Made by a program: the position numbers and the translations under genes | DNA from: a virus | Virus record (IMG/VR): IMGVR_UViG_3300022745_000062 | Span: 1-43,521 of that record | Length of the DNA stretch: 43,521 nucleotides | Strand: one strand, 5' to 3' | In this document: one piece after another, positions 1 to 43,521 of the stretch | How positions within the stretch are numbered: the stretch's first letter is position 1 | Layout of the letters: every line of letters starts with the position of its first letter | Notes under the pieces: generated by a model | The model's input: only the letters and a program-made list of their open reading frames with translations | Database searches by the model: none | What the model was told of the DNA's origin: nothing

Positions 1-16
1 CACCGCTGATGGTGAA
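1..16. repeat. Terminal direct repeat, left copy (assembly overlap)
   Basis: The first 16 bases are identical to the last 16 bases of the window. The structural gene that crosses the ends stays open only when the two copies are merged into one. With both copies kept the frame shifts and a TAA appears a few codons later. The simplest reading is that the repeat is the overlap of a circular assembly rather than a physical terminus. Confidence 0.85.
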
Positions 17-601
17 CGCCGTGGTCTTCTCCTGCCACGCCACGCCCGAGGTGGCGACAGTTGCTGTGACGGTGGTGGCTGCATCTGGGACTGTGCCTGG
101 GTTAAACCAAGTGTAGCGTAGCTGCCACTTCACGTTGGCCACGGTGGTGTCCGTGGGATACCAATGGAGGTGCATCGTGATATCAGACCCCTCCTTGTAG
201 CCGTGGAGAACCTCCAGGCTGGAGTGGACCTCATCGGGCGTGGCATTCGTTCCGCTGAAGGCGTAGCAGTCCAAACGAGCATCACCGTTGAAGGCGATGA
301 TGGCTGGCGCGGCGGCACCACCCTGTGGTGGCACCAAGCTGATGTTGATGTCGTCGGTGACCGTAGCAGCACCGTTGAATTTCATCGTGCCATCAGCCTC
401 GAAGGTGGTGTTGTCCGTGTTGGTGCCGAACTTCTTGGTGCCGGTGATGGTCTCTGCTCCTGCGATGTGGACCACCTCGCTGTCGATGGCGTAGGCACTC
501 AGGTCCACGTTACCGGCAGCGTAGCCTCCACCGACGTAGTTGGTGTAACCACCACCTCCTGGCTCGTAGACTGGGTCAGTGCTTAGCTGTGAGCGGACCA
601 T
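1..601 (-). CDS. Virion structural protein, N-terminal part (continues at 43521-43354)
   Basis: This gene starts with an ATG at 601-599 directly after the TAA of the giant virion protein and runs off the left edge, re-entering at the right edge and ending at 43354. After the 16-bp overlap is collapsed it encodes 250 residues. The N-terminus is Gly/Tyr-rich and the middle has short beta-type segments with a conserved-looking stretch containing HLHWYPTD and VKWQLRYTW. I recognise the type from podovirus genomes, where it lies beside tail-fibre genes, but know no established function; a small tail or fibre accessory protein with a beta-sandwich is a reasonable inference. It is the last gene before the tail fibre, which has its own AGGAGG ribosome site. 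No membrane segment or signal peptide is visible. Confidence 0.75.
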   Translation of the reverse strand, partial: MVRSQLSTDPVYEPGGGGYTNYVGGGYAAGNVDLSAYAIDSEVVHIAGAETITGTKKFGTNTDNTTFEADGTMKFNGAATVTDDINISLVPPQGGAAAPAIIAFNGDARLDCYAFSGTNATPDEVHSSLEVLHGYKEGSDITMHLHWYPTDTTVANVKWQLRYTWFNPGTVPDAATTVTATVATSGVAWQEKTTAFTISG

Positions 602-3600
602 TTACTTCTTCCCCTTTCCGGTGGTGACACCCTTGCCGAACTCCAGGATGTTGTCGGGGTTCTCTTCTCCTTCAGCATAGTGCTTCAGATACTTCGTAGT
701 GGCCGCAGCTTGGGCAGTGCCAGGGATGCCGAGCAGGTAGCCGGTGGCCTCCACCTCCTTCAGGATGAAGTCGCCGAGGTCGTCCTTCCCTTCGGCGTAG
801 CGGATCGGGTTGACGGACAGCGCATGGGCCACCTTGGTGAGGGTGCCCACCGCAGGCGAGAACCGCCAGTCGGTGAAGGGCTTGCCCGCCAGTGCGTTGT
901 CCATGACACTGCCGAAGTCGCGCACGATGGGGGCAGTGCCCATAGGCGCGGTAACAGCCTTGCGCAGGATCCAACCCTCAATGTCCTCCTTGTCCTCGGG
1001 CCACTGGCCCTTGAGCAGGTCGCCGAGGATGTTGGCCATGATGACGGCCAGCAGCACACCGGAGAAGGTAGGGATGCCCTTCATGCCGTTGATGTTGTGC
1101 CCAGCGTTGCGGAGCGCGTTGTAGTTGCTGGTAGCGTCACCCATGAACATGGTGACGAGCTGCACCCACGGGTTCTTGTTGGCCTGGATGGTAACGAGGT
1201 CCTTGGGTGCGGAGGTCATGAGCTTCATACGCACCGTGCGGTCGGCTTCCTTGACGGCCTGCTCCTGGTCACCGTGCTTCTCCATGGACTGCTGGTAGGA
1301 AGCCAGCCACGCAGGCCAGCTCACGAAAGCATCCATCATCCCGAGCCCAGCGAAGGCGGCGCGGTTGACCTTGGCCGATACGGAGGTGTCGCCCTTCAGC
1401 TCGTTGAGCCTGCTGCGCAGGTCGCGGTCGAGGTTGTCCTTGCGCTGAGCCATCTCCGGCGAGAGGTCGGTGATCATCTCCACGAGCTTGGTGTTGTTGG
1501 TCATGAGCTGGGTCATGGCCGACAGGAGCTTCTTTGGGCTCACACCGTAGTCGCCAGGGGCGATGACGCGAGTAATGTCGGAGAGCTGCACGATGAAGCT
1601 GGAGAACTTGAAGCCGATGACCGCAGCAGCCGTGTTGGCCTTGAGCGCAGCCATGAGCCGGTTGGGACCGGACATGCCCGCAGACGCACCAGCGTTGCGG
1701 TCGCTGGCGATGTTCACCAGCCACGGCATGAGCTGGGCCTCGTAGGCTTCGCCGATGTGCTCCTTGATGAGCTTGGAGAAGCGATCGCTGCTGAAGAGCC
1801 GGTTCAGGCTGAGCACCACCTCGCGGTGGGTGAGGTCCTTGATCTGGTTCGTCAGCTCAGCCGTCATGATGCGGTGGAAGTCGAGCATGAGCGGGTAGGT
1901 CTTGCCCGTCAGCTCCTTGGTGTGTCCGGTGCTGGTGGTGGCGCGGCTGTAGCCGTTGGCCGTCATGATCTGCTGGACGGTGCCGCCCTCCTGCTTCTTG
2001 GCGATCTGCCCGTTGAGGTGAGGGTCGGCCACCAGTGGGAAGTAGCCGCCCTCAAGGCGAGCGGAGAGGCGCCCATTCTCGTCGTAGACATCGAAGGCGC
2101 GGTTCTCCTCCCACTTGGGTCGGATGCCGGTGAGCCGCTCTTCGAGGTCGAGCACCAGCGGCTTCATCGCGTCGAAGGACTGCCATATCGCGGACACCAG
2201 CTTGAAGTCGTTGGGGCCGAGCTTGGCGAAGGCCCGTGCCAGGGTCTCGTTGTTGAGGCCCATGCCAGCGTTGCCCATCATGAGCTTCTCGTAGCGCGTC
2301 TGCTGCCCGTTGTAGAGCAGCATGGTGATGATCTCGGCGCGGGAGGTGGGGTGGTCGAGACCGATCTCGAAGGTCTCGTCCATGGACTCGCGGTATTCCT
2401 TGGGCATGGCTTCGTAGGCGTCGAGCACCACCTTGTTCACCGCGAGGGTGAGCTTGTAGTCCTCGTGCTGGGCCTTGGCCACACGGTCCCAAATATAGCG
2501 ATGCGCGGGGCCGTTCACATCCTTGCCGTCGATCCAATTCACGAGCTGCTCGATCTTCACCATCGTGGCGTCGAGGCCCTGGAGCAGGGCACCGGCCTTG
2601 TAGGACTTCTTGTTCCGCCGCACGTCGCCAGCGCTGAGGATCTTCTTCGCGCCGGGTAGGTTGGTGATCGCTGCAGCCTCAAGCTCATCGAGCATGGTCT
2701 CGTAGGCCACGCGCTTGCCATCGATGATGGTGCCCAGCTCCTGATAGGCGAGGTGCTTGATGTTCTTCAGCGCGTCCTTCAGGTCACGCAGCTCGGCGAC
2801 GGTGAGCTGGCGGTAGTTCCGCAGCTCCAGCTCATCGAGCAGCCAAGGCGCGATGACGGTGTCCTCGGCGTTGACCATGCGCTGCTGCACCCACTCGCCC
2901 AGCGATTCGCGGTTGGCGATGCGCTCGTTGGTCTCACGCTCGATGCTGAAGCGGTCGCGGAGCGCGTCGAACTGGGCGAGGTAGGAGCCACCAGCCTTGC
3001 CCATGTTGCCGCGCACGGCGGCTGAGTCGTTACGCTTCACCCAGGTGCGGAAGTCCTCGGCCATGCGCTTGGCGTCGAGGGCCTCCTTGTAGAGGAAGTG
3101 GGAGAGCATCTCCCGCTCCTTCGCCTGGGCGGCGGTGTCGTAGTCGCCCTTGAGCGCAGCCCGGTAGGCTTCGTTGCCGTGCTTGCGCTGGTCAGCCAGG
3201 AAGCGGTCGGGCCGAAGCTCCCAGGCCTTCATCCGGCTGACGTGAGCGCTGGCGGCGAGCCGGAAGCCCTGGAGCTTCTGGAAGACCGACGCCTGCCGTG
3301 CCCGTGCATCATTATCTGCGGAGATGCGCTGTTGTTCCTGAGCAAGGGCCTCCCGGTCGGTGGCCGCTGCTCTGGCCTGGGTGGTGGCCTCTTCGTTAGC
3401 CTGACCCACGGCCTGACGCACCGCTGGTCGCATTTCGGCTTGCTTGCGACGTAGGGCCAGCAACTCGGTGGCCAGCACCTTCTCCCGGCCCTCGCCCATG
3501 AGGGTCTCCTGGGCAGCTTCGCGCAGGGCGGCGGGGTCGCGGAGGAGGTCGGGGTGGGTCTCCTGGATGAGGGTCTTGGTCTGCTCGTTGATGACCTGGG

Positions 3601-6600
3601 TCCGCGACGGCAGGTCGGTGAGTGCCTGGACGAGCGCGTCACCGCTACCGTCGAAGAGGTTCAGGTGGGCAGCCAGCGCGTCACCATCGGCACCTTCGGG
3701 GCCGTAGACGCGAGCGATGCCCTCGGTGCCCAGCTTGGTGAGGATCTCCCTGCCGTAGCGCTCGACCAGCCAAGCGGTGCGGAGCTTGGGCACCTCGGTC
3801 TCGCCGTCTGCCATCTTGCCGCTGGTGATGGCCAGCAGCGCAGCGTATTCAGGACGGGCGTTGACCTCGGCAGTGACCTGGGCCTTCAGCGTGGCGAAGG
3901 CTTCCTTGTAGTCGGCCTTCTGCTCGCGGGCGAGCTGGCGCATGAGCTTGGTGGTGAGTCGCTCCTTGGCCGCATCGACCTCCTTGGCCACGGCCTTGCT
4001 GTAGACCTGGAACTCAGCCTGGGACATGCCCGCCTGCTCAGCCGTGGTGAACATCTTGGTGATGTCCTTCGACGCCTCCTCGATCTCGCTCTCGGCAGCG
4101 TAGAGTCGGTCGAACACTCCGCGCACTTCGTCGTTCATGTCCACCTTCACACCGAGCATGCTCCTGCCTTGCTCAGCCAACGTGCGGGCCAGCTTCGACA
4201 GCCAGCGCGAGAAGTTGCGGAAGCTGGACTGGATCTCCGGCACCGGGGCCTTGCCCTCCATCAGGTAGACGAGGTGACCATCGGCGAACTTCTCGTGCAT
4301 TGCGGTGGTGATCTGACTGCGGTTCTCGACACCGAACCACTTGAGGATCTTTGCGTAGTCCTCCTTCACCGACTGGTCGGCGTTGTGGTCGTCGGCCATG
4401 TCGCCGAGCAGCTCAAGGTAGAAGTGACCAAGCTCGTGGAAGATCGTGCTCTTGTCCTCGCCTTCCAGCAGGGCAAGGTTGAACTGGCGCGGCTCGCCGG
4501 TCTTCGGGTTGGTGGCGAACTCCAGGAAGCCACGCTCTGCGCCCTTCTCGCCAGCGTAGTAGGTCTCCAGGGTCTTGATGGCAGACGCATCGAAGATGAC
4601 GTAGTTGTAAAACTTCTCACCCTCGAAAGCACCACGGGACTCAGCGTCAAGATACTTCATGCCCTTCACTCCAGCGGCACTCAGAGCTTCGGACGCAGCC
4701 TTGTCGCTGCCCAGCGTCTCCGACAGCGTGAAGTAGATGTTCCTGCCGTTGTCCTTCAACGTCCTGGCTATCTGGCGCCCTGCGTCTGCCTTGCCCTTGA
4801 ACGCAGCAGTGACAACCTCGGCCACAGCAGACCTGACACTGTCGGGCTGATTGGGCAGTGGGCGCTCTTGCACCAACAGGTTGCTGTCGTCCGGCAGGTC
4901 TACCTTGTAGAGCTTACCGCTGGGCACTTCGAGCTTGGTTGCGTCGCCGCTTTTGATAAGCTGAACGGCTTCGCGCAGCGCTTCACGCTCAGCGAACGTG
5001 TAGCTGCTGAACCTATCGTTGGCTCTGTCGCGCAGCGACTCGATAGCGTAGTCGGTGTTGCCGTCATACATGTAGAGCGCGTAGGCGGCTTCGTGGCGTG
5101 GGTTCGTGGAATCGAAAGGCCTTCCGTCTCCCAGCGGGTTGTTCAGATCCGGCTCTACCAGCGAGGTTCTGTAATACTCGGCCACCTGCCTGTTTCCAGC
5201 GAAGTAGAGACCCCAACCATAGGTCTGGTTGCCCTCGCCCTTGCCGATGTGGTCGAGGGTGAACTGCGAGAAGTTGTAGGGCGAGCCGTGGTAGGCAGGC
5301 TGCGCCACACGAGTCACACCGCCCTGTGCGTTGGTGATGTCGAGCTTGCCACCGTGCGGGCGCACCGGGATGGTGTCGTGGCCCAGCATGACGATGGCTC
5401 GTCCCGGCACCCCAGCCGCAGGGCTGATGTAGCCGTCGTAGCCGCCAGCGATGATGGCATGCTCGATGGCGTTGCCGTCGCCGGGGTGGGCAGTGCGAAT
5501 GCCCTCGGGGTCAGCTTCGAGGTCGTAGAGGTTCGTGGCGCGGAACTCGTAGGGAATGTCGCCCCTGACCACACGCTCCTTGGCAGGCAGACCTCCGTCC
5601 TCGCTGAGGTAGCCGTAGGTGCGCTTCAGCAGCGGGGAGTCGCTGGGCTCAGTGCTCAGCCGCTGACGCTCGCGGCCCGCAGAGCCCTGGCCGTAGAAGC
5701 TGCCGCCGAGAGCGGTCAGGCCTTCGGCATTTCCGTAGTGGACGGCATGGGCTTCGACGGCATGCTTGCCTCGGCCTCGGGCTTGGAAGACAGGAACGCC
5801 TCCACGCCCTGCACCAGATCCTGCATCGCCCCAGCCGTGCTGGGTGAAGTAGCGCTCGTTGAGCTTCTCGACTTCCTTACGCCCACGACGGACGGCCCGG
5901 TCTTGAAGACTGGGTGCCCCTTCGGTGCCGGTGTCACTTTCAGCTTTCGCATCAAACGCTCCTCTCTCTACAAGGTTGCTCGTCGCCTTGTAAGAGACGA
6001 GCTTCAAGTCTACATCGGCAGGAACCACCGAGGCCACAACCTCGGCAATTCTACTGTGCAGTTGTGCTGCTGTTTCTGGTGACGGGGTGAAGTCGAAGGC
6101 GACGATGCGGATACTGGCGGGATCGCTCGCGTCGGGGAATACCGGCAGGCCTGAGGCCTCCAGCGCACGTCCCAGGTCGAGCAGCTCCCCCTTGCTGAGC
6201 GGCCTGCCCAGGTCCACGGACACGGCATTATGCTCCTCGACCGGCGCGTTGGGGTCGGGCTTCGCATTCCAGGCCACTGCGTCCTGGTCGTTCATCACGT
6301 CGGCTGCGATCTGCGCGGCCTCGTTGAGCTGGGCCTCGTCCGTCACACGGAGCACGAAGGCCGTCACCGGGTTGGACTCACCGTCCCAGTAGCCGTGCCC
6401 CTGCTTGGTCTCGTCCACGCTGATGCCAGCGTCGCGCAGAGCGTTGAGCACGATGCCCATCTTCTCGGCGTGGTAGGACTCCAACTGCTCAGGCGTGGCG
6501 TTGGCGATGCCGGGGAAGATGCCGCTGCGCACGTTACCACCGGGCATGGACTCAGCGGTGAGCTGGCCCATGAAGTAGTCCGTAGCGGTAGGACCCTGGA

Positions 6601-9600
6601 AGAGCTTGGTGGTCTGGCCCGACCAGCTCGGCGGGGTGATGCCACCAGCGTTCTGCACGATGGCGTCGCGGACCTGCTCCTCGGTCAGATCGCCCTTCTT
6701 GAACTTCGACCACAGGTCTGCGGTGGACCAGTAGAGCGTGGACTTCTTCACGTCCTCGCCCTTGATCCTGCGGACCTCGGAGCCCTTCTTCTGGTTGGCC
6801 TCGAAGAGCCCACGCACGGACTCCCAGGTGATGCTCTGCATCTCGCGGGGCAGCACACCGCGCTCCGCAGCCGCTCGCTTGTAGGCCTCGAAGAAGAGAC
6901 CGTAGGAGCCCCGGATGCCGACAGCGTTGGACTCGTTTCCTCTGAAGTTGAAGGTAGCCTCTTCGTCCGCAGCAGCCAACGGCATGAGCAGGCCAGCCGC
7001 AGCAGCGTGGGTGTCGATGGTGATGTAGTTGGCGTCGCTGGGGTCGAAGATGTTGTTGTAGAAGTTGCGGACCTTGTTGGCGGTGCCGATGGCTTCGTGG
7101 ACCGCTTCCGGCGACGCATCCTCGAAGACACGCACCACCTTGGCGAGTTGGTCGAAGCCCGCGAGCCAGCCTAGCGCACGGGGCTTGGTGCCAGCCTTGT
7201 TCGTGGCTTTGCCGAGCGGGGTGCCCTCGGGCGTGGTGATGTTGAAGGTCTTGTCACCGTGTGCCTCGGAGTAGGTACGCAGCCACACGGCCTTGTCGAA
7301 GTCGGAGGTCAGTTCGCTGAGCTTCTTGCCTCGGATGTTGGCGAGTGCAACCTTCTCCTTGGCGATGCTGGGCGTGGACTTGGCAATGGCCGACATCTCC
7401 TTCGACCACACGAAGTCCTGCTTGGTGGCGAGCACGTCGAAGACCTGACGGGCCAGCTCGATGTTGCTGAACCACTCCTGCTGCGGAGACAGCGCAGCGA
7501 GGATGCCTGCAGCCTGCTGCAGGGTCTTGCCGTGCATGTCGGCGAACTGCTGAGCGATGGTCTGCGCACCGTCATACCAGAGCTTGGCCCGGTTGCGCAG
7601 GTCGGCGGGCATCTTGTCGAAGAGGAAGAGCAGGTTGCCCTTCACATGCTCGATGAAGCGGTTGGCGCGGGACTTGTCCGAGCCCTTTCCGAGCTTGATC
7701 CCAGGCCACGAGGCCACGGTGTCGAGCACGGTGGTGAGGGTCTTGGGTGCGGCGAGCATCGCTTCGAGGTCGGTCACCAGCTTCGCGGTGAGGTCCACAG
7801 CGGTGCCCGCAGCGGACGGCACACGGGCGGGCAACGGCTGCCAGAGGCGCGTCTGCGCCACCTTGAGTTGACCGGTGACGGCATCGCGCCGGGAGCCCTG
7901 CACAGCGTAGTCGGCACGGGCCTGCTCGATGGTCGTGGGGCGCGAGCCCACGATCCTGTCGTCGCGCCACACGCTCCAGGCGTCTTCGCCACCGTGGTTG
8001 TAGTAGAGCCCGTCGAAGCCCTTGGCCTTCAGGAACTCAGCCGCAGCGTCCGGACCGCCAAGCTCCGTCTGCATGTGCGCCCACAGGTCGCCACCAGACA
8101 GGTTGGTGGACGTGAGCACGCCGAACTGCACAGCCTCAGTGGGGGTGTAGGAGGTCTCAAGGCTGGCGTCGAAGGGCGTGTAGTTGGACCGCAGCGTGGC
8201 CCGCCACAGCCCGTTGGGGTTGCCCTCGGCATAGGCCAAGCTGACATCAGGTCCCGCCGACAGGTGGAGCCCAGGCCCCATGCTGCCGCTGGCCGACGCG
8301 CCCAGGCCCTCGGCCTTGAGCGCACCGAAGCCGGTCGCTACTGTGCCGTGCCAGAGGCTTGCTGGCGGCTGGACTCCTCGGCCAACTTGGCTTCGTGTGC
8401 GGCCTTCTGCTCCTTGGACGCTGCCGCTTGGAACTCGCCCAGCAAGCGGAGATACTCGCGCTGAGGCTCGCCCTCCTTCCGTGGCCGGAACTTCGGCAGG
8501 GGTCGTGCCCAGGTCAGGTCGAGAGGTGCGCTCGGTGAGGGCATAGTCAGCTCCGTATTGGGCGTCGAGCTTAGCATGGATGTCCTTGGTGATGTTGAGC
8601 TGTTCCTGCTTGAACAACTGCGCGATTGTCTTCTTAACCCTCGGGGCCTGGATGGCGAGTACACGAGCGTAGCTGTCGGCCACCTCGCCCGCCTGCCGCT
8701 CGGTGAGAGCGCTCGTGGCCTGCATGAGCATGCCTGCGATCTGCTGCCGGACGTGCTCGCGCTCGGGGTCCTCGGCGGGGAGAGCGGCCATTGCCTTACG
8801 CTGCTCCTCCTGCACCTGCTCCTGGGCGAAGGTGTTGTGGACCTCCGCGATGGTGGGGCCACCCTGGAAGACCCTGGTCATGTCGTAGATGGACTGGAAG
8901 TCGTCGGTGCCCGCGATCTCGTTGGCATAGTGCCCGGTCGGCACCACGAGGTCGCTGCCGTTCTTGATGGCCATGTCGAAGTCTTCGCCAGTCACACCGA
9001 GCTTGCCGGTGGCGAAGGCGCGGACCTCTTCAGCGCTGAGGCCACGCTCGGTCTGGTAGTAGCGCATCAGACCCTGCGCGTCGATGAGCAGGTTGTCCAG
9101 ACTCCCACCCTCCGTGACCTGCTGCACGAACTCACCATATTTGGCGGGCGCATGCTTGACGAACTCAGACCGCAGCTTCTCGTCGTGGAGCGACTGGATG
9201 AATGCAGTGTTCTGCGCGGCGTGTGCGGCCTGCGAGCCGTGCAGCACACCGCCCATCAAGCCGCCCATGCTCGCGCCACCCACGAAGTTCATGATGGCGT
9301 TGGAGGCCCACTCCTTCGCGGTCTTGTCGGGCTGGTAGGTGATGTAGGCTGCGAGGTCTTCGCCGAGACCCTCCATCACTTCCTGCATGCCTTCCTTCGC
9401 ACCTTGCGCGGCAAACGAGGCCAGCCGCTGGCGAGCACGAGCTGCGAAGGTCGCGCCCCACGGAGACTTCGCCACCTTGGTGAAGAGGTCCTCCATGATC
9501 TTGGCTTCGATGGGCGAACCAGCCGCACCGGAGAACAGGCCAGCCAGCAGCGCACCAGGAGCCACCACGCGCCACGCCTCTTCCTCGGTCATGCCCTTGG

Positions 9601-10561
9601 CCATCATCTCCTGCACACCCTGCTCAGCGCTACCGGTGATGACACGGCCAGCGTTGACCACGGACACCGGGCTCTTCGCATAAGCCCACACGGCCTTGGC
9701 GAACTGACCCGCCTTGGCCAGCTTGCCGGAGTTGGCGGCAGTGACCGCAGCCACGGACGCACCACCAGTTACGGGGGCAGTGGCCGCGCCCAGCAGATAC
9801 TGGACGAGCATGGGCACAGCCTCGCTGGCCACCATGTCGGTGATGTTCTCGATGCCGTGAGCCGTGAGCGGGTTCACCGCACCCCAGTTGATGAACTGCT
9901 CTCCGGTCTTGGGGTCGGTCAGCAGAGCGGACTCGGTGGCCCGCTTCTTGGCGTCGAGCCACTTCGCACTGTCCTTCATCATGCGGAAGGCGAGGAGCCC
10001 AGGCTGAGCAACGCCCGTGGCGTCTGCGTAGATGTCCAGGTTCGCATCGCTGATCTGTGAGCCCGCAGGAGCGAAGGCGTTGAAGACGGTCTGCGCCAGC
10101 TCCAGCGGCATCGCGCCGAGCTTGTTGGTGCCGTAAGACAGCCGGTTGAAGATGTTGCCGAAGAAGCCCCGGCCCGAGCGCTCGTTCTCAGCATCGACCC
10201 TCGCGGCCTCGGCCTTCTTGAGCTGGTCCTCCACGGAGAGCAGCGTGTCGAACTGCCCGTTGAGCAGGTCGAAGTGCAGAGGGTTCTGCTGCGCCCACTT
10301 CGCGGTGCGGGTGCCCACCAGCTTCTCCACAGGCACACCAGTGACCTTGGCGGTGTGCTCGTAAATCTTCTGCACCTCGGGGTCGAGGGCCTGGATGGGG
10401 TCAGCACCGACCTGCTGCTGTAACGTGATGGCCTTGCCCACCGTGGCGGGAGCACCGAAGGTTCCGGTGGCAGAGACAGACTGCTGCAGCGCGTCCTTTT
10501 CGCGCTGCTTCAAGAACTCGTTGTAGCGAGCGAGCTGCTGGTCTACAGGCTCTTCAGGCAT
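602..10561 (-). CDS. Giant polyvalent internal virion protein (3319 aa; T7 gp16 position)
   Basis: This is the last and largest of the internal virion proteins and occupies the place of T7 gp16. Proteins in this place are ejected into the cell and help DNA entry. It is far longer than T7 gp16 (about 1,300 residues). Glycine/alanine-rich hydrophobic stretches lie near residues 235-280 and 420-445. An ADP-ribosyltransferase-like module with a WHG motif (H738) spans about 735-870. A module with NKVRNFYNN and ITIDTHA, resembling helix-hairpin-helix glycosylase-like polyvalent domains, covers about 950-1200. A further polyvalent-type module lies at about 1590-1740. A second ART-PolyVal-like module (H1758-G-S, then GWGLYF) covers about 1755-2000. 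A zinc-peptidase HELGH (H2042, E2043, H2046) follows. The remaining C-terminal part is helical and charged, with a hydrophobic segment near 3170. No lysozyme or transglycosylase motif is obvious. Activities are inferred from motifs only. Confidence 0.8.
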   Translation of the reverse strand: MPEEPVDQQLARYNEFLKQREKDALQQSVSATGTFGAPATVGKAITLQQQVGADPIQALDPEVQKIYEHTAKVTGVPVEKLVGTRTAKWAQQNPLHFDLLNGQFDTLLSVEDQLKKAEAARVDAENERSGRGFFGNIFNRLSYGTNKLGAMPLELAQTVFNAFAPAGSQISDANLDIYADATGVAQPGLLAFRMMKDSAKWLDAKKRATESALLTDPKTGEQFINWGAVNPLTAHGIENITDMVASEAVPMLVQYLLGAATAPVTGGASVAAVTAANSGKLAKAGQFAKAVWAYAKSPVSVVNAGRVITGSAEQGVQEMMAKGMTEEEAWRVVAPGALLAGLFSGAAGSPIEAKIMEDLFTKVAKSPWGATFAARARQRLASFAAQGAKEGMQEVMEGLGEDLAAYITYQPDKTAKEWASNAIMNFVGGASMGGLMGGVLHGSQAAHAAQNTAFIQSLHDEKLRSEFVKHAPAKYGEFVQQVTEGGSLDNLLIDAQGLMRYYQTERGLSAEEVRAFATGKLGVTGEDFDMAIKNGSDLVVPTGHYANEIAGTDDFQSIYDMTRVFQGGPTIAEVHNTFAQEQVQEEQRKAMAALPAEDPEREHVRQQIAGMLMQATSALTERQAGEVADSYARVLAIQAPRVKKTIAQLFKQEQLNITKDIHAKLDAQYGADYALTERTSRPDLGTTPAEVPATEGGRASARVSPLAGRVPSGSVQGAEGRTRSQVGRGVQPPASLWHGTVATGFGALKAEGLGASASGSMGPGLHLSAGPDVSLAYAEGNPNGLWRATLRSNYTPFDASLETSYTPTEAVQFGVLTSTNLSGGDLWAHMQTELGGPDAAAEFLKAKGFDGLYYNHGGEDAWSVWRDDRIVGSRPTTIEQARADYAVQGSRRDAVTGQLKVAQTRLWQPLPARVPSAAGTAVDLTAKLVTDLEAMLAAPKTLTTVLDTVASWPGIKLGKGSDKSRANRFIEHVKGNLLFLFDKMPADLRNRAKLWYDGAQTIAQQFADMHGKTLQQAAGILAALSPQQEWFSNIELARQVFDVLATKQDFVWSKEMSAIAKSTPSIAKEKVALANIRGKKLSELTSDFDKAVWLRTYSEAHGDKTFNITTPEGTPLGKATNKAGTKPRALGWLAGFDQLAKVVRVFEDASPEAVHEAIGTANKVRNFYNNIFDPSDANYITIDTHAAAAGLLMPLAAADEEATFNFRGNESNAVGIRGSYGLFFEAYKRAAAERGVLPREMQSITWESVRGLFEANQKKGSEVRRIKGEDVKKSTLYWSTADLWSKFKKGDLTEEQVRDAIVQNAGGITPPSWSGQTTKLFQGPTATDYFMGQLTAESMPGGNVRSGIFPGIANATPEQLESYHAEKMGIVLNALRDAGISVDETKQGHGYWDGESNPVTAFVLRVTDEAQLNEAAQIAADVMNDQDAVAWNAKPDPNAPVEEHNAVSVDLGRPLSKGELLDLGRALEASGLPVFPDASDPASIRIVAFDFTPSPETAAQLHSRIAEVVASVVPADVDLKLVSYKATSNLVERGAFDAKAESDTGTEGAPSLQDRAVRRGRKEVEKLNERYFTQHGWGDAGSGAGRGGVPVFQARGRGKHAVEAHAVHYGNAEGLTALGGSFYGQGSAGRERQRLSTEPSDSPLLKRTYGYLSEDGGLPAKERVVRGDIPYEFRATNLYDLEADPEGIRTAHPGDGNAIEHAIIAGGYDGYISPAAGVPGRAIVMLGHDTIPVRPHGGKLDITNAQGGVTRVAQPAYHGSPYNFSQFTLDHIGKGEGNQTYGWGLYFAGNRQVAEYYRTSLVEPDLNNPLGDGRPFDSTNPRHEAAYALYMYDGNTDYAIESLRDRANDRFSSYTFAEREALREAVQLIKSGDATKLEVPSGKLYKVDLPDDSNLLVQERPLPNQPDSVRSAVAEVVTAAFKGKADAGRQIARTLKDNGRNIYFTLSETLGSDKAASEALSAAGVKGMKYLDAESRGAFEGEKFYNYVIFDASAIKTLETYYAGEKGAERGFLEFATNPKTGEPRQFNLALLEGEDKSTIFHELGHFYLELLGDMADDHNADQSVKEDYAKILKWFGVENRSQITTAMHEKFADGHLVYLMEGKAPVPEIQSSFRNFSRWLSKLARTLAEQGRSMLGVKVDMNDEVRGVFDRLYAAESEIEEASKDITKMFTTAEQAGMSQAEFQVYSKAVAKEVDAAKERLTTKLMRQLAREQKADYKEAFATLKAQVTAEVNARPEYAALLAITSGKMADGETEVPKLRTAWLVERYGREILTKLGTEGIARVYGPEGADGDALAAHLNLFDGSGDALVQALTDLPSRTQVINEQTKTLIQETHPDLLRDPAALREAAQETLMGEGREKVLATELLALRRKQAEMRPAVRQAVGQANEEATTQARAAATDREALAQEQQRISADNDARARQASVFQKLQGFRLAASAHVSRMKAWELRPDRFLADQRKHGNEAYRAALKGDYDTAAQAKEREMLSHFLYKEALDAKRMAEDFRTWVKRNDSAAVRGNMGKAGGSYLAQFDALRDRFSIERETNERIANRESLGEWVQQRMVNAEDTVIAPWLLDELELRNYRQLTVAELRDLKDALKNIKHLAYQELGTIIDGKRVAYETMLDELEAAAITNLPGAKKILSAGDVRRNKKSYKAGALLQGLDATMVKIEQLVNWIDGKDVNGPAHRYIWDRVAKAQHEDYKLTLAVNKVVLDAYEAMPKEYRESMDETFEIGLDHPTSRAEIITMLLYNGQQTRYEKLMMGNAGMGLNNETLARAFAKLGPNDFKLVSAIWQSFDAMKPLVLDLEERLTGIRPKWEENRAFDVYDENGRLSARLEGGYFPLVADPHLNGQIAKKQEGGTVQQIMTANGYSRATTSTGHTKELTGKTYPLMLDFHRIMTAELTNQIKDLTHREVVLSLNRLFSSDRFSKLIKEHIGEAYEAQLMPWLVNIASDRNAGASAGMSGPNRLMAALKANTAAAVIGFKFSSFIVQLSDITRVIAPGDYGVSPKKLLSAMTQLMTNNTKLVEMITDLSPEMAQRKDNLDRDLRSRLNELKGDTSVSAKVNRAAFAGLGMMDAFVSWPAWLASYQQSMEKHGDQEQAVKEADRTVRMKLMTSAPKDLVTIQANKNPWVQLVTMFMGDATSNYNALRNAGHNINGMKGIPTFSGVLLAVIMANILGDLLKGQWPEDKEDIEGWILRKAVTAPMGTAPIVRDFGSVMDNALAGKPFTDWRFSPAVGTLTKVAHALSVNPIRYAEGKDDLGDFILKEVEATGYLLGIPGTAQAAATTKYLKHYAEGEENPDNILEFGKGVTTGKGKK

Positions 10562-10562
10562 G

Positions 10563-12308
10563 CTATCTCCGGTCCATAGGACGAGTCTGAGCGGTGGGCT
10601 TGGTGGTAGGCTGCACGGCTGCGAGCAGTCCTTCGTAGCCGACCTTGTCGTTGGTCTTCATGGCTTCGATGTCGTCGTTGGCTCGCATGATCTGCGCGGC
10701 TGTTGGGCTGGTGATGCCCTGCTGCAGCAGCTTGACCCGGATCATGGAGCGCATCGTCTGGTCGAGCGCAGCCACAGCATCGGTCTGCTGAGCAGGGGTC
10801 ATGGCTGCGAGCGGGGCCTTTACGTCCTTGCGGAAGAAGATGCGCTTCTCCACGATGCGCGGGCGGGCCAGCGTGACTATCTCGTTGGCGATCTCCTGCG
10901 CGGTGGGCGGCTTCGTTGCATACTTGCCTTTGCCCTTGCTCTCGGCCGTGATGCGGTCCTGGACTTGCACCATCGCAGCGTCGAGCAGCGGCTTCAGCTC
11001 GTCACGCTTCGCCTTGTCGCCCACGTCCGCGCCCAGCAGGGTGGACACAGCGAGATCCTTGGCGACCTGCGGGATGCGGACAGAGCTGTCAGCCGTCGCC
11101 ATCTCCCAGCGCTGCAGCACCTGGCCGGACAACCTGCCGAAGCCAGGGAGTGCCTTGAGCACCTCGTCTCGCGTGAGGCTGGGGAACGACTCGCTGGTGA
11201 CGAAGGCTGCGAAGGCGGGGAACATGTCCTCGGCAGTCTCCTTGTTCGACTTGTCCCACGCAGCGAGGTCATGGAAGGCCTTGGCGCGGGAATCCTTCGA
11301 CAGCGAGGTGTCGGCAAGCAACTGCTTGCGGGCCTCGCTGGTGGAGGTGCGGTAGGAGTAGACACGGTCGAACACGTCGCCCAGCACCTTCTTGTCGTAG
11401 ACCTTAACGTCCACCTCGTGGTTCGCTTCCCTGTGCTGCAGGTTCTTGATGATCTCCTCGTGGACCTGGGCACTGTCACCGGCCATGGAGTCGGCGACGC
11501 TGGTCATGGCCGCTTGGGTCATGCCGGGATACCAGACCTGCTGACCGGCGAGAAGGCCGATGTTCGCGGCGTTGCCCTTCTTCATCAGCTCGTCAGCCGC
11601 AGCCTTGTCGTCGGCTGTGAGCTTGGTGAAGAGGTGCTGGTAGCCGTCCGGCTGGACGATGGTGCCAGAGCCGATGAGGTTCTTCAGCGAGCCCAGCGCG
11701 ACCTTGCTCTGCTGCTCTCGGATCGTCTCTGACATCTCAACGCCAGGGTTGGCCTCCTGCATGTGGTAAGCCATCTTGCCCAGCGCTTCGTTGAAGGCCT
11801 CGACGTTGTTCACGTTGGCCATGGCTGCGTCGGACTGGACCTTCACACCGTTGATGGCCACGCTCTTCGTCCAGTTCTGCAGCTCGGTGTCCTGGTGCTG
11901 TGCCCACTCAGCCTGCACCCGCACACCGTGCTTCGCAGCCAGAGCAAGAGCGGCCTCACGCTGCCGAGGCGTGAGGTCCTTGGTCTGCTCTGCGATGAAG
12001 TCGGCTCGCTTGGCTTCAAACGGAGACAGTGCGCTCTCACCATCAGCACCGGGAGCGAAGGCCGCTTGGCCCTTGATCTTCATGACCTCGCTGCGCTGCT
12101 GAAGGTCGAAGGTGGTGAGCTTGTTGTCGAACTCCTCCACACGCTTCTGGCTGAGCCGCTGCTCCTCCTGCGCCATGACATCGGCAACAGCCGAGATGCC
12201 CTGCGCCAACGCACCGCCGAGGTTGGGCGTCTGCACGTTGATGCGGGCGTTGGGCGCGGCCTGCTGCTTGACCTGTGGTGCGTCGTAGATGCCAACCTTG
12301 AGGGTCAT
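10563..12308 (-). CDS. Internal virion protein (T7 gp15-like position)
   Basis: This 581-residue protein lies between a gp14-like gene and the giant gp16-like gene, the order found in T7-like internal cores, where gp15 forms part of the ejected periplasmic tunnel. The sequence is Ala/Gln/Lys-rich and predicted largely helical, opening with MTLKVGIYDAPQVKQQ and ending in a Thr/Pro-rich tail. No catalytic motif is seen. Its ATG overlaps the upstream stop by one base (TAATG), and its TAG is followed one base later by the ATG of the next gene, so all three are probably translated from one mRNA. Assignment rests on order and composition, not on clear sequence identity. Confidence 0.65.
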   Translation of the reverse strand: MTLKVGIYDAPQVKQQAAPNARINVQTPNLGGALAQGISAVADVMAQEEQRLSQKRVEEFDNKLTTFDLQQRSEVMKIKGQAAFAPGADGESALSPFEAKRADFIAEQTKDLTPRQREAALALAAKHGVRVQAEWAQHQDTELQNWTKSVAINGVKVQSDAAMANVNNVEAFNEALGKMAYHMQEANPGVEMSETIREQQSKVALGSLKNLIGSGTIVQPDGYQHLFTKLTADDKAAADELMKKGNAANIGLLAGQQVWYPGMTQAAMTSVADSMAGDSAQVHEEIIKNLQHREANHEVDVKVYDKKVLGDVFDRVYSYRTSTSEARKQLLADTSLSKDSRAKAFHDLAAWDKSNKETAEDMFPAFAAFVTSESFPSLTRDEVLKALPGFGRLSGQVLQRWEMATADSSVRIPQVAKDLAVSTLLGADVGDKAKRDELKPLLDAAMVQVQDRITAESKGKGKYATKPPTAQEIANEIVTLARPRIVEKRIFFRKDVKAPLAAMTPAQQTDAVAALDQTMRSMIRVKLLQQGITSPTAAQIMRANDDIEAMKTNDKVGYEGLLAAVQPTTKPTAQTRPMDRR

Positions 12309-12769
12309 TACTTCACCCCCTTGTAGTGACCGTAGGCCCTAGACCCACCGGCCAGCAGTGTGCTCAGACCGGTAGCGTAGCCAGCGGCCTTGGAGTTGTC
12401 GGCGCGGGCAGCGTAGTTCATCGACTCGACGCTGTAGCCGAAGGCCTCGCGGGCGGCGTTGGACCTGATGGTCAGCGCGTCCTGCGAGCCCAAGGTGGTG
12501 GTCTGATCGAGCACCGCAGCCGGGGTGCCGGTGGTGATGTCCACGTTGGACGCGCCCAGGATCGCTGTCTGTTGGCCACGGATCTGCCGCATCTTGGCTA
12601 GCTGCCGGTCCTCCTCGATCCCACCACGCCGCAGCGCATCCTCGTTCTGCTGGTCAGCGATGCGCACGTTGGCCTTGTTGACGGCACTCTCACGCTCACC
12701 CTGGTCCACTGCGCTGGCGGTGCCTACAGCAGCAGCAGCCAGCATTGCGATCTCAACACCTGTACACAT
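12308..12769 (-). CDS. Internal virion protein (T7 gp14-like)
   Basis: This encodes a 153-residue protein beginning MCTGVEIAMLAAAAVGTASA, a short hydrophobic Ala-rich start typical of gp14-type core proteins, which form a channel in the outer membrane during ejection. The rest is helical and rich in Ala, Arg and Gln. I chose the ATG at 12769 because a GGAGG lies eight bases upstream and the start matches the family; a longer reading frame upstream has no such site. It follows the GNAT-like gp13-type gene and precedes the gp15-like gene by a one-base overlap. Confidence 0.7.
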   Translation of the reverse strand: MCTGVEIAMLAAAAVGTASAVDQGERESAVNKANVRIADQQNEDALRRGGIEEDRQLAKMRQIRGQQTAILGASNVDITTGTPAAVLDQTTTLGSQDALTIRSNAAREAFGYSVESMNYAARADNSKAAGYATGLSTLLAGGSRAYGHYKGVK

Positions 12770-12770
12770 C

Positions 12771-13229
12771 TCAGGCCTCCTTCTCAAAACGATGGAACAT
12801 GAGCTGACGTTCACCGAGAGGCTCTGCTTCGTGGATGGTGAAGCCCATGAACTTCAACCACCGTAGGCCGCGCAGGTTGCGGGTATCAGCGTAGTTTACC
12901 AGAAGGTCCCATCGCCTGAGTAAGTCGGTGAGAACCACCTTAGATGACCGCAGGAACTCAATGCTGTGGCGGTCGATGGTGGATGTGCCAACCATCCACG
13001 GCCTGCCAACACCCTTCTTGGGGGTGGCTACCACACCAAAGGCGCACACCACCTCGCCGTCTATGACAGCTACCGTGGCCTCACTGGAGTGGTCGAGGGA
13101 CCACAGCAGCGAGTCCTCCAGGCCCACGCCCAGCACCTCCAGCTCGGCAATGTTCTCCTGGCGCACGGTGCGCAGGATGGCGTCGATGTCTTCTTGGGTG
13201 GCCTTACGCAGCTCAAGCATGTCAGGCAT
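12771..13229 (-). CDS. GNAT-fold internal virion protein (T7 gp13-like)
   Basis: This encodes about 152 residues starting MPDMLELRKATQEDIDAIL, with the layout of an acetyltransferase (GNAT) fold: an N-terminal helix, a mid stretch ATVAVIDGEVVCAFGVV, and a C-terminal RNLRGLRWLKFMGF segment. T7 gp13 and its relatives share this fold and are small virion core or assembly proteins. It overlaps the end of the tail tube B gene by eight bases. An in-frame ATG nine bases later (13220) is an alternative start. Whether it retains acetyltransferase activity cannot be judged. Confidence 0.7.
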   Translation of the reverse strand: MPDMLELRKATQEDIDAILRTVRQENIAELEVLGVGLEDSLLWSLDHSSEATVAVIDGEVVCAFGVVATPKKGVGRPWMVGTSTIDRHSIEFLRSSKVVLTDLLRRWDLLVNYADTRNLRGLRWLKFMGFTIHEAEPLGERQLMFHRFEKEA

Positions 13230-16101
13230 CCAGGATGGGGATGAAAGCGGTGATGGTGATGGGCAGCGGCTCGTCCTGGCGCACGACGAAGGAGCCGTCC
13301 TCACCCCAGGTGCTGCTGATGTTGACCTCGACCAGACCGTCCTGCAGCCGCACAGGAAGGTCGAAGCCTTCGTTGTCCCGCTCCTTGGCCTCGAACAGGT
13401 TGTCGAAGTCGCGCCCGATCTTCAGGCCACGACTCTCCAGGAGCTGAGCATACACACCGTAGATGGCTTTCTTCTTCTCGGTGACGCTGGTCTGTCCGAC
13501 CTGCGAGATACTGAGCGTGGCGATGTCAGCCTGGATGGGCAGTCCTACATGGACGTGAACGCCAGGGGAGTCGAGCGTGATCTTGCCGGTCGTGGCATCG
13601 ACGGTGTAGCGGCCCTTGGAGTAGCCGTCCGACAGCACAGAGACTTCCTCACCCTTGAGGTGCGCGATGGTGAAGGTGTCTCGTGCGAGCTGCCAGTCGG
13701 TCCTGGCGACGTTGCGGTAGCCGACAGGCAGGGTCTTGTCCACGTAGGCCTTCACCACCGTGGGGCTCACATACTCGCTGATGATGAGCCGGTAGATGAG
13801 CGTGTCGGTGGGGAAGAAGATGCCGTCGTTGATGTCACCGCTGCCCGAGAACAGGTTGGCCGAGCAGGTAACGATGAGCAGCTCGGTCTCGTCCCAGTTG
13901 GTGCCGCCGGACACGGTGATGGGGGCTGCGGTGAAGTCATCGCCAGCCGTGAGCACGTTGACCTTCGACGTGCCGTCGTAGCTGAGGCCGCAGTCAACGA
14001 AGAACGAATCCTTGGCAGCGTCCACCACTTTGCGTGAGTGCAGTCGCTCGATGAAGCGCTTGGTCGTACCGTTGATGGTGCGCCTCACGGTCATGTAGAC
14101 AGCGTCCTCGTCCTGCTCGCTCACGCAGCAGATGGACTCCACAGCAGCGTCGCCACCGAGGTCGTGGCGGTGCCAGCCTGCGACCTGCTGCTCGCGCATG
14201 TAGGTCATGCCCAGCAGCGCTCCGTCGTCACGCACTGCCCACACGATACCGAAGGGGTGCTGCTGGAAGCACCAGTCCACTATGGTCCTGCCCTCGAACA
14301 GGTGGTCGGCGAAAGCGGTTAGGTCGCTGCCCACATACTTGTCACGGGCCACGTCGTAGTCGAGGTCGCGGATCACCTGCCCCTTGGACTGGATGTAGAG
14401 CACGGTATCCGCGATGGCGAGCGGCTCGATGCCATTCGCGCCACGAGCACCCTGCGGGCGGGGCATGATGTTGCCGGGAGTGGCCACGTCGTCCTGGCCC
14501 GTGCCGAGGATCCACTCAGCACCAGAGGTGAGGATGGCCAGCTTGCCGATGTCCACGAGCGCGACGATGTCGTTCTGCTGCCGAGAGGCCAGCGGGATCT
14601 CCAGCGCGTCGTCGTCCTGGATGGGCGTGGACACGCTGAAGTCGTTGTAGGCGTTCGTGCGCGTCATCCACACCGTCTGCGGCTGGTTGATGGTGGCACC
14701 GAACACTCGGCGACCCTGGAAGTAGTTGACGATGCCGGGCCACTTGCGGTTCGCGCCCCACGCGCTGAACTTCCAGCGGGTGGACAGCAGGTTGTCAGAG
14801 GCAGGTGGCTCGATCTGCGTAAAGCCGCCACCCCCCAGGTAGTCGGTCACGAAGCTCAAGTTGTAGCCGGAGGACGAGAAGTATTCCAGGTTGATGACGA
14901 TCTCGGTGGCCGTCAGCTCGATGATGTCGAAGTTGATGGTGTAACCAGAGCCAGCGAGCGTGATGCGCGACGGGCCGGTGAGCGTGATGCCATGCGCTGC
15001 CTTCGTGATCCTGGTGTAGCCGCGACCGTTGTCGTCGTAGGTGGCACCAGCCAAGCTCACGGCAGCACCGAAGCCGGAGCCCGAAGCGGAAAGCTCGGAT
15101 GGCATCGTGGAGATGATAGTGCAGCCGCAGGTCGTGGGCGAGGTTACCGAGTTGATCTTGGCGATGCCGAAGCCGGAGTGTAGATAGAGCCAGTTCACAC
15201 CAAGGTCGCCATCATACCAAGTGCCTTCGGTGTGCGTGGGGCGCAGGGTTCCGGTGGTGGCGCTGTTTAGGGCTTCGTAATACTTCCCATCGGAGCGTCG
15301 GATGGCACCCTTGGTGATGACCTTGCCCACTTCCCACGGCTTGCCGAAGGTGCCCTGCTCGATGTAGAAGAGCCTGCCCTTGTGCTCGGCAGCGTCGAAG
15401 ATAGCTGTGGTGGACGTAAGAACGGAATCGCCCACCGTCTTGTCGAAGGTCATGGCAATGGTCTTGTCGAGGTTAAGGTCGAGCCACGGACCGGAGACCA
15501 TCTCGATGGGCACGAAGGTCCAGGTGTCATCACCGTAGCGGTTCAGGTTCGCGGGCTGGTGCTGTTGGTGGACGAGCGTGATCACGTCAGCGGACTGAGC
15601 ATAGCGCAGCGCTGCGAGATCAGCCGATGTGTAGGGTGTGGCCACCTCCACAGGTTCGACAGACAGTGTCAGCTTCCACGACGCGAAGTCTAGGAAGAAG
15701 GTGGCCAGCGAGCGGTGGGCCACGATGCACCGATACCAACTCCCAGCGTCCTTCACACGGTCGCCCACGACGTAGTTGGTGTCAGCAGCCCAGGCCGCTG
15801 GTGCGTTGGTGTAGTAGATCCGCGCACCATTGCGATAGAAGCGCGTGTAGCCGTCGCCCACCTCCAGCACGTAGGTCTCGGTTGCGCTGTAGCGGAACGG
15901 CACCAACCGAACCTTCTTGGTGCTGTCCTTCACCTCACCGATGAAGTAGGTGCCGGGGCGGTTCTTTGCGCCACCGTAGGGCTGCGTGATCCAGTTGCGA
16001 CAGGTCTTGAGGCTGACCGGCCACCGGGCCATGTCGACCCGGCTGTAGAGGTTAGGGGACAGCTCCCCACCCGTGAACGAGGCCTGCATCACGCTAGGCA
16101 T
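13222..16101 (-). CDS. Tail tube protein B / nozzle (T7 gp12-like)
   Basis: This encodes 959 residues. The N-terminus (MPSVMQASFTGGELSPNLYS, then RVDMARWPVSLKTCRNW) is characteristic of the tail-tube B or nozzle protein of podoviruses, which forms the distal end of the short tail and contacts the fibres. The body is beta-rich with many Gly/Thr/Ser turns. I place the start at the ATG at 16101 because AAAGGG lies seven bases upstream and the family begins there; a start 21 bases earlier lacks a good site. It overlaps the tail tube A stop by eight bases. Confidence 0.85.
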   Translation of the reverse strand: MPSVMQASFTGGELSPNLYSRVDMARWPVSLKTCRNWITQPYGGAKNRPGTYFIGEVKDSTKKVRLVPFRYSATETYVLEVGDGYTRFYRNGARIYYTNAPAAWAADTNYVVGDRVKDAGSWYRCIVAHRSLATFFLDFASWKLTLSVEPVEVATPYTSADLAALRYAQSADVITLVHQQHQPANLNRYGDDTWTFVPIEMVSGPWLDLNLDKTIAMTFDKTVGDSVLTSTTAIFDAAEHKGRLFYIEQGTFGKPWEVGKVITKGAIRRSDGKYYEALNSATTGTLRPTHTEGTWYDGDLGVNWLYLHSGFGIAKINSVTSPTTCGCTIISTMPSELSASGSGFGAAVSLAGATYDDNGRGYTRITKAAHGITLTGPSRITLAGSGYTINFDIIELTATEIVINLEYFSSSGYNLSFVTDYLGGGGFTQIEPPASDNLLSTRWKFSAWGANRKWPGIVNYFQGRRVFGATINQPQTVWMTRTNAYNDFSVSTPIQDDDALEIPLASRQQNDIVALVDIGKLAILTSGAEWILGTGQDDVATPGNIMPRPQGARGANGIEPLAIADTVLYIQSKGQVIRDLDYDVARDKYVGSDLTAFADHLFEGRTIVDWCFQQHPFGIVWAVRDDGALLGMTYMREQQVAGWHRHDLGGDAAVESICCVSEQDEDAVYMTVRRTINGTTKRFIERLHSRKVVDAAKDSFFVDCGLSYDGTSKVNVLTAGDDFTAAPITVSGGTNWDETELLIVTCSANLFSGSGDINDGIFFPTDTLIYRLIISEYVSPTVVKAYVDKTLPVGYRNVARTDWQLARDTFTIAHLKGEEVSVLSDGYSKGRYTVDATTGKITLDSPGVHVHVGLPIQADIATLSISQVGQTSVTEKKKAIYGVYAQLLESRGLKIGRDFDNLFEAKERDNEGFDLPVRLQDGLVEVNISSTWGEDGSFVVRQDEPLPITITAFIPILDA

Positions 16102-16699
16102 TGCGAGCCCTTTCAAACTCATTCACCGGAGGTTGGTCGAAGCCCTGGTTGAGGTCGTTGGCTGCAGCGATGTTGACGTGCTGCAAGTAGGCCGACTGGA
16201 GCATGCTGATCAGCCCAGCGCTGCGCTCGCCGCGCAGAGGGAGCGCGATCTCAGACGCTAGGTGGTAGGCCAGCGCAGACACGAAGCTGGGCGGGAACCA
16301 GGACACGTTCTCCACCAGAGCGGTGTATACCAGCTCGGCCTCCTCCAGGTCGGTGTAGATGACAGGCCCACCAGCGTAGGCCTTCTCGAAGGGGATCTTC
16401 TGGTCCATGAGCTGGGTGCGCATGCCAGGGGTGACGATGTAGCGGGCCTTCAGGCAGTCGCTGGGAACGCTGTATTGGTATTGCCACACGGAGGGCGGGG
16501 TGCCCGCCTTCTGCGCCAAGTAGACGCGAGTCTTGGCGAACCGCCAGGGCCTGTCCTCCAGCACGAAGGCGAGGCTCTGGTCGTAGAACTCGTTGCAGAT
16601 GTTCGCCTCATTGCTGCCCTCGTCGGCGTCGTTCACACGCTTGGAAGACCCGGCTCGCAGCAGGGCGAGATTGAATATCTGAACCTTGCTGCTGGCCAT
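16094..16699 (-). CDS. Tail tube protein A / head-tail adaptor (T7 gp11-like)
   Basis: This 201-residue protein starts MASSKVQIFNLALLRAGS, a start typical of the gp11/gp4-type adaptor that binds under the portal ring and joins head to tail. Other family-like stretches are NICNEFYDQSLAFVLEDRPW and the C-terminal half with LVYTALVENVSWFPPSF. It lies directly upstream of tail tube B, the usual pairing, and overlaps it by eight bases. Confidence 0.82.
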   Translation of the reverse strand: MASSKVQIFNLALLRAGSSKRVNDADEGSNEANICNEFYDQSLAFVLEDRPWRFAKTRVYLAQKAGTPPSVWQYQYSVPSDCLKARYIVTPGMRTQLMDQKIPFEKAYAGGPVIYTDLEEAELVYTALVENVSWFPPSFVSALAYHLASEIALPLRGERSAGLISMLQSAYLQHVNIAAANDLNQGFDQPPVNEFERARNA

Positions 16700-16708
16700 G
16701 TCGGTCTC

Positions 16709-16966
16709 CTACTTGTGCAGCATCTGCTGGATGAAGGACTTGGGGCCTTTGCCGCCCTTGTTCAGTTCGCTGAGCGCTACGGGCTTCTCTTCCTCGGCCT
16801 TGAGCTTGGCCTCGGTCTCCACTTCGGTCTCGATGGTCTTGGCCTCGGGGCTTTCGATGGGCACGAACCACTTGCCGGTGGCGGCGTCGGTGACCTCGAA
16901 CTCATCTCCCTTCCTGCGCAGCGCTCCACCGTAGAAGCCGATGTCAGTTGCACGAACCTTCTTCAT
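16709..16966 (-). CDS. Small conserved virion-region protein
   Basis: This encodes an 85-residue protein starting MKKVRATDIGFYGGALRRKG, followed by a Glu/Lys-rich linker and the tail KSFIQQMLHK. Similar short proteins occur between capsid and tail-adaptor genes of many phages; no function is established to my knowledge. The ATG at 16966 has GGAG seven bases upstream; a TTG twelve bases earlier is the only alternative. It is the first gene after the UUCG hairpin that follows the decoration gene, so its expression may be set by partial termination there. Confidence 0.7.
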   Translation of the reverse strand: MKKVRATDIGFYGGALRRKGDEFEVTDAATGKWFVPIESPEAKTIETEVETEAKLKAEEEKPVALSELNKGGKGPKSFIQQMLHK

Positions 16967-16986
16967 GATCGTCTCCAAAGGAAGGA

Positions 16987-17012
16987 GGGAGGAGGCCCGA
17001 AGGCCTCCTCCC
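16987..17012 (-). terminator. Strong hairpin with UUCG loop after the decoration gene
   Basis: A perfect 11-bp inverted repeat (16987-16997 with 17002-17012) closes a four-base loop that reads TTCG on the minus strand between a C and a G, the very stable cUUCGg tetraloop. It starts 12 bases after the decoration-gene stop. Downstream the minus strand reads TCCTTCCTTT rather than a clean T-run, so it may be a leaky terminator or an mRNA-stabilising end that keeps capsid mRNA abundant relative to tail genes. Confidence 0.7.
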
Positions 17013-17023
17013 AGGTGCTGCGG

Positions 17024-17494
17024 TTAGATCGCGTCAGGAGCCGCGATGGGGGTGAAGGTCCTGGGGTCCATGCTCAGGAAGGCGTTCAGCTTGCCAGCGG
17101 TGAAGGCAGCGGTGCCGGTGACCTGGAGGATGCCCAGGTAGCGCTCGTAGTTGCCACGAGGCAGCTCGACCACGCAGACCACAGCGCCAGCCGTGAGGTT
17201 GGCCACAGCGATGGGGTCGCTGGTGTAGTGGACCGTGCTCGTGGTGGTGCTGATTGCGGCGGTGTCATCGGAGGCCAGCTTGATCTGCAGCGTGGCAGCA
17301 CCACCGGAGGTGGCAGCGGTGTCGACGGTCACGACGAGGTAGAGCCCGTCGCTGTTGCCAGGATAGGCAATCGTGTTGCCACCGATGGCGAGGCCAGCGG
17401 TGAGGTCGATCTGCGACCCGATAAGGTAGGTGCCAGCCACGCCCGTGTTGAGGGCAACGGCATCGGCGAATTCGGTGCGGGAATCCATGATCAT
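17024..17494 (-). CDS. Capsid decoration/cement protein (Bbp16-like)
   Basis: This encodes 156 residues with the start MIMDSRTEFADAVAL, a beta-rich body with many Thr/Ala/Gly, and NYERYLGILQVTGTAAF near the end. This matches the Bbp16-type cementing protein of BPP-1-like capsids, which forms stubs on the shell and strengthens it. It lies directly downstream of the major capsid gene, the expected place. AAGGAG lies eight bases before the chosen ATG; a second ATG two codons later is possible. Confidence 0.75.
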   Translation of the reverse strand: MIMDSRTEFADAVALNTGVAGTYLIGSQIDLTAGLAIGGNTIAYPGNSDGLYLVVTVDTAATSGGAATLQIKLASDDTAAISTTTSTVHYTSDPIAVANLTAGAVVCVVELPRGNYERYLGILQVTGTAAFTAGKLNAFLSMDPRTFTPIAAPDAI

Positions 17495-17541
17495 GATGAA
17501 ATCTCCTTGGTTGTTGGTTGGAGTTGAGTCGTGGCCTGCGC

Positions 17542-18567
17542 TTACGCGCCGACACCGGCCTCGGTGATGGTGAGCTGGTCGCAGCGGCGAACCGGGATGC
17601 CGTCATACATGAGCATGTGGACTCGGTTGCCGTTGGCGCGGGTGATCTCCTCGATGGAGAGGGTGCTCTGCTTGGTCTTGTTCATGAGCTGGCGACGCAG
17701 GAAGCCGCGCACCTTGCGGTTGCAGTAGAACGCAGCGCGACCGCTGTTGATGTTGGGGATGACTTCCAGAGCCTGGGCCATGAGGTCCATGATGTCGGGG
17801 CCGGAAGCGGCATCCTTGGTCAGGTCTTCCTGGTTGATCTGGATGCGAGTGACGTAGCGCCAGTCGCGCACGGTCAGGCCGCAGTCCCAGCGGTAGTGGG
17901 TCCGATACATCTCGGCCCGTCCGTTGCTGCCGTCCACGTTCTCGACGGTGACCTGCCCCTTGTCCTCGACCTGCAGGCCAGCCTGCGAGCCCTTGGGGTA
18001 GATCATGTGGGCCGTATTCGGACCCCACACCACGCACCAGATGCTGGCGTTATCGCTGTTGTCGGGGGCCACGCCAGCGGTCTCGGTGATGATGTTGCTG
18101 GCGTTCTCAGCGCTCAGGCTGTTGTAGCGCGGGGCGAGGCCGGTGAAGCCTTCGGGCTCGGTGGCTTCATTGCCGTAGAAGGTGTAGCGGGACAGCTTCT
18201 GGTTGAAGCCTTCGATGAAGGGGATCTCTTCCGACAGCCGCCACTCAGCGGTGTTGCCGTTGAGATCGGCCAGGGCCTTGTCGATCTCAGCGTAGCTTTC
18301 CAGCATGCCGCAGTTGTCGATGATCTGCAGGGTGCGGGACTTGGTGGGCTGAACGCCACCGTAGAGCTTGCGGAAGATCGGCTCGGGGATGCCAGACCGC
18401 ATCGTGGTCTTGTGGCCCGTGGTCTGGTTACCTTCGATCCAGACCATGTCATCGAGGATGTCGTTGTTCTGGTCGAGGATCTCGATGATGGGAGCGATGC
18501 TCCCGTTGTCGTCCATCCGGGCCTTGAGGTCCAGGAGGGTCGGGTGAGTGGCAGTCAAAGCAGCCAT
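17542..18567 (-). CDS. Major capsid protein
   Basis: This 341-residue protein has features of the HK97-fold coat protein of BPP-1-like podoviruses: an N-terminal helix (TLLDLKARMDDNGSIAPIIE), the EGNQTTGHKTTMRSGIP stretch, an RWDCGLTVRDWRYVTRI segment and the C-terminal PVRRCDQLTITEAGV. It lies between scaffold and decoration genes. It probably assembles on the scaffold and then expands. Codon usage is strongly biased, as expected for the most expressed gene. Confidence 0.88.
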   Translation of the reverse strand: MAALTATHPTLLDLKARMDDNGSIAPIIEILDQNNDILDDMVWIEGNQTTGHKTTMRSGIPEPIFRKLYGGVQPTKSRTLQIIDNCGMLESYAEIDKALADLNGNTAEWRLSEEIPFIEGFNQKLSRYTFYGNEATEPEGFTGLAPRYNSLSAENASNIITETAGVAPDNSDNASIWCVVWGPNTAHMIYPKGSQAGLQVEDKGQVTVENVDGSNGRAEMYRTHYRWDCGLTVRDWRYVTRIQINQEDLTKDAASGPDIMDLMAQALEVIPNINSGRAAFYCNRKVRGFLRRQLMNKTKQSTLSIEEITRANGNRVHMLMYDGIPVRRCDQLTITEAGVGA

Positions 18568-18579
18568 GATGGTTCTCCT

Positions 18580-19200
18580 TTACTTCTTCATTGAGGGGAA
18601 GATTTGCAGGGCAGGGCTCTTCGCCGGAGCTTCCGTCTTGCCTTGGACGATGGTGTCCTCGGCCATTGACTTGCCTGCGCGAACGAAGGCACGAACCAGC
18701 TCGGGATGACTCCCTGCGCCGGTCGTGTTGAGGAACTGCTTCAGCTCGGGTGTGCCGTACCGCGCAATGAAGGACTGCGCGTGTTTGATGTTTTCGTCAA
18801 ACTTCTGGCCACCGAACTCGGTGTCGGCCTTGCAGGCGTCTACCCATTCGTCGTGCTGCTTGACCAGGGCTGCGTTGCTGGCTTCGACCTGGGCCTTGGT
18901 GTCGTTGGCGAACTGATCCACCAGCTTCTGCGCAGCCTCGTTGGTGAGGTTGGCCTCGCGGAAGAGCGGCTCATACTTCGCCATCTGTTCAGGGTCAAGA
19001 GCGATGCCGTCAGGCAGCTTCAGGTCGTACTTCTCAGGCACCCCAGCAGGCGCGTCATCCACCTTGGTGGTCTGCGCGGTGGTTGCAGTGGTGTCAGCCT
19101 CCCCGCCCGTGAGCAGGGTAGTTGCGGGAGCGGTGGACTCGGTGGTCGCACCGGACTGGGTGGCGGTGTCAGTCGCTCCAGTGTTTGCTACGTCAGTCAT
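18580..19200 (-). CDS. Capsid assembly scaffold protein
   Basis: This encodes 206 residues: an unstructured Thr/Ala-rich N-terminus of about 50 residues, then EKYDLKLPDGIALDPEQMAK, a segment typical of phage scaffolds, a helical charged core (ANLTNEAAQKLVDQFANDTK) and a basic end (PSMKK) suited to docking the coat protein. It lies directly upstream of the major capsid gene and overlaps the preceding gene by eight bases. No protease motif is visible, so the scaffold probably leaves or is cut by another enzyme. Confidence 0.82.
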   Translation of the reverse strand: MTDVANTGATDTATQSGATTESTAPATTLLTGGEADTTATTAQTTKVDDAPAGVPEKYDLKLPDGIALDPEQMAKYEPLFREANLTNEAAQKLVDQFANDTKAQVEASNAALVKQHDEWVDACKADTEFGGQKFDENIKHAQSFIARYGTPELKQFLNTTGAGSHPELVRAFVRAGKSMAEDTIVQGKTEAPAKSPALQIFPSMKK

Positions 19201-19510
19201 TGCGGGGCTCCTTCTTCTTGCGGTTCTCGCCCACCATCTGGTTGTAGAGGTCAGGGCACAGCTCGTTCAGCTCTTCGTAGAGGAGCCGTCCGATGTAGCG
19301 CTTGCCCTCCCTGAAGAACGTCTCGCTGTTCCCTGTGAACGAGGTCAGGAAATAGCCTGTGGTCTCCAGGATTCGCCACACGGTGCGGCGACCCTCCTTG
19401 CTGCTCATCACCAAGACCATGGCGTCGTTGTCGAGTGCCACAGCCTCCTTGATCTTCAGTCGCTTCTGCTGCGCCTTCTGCGGCACCTGGATGTCGAGTT
19501 CGTCAGTCAC
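19193..19510 (-). CDS. Bbp19-like small structural-region protein
   Basis: This encodes about 105 residues with the core KEGRRTVWRILETTGYFLTS and NSETFFREGKRYIGRLLYEE, the signature of the Bbp19 family first known from Bordetella phage BPP-1. It sits between portal and scaffold genes in this and related phages; its role is not established. The GTG at 19510 overlaps the upstream gene and has an AGG seven bases away; an ATG at 19537 is an alternative but has no ribosome site. Confidence 0.75.
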   Translation of the reverse strand: MTDELDIQVPQKAQQKRLKIKEAVALDNDAMVLVMSSKEGRRTVWRILETTGYFLTSFTGNSETFFREGKRYIGRLLYEELNELCPDLYNQMVGENRKKKEPRND

Positions 19511-19871
19511 CGAAGGCCTCGTGCTCTCCGCTTTCATCGGTCAGCTCAGGTAGCAAGTCAGTGATCCTGGTGCGGGGAATGAAGCGGTGGGTGCCTGGGT
19601 TGGTCTCCTTCGCAGGGCAGTCCTCACGAACACACGCACTGGCCTGCAGGTCACGCATCTCCATAGTGAGCTGCTTGTTCCTGAGCCTCATGAGGGCCTG
19701 CTCCTGCTTCACCTCATGCACCACAGAAGTAAGCTCTTCGACGGTGTCGCTCAGCTTGGTGATGGTGCCGCCTAAGTTCTCGATCCACGTCTTAACGAAG
19801 AACCCGCAGACGAGCACCAGCAGCCCAAGGCAGGCGACGATGAACGCGGTGATGAGGGTGTGGTCCAGCAC
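19503..19871 (-). CDS. Membrane-anchored coiled-coil protein, unknown function
   Basis: This encodes about 122 residues with a single N-terminal transmembrane helix (ITAFIVACLGLLVLVCGFFV) followed by a heptad-like helix (TKLSDTVEELTSVVHEVKQE) and a C-terminal part with CVREDC. The GTG start at 19871 lies two bases after the portal stop with GGAG about nine bases upstream. The shape (anchor plus coiled coil) resembles an inner-membrane spanin, but the location beside the portal is unusual for one, and no outer-membrane partner is seen. It could equally be a membrane-linked entry or assembly factor. Confidence 0.6.
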   Translation of the reverse strand: MLDHTLITAFIVACLGLLVLVCGFFVKTWIENLGGTITKLSDTVEELTSVVHEVKQEQALMRLRNKQLTMEMRDLQASACVREDCPAKETNPGTHRFIPRTRITDLLPELTDESGEHEAFGD

Positions 19872-19872
19872 G

Positions 19873-21594
19873 TCAGACTCCAGCAGGAAGAGCCCCGGCC
19901 ATAGCCTGGAGCATTGAGGGGGTTGAGGTGTCGATGTCGGACATGGTCTTGGCGGTATTCGCACCGGCCTGCGCCATGGCCAACGTCTCTGCGGCTTGCT
20001 GCTTCTGTGCCCGCTGCTGGCGCACGATGCCCACGGTCTCGTTGTCGTTCACGAGCTGGGGCGGGACACCCACCATCTCAGCGTAGGCGTCGATGGTCTC
20101 GTCGGTGTTGAGCTTGTCCAACGCATCGGGGCGAGTGTCAGCCATGGAGCCTACGAAGCCGACCAGACGCTCGACGCCCACCACGCCCTGCAGCTTCATC
20201 GCCTGGGCCATGATGCTGACGTATTCGACCGTGATGTCGCGCCCCTGCAACTCAGGCGGAGGGGTGGGGATGAGCCCAGCACGGTCCATGATGCCGAAGG
20301 TGCGACGGATGATGGGGTCGAGCAGTTCATCGTTCAGCCGCTCCAGCACTGGCCCCATGGCCATCATCTTCTCCTGCTGACGCGCCTGGATCTCGGTGGC
20401 CGTTACGTTGCCACGGTCGATGCTATCGATCATCAGGAACAGGTCCTCGAACAGACCCTTGCGGATACGCGCCTCGACGCCCTGGATGTCCAACGTGAGG
20501 TGCTGCATGTTGGGGTTGGGCACATAGTCCGGCATCACAGCGCCAGAGGTCTGAGTGTCCGGCACGAAGTTGAACTCACCTGCCAGGGTGCCGATGTATT
20601 CGTTCCGCAGCGCTACGGGCACAGAGCGGGGCGGCTGGACCAGCATGTCTAGGAGCTGCAGCTTGCGCTTCTCCTGAGTCTGGAGCTGCATCGTATCGCC
20701 CAGCGCGTCCATCGCAGGGCTGATGCCCCAGGTGTCTTCGCCGACGACCTGCCAGCGAGGAGCCATGCAGACGAACTCGTGCGTGCCCTTGAGGCTGAGC
20801 AGCTTCTCGCTGTTACAGCCACGCTCGTAGTAGACGCTGCGATAGGGCAGGAAGCGCGAGTCGAGCTTGCCGGGATCGTGGTCAGGGTTCTCTTCGATGG
20901 CGTGAGTCACGTCCACGTTCTTGTCGAACTGCTTCTGCTTCCACATGTCCTGGACCTTGGAGCTGCACGACTCAAGGCCGAACTGCTTCACGAGCTGCTC
21001 CACGGTCATCTGGAACCTGCGGAAGCAGCCGTTCACGTTGCCACGGTAGCCGACGCTGAGCGTGTAGCTGCCGATGGGGAAGTAGTAGCAGCGGACCACG
21101 TCCTCGTCGTCTTCCATCAACGCGAAGCAGGCAGTGCCGAAGCATCCCAGGTCTTCGTAGACCAGCGGCAGCGTGGTGTAGAGGTTGCTCTTCAGGAAGG
21201 TCTCTATCATGAGGTTCCTCACCTGATCGAGCCACACCTTCACAGCCTGCTTCTTGTTCAGCTTGTCGTCGCTCGTCTTGAGGATGAACCACGGACGAGA
21301 GGGCGAGGTGACGCCGCTCATCATGCCGGAGCGCAGTGTGCGCAGCGACAGGGTGGCGGTGTTGTTGAAGATCGAGCTGTTGCGCTTGCCACCGGTCTGG
21401 TTCTTATCAGTGGTGAAGAACCTCGTGCTGCGCGGCAGCATGAACTTGCTCAGCAACTGCCAGTGCGGCACGAAGGACGACCTGTCGGTGATGAGAGCGG
21501 TGTCGCGCCGGTTCAGATACTGGTAGAGGGTCTCACCAGTAACCTTGTCGTGGGGCATCGGGACACCGCCCGTGGGAGTGGTAGGCTTAGCCAT
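19873..21594 (-). CDS. Portal (head-tail connector) protein
   Basis: This encodes about 573 residues of the podovirus head-tail connector family. Recognisable stretches are FVPHWQLLSKFMLPRSTRF near the N-terminus, LRSGMMSGVTSPSRPWF, the central NVTATEIQARQQEKMMAMGP and the C-terminal Gln/Ala-rich tail. The protein forms the 12-fold ring through which DNA enters and leaves the head. I chose the ATG at 21594; a GTG two codons earlier overlaps the preceding stop and is less likely. Confidence 0.88.
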   Translation of the reverse strand: MAKPTTPTGGVPMPHDKVTGETLYQYLNRRDTALITDRSSFVPHWQLLSKFMLPRSTRFFTTDKNQTGGKRNSSIFNNTATLSLRTLRSGMMSGVTSPSRPWFILKTSDDKLNKKQAVKVWLDQVRNLMIETFLKSNLYTTLPLVYEDLGCFGTACFALMEDDEDVVRCYYFPIGSYTLSVGYRGNVNGCFRRFQMTVEQLVKQFGLESCSSKVQDMWKQKQFDKNVDVTHAIEENPDHDPGKLDSRFLPYRSVYYERGCNSEKLLSLKGTHEFVCMAPRWQVVGEDTWGISPAMDALGDTMQLQTQEKRKLQLLDMLVQPPRSVPVALRNEYIGTLAGEFNFVPDTQTSGAVMPDYVPNPNMQHLTLDIQGVEARIRKGLFEDLFLMIDSIDRGNVTATEIQARQQEKMMAMGPVLERLNDELLDPIIRRTFGIMDRAGLIPTPPPELQGRDITVEYVSIMAQAMKLQGVVGVERLVGFVGSMADTRPDALDKLNTDETIDAYAEMVGVPPQLVNDNETVGIVRQQRAQKQQAAETLAMAQAGANTAKTMSDIDTSTPSMLQAMAGALPAGV

Positions 21595-21596
21595 GG

Positions 21597-21794
21597 TCAC
21601 TGTCCAAGCATTGTCTTCAGCGGATTAGCTGAGCCAGGTGCCACGCCAGTGCCGCCCGTGAGCACGGTGGAGTTGAAGCCACCAGCGGCAGCTCTACGCT
21701 TGCGGTCGGCATCACGCGCAGCGGTCACCGCAGCGTCCTGATCAGCAACAGGCGGCAGCGGCTTGGGGGTTGGGACCGAACCTCCGAAACACAT
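21597..21794 (-). CDS. Small pre-portal protein
   Basis: This 65-residue protein starts MCFGGSVPTPKPLPPVADQD and ends with TVLTGGTGVAPG and NPLKTMLGQ. Proteins with a CGG/CFGG start, a Pro-rich stretch and a TxLTGG motif are common just upstream of podovirus portals and may be minor virion proteins, but no role is established to my knowledge. It overlaps no neighbour: its ATG lies one base after the terminase stop and its TGA precedes the portal ATG. Confidence 0.75.
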   Translation of the reverse strand: MCFGGSVPTPKPLPPVADQDAAVTAARDADRKRRAAAGGFNSTVLTGGTGVAPGSANPLKTMLGQ

Positions 21795-21795
21795 C

Positions 21796-23292
21796 TCAGA
21801 CCTCCAGTGGGTTGTAGTCGAGCGTCCTGCGAGTCTTGGGGCTCTGCTGACGCATGTGGGCGAGAGTGCCCGCTCGTGGGCGTGGTGCTACGGGGAACGC
21901 GAAGGTGAGCATGCAGGCATCGGCGCGGTCAGGGCTGCGTCCGATCTCCTCCTTGATGTCGTCCTTCTCACAGATGCGGAACTTGTCGCCCTGGAAGGTG
22001 TAGGTTATCGCGCACAGCTCCTCCTTGAGGAACGGGTCACGAGGCAGCGAGCCACCGTTCTTCACCCAGTTGGCTAGCAGGAACGCCATCTCCGAGCGCT
22101 TGTTGAAGTAGCGAGGGTCTGTGGCCTTGCCGCTGAAGTAGACCTCGATGCAGTCACGGCCCAAGCTGCGCAGCTTGTCGATCACACCGACACCGTAGCC
22201 ACCACTCGCGTCGATGAAGTTCGCGTCCACACCCTCCCAGGTGTCCTCAGCCGCTGCGACCTTCGCAGCCACGAGCTGGGTGTCAGGGATGTGCATGGGC
22301 TCCAAGGGGAGCATCACCAAGCCCTGCCGCCTTGCGATCACGCTGTCGTCGCCACCTTGCCGTGCTACGTCGACGCCGAGGAGCTTTGCAGCATGGGTGA
22401 TCTCCCGCTCGGTGTAGACACGCTGCATCGCAGCTTCGACCTCCTCATCGCTGAGGAGTGCGTTCACGTCTGCTGAGGGGAACTGGCCCAGCACACGGAC
22501 CTTCACGAAATCGGAGTCGATGCCGTAGTCATCGACCCAGGCCTGCAACTGCTTCTTGTTCGTCATGCGCGCCGTGCGGCTGTCTACGTGGTGGCGGGTC
22601 CAACGTGTGCGGAACCTGCCGAAGCAGTCCTTGAAGCGACCACGCGCACGGGTTGGGTTGCCGAAAGCGAACCACAGGATCTGCGTGTCTTCGTCGGTGA
22701 GCGCACCCTCAGCCACTTCCCAAATCTTGTCGGGGATGGCCGATGCCTCATCGAAGATCAGCAGCACACGCTTGCCCTTGTTGTGCAGACCGGCGAAGGC
22801 TTCGCTGTTCTTCTCACTCCAGGGCACCATGTCCACGCGCCACGTCTTCACGTGCCCATCCACGTTGCTGATCAGCGCTGTGGCCTCCAGGGTGAACCAG
22901 TGGCTGTTGAGGGAGAGGCGATGCCACTTGGCCAGCTCAGCCCAGGTCTTAGTCTTTAGCTGCGACTCTGTGTTCGCGGTGACCACGCCCTTCGTGTCCA
23001 CCATCGTGCTCATGGACCAAAGGATCACCCACGCCACGAGTGCGGACTTCCCGATGCCGTGGCCTGAAGCGACGGCCTCCTGCACTGCGCGGTCTGCGGT
23101 CTTCAGTCCGTCGCGCACTTCGCACAGCAGCTTGGTTTGCCATTCGTCTGGACCCTCGAACTCCTCAAGCTCCTTGCCCACCTCGCCCCATGGGAAGAAG
23201 GCCAGCACGAACTTGTATGGATCGTTCTTGCAGCGCACAGCTAGGTCCGCGATGCGGGCATCCTCTTCGGGGGCCACCACGCGCTTGGCCAT
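21796..23292 (-). CDS. terL: Terminase large subunit (ATPase and nuclease)
   Basis: This encodes 498 residues. The N-terminal ATPase has a Walker A GHGIGKS (residues 77-83) and Walker B VLLIFDE (176-182). The C-terminal RNase H-like nuclease shows acidic residues in GVDVARQGGDD (D308), FIDASGG (D361) and GRSPDRADA (D455/D458). The enzyme powers DNA into the head and cuts the concatemer. The start at 23292 is the ATG that overlaps the small terminase stop as TGATG; the upstream open frame lies inside the small subunit gene. The packaging strategy cannot be told from the protein alone. Confidence 0.93.
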   Translation of the reverse strand: MAKRVVAPEEDARIADLAVRCKNDPYKFVLAFFPWGEVGKELEEFEGPDEWQTKLLCEVRDGLKTADRAVQEAVASGHGIGKSALVAWVILWSMSTMVDTKGVVTANTESQLKTKTWAELAKWHRLSLNSHWFTLEATALISNVDGHVKTWRVDMVPWSEKNSEAFAGLHNKGKRVLLIFDEASAIPDKIWEVAEGALTDEDTQILWFAFGNPTRARGRFKDCFGRFRTRWTRHHVDSRTARMTNKKQLQAWVDDYGIDSDFVKVRVLGQFPSADVNALLSDEEVEAAMQRVYTEREITHAAKLLGVDVARQGGDDSVIARRQGLVMLPLEPMHIPDTQLVAAKVAAAEDTWEGVDANFIDASGGYGVGVIDKLRSLGRDCIEVYFSGKATDPRYFNKRSEMAFLLANWVKNGGSLPRDPFLKEELCAITYTFQGDKFRICEKDDIKEEIGRSPDRADACMLTFAFPVAPRPRAGTLAHMRQQSPKTRRTLDYNPLEV

Positions 23293-23849
23293 CACTCGGC
23301 CTGCTTCGCACGTTGCTCTGCGGCCTGCAGAGCGTCTACGACGGAGTCCACCTTCACGCTCACGTTGTCGTGCAGCATGCCCAGGTGGCGAGCGGCCAGG
23401 GTGAGGGTGCCCTCCTTGGAGACGAGCTTCACCTTCTTGGTGTAGCCAGTCCACACACGACGCCTGTCCTTGCCCTCGCCCTGCATCTCGAAGGTCTCCA
23501 CAACCTCGAAGGCTGCGATGGCTCTGCGAATGTGCTCGGGCATGTCGGGGATGTTCTTCAGCGTCCCATCCTCCCGATACATCTCTTCAGGGTCGAAGAA
23601 CGCAGCAAGATGGATCTCCTTCAGCACACGCGCTGCATCGACCTCAGCCCGCTCGATCACCTTCTCAGTGTGCTTGGCAATGAAAACTGCCACCTCATGA
23701 TCCCTCAACAGCCGCTCACCAGCAGCGTGGGCAGTGGGTGCGGAGTAGCCAGCACGTATAGCAGCCTGCGTAGCGTTGCGGTCCTTGAGAAACTCGGCAG
23801 CGAACACGAGCTTCTTCGGCAGCGGCTTCGGTGGCTTGGCTTTCGACAC
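23292..23849 (-). CDS. terS: Terminase small subunit
   Basis: This encodes about 185 residues of the Terminase_2 type: an N-terminal helix-turn-helix (FLKDRNATQAAIRAGYSAPT), a central oligomerisation region (HTEKVIERAEVDAARVLKEI) and a basic C-terminus. It recognises the packaging start on phage DNA and delivers it to the large subunit. I prefer the GTG at 23849 because GGAG precedes it; a GTG at 23888 would add 13 residues. It is the first gene of the leftward late operon, next to the divergent control region. Confidence 0.88.
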   Translation of the reverse strand: MSKAKPPKPLPKKLVFAAEFLKDRNATQAAIRAGYSAPTAHAAGERLLRDHEVAVFIAKHTEKVIERAEVDAARVLKEIHLAAFFDPEEMYREDGTLKNIPDMPEHIRRAIAAFEVVETFEMQGEGKDRRRVWTGYTKKVKLVSKEGTLTLAARHLGMLHDNVSVKVDSVVDALQAAEQRAKQAE

Positions 23850-24016
23850 GTCGTGGTCTCCAACGGGAAGTATCAGCGACGTGCCCACCTATAGCAATGC
23901 CTCGCTACAGGAGAAAATGGGCAGCAAACCCAGCATGGGCGCGGGACTCAGCGAATATCCGCTACAGGAAAACACAGGAGATTCAATTTTCCTGTATCGA
24001 ACGGGGAGTCAATACC

Positions 24017-24170
24017 GGCGCGGGTTTGCGCCCCTCTACTACAGCAATACAGGACTTTTCTTTAGTTCTAAGAAGAAGAAGAGATAGTTGTACACCTAAA
24101 GGAGGAAAAAGCTTAGGGTGACTTGGGCGTTTTTTCCTGTGTTCCTGTAGTGACCAATCAAACCCGCGCC
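24017..24170. repeat. Long-range 12-bp inverted repeat enclosing a second hairpin
   Basis: The 12 bases at 24017-24028 are the exact reverse complement of 24159-24170, 130 bases apart. Inside lies an 8-bp inverted repeat, AGGAAAAA (24103-24110) with TTTTTCCT (24131-24138). Nested inverted repeats within an AT-richer, site-filled intergenic region are typical of origins or multi-site regulatory loops. Confidence 0.7.
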
Positions 24171-24196
24171 AGTGCTGCATCTCTCCTTTCGCCCAC

Positions 24197-24211
24197 TACA
24201 GGAGACCTGTA
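24197..24211. promoter_or_regulatory. Palindromic operator-like site
   Basis: TACAGG-AGA-CCTGTA is a perfect 6-bp inverted repeat with three bases between the arms, the best copy in the array and about 110 bases upstream of the first rightward gene. It looks like a dimer-binding operator. A single half-site follows at 24219. Confidence 0.55.
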
Positions 24212-24325
24212 TCAATCTGCTGTATCAGATCGGGCCGGAGTCCAAAATCGGCTCGAAACACCCTTGACCCCCGGCCCCACCAGGAGGAGACTTACATTCC
24301 GGGCACTTATATAGGAGGCCTTCCG

Positions 24326-24559
24326 ATGTCCAAAATGGGGCGACCACCCAAGCTCTACACAGTCACCACCACCGACCTGGGAGACGGTCAGATCGTTGCC
24401 GAGACTCCCTACGTCGGCCTGCAGCAGCTCTCCATCGGGCTCGGTATCACCGAGACCTTGGTGGGCCGGATGCTCTCCACCCTCGGTGGTGAGTTCATGC
24501 GAAAGCGCGAGCTGGAAGACGGCACCGTGCTCGTGGATCATGTGAGGCGAGTTGACTGA
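24326..24559 (+). CDS. Small early protein, possible HTH DNA-binding protein
   Basis: This 77-residue protein is the first gene of the rightward arm, with AGGAGG eight bases before its ATG. It starts MSKMGRPPKLYTVTT. Residues 31-53 (GLQQLSIGLGITETLVGRML) have the spacing of a helix-turn-helix. I do not recognise a named family. Its place beside an array of operator-like sites suggests it could regulate the divergent promoters, but that is inference. Its TGA overlaps the ATG of the replication gene by one base. Confidence 0.65.
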   Translation: MSKMGRPPKLYTVTTTDLGDGQIVAETPYVGLQQLSIGLGITETLVGRMLSTLGGEFMRKRELEDGTVLVDHVRRVD

Positions 24560-26616
24560 TGGCCAGCGCTCGCACCATCTCCCTCGCAGCCGAGAAGCTG
24601 GAGGCCTACGGTCTCACCCTTGAGCTTGCGAAGCAGCTCAACATCGAGGTGCTCGACGCCTCAGACACGCAGGCCGTAGACGCCAACTTCAAGGCCATCC
24701 CGTCCATGCGTCTGCGCTACATGGACCCAGCCAACCCAGGTAAGCCACTCACACCACACTCAAAGTGGCCAGCGTTCCAACGCTTCCGCTACCTGGAAGA
24801 CCCGCCACCGAATAAGAAGGGCAAGGTCCAGCGTTACGACCAGTCCGTAACATCAGGTGTGTGCGCCTACTTCCCATCGCTGCTCGACTGGAGGCCGGTG
24901 CTCACGGATGCCACCATCCCGCTCTTCATCACGGAGGGTGAGTTCAAGGCAGCGAAGGCTTGCGAGCGTGGCTTCCTCACCATCGGGCTCGGTGGTGTGT
25001 GGAACTTCACGAGCAAGGCCTCTGGTGGTGTGCTGCTCCGTGAGCTGGAGTCCGTGAACTGGGTGCAGCGTGATGTCTACATCGTCTACGACAATGACGG
25101 CCAGCCCAAGGAAGAGGTCATCATGGCGTTGAACCGTTTGGCTGAGGAGCTGTGTGAGCGAGGAGCCCTCGTCTACACCGTCTTCCTCCCATCGGTGAAG
25201 CCAGGGAAGACGGGGCTGGACGACTACTTCGTGGCGAACCCTGACCCCGCAGAGTTCCGGCAGCTCGTGCTGCTCACCCGTGTGAGTCTCACCATGGCCA
25301 AGCCGCTGCACAGCATGAACGACCGCTACACGCTGCTGCATGCGCCCCAAGGCATCGGCCTGCTGAGCACCGGCAAGATCATGAGCCTCGATGCCTTCAA
25401 CCTCATCGAGGGCAAGCACAACTACCGCGAAGGTGTGCTGCACAAGGACAACACGCTCGTGCAGAAGAAGGTCAGCCTGTCGTCGGCGTGGTTGCGTTGG
25501 TCCATGCGCAGAGAGTCACCGGCCACGGCCTACATGCCCGGTGCTGAGCGTTTGGTGGACCAGACCTTCAACACATGGCCAGGGTGGGGCACCAAGCCTG
25601 TGAAGGGTGACGTGAGCCCGTTCCTGCGCGTCGTGGACAACCTATTCGATGCCTGCACGGTGCCCAAGGAAGAGGTCAAGGCCGCGAAGAAGTGGTTCGT
25701 GCAGTGGCTCGCGTTCCCCATCCAGAACCCTGGCGTGAAGATGTTCTCCATGGCTGTGCTGCTGGGTGCCCCGCAGATCGGCAAGTCGCTGCTGGTCTCC
25801 ATGGTGTCGCGCATCTACGGAGACAATTTCCACCAGCTCAGCACCAACGACCTCACGTCGCAGTTCAATGGTTGGGCAGCACACGTTCAGTTCGCATTGG
25901 GTGACGACATCATCGGCTCTGACAAGCGAGCCCACGCCACCGAGTTCAAGACCATGATCACCCGTGATTGGGTGGTCGTGAACGAGAAGAACATCCCAGC
26001 CTACAAGGTGCGGGACTGCATCAACTACATCTTCACCACCAATGAGTTCGACGCCTTCTTCATGGACGACGACGACCGGCGCAACTTCATCTGGCACTGC
26101 ATGGGTGAGAAGATCCCTCTAGCCGAGGGCAAAGCCATCCGTGAGTGGGTGGACTCCGAGGCCGGTGGCAATGCGCTCCACCACTACCTGCTCAACGTGA
26201 GCCTGGAGGGCTTCGACCACACACCCGCGATGATGACCACGGCCAAGTCGTCCATGACCGACCTCGGCAAGAGCGACCTCGACCTGTGGTGCCAGCGTCT
26301 GCGCGACACGCCGGAGCTGCTGCTCACCGGCAAGGCCAGCGACCTCTACACGTCACGCGAGCTGCTCAGGGTCTACGACCCGCACGGCAACCACAAGGTC
26401 ACCCCCAACGGCATGGGCAAGGCCCTGTCTCGCGCCAAGTTCGTGCAGGTGCTGGGTGCCAACCCGATCATGTGGGAGGGCGGCAACGAGCGGTTCTACA
26501 TCGTGCGCAACAAGGAAAAGTGGCTGCGGTCCAACCACGCCCAGGTCCGTGCCCACCTCCAGAAGACCAAACCCAAGCCTGAGCCCATGCCCAGGCAATA
26601 CAAAGGAGCGTCGTGA
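24559..26616 (+). CDS. TOPRIM primase - SF3-like helicase replication protein
   Basis: This encodes 685 residues. The N-terminal half is TOPRIM-like (DUF3854 type): TEGEFKAAKA near residue 123 and VYIVYDNDG near 172 supply the acidic residues of a primase. The C-terminal half is an SF3-like helicase of the kind found in phage NrS-1-type replication proteins (DUF5906): Walker A GAPQIGKS near 403, ALGDDIIGS as Walker B, then VNEKNIPAYKVRDCINYIFT with a sensor-type TTNEF. It probably unwinds and primes phage DNA for the family-A polymerase encoded later in the same arm. It ends in a basic, Pro/Lys-rich tail and overlaps the next gene. Confidence 0.85.
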   Translation: MASARTISLAAEKLEAYGLTLELAKQLNIEVLDASDTQAVDANFKAIPSMRLRYMDPANPGKPLTPHSKWPAFQRFRYLEDPPPNKKGKVQRYDQSVTSGVCAYFPSLLDWRPVLTDATIPLFITEGEFKAAKACERGFLTIGLGGVWNFTSKASGGVLLRELESVNWVQRDVYIVYDNDGQPKEEVIMALNRLAEELCERGALVYTVFLPSVKPGKTGLDDYFVANPDPAEFRQLVLLTRVSLTMAKPLHSMNDRYTLLHAPQGIGLLSTGKIMSLDAFNLIEGKHNYREGVLHKDNTLVQKKVSLSSAWLRWSMRRESPATAYMPGAERLVDQTFNTWPGWGTKPVKGDVSPFLRVVDNLFDACTVPKEEVKAAKKWFVQWLAFPIQNPGVKMFSMAVLLGAPQIGKSLLVSMVSRIYGDNFHQLSTNDLTSQFNGWAAHVQFALGDDIIGSDKRAHATEFKTMITRDWVVVNEKNIPAYKVRDCINYIFTTNEFDAFFMDDDDRRNFIWHCMGEKIPLAEGKAIREWVDSEAGGNALHHYLLNVSLEGFDHTPAMMTTAKSSMTDLGKSDLDLWCQRLRDTPELLLTGKASDLYTSRELLRVYDPHGNHKVTPNGMGKALSRAKFVQVLGANPIMWEGGNERFYIVRNKEKWLRSNHAQVRAHLQKTKPKPEPMPRQYKGAS

Positions 26617-26807
26617 TGACCAAGGATGAGTTCTTAAACTTGATGGTGGAGGACAAGGTGGTCTACACCAACACCGGGTCCGTGTGGGAGGTGGATGACA
26701 TCACCTACCTGGACGACGAGCGCACACCGCACAAGGTCCACATAAAGTGCTTCAGCCGTGAGATGGACCTCACGTTTGAGAACAAGTGGAAGTTTGAGCT
26801 TGAGTAG
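26616..26807 (+). CDS. Small acidic protein, unknown
   Basis: This encodes 63 residues starting MTKDEFLNLMVEDKVVYTN. The middle (VWEVDDITYLDDERTPHKVH) looks like a small beta-barrel or SH3-like fold. No family is recognised. AAGGAG lies seven bases before the ATG at 26616, which overlaps the helicase TGA; a GTG one codon earlier is too close to the site. It is probably translated together with the replication gene. Confidence 0.65.
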   Translation: MTKDEFLNLMVEDKVVYTNTGSVWEVDDITYLDDERTPHKVHIKCFSREMDLTFENKWKFELE

Positions 26808-26809
26808 CA

Positions 26810-26864
26810 CAGCCGCGCTGATAAACATCTTGCACTTCGTCACCAGCTAGTTTCACACTGGTGA
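26810..26864 (+). promoter_or_regulatory. Repeated promoter-like element with hairpin, copy 1
   Basis: This gap element carries a small palindrome CAGC-CGC-GCTG (26810-26820) running into a 27-base stretch (26817-26843) that matches 33193-33219 at 23 of 27 positions. A stem-loop follows (TCACCAG 26840-26846 with CTGGTGA 26858-26864). The shared core is GCTG-TAAACA-CTTGCACT. The same order, core then hairpin then gene about 40 bases later, occurs in copy 2. A middle promoter with a leader hairpin is the simplest reading. Confidence 0.55.
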
Positions 26865-26906
26865 TTCAACCCAGGCGCACCGTCGCCTATCACGAGGAGC
26901 ACCACC

Positions 26907-27452
26907 ATGGCCGAGGCCAAGAAGTCCGCACCAAAGAAGTCCGTTCCCACCCCCGCCGCCGACAAGCGCAAGGCTGCTGACGACGCGCTCGAAGCTCGCA
27001 TCGCTGCCCGCAAGGCCGCGAAGCCCGTCGAGCCCACGCCCGTGGCCGTCGCCGAGGTGCCTGCTGCGCAGCTCCCCTTCGTGCCCGACGCACCCAAGCC
27101 CGAGAAGGTCGCCAAGGAGAAGAAGGAGCGCAAGGCCCGCGAAGCCAAGCCGAAGGCCGAGGCCCCTGCCGCCAACGTCTCCGACCTCGTCGCCAAGATC
27201 GAGGCCAAGGTCAGCGCTAAGCTGAAGAAGGAGCACGCGAAGCAGCTCAAGGAGCTGACCAAGGCCCACGCTGCCGAGATCAAGCAGCTCAAGGCTGGCT
27301 ACAAGCAGGACAGCAAGACTCTGGTCGCCGACCTCAAGAAGCTCGCCGACGCTGCCGTCGCCGAGGCCGAGAAGAAGGCCTACGCCGCTGGCCTCAAGGC
27401 CGGTGAGAAGGCCGCGACCAAGAGCATCACCGCTGCGCTGAAGGGTCGGTGA
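26907..27452 (+). CDS. Lys/Ala-rich coiled-coil protein
   Basis: This 181-residue protein is strongly biased to Ala, Lys and Glu. It has a low-complexity basic N-terminus (AKKSAPKKSVPTPAADKRKA), a Pro-rich linker, a second Lys/Glu stretch and a long helix (LKKEHAKQLKELTKAHAAEI) with coiled-coil periodicity. The composition resembles histone-H1-like or nucleoid-binding proteins, so DNA or RNA binding is possible. No catalytic motif is seen. It is the first gene after promoter-like element copy 1, with GAGGAG before its ATG. Confidence 0.7.
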   Translation: MAEAKKSAPKKSVPTPAADKRKAADDALEARIAARKAAKPVEPTPVAVAEVPAAQLPFVPDAPKPEKVAKEKKERKAREAKPKAEAPAANVSDLVAKIEAKVSAKLKKEHAKQLKELTKAHAAEIKQLKAGYKQDSKTLVADLKKLADAAVAEAEKKAYAAGLKAGEKAATKSITAALKGR

Positions 27453-27455
27453 GCC

Positions 27456-27656
27456 ATGCGAGCCTACAAGGTCGAGCACAACCAGATTGGCACCCGCTTC
27501 GTCGGTAGTGAGGCCGAAGCCCGCACCGTCCGTGGGGATATGTTCGAGAACGCCCCCAAGGGTGTCCTGAAGAAGGAGATCACCATCGACATGGTGGAGA
27601 TCCCCACCACGAAGTCCGAGCTGATCGGCTGGCTCAACACGAACTTCGGAGCCTGA
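27456..27656 (+). CDS. Small conserved phage protein, unknown
   Basis: This encodes 66 residues starting MRAYKVEHNQIGTRFVGSEA and ending SELIGWLNTNFGA. Proteins of this shape (MKAYKV, a VGSEAEAR-type helix, then VEIPTTK) occur in the early regions of several podoviruses, without a known role. It starts four bases after its neighbour and is followed closely by the HNH gene. Confidence 0.7.
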   Translation: MRAYKVEHNQIGTRFVGSEAEARTVRGDMFENAPKGVLKKEITIDMVEIPTTKSELIGWLNTNFGA

Positions 27657-27657
27657 C

Positions 27658-28146
27658 ATGCGCACTATGGCCGACGCGCTTGACTTCCCAGGCTTCAAGG
27701 ATAGGTTTTGGAGCAAGGTTAGTAGAGTTGGCGACGGCTGCTGGGAGTGGCAGGCCAGCCTAACGGTCCATGGCGGCTACGGCCAACTTACCGCTGGGCG
27801 TGGCTTGCTGCTCAAGGCGCATCGTGTAGCCTACGCTCTTACCCACGGAATTCCGCCCGATGGGTTGTTCGTGTGCCACACCTGCAACAACCCAAAGTGC
27901 TGCAACCCCGCGCACCTCTATGCAGGCACACCTCAAGACAACTGGAACGACACACGCAGAGCTGGTAAAGCTCACAAGTTCCAGCCGAGAAAACTTCAGG
28001 AAAGTCCGTGCGCAAAACTAACCAACGCCCAAGCACGCATGGTGCTGACCAGCCCACGAAGTGGTGCTGATCTAGCAAGAGAGTTCGGTGTATCACGCAC
28101 AGCAATATCACACCTCAGAAGGAGGCTCACATGGAAGACCTTATAA
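27658..28146 (+). CDS. HNH homing-type endonuclease with C-terminal HTH
   Basis: This encodes 162 residues. The HNH_3-type core shows GCWEWQASLT, YGQL, AHRVAYALTHGIPP, VCHTCNNPKCCNPAHLYAGT and QDNWND; zinc-binding Cys and His pairs and the catalytic His are present. A C-terminal part (KLTNAQARMVL, then LAREFGVSRTAISHLRRR) is a helix-turn-helix for DNA recognition. Third-position GC falls below that of its neighbours, a sign of recent gain. Free-standing HNH genes often spread between phages by cutting their own insertion site. Its last 16 bases overlap the start of the DUF3310 gene and contain that gene's ribosome site. Confidence 0.85.
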   Translation: MRTMADALDFPGFKDRFWSKVSRVGDGCWEWQASLTVHGGYGQLTAGRGLLLKAHRVAYALTHGIPPDGLFVCHTCNNPKCCNPAHLYAGTPQDNWNDTRRAGKAHKFQPRKLQESPCAKLTNAQARMVLTSPRSGADLAREFGVSRTAISHLRRRLTWKTL

Positions 28147-28355
28147 ATTCGCCCAAGCACTACACGCAGGGCAGCATCGAGTGTCTGGATGCCATCGAAT
28201 CGATGCTGGGCAAGCTCGGTTTCGCGGACTACCTGCGCGGCAACATCATGAAGTATCTGTGGCGAGCCCCCCACAAGGGGAGTGGCCCACAGGATGTGGC
28301 CAAGGCGAAGTTCTACATGGACCGGCTGGCCAAGCTCGCCGAGGACGGTGACTGA
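28131..28355 (+). CDS. DUF3310 family protein
   Basis: This encodes 74 residues starting MEDLINSPKHYTQGSIECLD, with LRGNIMKYLWRAPHKG and DVAKAKFYMDRLAKL. The NSPKHY...G.IECLDAIE and G(N)xxKYLWR signatures define the DUF3310 family, a common small phage protein sometimes annotated as nucleotide-kinase related. GGAGG lies before the ATG, inside the end of the HNH gene. Its TGA touches the start of the J-domain gene. Confidence 0.85.
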   Translation: MEDLINSPKHYTQGSIECLDAIESMLGKLGFADYLRGNIMKYLWRAPHKGSGPQDVAKAKFYMDRLAKLAEDGD

Positions 28356-28618
28356 TGTCCTACTTCGCGGCCCTCGGATTAACCGATGACGCGACGCTCA
28401 TCGAGGTGCGGCAGGCCTACCACGACAAGGCTCGCCTGCTGCACCCCGATGCTGGCATCGAAGTGGACTGTGGTGCCTTCGCCCAGCTCCGTGAGAACTA
28501 TGCTGCCTGCATCCACGCCATCGAGACCAGGAAGTGCCCGACCTGCAAAGGCACGAGGAAAGTAACCCACACCGTAGGCTGGTCGTCAGTCGAATCACGG
28601 TGCCCTACCTGCGGGTAG
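28355..28618 (+). CDS. Mini J-domain (DnaJ-like) protein with one zinc centre
   Basis: This 87-residue protein begins with a J-domain: YFAALGLTDDATLIEVRQAY, the HPD triad at H30-P31-D32 and a closing helix. It ends with a single CxxCxG / CxxCG pair (C61, C64, C83, C86), half of the zinc region of DnaJ. There is no Gly/Phe linker and no C-terminal substrate domain. J-domains stimulate Hsp70 (DnaK) ATPase, so it may steer host DnaK to phage replication or assembly. It is much shorter than host DnaJ (about 370 residues). Confidence 0.8.
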   Translation: MSYFAALGLTDDATLIEVRQAYHDKARLLHPDAGIEVDCGAFAQLRENYAACIHAIETRKCPTCKGTRKVTHTVGWSSVESRCPTCG

Positions 28619-28634
28619 CAGAGGAGACACGCAC

Positions 28635-28838
28635 ATGAACACCAAGAAGTCCTACCTGCTCTACGTCCTGGACGGTGGCAAACCGAACCAGATTTACGAG
28701 ACCTGGGAGGGTGCCCTGCACCGCGCCGAGGTGCTCGCTGCTGAGACCCGCAAGCCTGTGGTCATATTCACCAGCACGAACATCATCACAGCGGACGTGC
28801 CGGAGAACCGGCCCACCTTCCACAACGAGGTGCTGTGA
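28635..28838 (+). CDS. Small protein, unknown
   Basis: This 67-residue protein starts MNTKKSYLLYVLDGGKPNQI with an alpha/beta look (a beta strand YLLYVLD, then helix WEGALHRAEVLAAETRK, then strand PVVIFTST). No family is recognised. GAGGAG precedes its ATG, and its TGA overlaps the ATG of the next, membrane-protein gene. Confidence 0.7.
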   Translation: MNTKKSYLLYVLDGGKPNQIYETWEGALHRAEVLAAETRKPVVIFTSTNIITADVPENRPTFHNEVL

Positions 28839-29020
28839 TGCGGGCCAAGCACCTCATCGTCATCGGCCTGGGCCTCATCGCCGCGCCTTTCGTTTACCAC
28901 TACATGGACCGTGCTCTGATGGCCAAGTGCATCACGGTGGGCATCGTCATCGGTGCCGTGGTCGTCTGCTTCGAGGCCTGCTTCACTGCGCTGCGCGACT
29001 TCGGAGGCTTCAATGACTGA
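28838..29020 (+). CDS. Small two-TM membrane protein
   Basis: This encodes about 60 residues with two hydrophobic segments: LIVIGLGLIAAPFVYHY and ITVGIVIGAVVVCFEACFTAL. It starts at the ATG that overlaps the preceding TGA (28836-28838) and overlaps the next gene by eight bases. Function unknown. Small early membrane proteins in phages can block superinfection or alter the envelope; nothing in the sequence decides. Confidence 0.7.
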   Translation: MRAKHLIVIGLGLIAAPFVYHYMDRALMAKCITVGIVIGAVVVCFEACFTALRDFGGFND

Positions 29021-29234
29021 GCAGTTCACCACCGCGCAGGAGGCCAGCATGCACGGGGTGTCTCGTGCCATGCGCACACTGCCCGAAGCGATGGACCGGC
29101 AGGCCTACCTCACCCTGGAGCAGCATGCCAAGAGCCTGCAACTGCGGCTGAACAACTACCAGCAGTTCATCAAGGACCAGGGGCTGGAGGCCGACCTCAT
29201 GAAGTGGTGCCAGCAGACCGAGCGGCTCCTGTAG
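29013..29234 (+). CDS. Small helical protein, unknown
   Basis: This encodes 73 residues starting MTEQFTTAQEASMHGVSRAM, mostly charged helix (AYLTLEQHAKSLQLRLNNYQ) and ending KWCQQTERLL. The ATG at 29013 has GGAGG five bases upstream and overlaps the preceding gene; a longer frame upstream lies within that gene. It is the last gene before a terminator. Confidence 0.7.
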   Translation: MTEQFTTAQEASMHGVSRAMRTLPEAMDRQAYLTLEQHAKSLQLRLNNYQQFIKDQGLEADLMKWCQQTERLL

Positions 29235-29257
29235 GCATAGATCCTTTTCAGAAATCT

Positions 29258-29288
29258 TGGGGTCTAACCGGCCCCATTTTTAATTTTT
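29258..29288 (+). terminator. Rho-independent terminator
   Basis: A 7-bp stem (TGGGGTC at 29258-29264 with GGCCCCA at 29270-29276, one G-U pair) and a five-base loop are followed by TTTTTAATTTTT. It closes the first rightward transcription block 24 bases after the last stop. Confidence 0.8.
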
Positions 29289-29638
29289 AGGCTCTTGGCT
29301 GAAAATACTTGTTTACAGCACAGCCACGCTGCTGAGTAAAATAGAGCCACGATGACTGGCCGACGTAACCGAGTCCACACCAGCCACCAGCACCACGGAT
29401 GACGCCTCGCGGGGCACACCGAACCAAGCCACCCACCTGAGCTGCGGCGAACAGGCACGGGAGACAACCGACCATGAAGGATAGAGAACACGCGCTGAGC
29501 GACTGAGGTCGTGAGGATGCAGAGGCAACACAGACACGCACTGAAACGATCTGTTGCTAGAGCCGTCACGCTGAGAAGCTGCGACGGCTTCAAGGAGTAG
29601 ATCACTCCATCACATCACCCATAACTCTGGAGGACGAC
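29289..29638 (+). other. 350-bp gap: possible promoter and untranslated leader or RNA
   Basis: No convincing gene lies here. It starts AT-rich. A CAGC-CAC-GCTG palindrome (29320-29330) is followed by TAAAAT (29337-29342), with TTTACA (29312-29317) as a weak -35 at 19-base spacing. The remaining 295 bases contain only tiny open frames without ribosome sites (16, 13, 10 and 27 codons; the first two overlap as ATGA). A stable-looking hairpin pairs AGCCGTC (29561-29567) with GACGGCT (29583-29589). It could be a long structured leader, a small RNA or decayed genes. Confidence 0.5.
29312..29342 (+). promoter_or_regulatory. Candidate promoter with CAGC-GCTG palindrome
   Basis: The segment shares the sequence CACAGCC(A/G)CGCTG with element copy 1 at 26808 and then has TAAAAT in the place where the other copies have TAAACA. 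It lies directly after a terminator and before the next gene block, as a promoter should. The -35 is poor and spacing is long, so the call rests mostly on the repeat and position. Confidence 0.4.
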
Positions 29639-29872
29639 ATGGCACGACTGAAGAAGCTCACCACCGGAGACAAGCTCATCATCAGGCTGAAGGTCAACAA
29701 GCTACATGCCTACACACCCGCTGATGAAGTTGTCGAAGCGCTGCGCAAGTGCTTCGCCAAGAACGTCAGCGACATGGTCACACCCGGCTTCATCGCTCAG
29801 GCCGAAGCCTACGCTCGCAAGATTCACGCTGAGAACTACATCGAGTGGCGTCGCTGGAACGCCGCCTTCTGA
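29639..29872 (+). CDS. Small basic protein, unknown
   Basis: This encodes 77 residues starting MARLKKLTTGDKLIIRLKVN. It is helical and basic (ADEVVEALRKCFAKNVSDMV) and ends with Trp-rich YIEWRRWNAAF. No family is recognised. It has a GGAGG seven bases before the ATG and opens the second rightward block after the long leader-like gap. Confidence 0.7.
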   Translation: MARLKKLTTGDKLIIRLKVNKLHAYTPADEVVEALRKCFAKNVSDMVTPGFIAQAEAYARKIHAENYIEWRRWNAAF

Positions 29873-29904
29873 CCCCACATCACCCACCACTCAAGGAGAA
29901 CCAC

Positions 29905-30318
29905 ATGAACCACATCCTCACCTCCGTGCTCGACATCGTGCGCCCCGCGCAGCAGATCGTCAGCAACCTCCCCACCAAGCACATCAAGACCCCCATCGAG
30001 CAGCTCCACGAGCTGATCAAGATCAACCCCAGCAAGCGCACCTACTACCTGGGCAAGTGCGGTCGAGTCTCGCAGCGCAAGCAGCTCGTTGGCGAGATCA
30101 TCGCCACGGTGCGGGCCTTCACCACGGATCACGCCCGCTACCTCTTCAGCGACTACGAGACCATGCGCACCTACCCCGTGTCGGTGCCCAAGCCCTTCAT
30201 CGGCGAAGCGGTCCTGTGCAAGTGCGGCTGGCACCACGCCAAGAAGACTGAGTGCCCCGTCTGCGCCAACTGGAAGCACATCGGCCAGCAGATCGTCGCT
30301 GGCGAAGCGGAGGCCTGA
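29905..30318 (+). CDS. Zinc-ribbon protein, unknown
   Basis: This encodes 137 residues starting MNHILTSVLDIVRPAQQIVS, with a basic middle (NPSKRTYYLGKCGRVSQRKQ) and a C-terminal zinc ribbon: CKCGWHHAKKTECPVC. The four Cys suggest one zinc and a nucleic-acid or protein contact. AAGGAG lies before the chosen ATG. Function unknown; it sits among small early genes likely to act on host metabolism. Confidence 0.72.
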   Translation: MNHILTSVLDIVRPAQQIVSNLPTKHIKTPIEQLHELIKINPSKRTYYLGKCGRVSQRKQLVGEIIATVRAFTTDHARYLFSDYETMRTYPVSVPKPFIGEAVLCKCGWHHAKKTECPVCANWKHIGQQIVAGEAEA

Positions 30319-30319
30319 G

Positions 30320-30613
30320 ATGTCACCACAACAGCTCCAGCTCCTCATCAATTCCGGCATGGCGTGGAAGCTCGAAGGCACCGTGGGTCGTGGTTGCATG
30401 GCCGCGATCAAGTCCGGTGCCTGCATGTTGGGGCTTGAGTCCCACACCGACTTCTACGGCAACCGAGTCCCCTCCCGCGACGAGATCATGCCCGGCTACA
30501 TGGGCACCCGCGAGTTCGTCGTCGCCATCAACGGTGAAGACCACGCCGCCAACCTTGAGCTGGTGCCAAGCGAGGCCGACGCCGACATGCTCTCAACCGT
30601 CTTCAACTTCTAG
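30320..30613 (+). CDS. Conserved small phage protein, unknown
   Basis: This encodes 97 residues starting MSPQQLQLLINSGMAWKLEG, followed by VGRGCMAAIKSGACMLGLES, DFYGNRVPSRDEIMPGYMGT. I recognise this pattern (SGxAWxLEGxxGR, a DYYGNxVPxRDEI-type middle) from many phages, always as a small protein of unknown role. The ATG at 30320 follows the preceding TGA by one base. Confidence 0.75.
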   Translation: MSPQQLQLLINSGMAWKLEGTVGRGCMAAIKSGACMLGLESHTDFYGNRVPSRDEIMPGYMGTREFVVAINGEDHAANLELVPSEADADMLSTVFNF

Positions 30614-30623
30614 GAGCACCACC

Positions 30624-30906
30624 ATGAGCACCCGCTGCCAGATCACCGTCGAAGGTCAGCCCGTCTACTTCTACAAGCACTGCGCCCGAGGGCGTGATGC
30701 CCACGCTCGAAGCCTGCGTGAAGAATTTCAAGAAGAAGCGCGGCTTCATGGATAAGTCCTACCTCATGGCTCGCATCGGTGGCTGCTTCATGGCCGACGA
30801 CATCGAAGGTGTCACCGGCTACGGTTACGACACCGAGATCCACGGAGACATCGAATACCTCTACACCGTGAAGTCCGACTTCAGCATCACCATCGAGGAG
30901 AAGTAA
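30624..30906 (+). pseudogene. Frame-broken small phage protein (MSTR family)
   Basis: Two frames together read as one protein. Frame A (30624-30755) gives MSTRCQITVEGQPVYFYKHC, the usual start of a small phage protein. Frame B, one base later, gives PEGVMPTLEACVKNFKKKRG and continues (LMARIGGCFMADDIEG) to the TAA at 30904-30906. The family normally has YRHxDGYPEGVLP at the joint, so about eight bases appear missing after the TGC near 30680. A GTG at 30694 could start frame B alone (70 residues). A real deletion, a sequencing error or programmed frameshifting are all possible. The function is unknown. Confidence 0.6.
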
Positions 30907-30907
30907 C

Positions 30908-31888
30908 ATGGCCCACAATCTCAGGACCAACGCTCTCGGCGAGGCCTCTTTCGCCCATGCCGATGTGAACCCATGGCACGGTCGCGGTGTCAACGTCCAG
31001 AACGCGCAGAACAGCGCAGAGATGCTCAAGGCCGCGAGCCTCGACTTCAAGGTCACCAAGGAGCAACTCTTCCTCGCCGATGGCCGCAAGGCCCCGGCTT
31101 ACGCCACCATGGCCAGCGACACCCTCGCCCTGCTGGGTGTGGTGGGCGATCGCTACACCCCGCTTCAGAACAGCGAGGCCTTCGACTTCACCGACAGCCT
31201 CGTGAAGAGCGGCGAGATGAAGTATGTGACCGCTGGTGCCCTCGGCTCCGGTGAGCGCATCTGGATCCTCGCCCAAGCCGCCAAGGATACGCCCATCGAG
31301 ATCATCAAGGGCGACCCCATCGACAGCTACCTGCTCTTCAGCAACAGCCACGACGGCAGCTCTGGTGTCGAGATGCGCAGCACCTCCATCACCGTGGTCT
31401 GCCAGAACACGCTGGCCATGGCCACCAGGGGCAACGCAGCGGGCATGAAGATCCGCCACACTGCGTCCGTCACCGACCGGCTCAAGGTCGCCAGCGGCAT
31501 CCTGAAGGCCCACGCCGAGCACCAGAAGGACTGGGTGGCCGCGATGAAGTATCTGGCCAAGCACCCCATCACCGACGACATCGTCCTGGCCTTCGAGAAG
31601 GCGATGTTTGGCGACGTGGACAAGACGCCCGAAGGTAGGGGCATGACGGTGCTCACCAACAAGCTGGAGTGCTTCGAGCAGCTCCTCGTGAAGGGCAAGG
31701 GCGCCGAGATCCCTGGTCGATGCGGGAACCTCTACGGCATGGTGCAGGCCTTCACCGAGTGGACGGACCACTACTCCCAGGTCAAGGGCACTGACGACCG
31801 CACGAGCAGCATCGTGTTCGCCAATGGCGCGAAGATGAAGGCCCAGGCCCTCGAATACGCGCTGGTGCTGGCCAAGAAGGGAGCGTGA
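30908..31888 (+). CDS. DUF932 protein
   Basis: This encodes 326 residues of the DUF932 phage/plasmid family (TIGR03299 type). Marks are the N-terminal ALGEASFAHADVNPWHGRGV, the middle VVGDRYTPLQNSEAFDFTDS, YLLFSNSHDGSSGVEMRSTS and ITVVCQNTLAMA. Members are widespread in phages and plasmids; their reaction is not established, and roles in replication or in countering host defence have been proposed. It is the largest protein of this block and has a clear start just after the preceding gene. Confidence 0.88.
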   Translation: MAHNLRTNALGEASFAHADVNPWHGRGVNVQNAQNSAEMLKAASLDFKVTKEQLFLADGRKAPAYATMASDTLALLGVVGDRYTPLQNSEAFDFTDSLVKSGEMKYVTAGALGSGERIWILAQAAKDTPIEIIKGDPIDSYLLFSNSHDGSSGVEMRSTSITVVCQNTLAMATRGNAAGMKIRHTASVTDRLKVASGILKAHAEHQKDWVAAMKYLAKHPITDDIVLAFEKAMFGDVDKTPEGRGMTVLTNKLECFEQLLVKGKGAEIPGRCGNLYGMVQAFTEWTDHYSQVKGTDDRTSSIVFANGAKMKAQALEYALVLAKKGA

Positions 31889-31889
31889 G

Positions 31890-32081
31890 ATGAGCACCCC
31901 CAAAGACCGCGTCGGCAAGACGCTGCGCAAGTGCCACAGGATGCTGCGTGAATACTATCGCCTAGCCTCTGGTGGAGAGTGGGCTGAGCAGGCCGAATTA
32001 GCCGCACTCATTAAGGAAGTCGAGAAGACCATCCTCTACAGGGAGCAGCCGTGCGTAAACCCACGCTCCAAGACCGACTGA
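31890..32081 (+). CDS. Small basic helical protein, unknown
   Basis: This 63-residue protein starts MSTPKDRVGKTLRKCHRMLR. It is helical and charged with no motif I recognise. Its ATG follows the DUF932 stop by one base, so translation is probably coupled, and its end overlaps the next small membrane-protein gene by 31 bases. Confidence 0.65.
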   Translation: MSTPKDRVGKTLRKCHRMLREYYRLASGGEWAEQAELAALIKEVEKTILYREQPCVNPRSKTD

Positions 32082-32176
32082 TCCTCTACCCTTGGCTGTT
32101 GGCACTCGCAGCCCTCACCGTCTACCATAGCTGCGCGGTCGCTCCTGACCTCGCGGCTGTGGTGGGGCTGCACTGA
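32051..32176 (+). CDS. Very small one-TM protein (41 aa)
   Basis: A GTG start with GGGAG six bases upstream opens a 41-residue frame: MRKPTLQDRLILYPWLLALA, then ALTVYHSCAV and a short tail. The basic start followed by a roughly 20-residue hydrophobic helix predicts a membrane protein with the N-terminus inside. It overlaps the preceding gene. Codon third positions remain C/G-rich, supporting real coding. Function unknown. Confidence 0.55.
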   Translation: MRKPTLQDRLILYPWLLALAALTVYHSCAVAPDLAAVVGLH

Positions 32177-32200
32177 GCGTCTGCTCCTGAACTCGAAACC

Positions 32201-32250
32201 AGAACCATTCACGCAGCCGCGATGCGGCTGTCCAGAACGGAGAACCATTC
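32201..32250 (+). repeat. Direct repeat pair around a perfect hairpin, 5' of the next gene
   Basis: AGAACCATTC occurs at 32201-32210 and again at 32241-32250, exactly 40 bases apart. Between them a perfect 7-bp hairpin pairs CAGCCGC (32214-32220) with GCGGCTG (32224-32230) over a GAT loop. The second repeat sits between the ribosome site and the ATG of the next gene. It may be a translational or transcript-processing element. Confidence 0.55.
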
Positions 32251-32251
32251 C

Positions 32252-32458
32252 ATGGCTGAATCCCTTGCCGAAGCCCTCCCGAAAGAGCAAGCCCGTGTCC
32301 GAGAAGTGCTGGGGCACTACAAAGAGATCGGTCCAGCCGGTGCCTTCGGGGCCGCGATGATCGAGCAGGACCTTTCCGCCGCTGACCGCGCTGTCGCCTC
32401 TGGTGATGTGGTCGCCATGCTCCGTGCCTACCAAACCCTCAAAGAAATCCAGGCGTGA
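32252..32458 (+). CDS. Conserved small phage protein, unknown
   Basis: This 68-residue protein starts MAESLAEALPKEQARVREVL, with HYKEIGPAGAFGAAMIEQDL and ASGDVVAMLRAYQTLKE. The pattern (EALPKEQARVREVL, GPAGxFGAxMIE, ASGDVVAMxxAY) is shared by small proteins in very many phages and prophages; no function is established to my knowledge. It is immediately upstream of the Acb2-like gene in this genome. Confidence 0.8.
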   Translation: MAESLAEALPKEQARVREVLGHYKEIGPAGAFGAAMIEQDLSAADRAVASGDVVAMLRAYQTLKEIQA

Positions 32459-32496
32459 GCCTGTCCAAAACCAACCCCCATCTAAAGGAGCCTTCC

Positions 32497-32724
32497 ATGG
32501 CTTTCGACCTCGACCACATCTTCAAGTATCACGCTCCCACCCCCGAGACTCTGGTGGCTTACACGGCGATCCGTGACGCCGCCAAGGTGTTCGCCACGGT
32601 TCTGATCGAGAACACCCCCGAGGGTGCCGACCAAGCCGCTGCCCTGCGCCTCGTCCGTGAAGCCTCCATGACCGCCAATGCCGCCGTTGCCTTGGGCGGT
32701 CGGCTCAACACCGTGAAGGAGTAG
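32497..32724 (+). CDS. Acb2-like cyclic-nucleotide sponge (anti-CBASS candidate)
   Basis: This encodes 75 residues: MAFDLDHIFKYHAPTPETLV, IRDAAKVFATVLIENTP and AALRLVREASMTANAAVAL. The order YHAPTPE.....IRDAAK....I...P....AALR.VREA.M.ANAA.A fits the Acb2/Tad1 hairpin domain. Acb2 proteins are small helical oligomers that bind cyclic di- and trinucleotides and so silence CBASS signalling; Tad1 relatives sequester the Thoeris signal. The usual length is 75-100 residues, as here. AAGGAG precedes its ATG. Binding activity is inferred from family resemblance only. Confidence 0.65.
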   Translation: MAFDLDHIFKYHAPTPETLVAYTAIRDAAKVFATVLIENTPEGADQAAALRLVREASMTANAAVALGGRLNTVKE

Positions 32725-32726
32725 CC

Positions 32727-32927
32727 ATGCAGGAAACCCGCTACGAAGGCGAAACCCTCCAGCGCATCTACCGTGGTGTGGATGCCAATGACCTCCAGCG
32801 TCAGATGGACGAGGCGCTGCGCCCCGGCGAGGAATTGGTGCGCCGTGTCCCGTTGGACCATCCCACCATCCACGCCATGAACCGGCACGAACGCCGCAAG
32901 GCTGCCGCCCTCAACCGCCGCAAGTGA
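32727..32927 (+). CDS. Small basic protein, unknown
   Basis: This 66-residue protein starts MQETRYEGETLQRIYRGVDA and ends with HAMNRHERRKAAALNRRK, a strongly basic tail. The MNRxERRKAAA tail is seen at the start of other small phage proteins, so this may be a fusion or an extended form. It follows the Acb2-like gene by two bases. Nucleic-acid binding through the tail is possible. Confidence 0.65.
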   Translation: MQETRYEGETLQRIYRGVDANDLQRQMDEALRPGEELVRRVPLDHPTIHAMNRHERRKAAALNRRK

Positions 32928-32955
32928 TCTTGTCCATCCTCGCCCTGGAGGGCTG

Positions 32956-33168
32956 ATGCGTAACCCGTTCAGCAAGCCCAAGAAGATCACCTATCACTAC
33001 TGCGCCGTTCAGCAGATTTGTGGAAGCCCCATCCATATTTGGGATGGGACGGTTGACAGCGCGGAGCCGCTTCAAACCATCGACATGCCGCTTGCTCGGA
33101 ATGAAATTGCCCGAGAAAAGGGCTGTGAACCCAACGCCTTCATCATTCTATCCCTCACCCGCCTGTAA
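32956..33168 (+). CDS. Small protein, unknown
   Basis: This 70-residue protein starts MRNPFSKPKKITYHYCAVQQ, continues IHIWDGTVDSAEPLQTIDMP and ends AFIILSLTRL. It has a compact alpha/beta look with a YHYCA...GTVDS strand pair. No family is recognised. GGAGGG lies before the ATG. Base composition is somewhat lower in GC than most neighbours. Confidence 0.65.
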   Translation: MRNPFSKPKKITYHYCAVQQICGSPIHIWDGTVDSAEPLQTIDMPLARNEIAREKGCEPNAFIILSLTRL

Positions 33169-33180
33169 GCACCTGTCCAG

Positions 33181-33230
33181 CAGCAGAACCATGCTGCTAA
33201 ACACCTTGCACTCCGACACTGCCCAGTGTC
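33181..33230 (+). promoter_or_regulatory. Repeated promoter-like element with hairpin, copy 2
   Basis: This element carries CAGC-(8)-GCTG (33181-33196) running into a 27-base stretch (33193-33219) that matches copy 1 (26817-26843) at 23 of 27 positions. A perfect 6-bp hairpin follows (GACACT 33215-33220, GCCC, AGTGTC 33225-33230). The next gene starts 26 bases after the hairpin. The hairpin stems differ in sequence between copies while position is kept, which argues for selection on structure. Confidence 0.55.
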
Positions 33231-33255
33231 ACCATCAACCCTCAAGGAGGCACCC

Positions 33256-33648
33256 ATGCCCGCATCACCCATCAAACTCCCCCGCACCCCTGCGCTGATG
33301 GCCGACAGGCTCTACAAGCTCAAGGACCTCAAGCGTGAGGCCCAGGCCAAAGTCGATGCCATCGACGCCGAGCGTAAACTCATCGAGGCCGAGCTGATCA
33401 ACCTGCTGCCCAAGGACGAAGCGTCTGGTGTGCAGGGCAAGCTCGCTCGCGTCTCGCTCATCATCAAGGACGTGCCCCAGGTCGAGGACTGGGACAAGCT
33501 CCGCAAGCACATCGTCAAGACCGGCTCCTGGGACCTCCTCCAGAAGCGCGTCAGCTCTGAGGCCGTGGGACTGCGCTGGGACGACGACAAGCAGGTCCCT
33601 GGTGTCATCGCCTTCCCTAAGGTCACCGTCTCGCTCAACAAGGTGTGA
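33256..33648 (+). CDS. Conserved podovirus early protein, coiled-coil start
   Basis: This encodes 130 residues: an N-terminal charged helix (ALMADRLYKLKDLKREAQAK), then LLPKDEASGVQGKLARVSLI, DVPQVEDWDKLRKHIVKTGS and a C-terminal PGVIAFPKVTVSLNKV. Similar proteins (LPKSEATGIAG, VPQVKDWD, VTVSLNKV) occur beside replication genes in several podoviruses, with no function established that I know of. AAGGAGG lies seven bases before the ATG, and it follows element copy 2. Confidence 0.78.
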   Translation: MPASPIKLPRTPALMADRLYKLKDLKREAQAKVDAIDAERKLIEAELINLLPKDEASGVQGKLARVSLIIKDVPQVEDWDKLRKHIVKTGSWDLLQKRVSSEAVGLRWDDDKQVPGVIAFPKVTVSLNKV

Positions 33649-33649
33649 C

Positions 33650-33763
33650 ATGGCACTGCACGTTTGCTACCGCTGCAAGCGAATGGTCGATACCGACAAG
33701 GGTAGTGTCGTCGTCGGCAACAAAGGAATCAAACACTACCGCCACATCAACTGCCAAGTGTAG
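33650..33763 (+). CDS. Mini zinc-finger protein (37 aa)
   Basis: This 37-residue protein starts MALHVCYRCKRMVDTDKGSV and ends YRHINCQV. The CxxC plus HxxxC arrangement (C6, C9, H and C near the end) suggests one bound zinc. The ATG follows the preceding TGA by one base. Function unknown. Confidence 0.6.
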   Translation: MALHVCYRCKRMVDTDKGSVVVGNKGIKHYRHINCQV

Positions 33764-33772
33764 GAAACCAAC

Positions 33773-33832
33773 ATGAACAGCTCCATCGACATCCTGCTCG
33801 ACACCGCCGATTTACCGAAGACGCCGACGTAG
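33773..33832 (+). CDS. 19-codon frame, possibly a broken gene start
   Basis: An ATG soon after the zinc-finger gene opens MNSSIDILLDTADLPKTPT and stops at TAG. The first 12 codons all end in C or G, as in real genes here. After that the frame two bases on reads FTEDADVAVGLYFRRSELPL without a stop up to the next gene's ATG. One missing base near 33809 would join them. The remaining 110 bases to 33945 contain only the ribosome site of the next gene. Confidence 0.35.
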   Translation: MNSSIDILLDTADLPKTPT

Positions 33833-33945
33833 CCGTTGGTCTTTACTTCCGAAGATCCGAACTACCGCTTGACGACTTACCAAGCCGAAGCCGCGACACT
33901 TTCTTTTCAATCCTCTCACCACATCCCACATCAAGGAGCCATCAC

Positions 33946-34791
33946 ATGGCGAATCCCAAGAAGGTCACCCAGCTCAACACCTGGGAGCAGGAAATGTCAG
34001 CGTCCGCGAAGGTCGCGGCCAAGGCCGAGAGCCGCTCCGTCGTGCGGCCCTACTTCAGCACCAACGGCCAGATCAAGTTCCAGGGCGCGGTCCTGCAGCA
34101 CGGTGCCCCGCTCGTCGTCATTGACGACATCCACGCCAACCTCTACTACGAAGGCGTCTACGACCCCAACACCCCCACCCCGCCCGACTGCTATGCCTTC
34201 GGTCGTGACGTGCCCGACGCCAACGGTGACGTGGAGGTGGTCGGCATCGACACCTGGGACGGTCGCAGGGAGATGGCCCCGCACAAGGACTGCAAGACCC
34301 GAGTCCACGACCAGTGCGAAGGCTGCCCGCTGAACGAGTGGGCCAGCGGCGCCGGAAAGAGCAAGGCCTGCCAGAACACCCGTCGCCTCGCTGCCATTCC
34401 TGCGGGCACGATGGATGCGAAGGGCGGCTTCATCCCCTTCACCAAGCCTGACCAGTTCGAGTCCGCGCAGGTCGGCTACGTGAAGGTGCCCGTCACCTCC
34501 ACCGCTGGGCTGTCCAAGCTCATCATGGACACCGCCAAGGTGCTCGACCGTCCGCTGTGGTCCATGGCCACGCTGATGACCAGCATCCCGAACCCGTCCG
34601 GTCGACTGCCCCAGTTCGTGATCCAGTTCGACCAGCTCGAAAAGATCCCGAACAACCTGATGGACGCTGTGTTCAAGCGCATGAAGGCCCAGGTGCAGGA
34701 CAACGAGACCGCTCACCCCTTCGCGCCCAAGGCTGCGACGGCTGCGGCCCCCGCCAAGGGCAAGATTGCCCCCAAGCGGAAATACACTTAG
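33946..34791 (+). CDS. Conserved replication-region protein, possible ssDNA-binding role
   Basis: This encodes 281 residues. Recognisable stretches are RPYFSTNGQIKFQGA, NLYYEGVYDPNTPTPPDCYA, a Cys cluster (CKTRVHDQCEGCPLNEWAS then KACQNTRRLA) and a conserved GYVKVPVTSTAGLSKLI. The basic Ala/Lys-rich tail (KGKIAPKRKYT) is unlike the acidic tip of classical SSB. I know the family as a conserved neighbour of family-A polymerases in podoviruses, sometimes called a single-strand binding or replication protein; the role is inference from place. It is followed by a terminator. Confidence 0.6.
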   Translation: MANPKKVTQLNTWEQEMSASAKVAAKAESRSVVRPYFSTNGQIKFQGAVLQHGAPLVVIDDIHANLYYEGVYDPNTPTPPDCYAFGRDVPDANGDVEVVGIDTWDGRREMAPHKDCKTRVHDQCEGCPLNEWASGAGKSKACQNTRRLAAIPAGTMDAKGGFIPFTKPDQFESAQVGYVKVPVTSTAGLSKLIMDTAKVLDRPLWSMATLMTSIPNPSGRLPQFVIQFDQLEKIPNNLMDAVFKRMKAQVQDNETAHPFAPKAATAAAPAKGKIAPKRKYT

Positions 34792-34797
34792 TAACCA

Positions 34798-34840
34798 GGG
34801 GCGGCGGTAGCACAGAGCTGCTGCCGCCCCACTCCTTTTT
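34798..34840 (+). terminator. Rho-independent terminator
   Basis: An 8-bp GC stem (GGGGCGGC 34798-34805 with GCCGCCCC 34823-34830) continues as a 4-bp AGCA/TGCT stem above a three-base bulge. ACTCCTTTTT follows. It ends the block before the polymerase operon seven bases after the preceding stop. Confidence 0.8.
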
Positions 34841-34850
34841 GGAGACCACC

Positions 34851-35081
34851 GTGAAGACCCCCACCATCGAAGAAGCACTGCACTCCTGGCACACCCTGAA
34901 CGCCGCACTGCGCGGCTGCACTGAGGCCTACGCTGGCAAGCTCTTCGTGGCTGAGATGAAGGGTGAGCGCAGGCCACAGATGCTGCGCAGGATCCACTCC
35001 CGCATCAACCGACTCAGAGCAGAACGTGAGAGGAGCAAAATTGAACGCACAAGGCCCCGTAGTTCTGGACTACGAAACTGA
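34851..35081 (+). CDS. Small basic protein upstream of and overlapping DNA polymerase
   Basis: This 76-residue protein starts with GTG (GGAG eight bases upstream): MKTPTIEEALHSWHTLNAAL, AGKLFVAEMKGERRPQMLRR and a strongly basic end with RINRLRAERERSK. It overlaps the DNA polymerase start by 41 bases, so translation of the two is probably linked. No family is recognised; nucleic-acid binding is plausible from charge. Confidence 0.65.
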   Translation: MKTPTIEEALHSWHTLNAALRGCTEAYAGKLFVAEMKGERRPQMLRRIHSRINRLRAERERSKIERTRPRSSGLRN

Positions 35082-36996
35082 GGCGATAGACGCCCGACCC
35101 AACTACCCGCCCATGCCGGTGGGAGTCAGTATCAAGTATCCCAACAAGGCACCACGCTACTACGCATTCGGCCACCCGGAAGCGAACAACTGCACTCCCA
35201 CGGAAGCAGCGGCTGCGGTCGCTGAAGCGTGGGAGTTCGCATCTGAGCACGGGCTGCTCTGCCACAACGCCAAGTTCGACTACGATGTGGCGCAGACCTG
35301 GATGGGCATGCCGGACCTGCCGTGGGACAAGATCCACGACACGATGATGGAGGTGTTCCTCTTCAACCCTGACGCGAAGAGCCACGGCCTGAAGCAGTCA
35401 GCGGAAGCGCTGCTCAACATGCCGCCCGAAGAACGCGACGCTGTGCGTGAGTGGCTCATCGCCAACCACGTCATCACCCGCCAGTCGAAGGATGCCGGTG
35501 CCTACATCTGCCGCGCACCCGGTGACATCGTGGGTGCCTACGCAAACGGCGACGTGGTCAGGACTGAGAAGCTCCACAAGTTCCTGATGCCCAAGCTGAA
35601 GAAGCTGAAGATGTCCGACGCGCTCGACACTGAGCGTGAGCTGATGCCCATCCTGCTCGACATGGAGCGTCAAGGTGTGCCGGTAGACATGGCCCGCCTG
35701 CTCCGCGATTGCGACACCTATGCGGCTGAGCTGAAGCTCATCACCGAGTGGTGCCTCAAGCGCATCAAGGCGAAGGGCAGGCTGCGCAACAGCGGCAAGT
35801 TCAAGGGCAAGGTCACACCCACCAACCTCGACAGCGGCGACGATCTCGTGGCTGCGCTCATCGAGGTGGGTAAGGTGGACACCAACCTGTTGGGCAAGAC
35901 CGACAAGGGCGCGTGGAAGACCGACAAGGATGCGCTGGCCAGGGCCATCACCGACAAGGTGCTCTCTGCCATGCTCAACCACCGCGCCTCCCTGCAGACC
36001 TGCCTGGGCACCTTCATGCAGCCCTGGCTGGCCACGGCCCGCGAGAGCGGTGGGAGGATCTTCACCACCTGGAACCAGCTCAAGCAATACGGCAAGGGTG
36101 CAGCCATCGGTGCCGTCACGGGCCGACTGTCCAGCTCGCCCAACTTCCAGAACATCCCCAAGGAGTTCAAGCCGCTGTGGGCGCACCAGGAGGCCCACCT
36201 CCCGAAGGAGAAGCAGGCCGGACTGCCCAAGTGCCCGCTGGCCCTCTCTCCCCTACCTTTGGTGCGCAGCTACATTGTTAGTTCTGATGGCGGTGTCCTG
36301 CTCTGCCGGGACTACTCACAGCAGGAGATCCGCATCCTCGCGCACTACGAGGACGGCCTGCTCAAGGATGCCTACCTCCAGGACGCTTGGATGGACGCGC
36401 ACGGGGTGGCCACGGAGGAGATCAACGGTCGGCTGTCCAAGAGCTTCGACCGCTCCGTGATCAAGCAGATCAACTTCGGCCTGATCTATGGCATGGGCAT
36501 CCAACTCATGGCTGACAAGGCCGGTTGTGAGGCTGAGGAGGCCCGTGCGGCGAAACAAGCCGTGCTCGCCATCTACCCAGGCCTGAAGGACCTGCAGGAC
36601 GGCCTGCGCACCCTGGCGCGTGACGGCCAGCCACTCCGCACCTGGGGGGGACGGCTCTACCACTGCGAAGACCCCAAGGTCATGCCGGACGGCAGCACCC
36701 GCACGTTTGAATACAAGATGCTGAACCGGCTCGTGCAGGGCAGCGCAGCCGACCAGACCAAGCGGGCCATCATCAACTACTACAAGGCCAAGCCCGAGGG
36801 TCACAAGCTCCTGCTCACGGTACACGACGAAGTGCTCGCCGACGTGCCGCTCGATGAGAAGGAGGAAGGGATGGAGATCCTGCGCACCAGCATGGAGTTC
36901 AACCCCTTCGAGATTCCCATGCTCTCCGAAGGCAAGACCTCAACCACCAACTGGGCATCGCTGAAGCCTTGGGACAAGAAGGGGAAGAAGCTATGA
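35041..36996 (+). CDS. DNA polymerase family A with 3'-5' exonuclease
   Basis: This encodes 651 residues. Exonuclease: LDYETE (D10, E12), HNAKFDYD (H75-D80) and YANGD (about 166-170). Polymerase: motif A DYSQQEIR (D424), motif B KQINFGLIYG (about 474-484) and motif C HDE (595-597). All catalytic acids are present, so both proofreading and synthesis should work. I place the start at the TTG at 35041 because AGGAG lies just upstream and the exonuclease motif begins ten codons in; an earlier GTG-type start lies inside the preceding gene. The size is close to that of T7 polymerase (704). It works with the TOPRIM-helicase protein. Confidence 0.92.
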   Translation: MNAQGPVVLDYETEAIDARPNYPPMPVGVSIKYPNKAPRYYAFGHPEANNCTPTEAAAAVAEAWEFASEHGLLCHNAKFDYDVAQTWMGMPDLPWDKIHDTMMEVFLFNPDAKSHGLKQSAEALLNMPPEERDAVREWLIANHVITRQSKDAGAYICRAPGDIVGAYANGDVVRTEKLHKFLMPKLKKLKMSDALDTERELMPILLDMERQGVPVDMARLLRDCDTYAAELKLITEWCLKRIKAKGRLRNSGKFKGKVTPTNLDSGDDLVAALIEVGKVDTNLLGKTDKGAWKTDKDALARAITDKVLSAMLNHRASLQTCLGTFMQPWLATARESGGRIFTTWNQLKQYGKGAAIGAVTGRLSSSPNFQNIPKEFKPLWAHQEAHLPKEKQAGLPKCPLALSPLPLVRSYIVSSDGGVLLCRDYSQQEIRILAHYEDGLLKDAYLQDAWMDAHGVATEEINGRLSKSFDRSVIKQINFGLIYGMGIQLMADKAGCEAEEARAAKQAVLAIYPGLKDLQDGLRTLARDGQPLRTWGGRLYHCEDPKVMPDGSTRTFEYKMLNRLVQGSAADQTKRAIINYYKAKPEGHKLLLTVHDEVLADVPLDEKEEGMEILRTSMEFNPFEIPMLSEGKTSTTNWASLKPWDKKGKKL

Positions 36997-37679
36997 GCGC
37001 ACTGAAGCGCATCACGCGCTGGTCCTACTCGCTTTGGAAAACGTATTCGCAATGCCCCCGCAAGGTGAAGCTCTCCCGCATCGACGGCATCAAGGAGCCT
37101 GGGTCACCAGCCATGGATCGTGGCAATGCCATCCACCAAGAGGCTGAGGACTTCATCCGGTTTCGACAGCCGATGTCCAAACTTCCTGACTCGTGCAGGC
37201 TCTACTACGACGAGTTCGAGAAGCTCGCCAAGGCCGATGCTGTGCCTGAGCAGGAGGTGGCCGTCAACTCCAAGTGGGAGCCTGTGGACTACAACAGCCA
37301 CGAGGCTTGGATCCGCGCCAAGATCGACGTGTATTTCAAGAAGCGCGACCGCAAGGGCAAGACCACGATGACCATCATCGACTACAAGACCGGCAAGGTT
37401 TACGAGGAGAACAAGAAGCAGCTCTCCTTCTACGCTCTGCTGGGCTTCATATTCCACCCCGAGGTGGACACGATCAACGTCGAGCTGTGGTATCTCGACC
37501 AAGGCCCCGAGCACACGCACAAGGACACCTACGTGCGCGACGAATTCGAGGACATGAAGCAGGCCTGGACTGCTGCGCCCGCGCAGTTGCTCCACGATAC
37601 GATCTTCGCGCCACGCCCTGGCTTTCAGTGCAAGTGGTGCTTCTACTCCAAGAACAAGTCAGGTCACTGCGAATTCTAA
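36993..37679 (+). CDS. PD-(D/E)XK nuclease with Cys4 Fe-S signature (Cas4/AddB-like)
   Basis: This encodes 228 residues. It starts TRWSYSLWKTYSQCPRKVKL (C21), has AKIDVYF (D112) and IIDYKTGK (D130, K132) as the nuclease core, QLSFYALL as the following Q motif, and ends CKWCFYSKNKSGHCEF (C213, C216, C226). One Cys near the start and three at the end match the 4Fe-4S cradle of AddB/Cas4-type exonucleases. It probably resects DNA ends in replication or recombination. It overlaps the polymerase stop as ATGA. Confidence 0.87.
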   Translation: MSALKRITRWSYSLWKTYSQCPRKVKLSRIDGIKEPGSPAMDRGNAIHQEAEDFIRFRQPMSKLPDSCRLYYDEFEKLAKADAVPEQEVAVNSKWEPVDYNSHEAWIRAKIDVYFKKRDRKGKTTMTIIDYKTGKVYEENKKQLSFYALLGFIFHPEVDTINVELWYLDQGPEHTHKDTYVRDEFEDMKQAWTAAPAQLLHDTIFAPRPGFQCKWCFYSKNKSGHCEF

Positions 37680-37688
37680 GGAGGCCTA

Positions 37689-37952
37689 ATGGCCACGCAC
37701 ATGCAGCACGAAAGCAGCTTCATCAACGAGATGGTGAAGTTCGTTCAGCCCACCTCGGGAACCACCGGCATCGTCATCATCCTGCGCTTGCCGGACGGCA
37801 ACTTCGTCTACCAGACGGTGGAGCTGCCCGACAACATGTTCCGGCAGGCTCAGGGCACCTTCGACTCCATCATGCACGAGACGCTCACGGAGATCCTGGC
37901 CGTGGCGCGAACTGGCCCTGGCACCTTCGTCATCCCTGACGACACGCTATGA
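37689..37952 (+). CDS. Small protein, unknown
   Basis: This 87-residue protein starts MATHMQHESSFINEMVKFVQ, with a strand-rich middle (GIVIILRLPDGNFVYQTVEL) and a helical end (MHETLTEILAVARTGPGTFV). No family is recognised. AAGGAGG precedes its ATG. It overlaps the next gene by four bases. Confidence 0.7.
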   Translation: MATHMQHESSFINEMVKFVQPTSGTTGIVIILRLPDGNFVYQTVELPDNMFRQAQGTFDSIMHETLTEILAVARTGPGTFVIPDDTL

Positions 37953-38143
37953 TCCATCCTCTCGTAACCTACCAGCGGGTCAAGGTGCGGTGGTGCTGCC
38001 AGAAGTGCGGTGCCACCATCCAGCCGAAAGAGATGTTCTACAAGCACATCGTGCCAGGGCTTTCCATCAAAGAGTTCTGTCATCTGTGCCCACCCTACGG
38101 AGCGGAGCATGCTCGAAAAGCGTATCGAGACAAACACCTGTGA
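37949..38143 (+). CDS. Small zinc-ribbon protein, unknown
   Basis: This 64-residue protein starts MIHPLVTYQRVKVRWCCQKC, followed by GATIQPKEMFYKHIVPGLSI, then FCHLCPP. The two CxxC pairs predict one zinc. It overlaps both neighbours (ATGA with the gene before; 35 bases with the VRR-NUC gene after), so it is part of one coupled operon. Function unknown. Confidence 0.7.
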   Translation: MIHPLVTYQRVKVRWCCQKCGATIQPKEMFYKHIVPGLSIKEFCHLCPPYGAEHARKAYRDKHL

Positions 38144-38408
38144 GCGTGTGCTCCACGAGCTGGGGGTGGCCAGTGCCAAGCTCGCCACCCCTGGCCGCAG
38201 GGGAATCCCCGACCGCATCTTCTGGGTGCCCGGTGGCAGGCCCCTGCTGATAGAGTTCAAGCGTCCTGGCGAAGAGCCACGGCCCTTGCAGTCCCACATC
38301 CACGCCCTGCTGAAGCAGCTCGGCTACCTTGTAGAGGTCCACGACAATGAAGATGAAGCGTTTGAATCCGTTAAGAAGCTGCTAGACTCAGGCCTCGGAA
38401 TCCGGTAG
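38109..38408 (+). CDS. VRR-NUC domain nuclease
   Basis: This 99-residue protein is essentially one VRR-NUC domain: ELGVASAKLATPGRRGIPDR, then PLLIEFKRPGEEPRPLQ and the closing helix HALLKQLGYLVEV. The G(I)PDR and EFK motifs carry the PD-(D/E)XK catalytic residues. Phage members of this type are structure-selective nucleases thought to resolve branched DNA. The ATG at 38109 has CGGAG upstream. Confidence 0.87.
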   Translation: MLEKRIETNTCERVLHELGVASAKLATPGRRGIPDRIFWVPGGRPLLIEFKRPGEEPRPLQSHIHALLKQLGYLVEVHDNEDEAFESVKKLLDSGLGIR

Positions 38409-38427
38409 AGTCACGCAGGAGGTTGAC

Positions 38428-38847
38428 ATGCCAAAACCCACATGGCCGTTCAAAGGCCACACTATGGAGTGTCACTGGTGTGGTGTTAAGTTTGAACTCA
38501 CAGACTACCAACGCAGCGACATGCGAAGAGGCAAGGACAAGTTAAAGTTCTGCGACTACGTGTGCCAGAACCAGTGGCATCGTGCCACATTCAACGCTGT
38601 AATAGGCCAGCGTAGCAGACACAAGATACGAGCAGCTAGGTTGGACGAGACCTCCACGGGCTACCGAAAGTTTTATGGTAGGCATGAGCATCGTGTGGTG
38701 GCTGAAGAGATGCTGGGAAGGCCGCTGGCCAAAGGTGAGGTTGTCCACCACAAAGATGGCAACAAGCGCAACAACGACCCGAAGAACCTCGAAGTCATGA
38801 CTCAGTCTGCGCATGCGAGGATCCACTTCACCAAGAGGAAGAAATGA
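38428..38847 (+). CDS. HNH homing-type endonuclease with N-terminal zinc finger
   Basis: This encodes 139 residues. The N-terminus has a CHWCG...FCDYVCQ zinc finger; the C-terminal HNH core shows FYGRHEHRVVAEEMLGRPLA, GEVVHHKDGNKRNNDPKNLE and SAHARIH. Base composition and codon choice (more A/T in third positions) differ from most of the genome, as expected for a mobile gene. It sits between VRR-NUC and the SNF2 helicase and its TGA overlaps the helicase ATG. The helicase is frame-broken about 130 bases downstream. Confidence 0.86.
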   Translation: MPKPTWPFKGHTMECHWCGVKFELTDYQRSDMRRGKDKLKFCDYVCQNQWHRATFNAVIGQRSRHKIRAARLDETSTGYRKFYGRHEHRVVAEEMLGRPLAKGEVVHHKDGNKRNNDPKNLEVMTQSAHARIHFTKRKK

Positions 38848-40353
38848 AAAAGGAGACCCTTTCCAGGGTCAGGGAGAACAGCAGGCCTTTCGAGCCGAGA
38901 AGCTACCAGCTAACGGCGATTAGGTTTCTGCTTGAGCATGCTTGCGCAGGGCTCCTCCTTGACCCTGGCTGAACCAAGCCTCGGAAAAACTTCATGCACC
39001 CTGGCCGCGCTGTCGTTCCTGAAGAAGAAGTCCAAGGTGGGCAAGATGCTGCTCATCGCACCACTGCGCCCCTGCTACACCGTGTGGCCCAACGAGATCA
39101 AGAAGTGGCAGGACTTCAACCACCTCACCTATGCCATCGCGCACGGCAAGGACAAGGCGGCAGCTCTCACGGCTGACGTAGACATCGTCATCATCAACCC
39201 TGAGGGTCTCGACTGGCTGCTCGATGTGAAGCGGGAGAAATACACCACCCGCACCGGCAAGGTGAAGAACCGGGTCACCGTCAACATGAAGCGGTTTCTT
39301 GCCATGGGCTTCGACATCCTCTGCATCGATGAGCTGTCGAAGTTCAAGCACTACAACACAGGCCGCTTCGAGGCTCTGAAGTTCGTGCTCCACACCTTCG
39401 GTCGTCGGTGGGGTCTCACCGGCTCCCCCGCAGCCAACGGCCTGCTGGACCTCTTCGGCCAGTGCTACATCCTCGATCTTGGTAACGCGCTCGGTGCCTA
39501 CATCACGCACTACCGCGACACCTACTTCGTGGCCGACAAGTATGGGCACAGCTTCACGCTCATGCCTGGGGCTGAAGAACGCATCTACGAAGCCATCGAG
39601 CCGCTCATGCTGCGCATGGGCAACGAGCTGCTCGACATGCCACGGCTCGTGGAGAACAACATCTGGATCGACCTGCCCGAAGACGTGATGGAGATTTACT
39701 CCCAACTGGAGAAGGACTTCATCACGGCTGTGGACTCGCGCATCGTCACCGCAGTGAACGCTGCGTCGGCATCCTCCAAGATCCGACAGGTGGCCAACGG
39801 TGGTATCTACCTTGACCCAAAGGTGCTGCCCAGTGGGTTGCAGGCCCCCAAGAGCGAGCGTGAGTGGTCCAACCTGCACAGCAAGAAGTGCGAGGCTCTG
39901 CGCGACCTCGTGGACGAGCTGCAGGGCAGTCCGTTGCTGGTGGCTTATGACTTCGAGCATGACCTGGACCGTCTGCGCGGAGCATTCAAGGATGGCGTCT
40001 TCGCCTGCGACTACAACATGAAGCAGTTCGACAAGCTGGTGGCGAAGTGGAACCAGGGCGACATCCCACTGCTCTTCGGCCACCCACAATCCATCGGGCA
40101 CGGTAACAACATGCAGGGCGCCTGCCACCATGTGGCGTGGCACTCGATGACCTGGAACCGGGAACTCTACGACCAGTTCATCGCTCGCGTGTGGCGGCAG
40201 GGCAATGATAGCGACCGTGTGTTCGTGCATCACATCATGGCCAAGGGCACCATTGACGAAGCTGTCTACGGTGCGCTGCAGTTCAAGCACTCCACAGAAC
40301 AGGCCCTGTTCGAGGGCATCAAACGCTACGCAGCAGAACGGAGAAGCAAGTGA
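38844..40353 (+). CDS. SNF2-type DEAD/H helicase with apparent +1 frameshift in Walker A
   Basis: The natural start is the ATG at 38844, overlapping the HNH stop as ATGA with AGAGGAAG upstream. Frame 1 gives the Q-motif region RSYQLTAIRFLLEHACAGLL, then LDPG, and hits a TGA at 38969-38971. The frame one base on gives EPSLGKTSCTLAALSFLKKK and runs intact to 40353: DELSKF (motif II), LTGSPAANG (motif III) and ARVWRQGND (motif VI). Joined with a +1 step the Walker A reads GEPSLGKT; removing ten bases would give the family form DPGLGKT. A TTG at 38932 could start the second frame without the Q motif. The protein is probably a DNA translocase acting in replication. Indel, error and recoding are all possible. 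Confidence 0.78.
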
Positions 40354-40565
40354 CCGAGCACAACGAAGCCATCACCAAGCAGCTACTTTCCCAGCTCCCG
40401 CACTACACCCCAGGGCTGGACTGGCAGGCCGTGTTCCGCGCAGCGCTGAAGTGTTGCGAGTCGCAGGACTACGCTCGCTTCCTTGCTGACGAGCACTGCC
40501 GTCTGAACAAGGTCCCAGCCGAGCCACCGCTCACCATGCTGGAGCAGCAGAGGAGAACCACATGA
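40350..40565 (+). CDS. Small protein, unknown
   Basis: This 71-residue protein starts with a GTG overlapping the helicase stop: MTEHNEAITKQLLSQLPHYT, then DWQAVFRAALKCCESQDYAR. It is mostly helical. Small genes of this look often follow the SNF2 gene in podoviruses. GGAG lies eight bases upstream. No function is known. Confidence 0.68.
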   Translation: MTEHNEAITKQLLSQLPHYTPGLDWQAVFRAALKCCESQDYARFLADEHCRLNKVPAEPPLTMLEQQRRTT

Positions 40566-40714
40566 CCAAAGCAACTACGCACATCGTATTTTCTGCTGTT
40601 TGGCTTATCTACAGCATAGCCGTCTACCTACTGACACATGACAGGCAGAAGGGTGTCAGCATGTGGGCCTACGTCGGCGTGGTGAACTCCACCATATGGG
40701 TCGCCACGATGTAG
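40562..40714 (+). CDS. Very small two-TM membrane protein (50 aa)
   Basis: This short frame overlaps the preceding stop as ATGA and has AGGAG seven bases upstream. It encodes MTKATTHIVFSAVWLIYSIA, then VYLLTHDRQK and MWAYVGVVNSTIWVATM: two hydrophobic helices joined by a basic turn. It is the last rightward gene before the terminator, facing the lysis genes. It could be a small holin, antiholin or superinfection factor; the sequence does not decide. Confidence 0.6.
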   Translation: MTKATTHIVFSAVWLIYSIAVYLLTHDRQKGVSMWAYVGVVNSTIWVATM

Positions 40715-40769
40715 TTGCACCATTACGCGAAGCCCTGCTACGCTGATGACCTGCTTTCGAGCAGACATG

Positions 40770-40802
40770 AAAAGGCCCCTCCATGCGTGGTAGGGGCCTT
40801 TT
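40770..40802. terminator. Bidirectional terminator between convergent arms
   Basis: A perfect 11-bp stem (AAAAGGCCCCT 40770-40780 with AGGGGCCTTTT 40792-40802) with an 11-base loop has an A-run on one side and a T-run on the other. It can end rightward transcripts after 40714 and leftward transcripts after the holin stop at 40808. A smaller hairpin with a TTCG loop lies just before it (40751-40764). Confidence 0.87.
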
Positions 40803-40807
40803 CGGTT

Positions 40808-41221
40808 TTACTTGGGCAGGCTCTTGACCTTCTCGTAGGTTCGCATGCCCGCCAGTCCCAACATGCCAAGCAGCAGCTCGAAGAGCTTCTCATCCACCAG
40901 GGGCGGCACCTTCACGCTGGGCGCGAACACCGCCGACACCCACAGCATCAGCGGGTAGACGATGAAGTTGTAGAGCAGAGCCGCGCAGCAGATGTAGCCG
41001 ATGGTGGGTCGCCATGAGCTGGCGTAACGGTTGCCGCTCGCGGCCTCGGCCTTGTTGATGTCGATCTGCCCAAGTGCCATCTTCAGGTCGGCATCGAGCG
41101 CTGCCATCTCACCAGCCTGGGCCATTTCCATGACCTTGAGCTTTGCCGCAGCCGCAGCTTCGGCGTTGGGGAAAATCTTGTCCATGATGGTGCCGAGGAC
41201 TGGGATCAGTGCTGTCCACAT
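40808..41221 (-). CDS. 3-TM holin
   Basis: This 137-residue protein starts MWTALIPVLGTIMDKIFPNA, has an Ala-rich amphipathic helix (AEAAAAAKLKVMEMAQAGEM), then NRYASSWRPTIGYICCAALLYNFIV and LLLGMLGLAGM near the end. The WRP(T/I)...Y membrane segment marks the 3-TM phage/GTA holin family, which forms membrane lesions for endolysin release. It overlaps the endolysin stop by 16 bases and is the last leftward gene. Confidence 0.83.
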   Translation of the reverse strand: MWTALIPVLGTIMDKIFPNAEAAAAAKLKVMEMAQAGEMAALDADLKMALGQIDINKAEAASGNRYASSWRPTIGYICCAALLYNFIVYPLMLWVSAVFAPSVKVPPLVDEKLFELLLGMLGLAGMRTYEKVKSLPK

Positions 41222-41694
41222 TTGACTGCCTCCTCAAGATTCGTTGCGATGCGACGTGCCCAGCCCTTGCCGTGGTGGGGCCAGTTATCCAGACCCGTCA
41301 TGAAGCGCAGCCGAGCCGCCAGGAACAGCACTGACAGCACAGCCACGCTCTTAACTTCAGCCACGGCCTTCATGGTGATGGTGCCTGCTACACCGTCGTC
41401 CTTGACCCCCAGCGCTCGCTGGAGCAGGACGACGGCCATACCAGGGCCAGAATTAACGGCGGTGTCGAAGAGCTGGAAACGTAGAGGGTCAGGGAAGCTG
41501 GGGCACAGGGCCTTGACCCAGTAGTCCCGGTGGTAAATGGCCCTGGCCTCGTTGAGGGTGAGGTTCTTGATGTCGAGATGGGGATACTGCCGCTTCGAGA
41601 TGCCGAAGTTGGTCTCACCTCCTGGGTCATTGGGGTCGTTGACGTAGCCGCCCTCGTGGCCGATGACTGCGTGGAATGCTTCAGGGAAATCCAT
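41206..41694 (-). CDS. Endolysin, GH108 N-acetylmuramidase
   Basis: This encodes 162 residues. The N-terminus FHAVIGHEGGYVNDPNDPGG, with catalytic E14, and NFGIS identify glycoside hydrolase family 108; the C-terminal half (LQRALGVKDDGVAGTITMKA) is the peptidoglycan-binding domain normally paired with it. It cleaves the glycan strand at lysis. No signal peptide or anchor is visible, so release needs the holin encoded next. AAGGAG precedes the ATG. Confidence 0.9.
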   Translation of the reverse strand: MDFPEAFHAVIGHEGGYVNDPNDPGGETNFGISKRQYPHLDIKNLTLNEARAIYHRDYWVKALCPSFPDPLRFQLFDTAVNSGPGMAVVLLQRALGVKDDGVAGTITMKAVAEVKSVAVLSVLFLAARLRFMTGLDNWPHHGKGWARRIATNLEEAVKCGQH

Positions 41695-41715
41695 GGTGGT
41701 GCTCCTTTGGTTGCG

Positions 41716-41738
41716 CAGCCCCGAGCTGGCCGGGGCTG
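41716..41738. repeat. Perfect 8-bp hairpin upstream of endolysin
   Basis: CAGCCCCG (41716-41723) pairs with CGGGGCTG (41731-41738) across a seven-base loop. It lies 22 bases before the endolysin ATG on the minus strand, in the 109-base gap after the tail fibre gene. It could delay lysis-gene translation or mark the processed end of the fibre mRNA. Confidence 0.6.
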
Positions 41739-41777
41739 TGTAGTGGGTTGCGGCTCACGATGGCTGGGTTAAGAGGG

Positions 41778-41800
41778 GGGACTACGGTCCCTTCTTTTTA
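41778..41800 (+). terminator. Short hairpin with T-run after the tail fibre gene
   Basis: GGGAC (41778-41782) pairs with GTCCC (41787-41791) over a TACG loop and is followed on the plus strand by TTCTTTTTATT. In plus orientation this is a weak rho-independent terminator that would stop any readthrough into the antisense of the fibre gene. In minus orientation it lacks a T-run. Confidence 0.45.
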
Positions 41801-41803
41801 TTG

Positions 41804-43333
41804 TCAGTAGGGATACCAGCTAGTTGTGGCGTGGTGGTAGATGAACCGGACGGGGACATTGGCAGATAGGGAACTCGGAGCGCCCACGATAGTAGCCCCG
41901 CCCGTTCCCGCAACCCAGGTGGCGGTTGCCACAGAAGAACCGGCGACAAGCGTGATCACCATACCATCCAAGGTTGACGATGTTCCCGGTAAGGTGGTCG
42001 CAAGCGAAGCCGCAGAGGTCGTGATGTATTGGTAGCGGGTGTTCGCTGGATAGGTGAAGGTAGTCGCAGAACCGTTGGCCGTGAACGCCTTGGCCTGGTA
42101 TTGAATACCTTTCGTCATGATCATGGGACGGGCAAAGGTGAGCCCAACGCCAGATGTAGCGTCCAGTGAGAACGGGAAGTCGATGAAACCGCCTCCCGTG
42201 TCATAGGCCCCGATGTAGAGCAAATTCCCGGTCAGGAATAGCTGGAACCTATTAACACCCGCACTCTGGAAGAAGATAGACTTCTGAGAGCCGGAAGTCC
42301 CATTGATGTAAATGGATGTCGCAGCCGTTGTATTAAGGCCAAAGGTGTGTGCTGGTCCATAGAAATTGGCATTGGCCTGGGAAACGATGTTCCCGTTGGC
42401 ATCAATAACAAAAAGGCTCGTGTAACCCGAACCAACGATGTATTTGTTGCAAGCCAGGAACTGGCCTGTCCCAACAAAATTCGACGCCTTATCTGGCCTG
42501 CGCGTTGGGTTGTTGCCGTTCTGTAGAGCAAGAATGGTATTGCTGGTGCCGACATTATCCACCGATAGGACCGTGGAGGCTTCCGTGTAGGAGTGGATCA
42601 CCACGGGGGTCGGTTCTGAGCCTAGCCCCTGCCTCGCCACATTTATGATGTCAACCAATCTCTGGGTGTCTGATACCACATTGGCGAAGACTGGATGATC
42701 CAGGAATTGTTTGGTAGTAGTGGTCACAACCTCAGTCGATGGTGATACATACCCCACCAACCCCGCCCCCGTAGTCGCGGCGAGGTCGGATCGGATGAGG
42801 GCGAGGTCGGTCTTGGCGGCGAATGTTGCAGTGTTGTATGCAGTCTGGTCTGCTCCAGTGTTGGGGACGGCTGCGAGATCACCGTTGGCATCGAACCCCA
42901 CCGCGTAGCCCGTTACAGGCTCAGGCATCGTTCCCCGGCTGGTGCTGGTGGGCGAGAACTTCACGGCCCGGTCCAGCTCCTCCTGCTGCTGCTGGTTCTG
43001 CATGACGATGCGGTCGAAGGCCTTCTCGTGCGTGGCAGGGAAGAAGTCCGACTGGTTGCGCAGCACCGTGGGCTGGGTAAGGTCCACCACGCGCTTGATG
43101 ACGAGACCGTCGCCCGAGGTGCCCGCAGCCTTGGTGATGCTGCCGCTCTCAGCGTTGACTCCCGAGATGGTGTAGTCCGTGCCCAGCGACAGCGTGGTCT
43201 TGACCAGCGTGGTCTTGTCCACACTGATCACCACTAGGTCAGCCTCGCTGAAAATCTTGAAGTAGAAGGGGAAGACCGTAGTCACACCATTCTCGGTGTG
43301 GTCGGTCCTGTTGGTTTGAGTAGACAGGGACAT
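41804..43333 (-). CDS. Tail fibre (T7 gp17-type N-terminus)
   Basis: This encodes 509 residues. The first 130 (MSLSTQTNRTDHTENGVTTV, then FPFYFKIFSEADLVV and FDRIVMQNQQQQEELDRAVK) match the T7-type fibre N-terminal domain that attaches to the tail. The rest is Thr/Ser/Gly/Asn-rich and repetitive, as in beta-helical or beta-prism receptor-binding shafts, ending YHHATTSWYPY. Base composition drops towards A/T in the distal half (about 42,100-42,700), suggesting exchange of the receptor-binding part. AGGAGG precedes the ATG. No chaperone cleavage domain is evident. Confidence 0.88.
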   Translation of the reverse strand: MSLSTQTNRTDHTENGVTTVFPFYFKIFSEADLVVISVDKTTLVKTTLSLGTDYTISGVNAESGSITKAAGTSGDGLVIKRVVDLTQPTVLRNQSDFFPATHEKAFDRIVMQNQQQQEELDRAVKFSPTSTSRGTMPEPVTGYAVGFDANGDLAAVPNTGADQTAYNTATFAAKTDLALIRSDLAATTGAGLVGYVSPSTEVVTTTTKQFLDHPVFANVVSDTQRLVDIINVARQGLGSEPTPVVIHSYTEASTVLSVDNVGTSNTILALQNGNNPTRRPDKASNFVGTGQFLACNKYIVGSGYTSLFVIDANGNIVSQANANFYGPAHTFGLNTTAATSIYINGTSGSQKSIFFQSAGVNRFQLFLTGNLLYIGAYDTGGGFIDFPFSLDATSGVGLTFARPMIMTKGIQYQAKAFTANGSATTFTYPANTRYQYITTSAASLATTLPGTSSTLDGMVITLVAGSSVATATWVAGTGGATIVGAPSSLSANVPVRFIYHHATTSWYPY

Positions 43334-43353
43334 GCCGTCCTCCTGAGTGATGG

Positions 43354-43521
43354 TTACTTTGTGAGGGTAGTGCGGCTACCCACCGTGTCCTTCTCGTAGT
43401 GTATGCCAAGATCAGTCACTGCTGCGTAGTGCGCGTAGGTGTCTGCTGCGTCCGTAGCGTCTCGGAACAGGCTGAACACGAACCTGCTACCCATGAGCTT
43501 ACCCGCACCGCTGATGGTGAA
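43354..43521 (-). CDS. Virion structural protein, C-terminal part (continues from 1-601)
   Basis: This is the end of the gene that starts at 601. It reads FTISGAGKLMGSRFVFSLFR, then TYAHYAAVTDLGIHYEKD and stops with TAA at 43356-43354. The first residues overlap those encoded at 1-16. The tail fibre gene follows on the same strand 21 bases later. Confidence 0.75.
   Translation of the reverse strand, partial: FTISGAGKLMGSRFVFSLFRDATDAADTYAHYAAVTDLGIHYEKDTVGSRTTLTK
43506..43521. repeat. Terminal direct repeat, right copy (assembly overlap)
   Basis: Identical to bases 1-16; see the left copy for the reading-frame argument that the two should be merged. Confidence 0.85.

Follow-up and report, generated by a model that had tools for sequence, protein, structure and literature searches.

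The window analysed in the present study, i.e. the whole stretch of 43521 nucleotides (43.5 kb) of viral DNA, carries capsid, connector and terminase genes and hence belongs to a phage with structural genes of its own. On its minus strand, at 602–10561, there is a 3319-codon frame with a DUF7178 match and a weak match to an ADP-ribosyltransferase (ART-PolyVal), so that its product is a candidate for a polyvalent protein that enters along with the virion. No RNA feature came up in Rfam and tRNA searches. Between the terminase small subunit gene and the replication arm lies a gap of 437 bp. The gap and its neighbours, as derived from gene annotation and domain matches, are as follows.

23292–23888, minus strand: terS, the terminase small subunit gene, left-hand neighbour of the gap.
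23889–24325, no strand: non-coding gap and candidate replication origin region, from the terS start to the start of the 77-amino-acid protein; synteny kept in the viral contigs L001 and L003/L070.
24263–24292, plus strand: possible right-arm promoter (TTGACC, 18 nt, GAGACT), read by eye; the stretch is also found in L001.
24326–24559, plus strand: 77-amino-acid protein with a beta-beta-helix-turn-helix-beta-beta model, from a fast-changing family placed between array and primase.
24559–26616, plus strand: primase–helicase (DUF3854 and DUF5906 domain matches; 685 codons), the proposed initiator and binder of the sites.

A promoter consensus scan of the gap found no promoter, the candidate at 24263–24292 included.

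The first-pass annotation had described a dense array of TACAGG sites in both orientations within this gap, and our counts bear this out. The word occurs 13 times in the 43.5 kb window, and seven of these copies lie in the gap (spanning 23906–24211), the other six elsewhere. In 2000 dinucleotide shuffles of the gap the mean count was 0.2 and the maximum 3, and seven was never reached. The gap holds six copies of the longer word TACAGGA and the other 43 kb a single one; for [CA]TACAG the counts are nine and 12. Two degenerate copies, ACACAGGA at 23972 (plus) and 24135 (minus), bring the total in the gap to 11 sites (nine NTACAG and two NCACAG) split over two arms. The sites and the elements that accompany them are given below.

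23905–23912, plus strand: site CTACAGGA.
23962–23969, plus strand: site CTACAGGA.
23972–23979, plus strand: degenerate site ACACAGGA, ten bases after the site at 23962.
23990–23997, minus strand: site ATACAGGA.
24014–24028, plus strand: outer inverted-repeat arm, GGCGCGGG element; a similar element occurs in L001.
24036–24135, no strand: least stable 100 bp of the record by nearest-neighbour energies, a purine/AT-rich tract (AAGAAGAAGAAGA) aligned in relatives and proposed as the melting site.
24039–24046, plus strand: site CTACAGCA of the inner left pair, pointing to the centre.
24047–24054, plus strand: site ATACAGGA of the inner left pair, pointing to the centre.
24135–24142, minus strand: degenerate site ACACAGGA of the inner right pair, pointing to the centre.
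24143–24150, minus strand: site CTACAGGA of the inner right pair, pointing to the centre.
24159–24173, minus strand: outer inverted-repeat arm, GGCGCGGG element; a similar element occurs in L001.
24196–24203, plus strand: site CTACAGGA, which forms the left half of the perfect palindrome.
24205–24212, minus strand: site ATACAGGT, right half of the palindrome.
24218–24225, minus strand: site ATACAGCA.

The perfect palindrome TACAGG-AGA-CCTGTA noted previously is present at 24197–24211 and is the only one in the whole record. The direct copies reported ten bases apart correspond to the sites at 23962 and 23972, the second being degenerate, and a second direct pair, 8 bases apart, is formed by 24039 and 24047. 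Both inverted repeats that had been claimed were also recovered, each somewhat longer than described: the outer repeat, given as 12 bp, extends over 15 nt (24014–24028/24159–24173; 93% complementary, 130 nt apart), and the nested inner repeat, given as 8 bp, over 17 nt (24038–24054/24135–24151; 88%, 80 nt apart). In addition, a second repeated element with the core CAGCA-YGG-CGCGGG is found three times in the gap (23931–23945, 24014–24028 and 24159–24177) and at comparable places in L001 (about 2893, 2971 and 3120); it may be a putative site for another protein.

Nearest-neighbour energies place the starts of the least stable 60, 80 and 100 bp stretches of the entire record at 24056, 24036 and 24036 respectively, and all three minima fall inside the array. 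The inner pairs at 24039/24047 (plus) and 24135/24143 (minus) face each other across the least stable 100 bp, and the same arrangement is found in relatives. GC skew was set aside as evidence for an origin because it tracks the coding strand of the two arms.

The genes terS, the 77-amino-acid homologue and the primase occur in identical order in the two viral contigs L001 and L003/L070, whose primases are 79% and 56% identical with that of the window respectively. As to the conservation of sites in relatives, TACAGG itself is absent from both contigs, whereas the same gap holds a CTACAG array in L001 and CTACAC/CTACAG arrays in L003/L070; the central AAGAAGAAGAAGA tract aligns across all three. 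To the letter, the absence of TACAGG counts in part against the array; as sites with an altered word occupy the same gap, however, we take this observation to speak for function and not against it. The site word has drifted in concert and the layout has been retained, which is what one would expect if a single protein reads many sites.

Profile searches yielded about 90 loci with related primases, or 79 after removal of near-duplicates, and the 67 of these in which a clear AT-rich centre precedes the primase served as the non-redundant test set; AT content alone decided the choice of the centre. Around this centre CTACA was the most over-represented 5-mer (210 seen compared with 45 expected), with a density of 6.4 per kb compared with 1.5 per kb in the remainder of the same loci. 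Plus-strand sites were concentrated in the 100 bp to the left of the centre and minus-strand sites 50–100 bp to the right; the outer left arm has one more cluster of minus-strand sites, and few sites lie in the centre itself. Other words were found in the same layout in other phages, e.g. ATACAC in L086 and TTACAG in L108. The module also occurs in a cultured phage, Stenotrophomonas phage AXL_3. A motif-free test for inward-facing words, with P-values bounded by 40 shuffles per locus, was significant for 26 of the 67 loci compared with seven of 67 control AT-rich regions from the same loci, and was not passed by the remaining 41. Extra conserved strings, e.g. CTAAGTNGTTGAT and CACATGTGG, were seen beside the arrays of L107, L140, L109, L090, L112 and L133.

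We also scanned viral contigs with the bare inward CTACA pattern, which returned 54 loci, many of them repeats inside genes. About 30 matches were intergenic, including some near-duplicates, and 13 of them share a record with a gene for DUF5906, VapE or a homologous primase. In L178, L183, L193 (where the helicase domain match is below the curated cut-off), L198 and L216 the array lies about 40–110 bp beyond the 3′ end of a helicase gene of the DUF5906 or VapE type, and three further loci carry the same primase family as the window. Since the scan matches in-gene repeats and also GC-rich arrays with no helicase nearby, the inward CTACA pattern alone is not diagnostic.

Given these observations, we consider it likely that the gap is the replication origin of the phage and that an initiator encoded by the phage itself binds its NTACAG-core sites; this initiator is most probably the primase–helicase encoded one gene downstream. 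The iterons of a replication origin, one of two functions offered in the first-pass annotation, are well supported by sequence comparison, i.e. by the inward sites, the least stable DNA, the adjoining primase–helicase and the recurrence in dozens of phages. We infer origin activity, binding by the primase–helicase, ring assembly and melting alike. Initiator molecules would bind both arms, each contacting the sites through its own C-terminal winged helix, and would assemble as two rings, face to face; the rings would melt the central segment at 24036–24135, the initiator would prime and unwind in both directions, and the PolA-type polymerase of the phage would then extend.

The array also lies between divergent transcription units, and the possible promoter follows on the right, some 40 bp from the last site, as would suit a multi-site operator for both arms with no origin function. 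Such an operator would, however, leave unexplained both why the sites point inward at the least stable stretch of the genome and why other phages have inward CTACA arrays beyond the 3′ ends of their helicase genes, and among the proteins scanned we found no known regulator family (nor any integrase, repressor or other origin-type initiator). We therefore regard a purely regulatory array as very improbable. A replication origin would be compatible with the same protein autoregulating the right arm, and the sites adjoining the possible promoter could regulate transcription as well. Less probable still is a packaging site (pac or cos) for the terminase small subunit. It is true that terS directly adjoins the gap and that in most of the relatives examined the packaging genes are on the left. 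In L143, however, the array is retained with terL 2.6 kb away and no terS recognized beside it, the inward arrays of other phages adjoin helicase genes, and packaging would not account for a stability minimum at the centre, between inward sites.

If the gap is an origin, the sites might still be read by the 77-amino-acid DNA-binding-like protein, which would then recruit the primase–helicase. In about 48 loci the gene for this protein family is the direct neighbour of both the array and the primase, between the two, and the model of the protein has two helices in a helix-turn-helix-like arrangement, with no significant fold match in a comparison with the PDB. A sequence search with the 77-amino-acid protein alone gave no relatives, and homologues surfaced only through synteny and profile; the family diverges fast. 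Eleven loci with 6–9 CTACA sites are without the small gene (L090, L091, L107, L109, L111, L112, L113, L123, L129, L133 and L140), and profile searches detected no copy anywhere in seven of their records, which are 36–40 kb long and possibly incomplete. L090 and L103 have nearly identical primases and arrays in both, but the small gene is present in L103 only. On a tree of the initiator (the primase minus its winged helix), obtained by a quick search and with several weakly supported forks, the CTACA trait, scored by exact words, changes four times and the small gene 13 times. From the array loci without the small gene, the L090/L103 pair and these tree changes, the primase–helicase is the likelier binder, and the 77-amino-acid protein is probably not needed for the array. 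Recruitment through the small protein is thus an unlikely arrangement, and its role as the binder, as put forward in the first-pass annotation, was not upheld, because close relatives keep the array without the gene. HNH endonuclease-like genes stand in place of the small gene in L090, L107 and L129, which suggests replacement or a homing-type insertion.

The primase–helicase, by contrast with the small protein as the likelier reader of the sites, gave a model with a mean pLDDT of 92 and a C-terminal winged-helix-like segment at about residues 591–656. Residues of this winged helix are somewhat more associated with the word than are other regions, an effect that is modest and not decisive; L093 is a counterexample, with a CTACA-type winged helix and a different repeated word.

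The model resembles self-loading helicases and matches the primase–helicases of NrS-1 and SaPI5. In PICI/SaPI origins two sets of iterons flank an AT-rich melting site, and the initiator helicases are of the Rep or Pri-Rep kind (PMC6092414, PMC7581432). The window likewise has two sets of short iterons around an AT-rich candidate melting site with an initiator helicase adjoining, and this putative initiator is of the D5/VapE class (DUF5906 and DUF3854), its predicted structure matching the SaPI5 primase–helicase with an E-value of about 1e-10. PICI/SaPI initiators bind their iterons via the C-terminal domain, and a winged-helix-like C-terminus with the modest residue-to-word association is predicted here. 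In contrast, their origin lies immediately 3′ of the initiator gene, whereas the window array is upstream with the 77-amino-acid gene between; theirs is a satellite without capsid genes of its own, whereas the window is a phage with structural genes; and the window words are unrelated to the published ones, as far as the accessible parts of those accounts give them. The module works like PICI/SaPI origins, yet it is not a PICI origin, a name that we withhold because two defining features, the position 3′ of the gene and the satellite lifestyle, are lacking.

Among other systems, Cch2 of SCCmec is also a D5-class helicase, with direct repeats reportedly recognized specifically by its C-terminal domain, the mode of recognition that we propose for the window primase–helicase; it differs in having a putative origin downstream of the gene, only three iterons and a separate polymerase-type primase (PMC7581432). 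The best structural match of the helicase half was the C-terminal region of the NrS-1 primase–polymerase–helicase (PDB 6k9c and 6lrb), with a TM-score of about 0.7 normalized by the target. The N-terminal half of NrS-1, however, is unlike that of the window protein. The alpha protein of the satellite phage P4 reads short repeats, and P4 has separate ori and crr regions. Like the window protein, alpha combines primase and helicase in one polypeptide (PMC6092414). Our search of the literature, which covered mainly open papers and few behind subscription, found no description of CTACA iterons with a primase–helicase.

A broader proposal is more tentative, and we lean somewhat against it as a whole: many ordinary tailed phages, as one large group, may generally use a PICI-type origin, with inward iterons around an AT-rich centre, read by a D5/VapE-class primase–helicase. 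A CTACA core would be common to several distant initiator lineages, words would switch with the initiator, and origins could be located from sequence alone. The presence of such origins in dozens of uncultured tailed phages would link the replication of satellites and of phages through one initiator class, would supply a rule by which origins can be located in the sequences of metagenomic phage genomes and would offer natural initiator/iteron pairs with changed words for studying the evolution of DNA recognition.

Inspection by eye of cultured phages of Paenibacillus, Staphylococcus, Clostridioides and Enterococcus (L218, L219, L220, L222, L223 and L224) showed repeated words around AT-rich DNA just 3′ of a VapE/D5-type helicase gene. 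The words are unrelated, one per phage, and include GTAACAGA, CATAAGACA, GTCAACAAT and AGTATCCAC.
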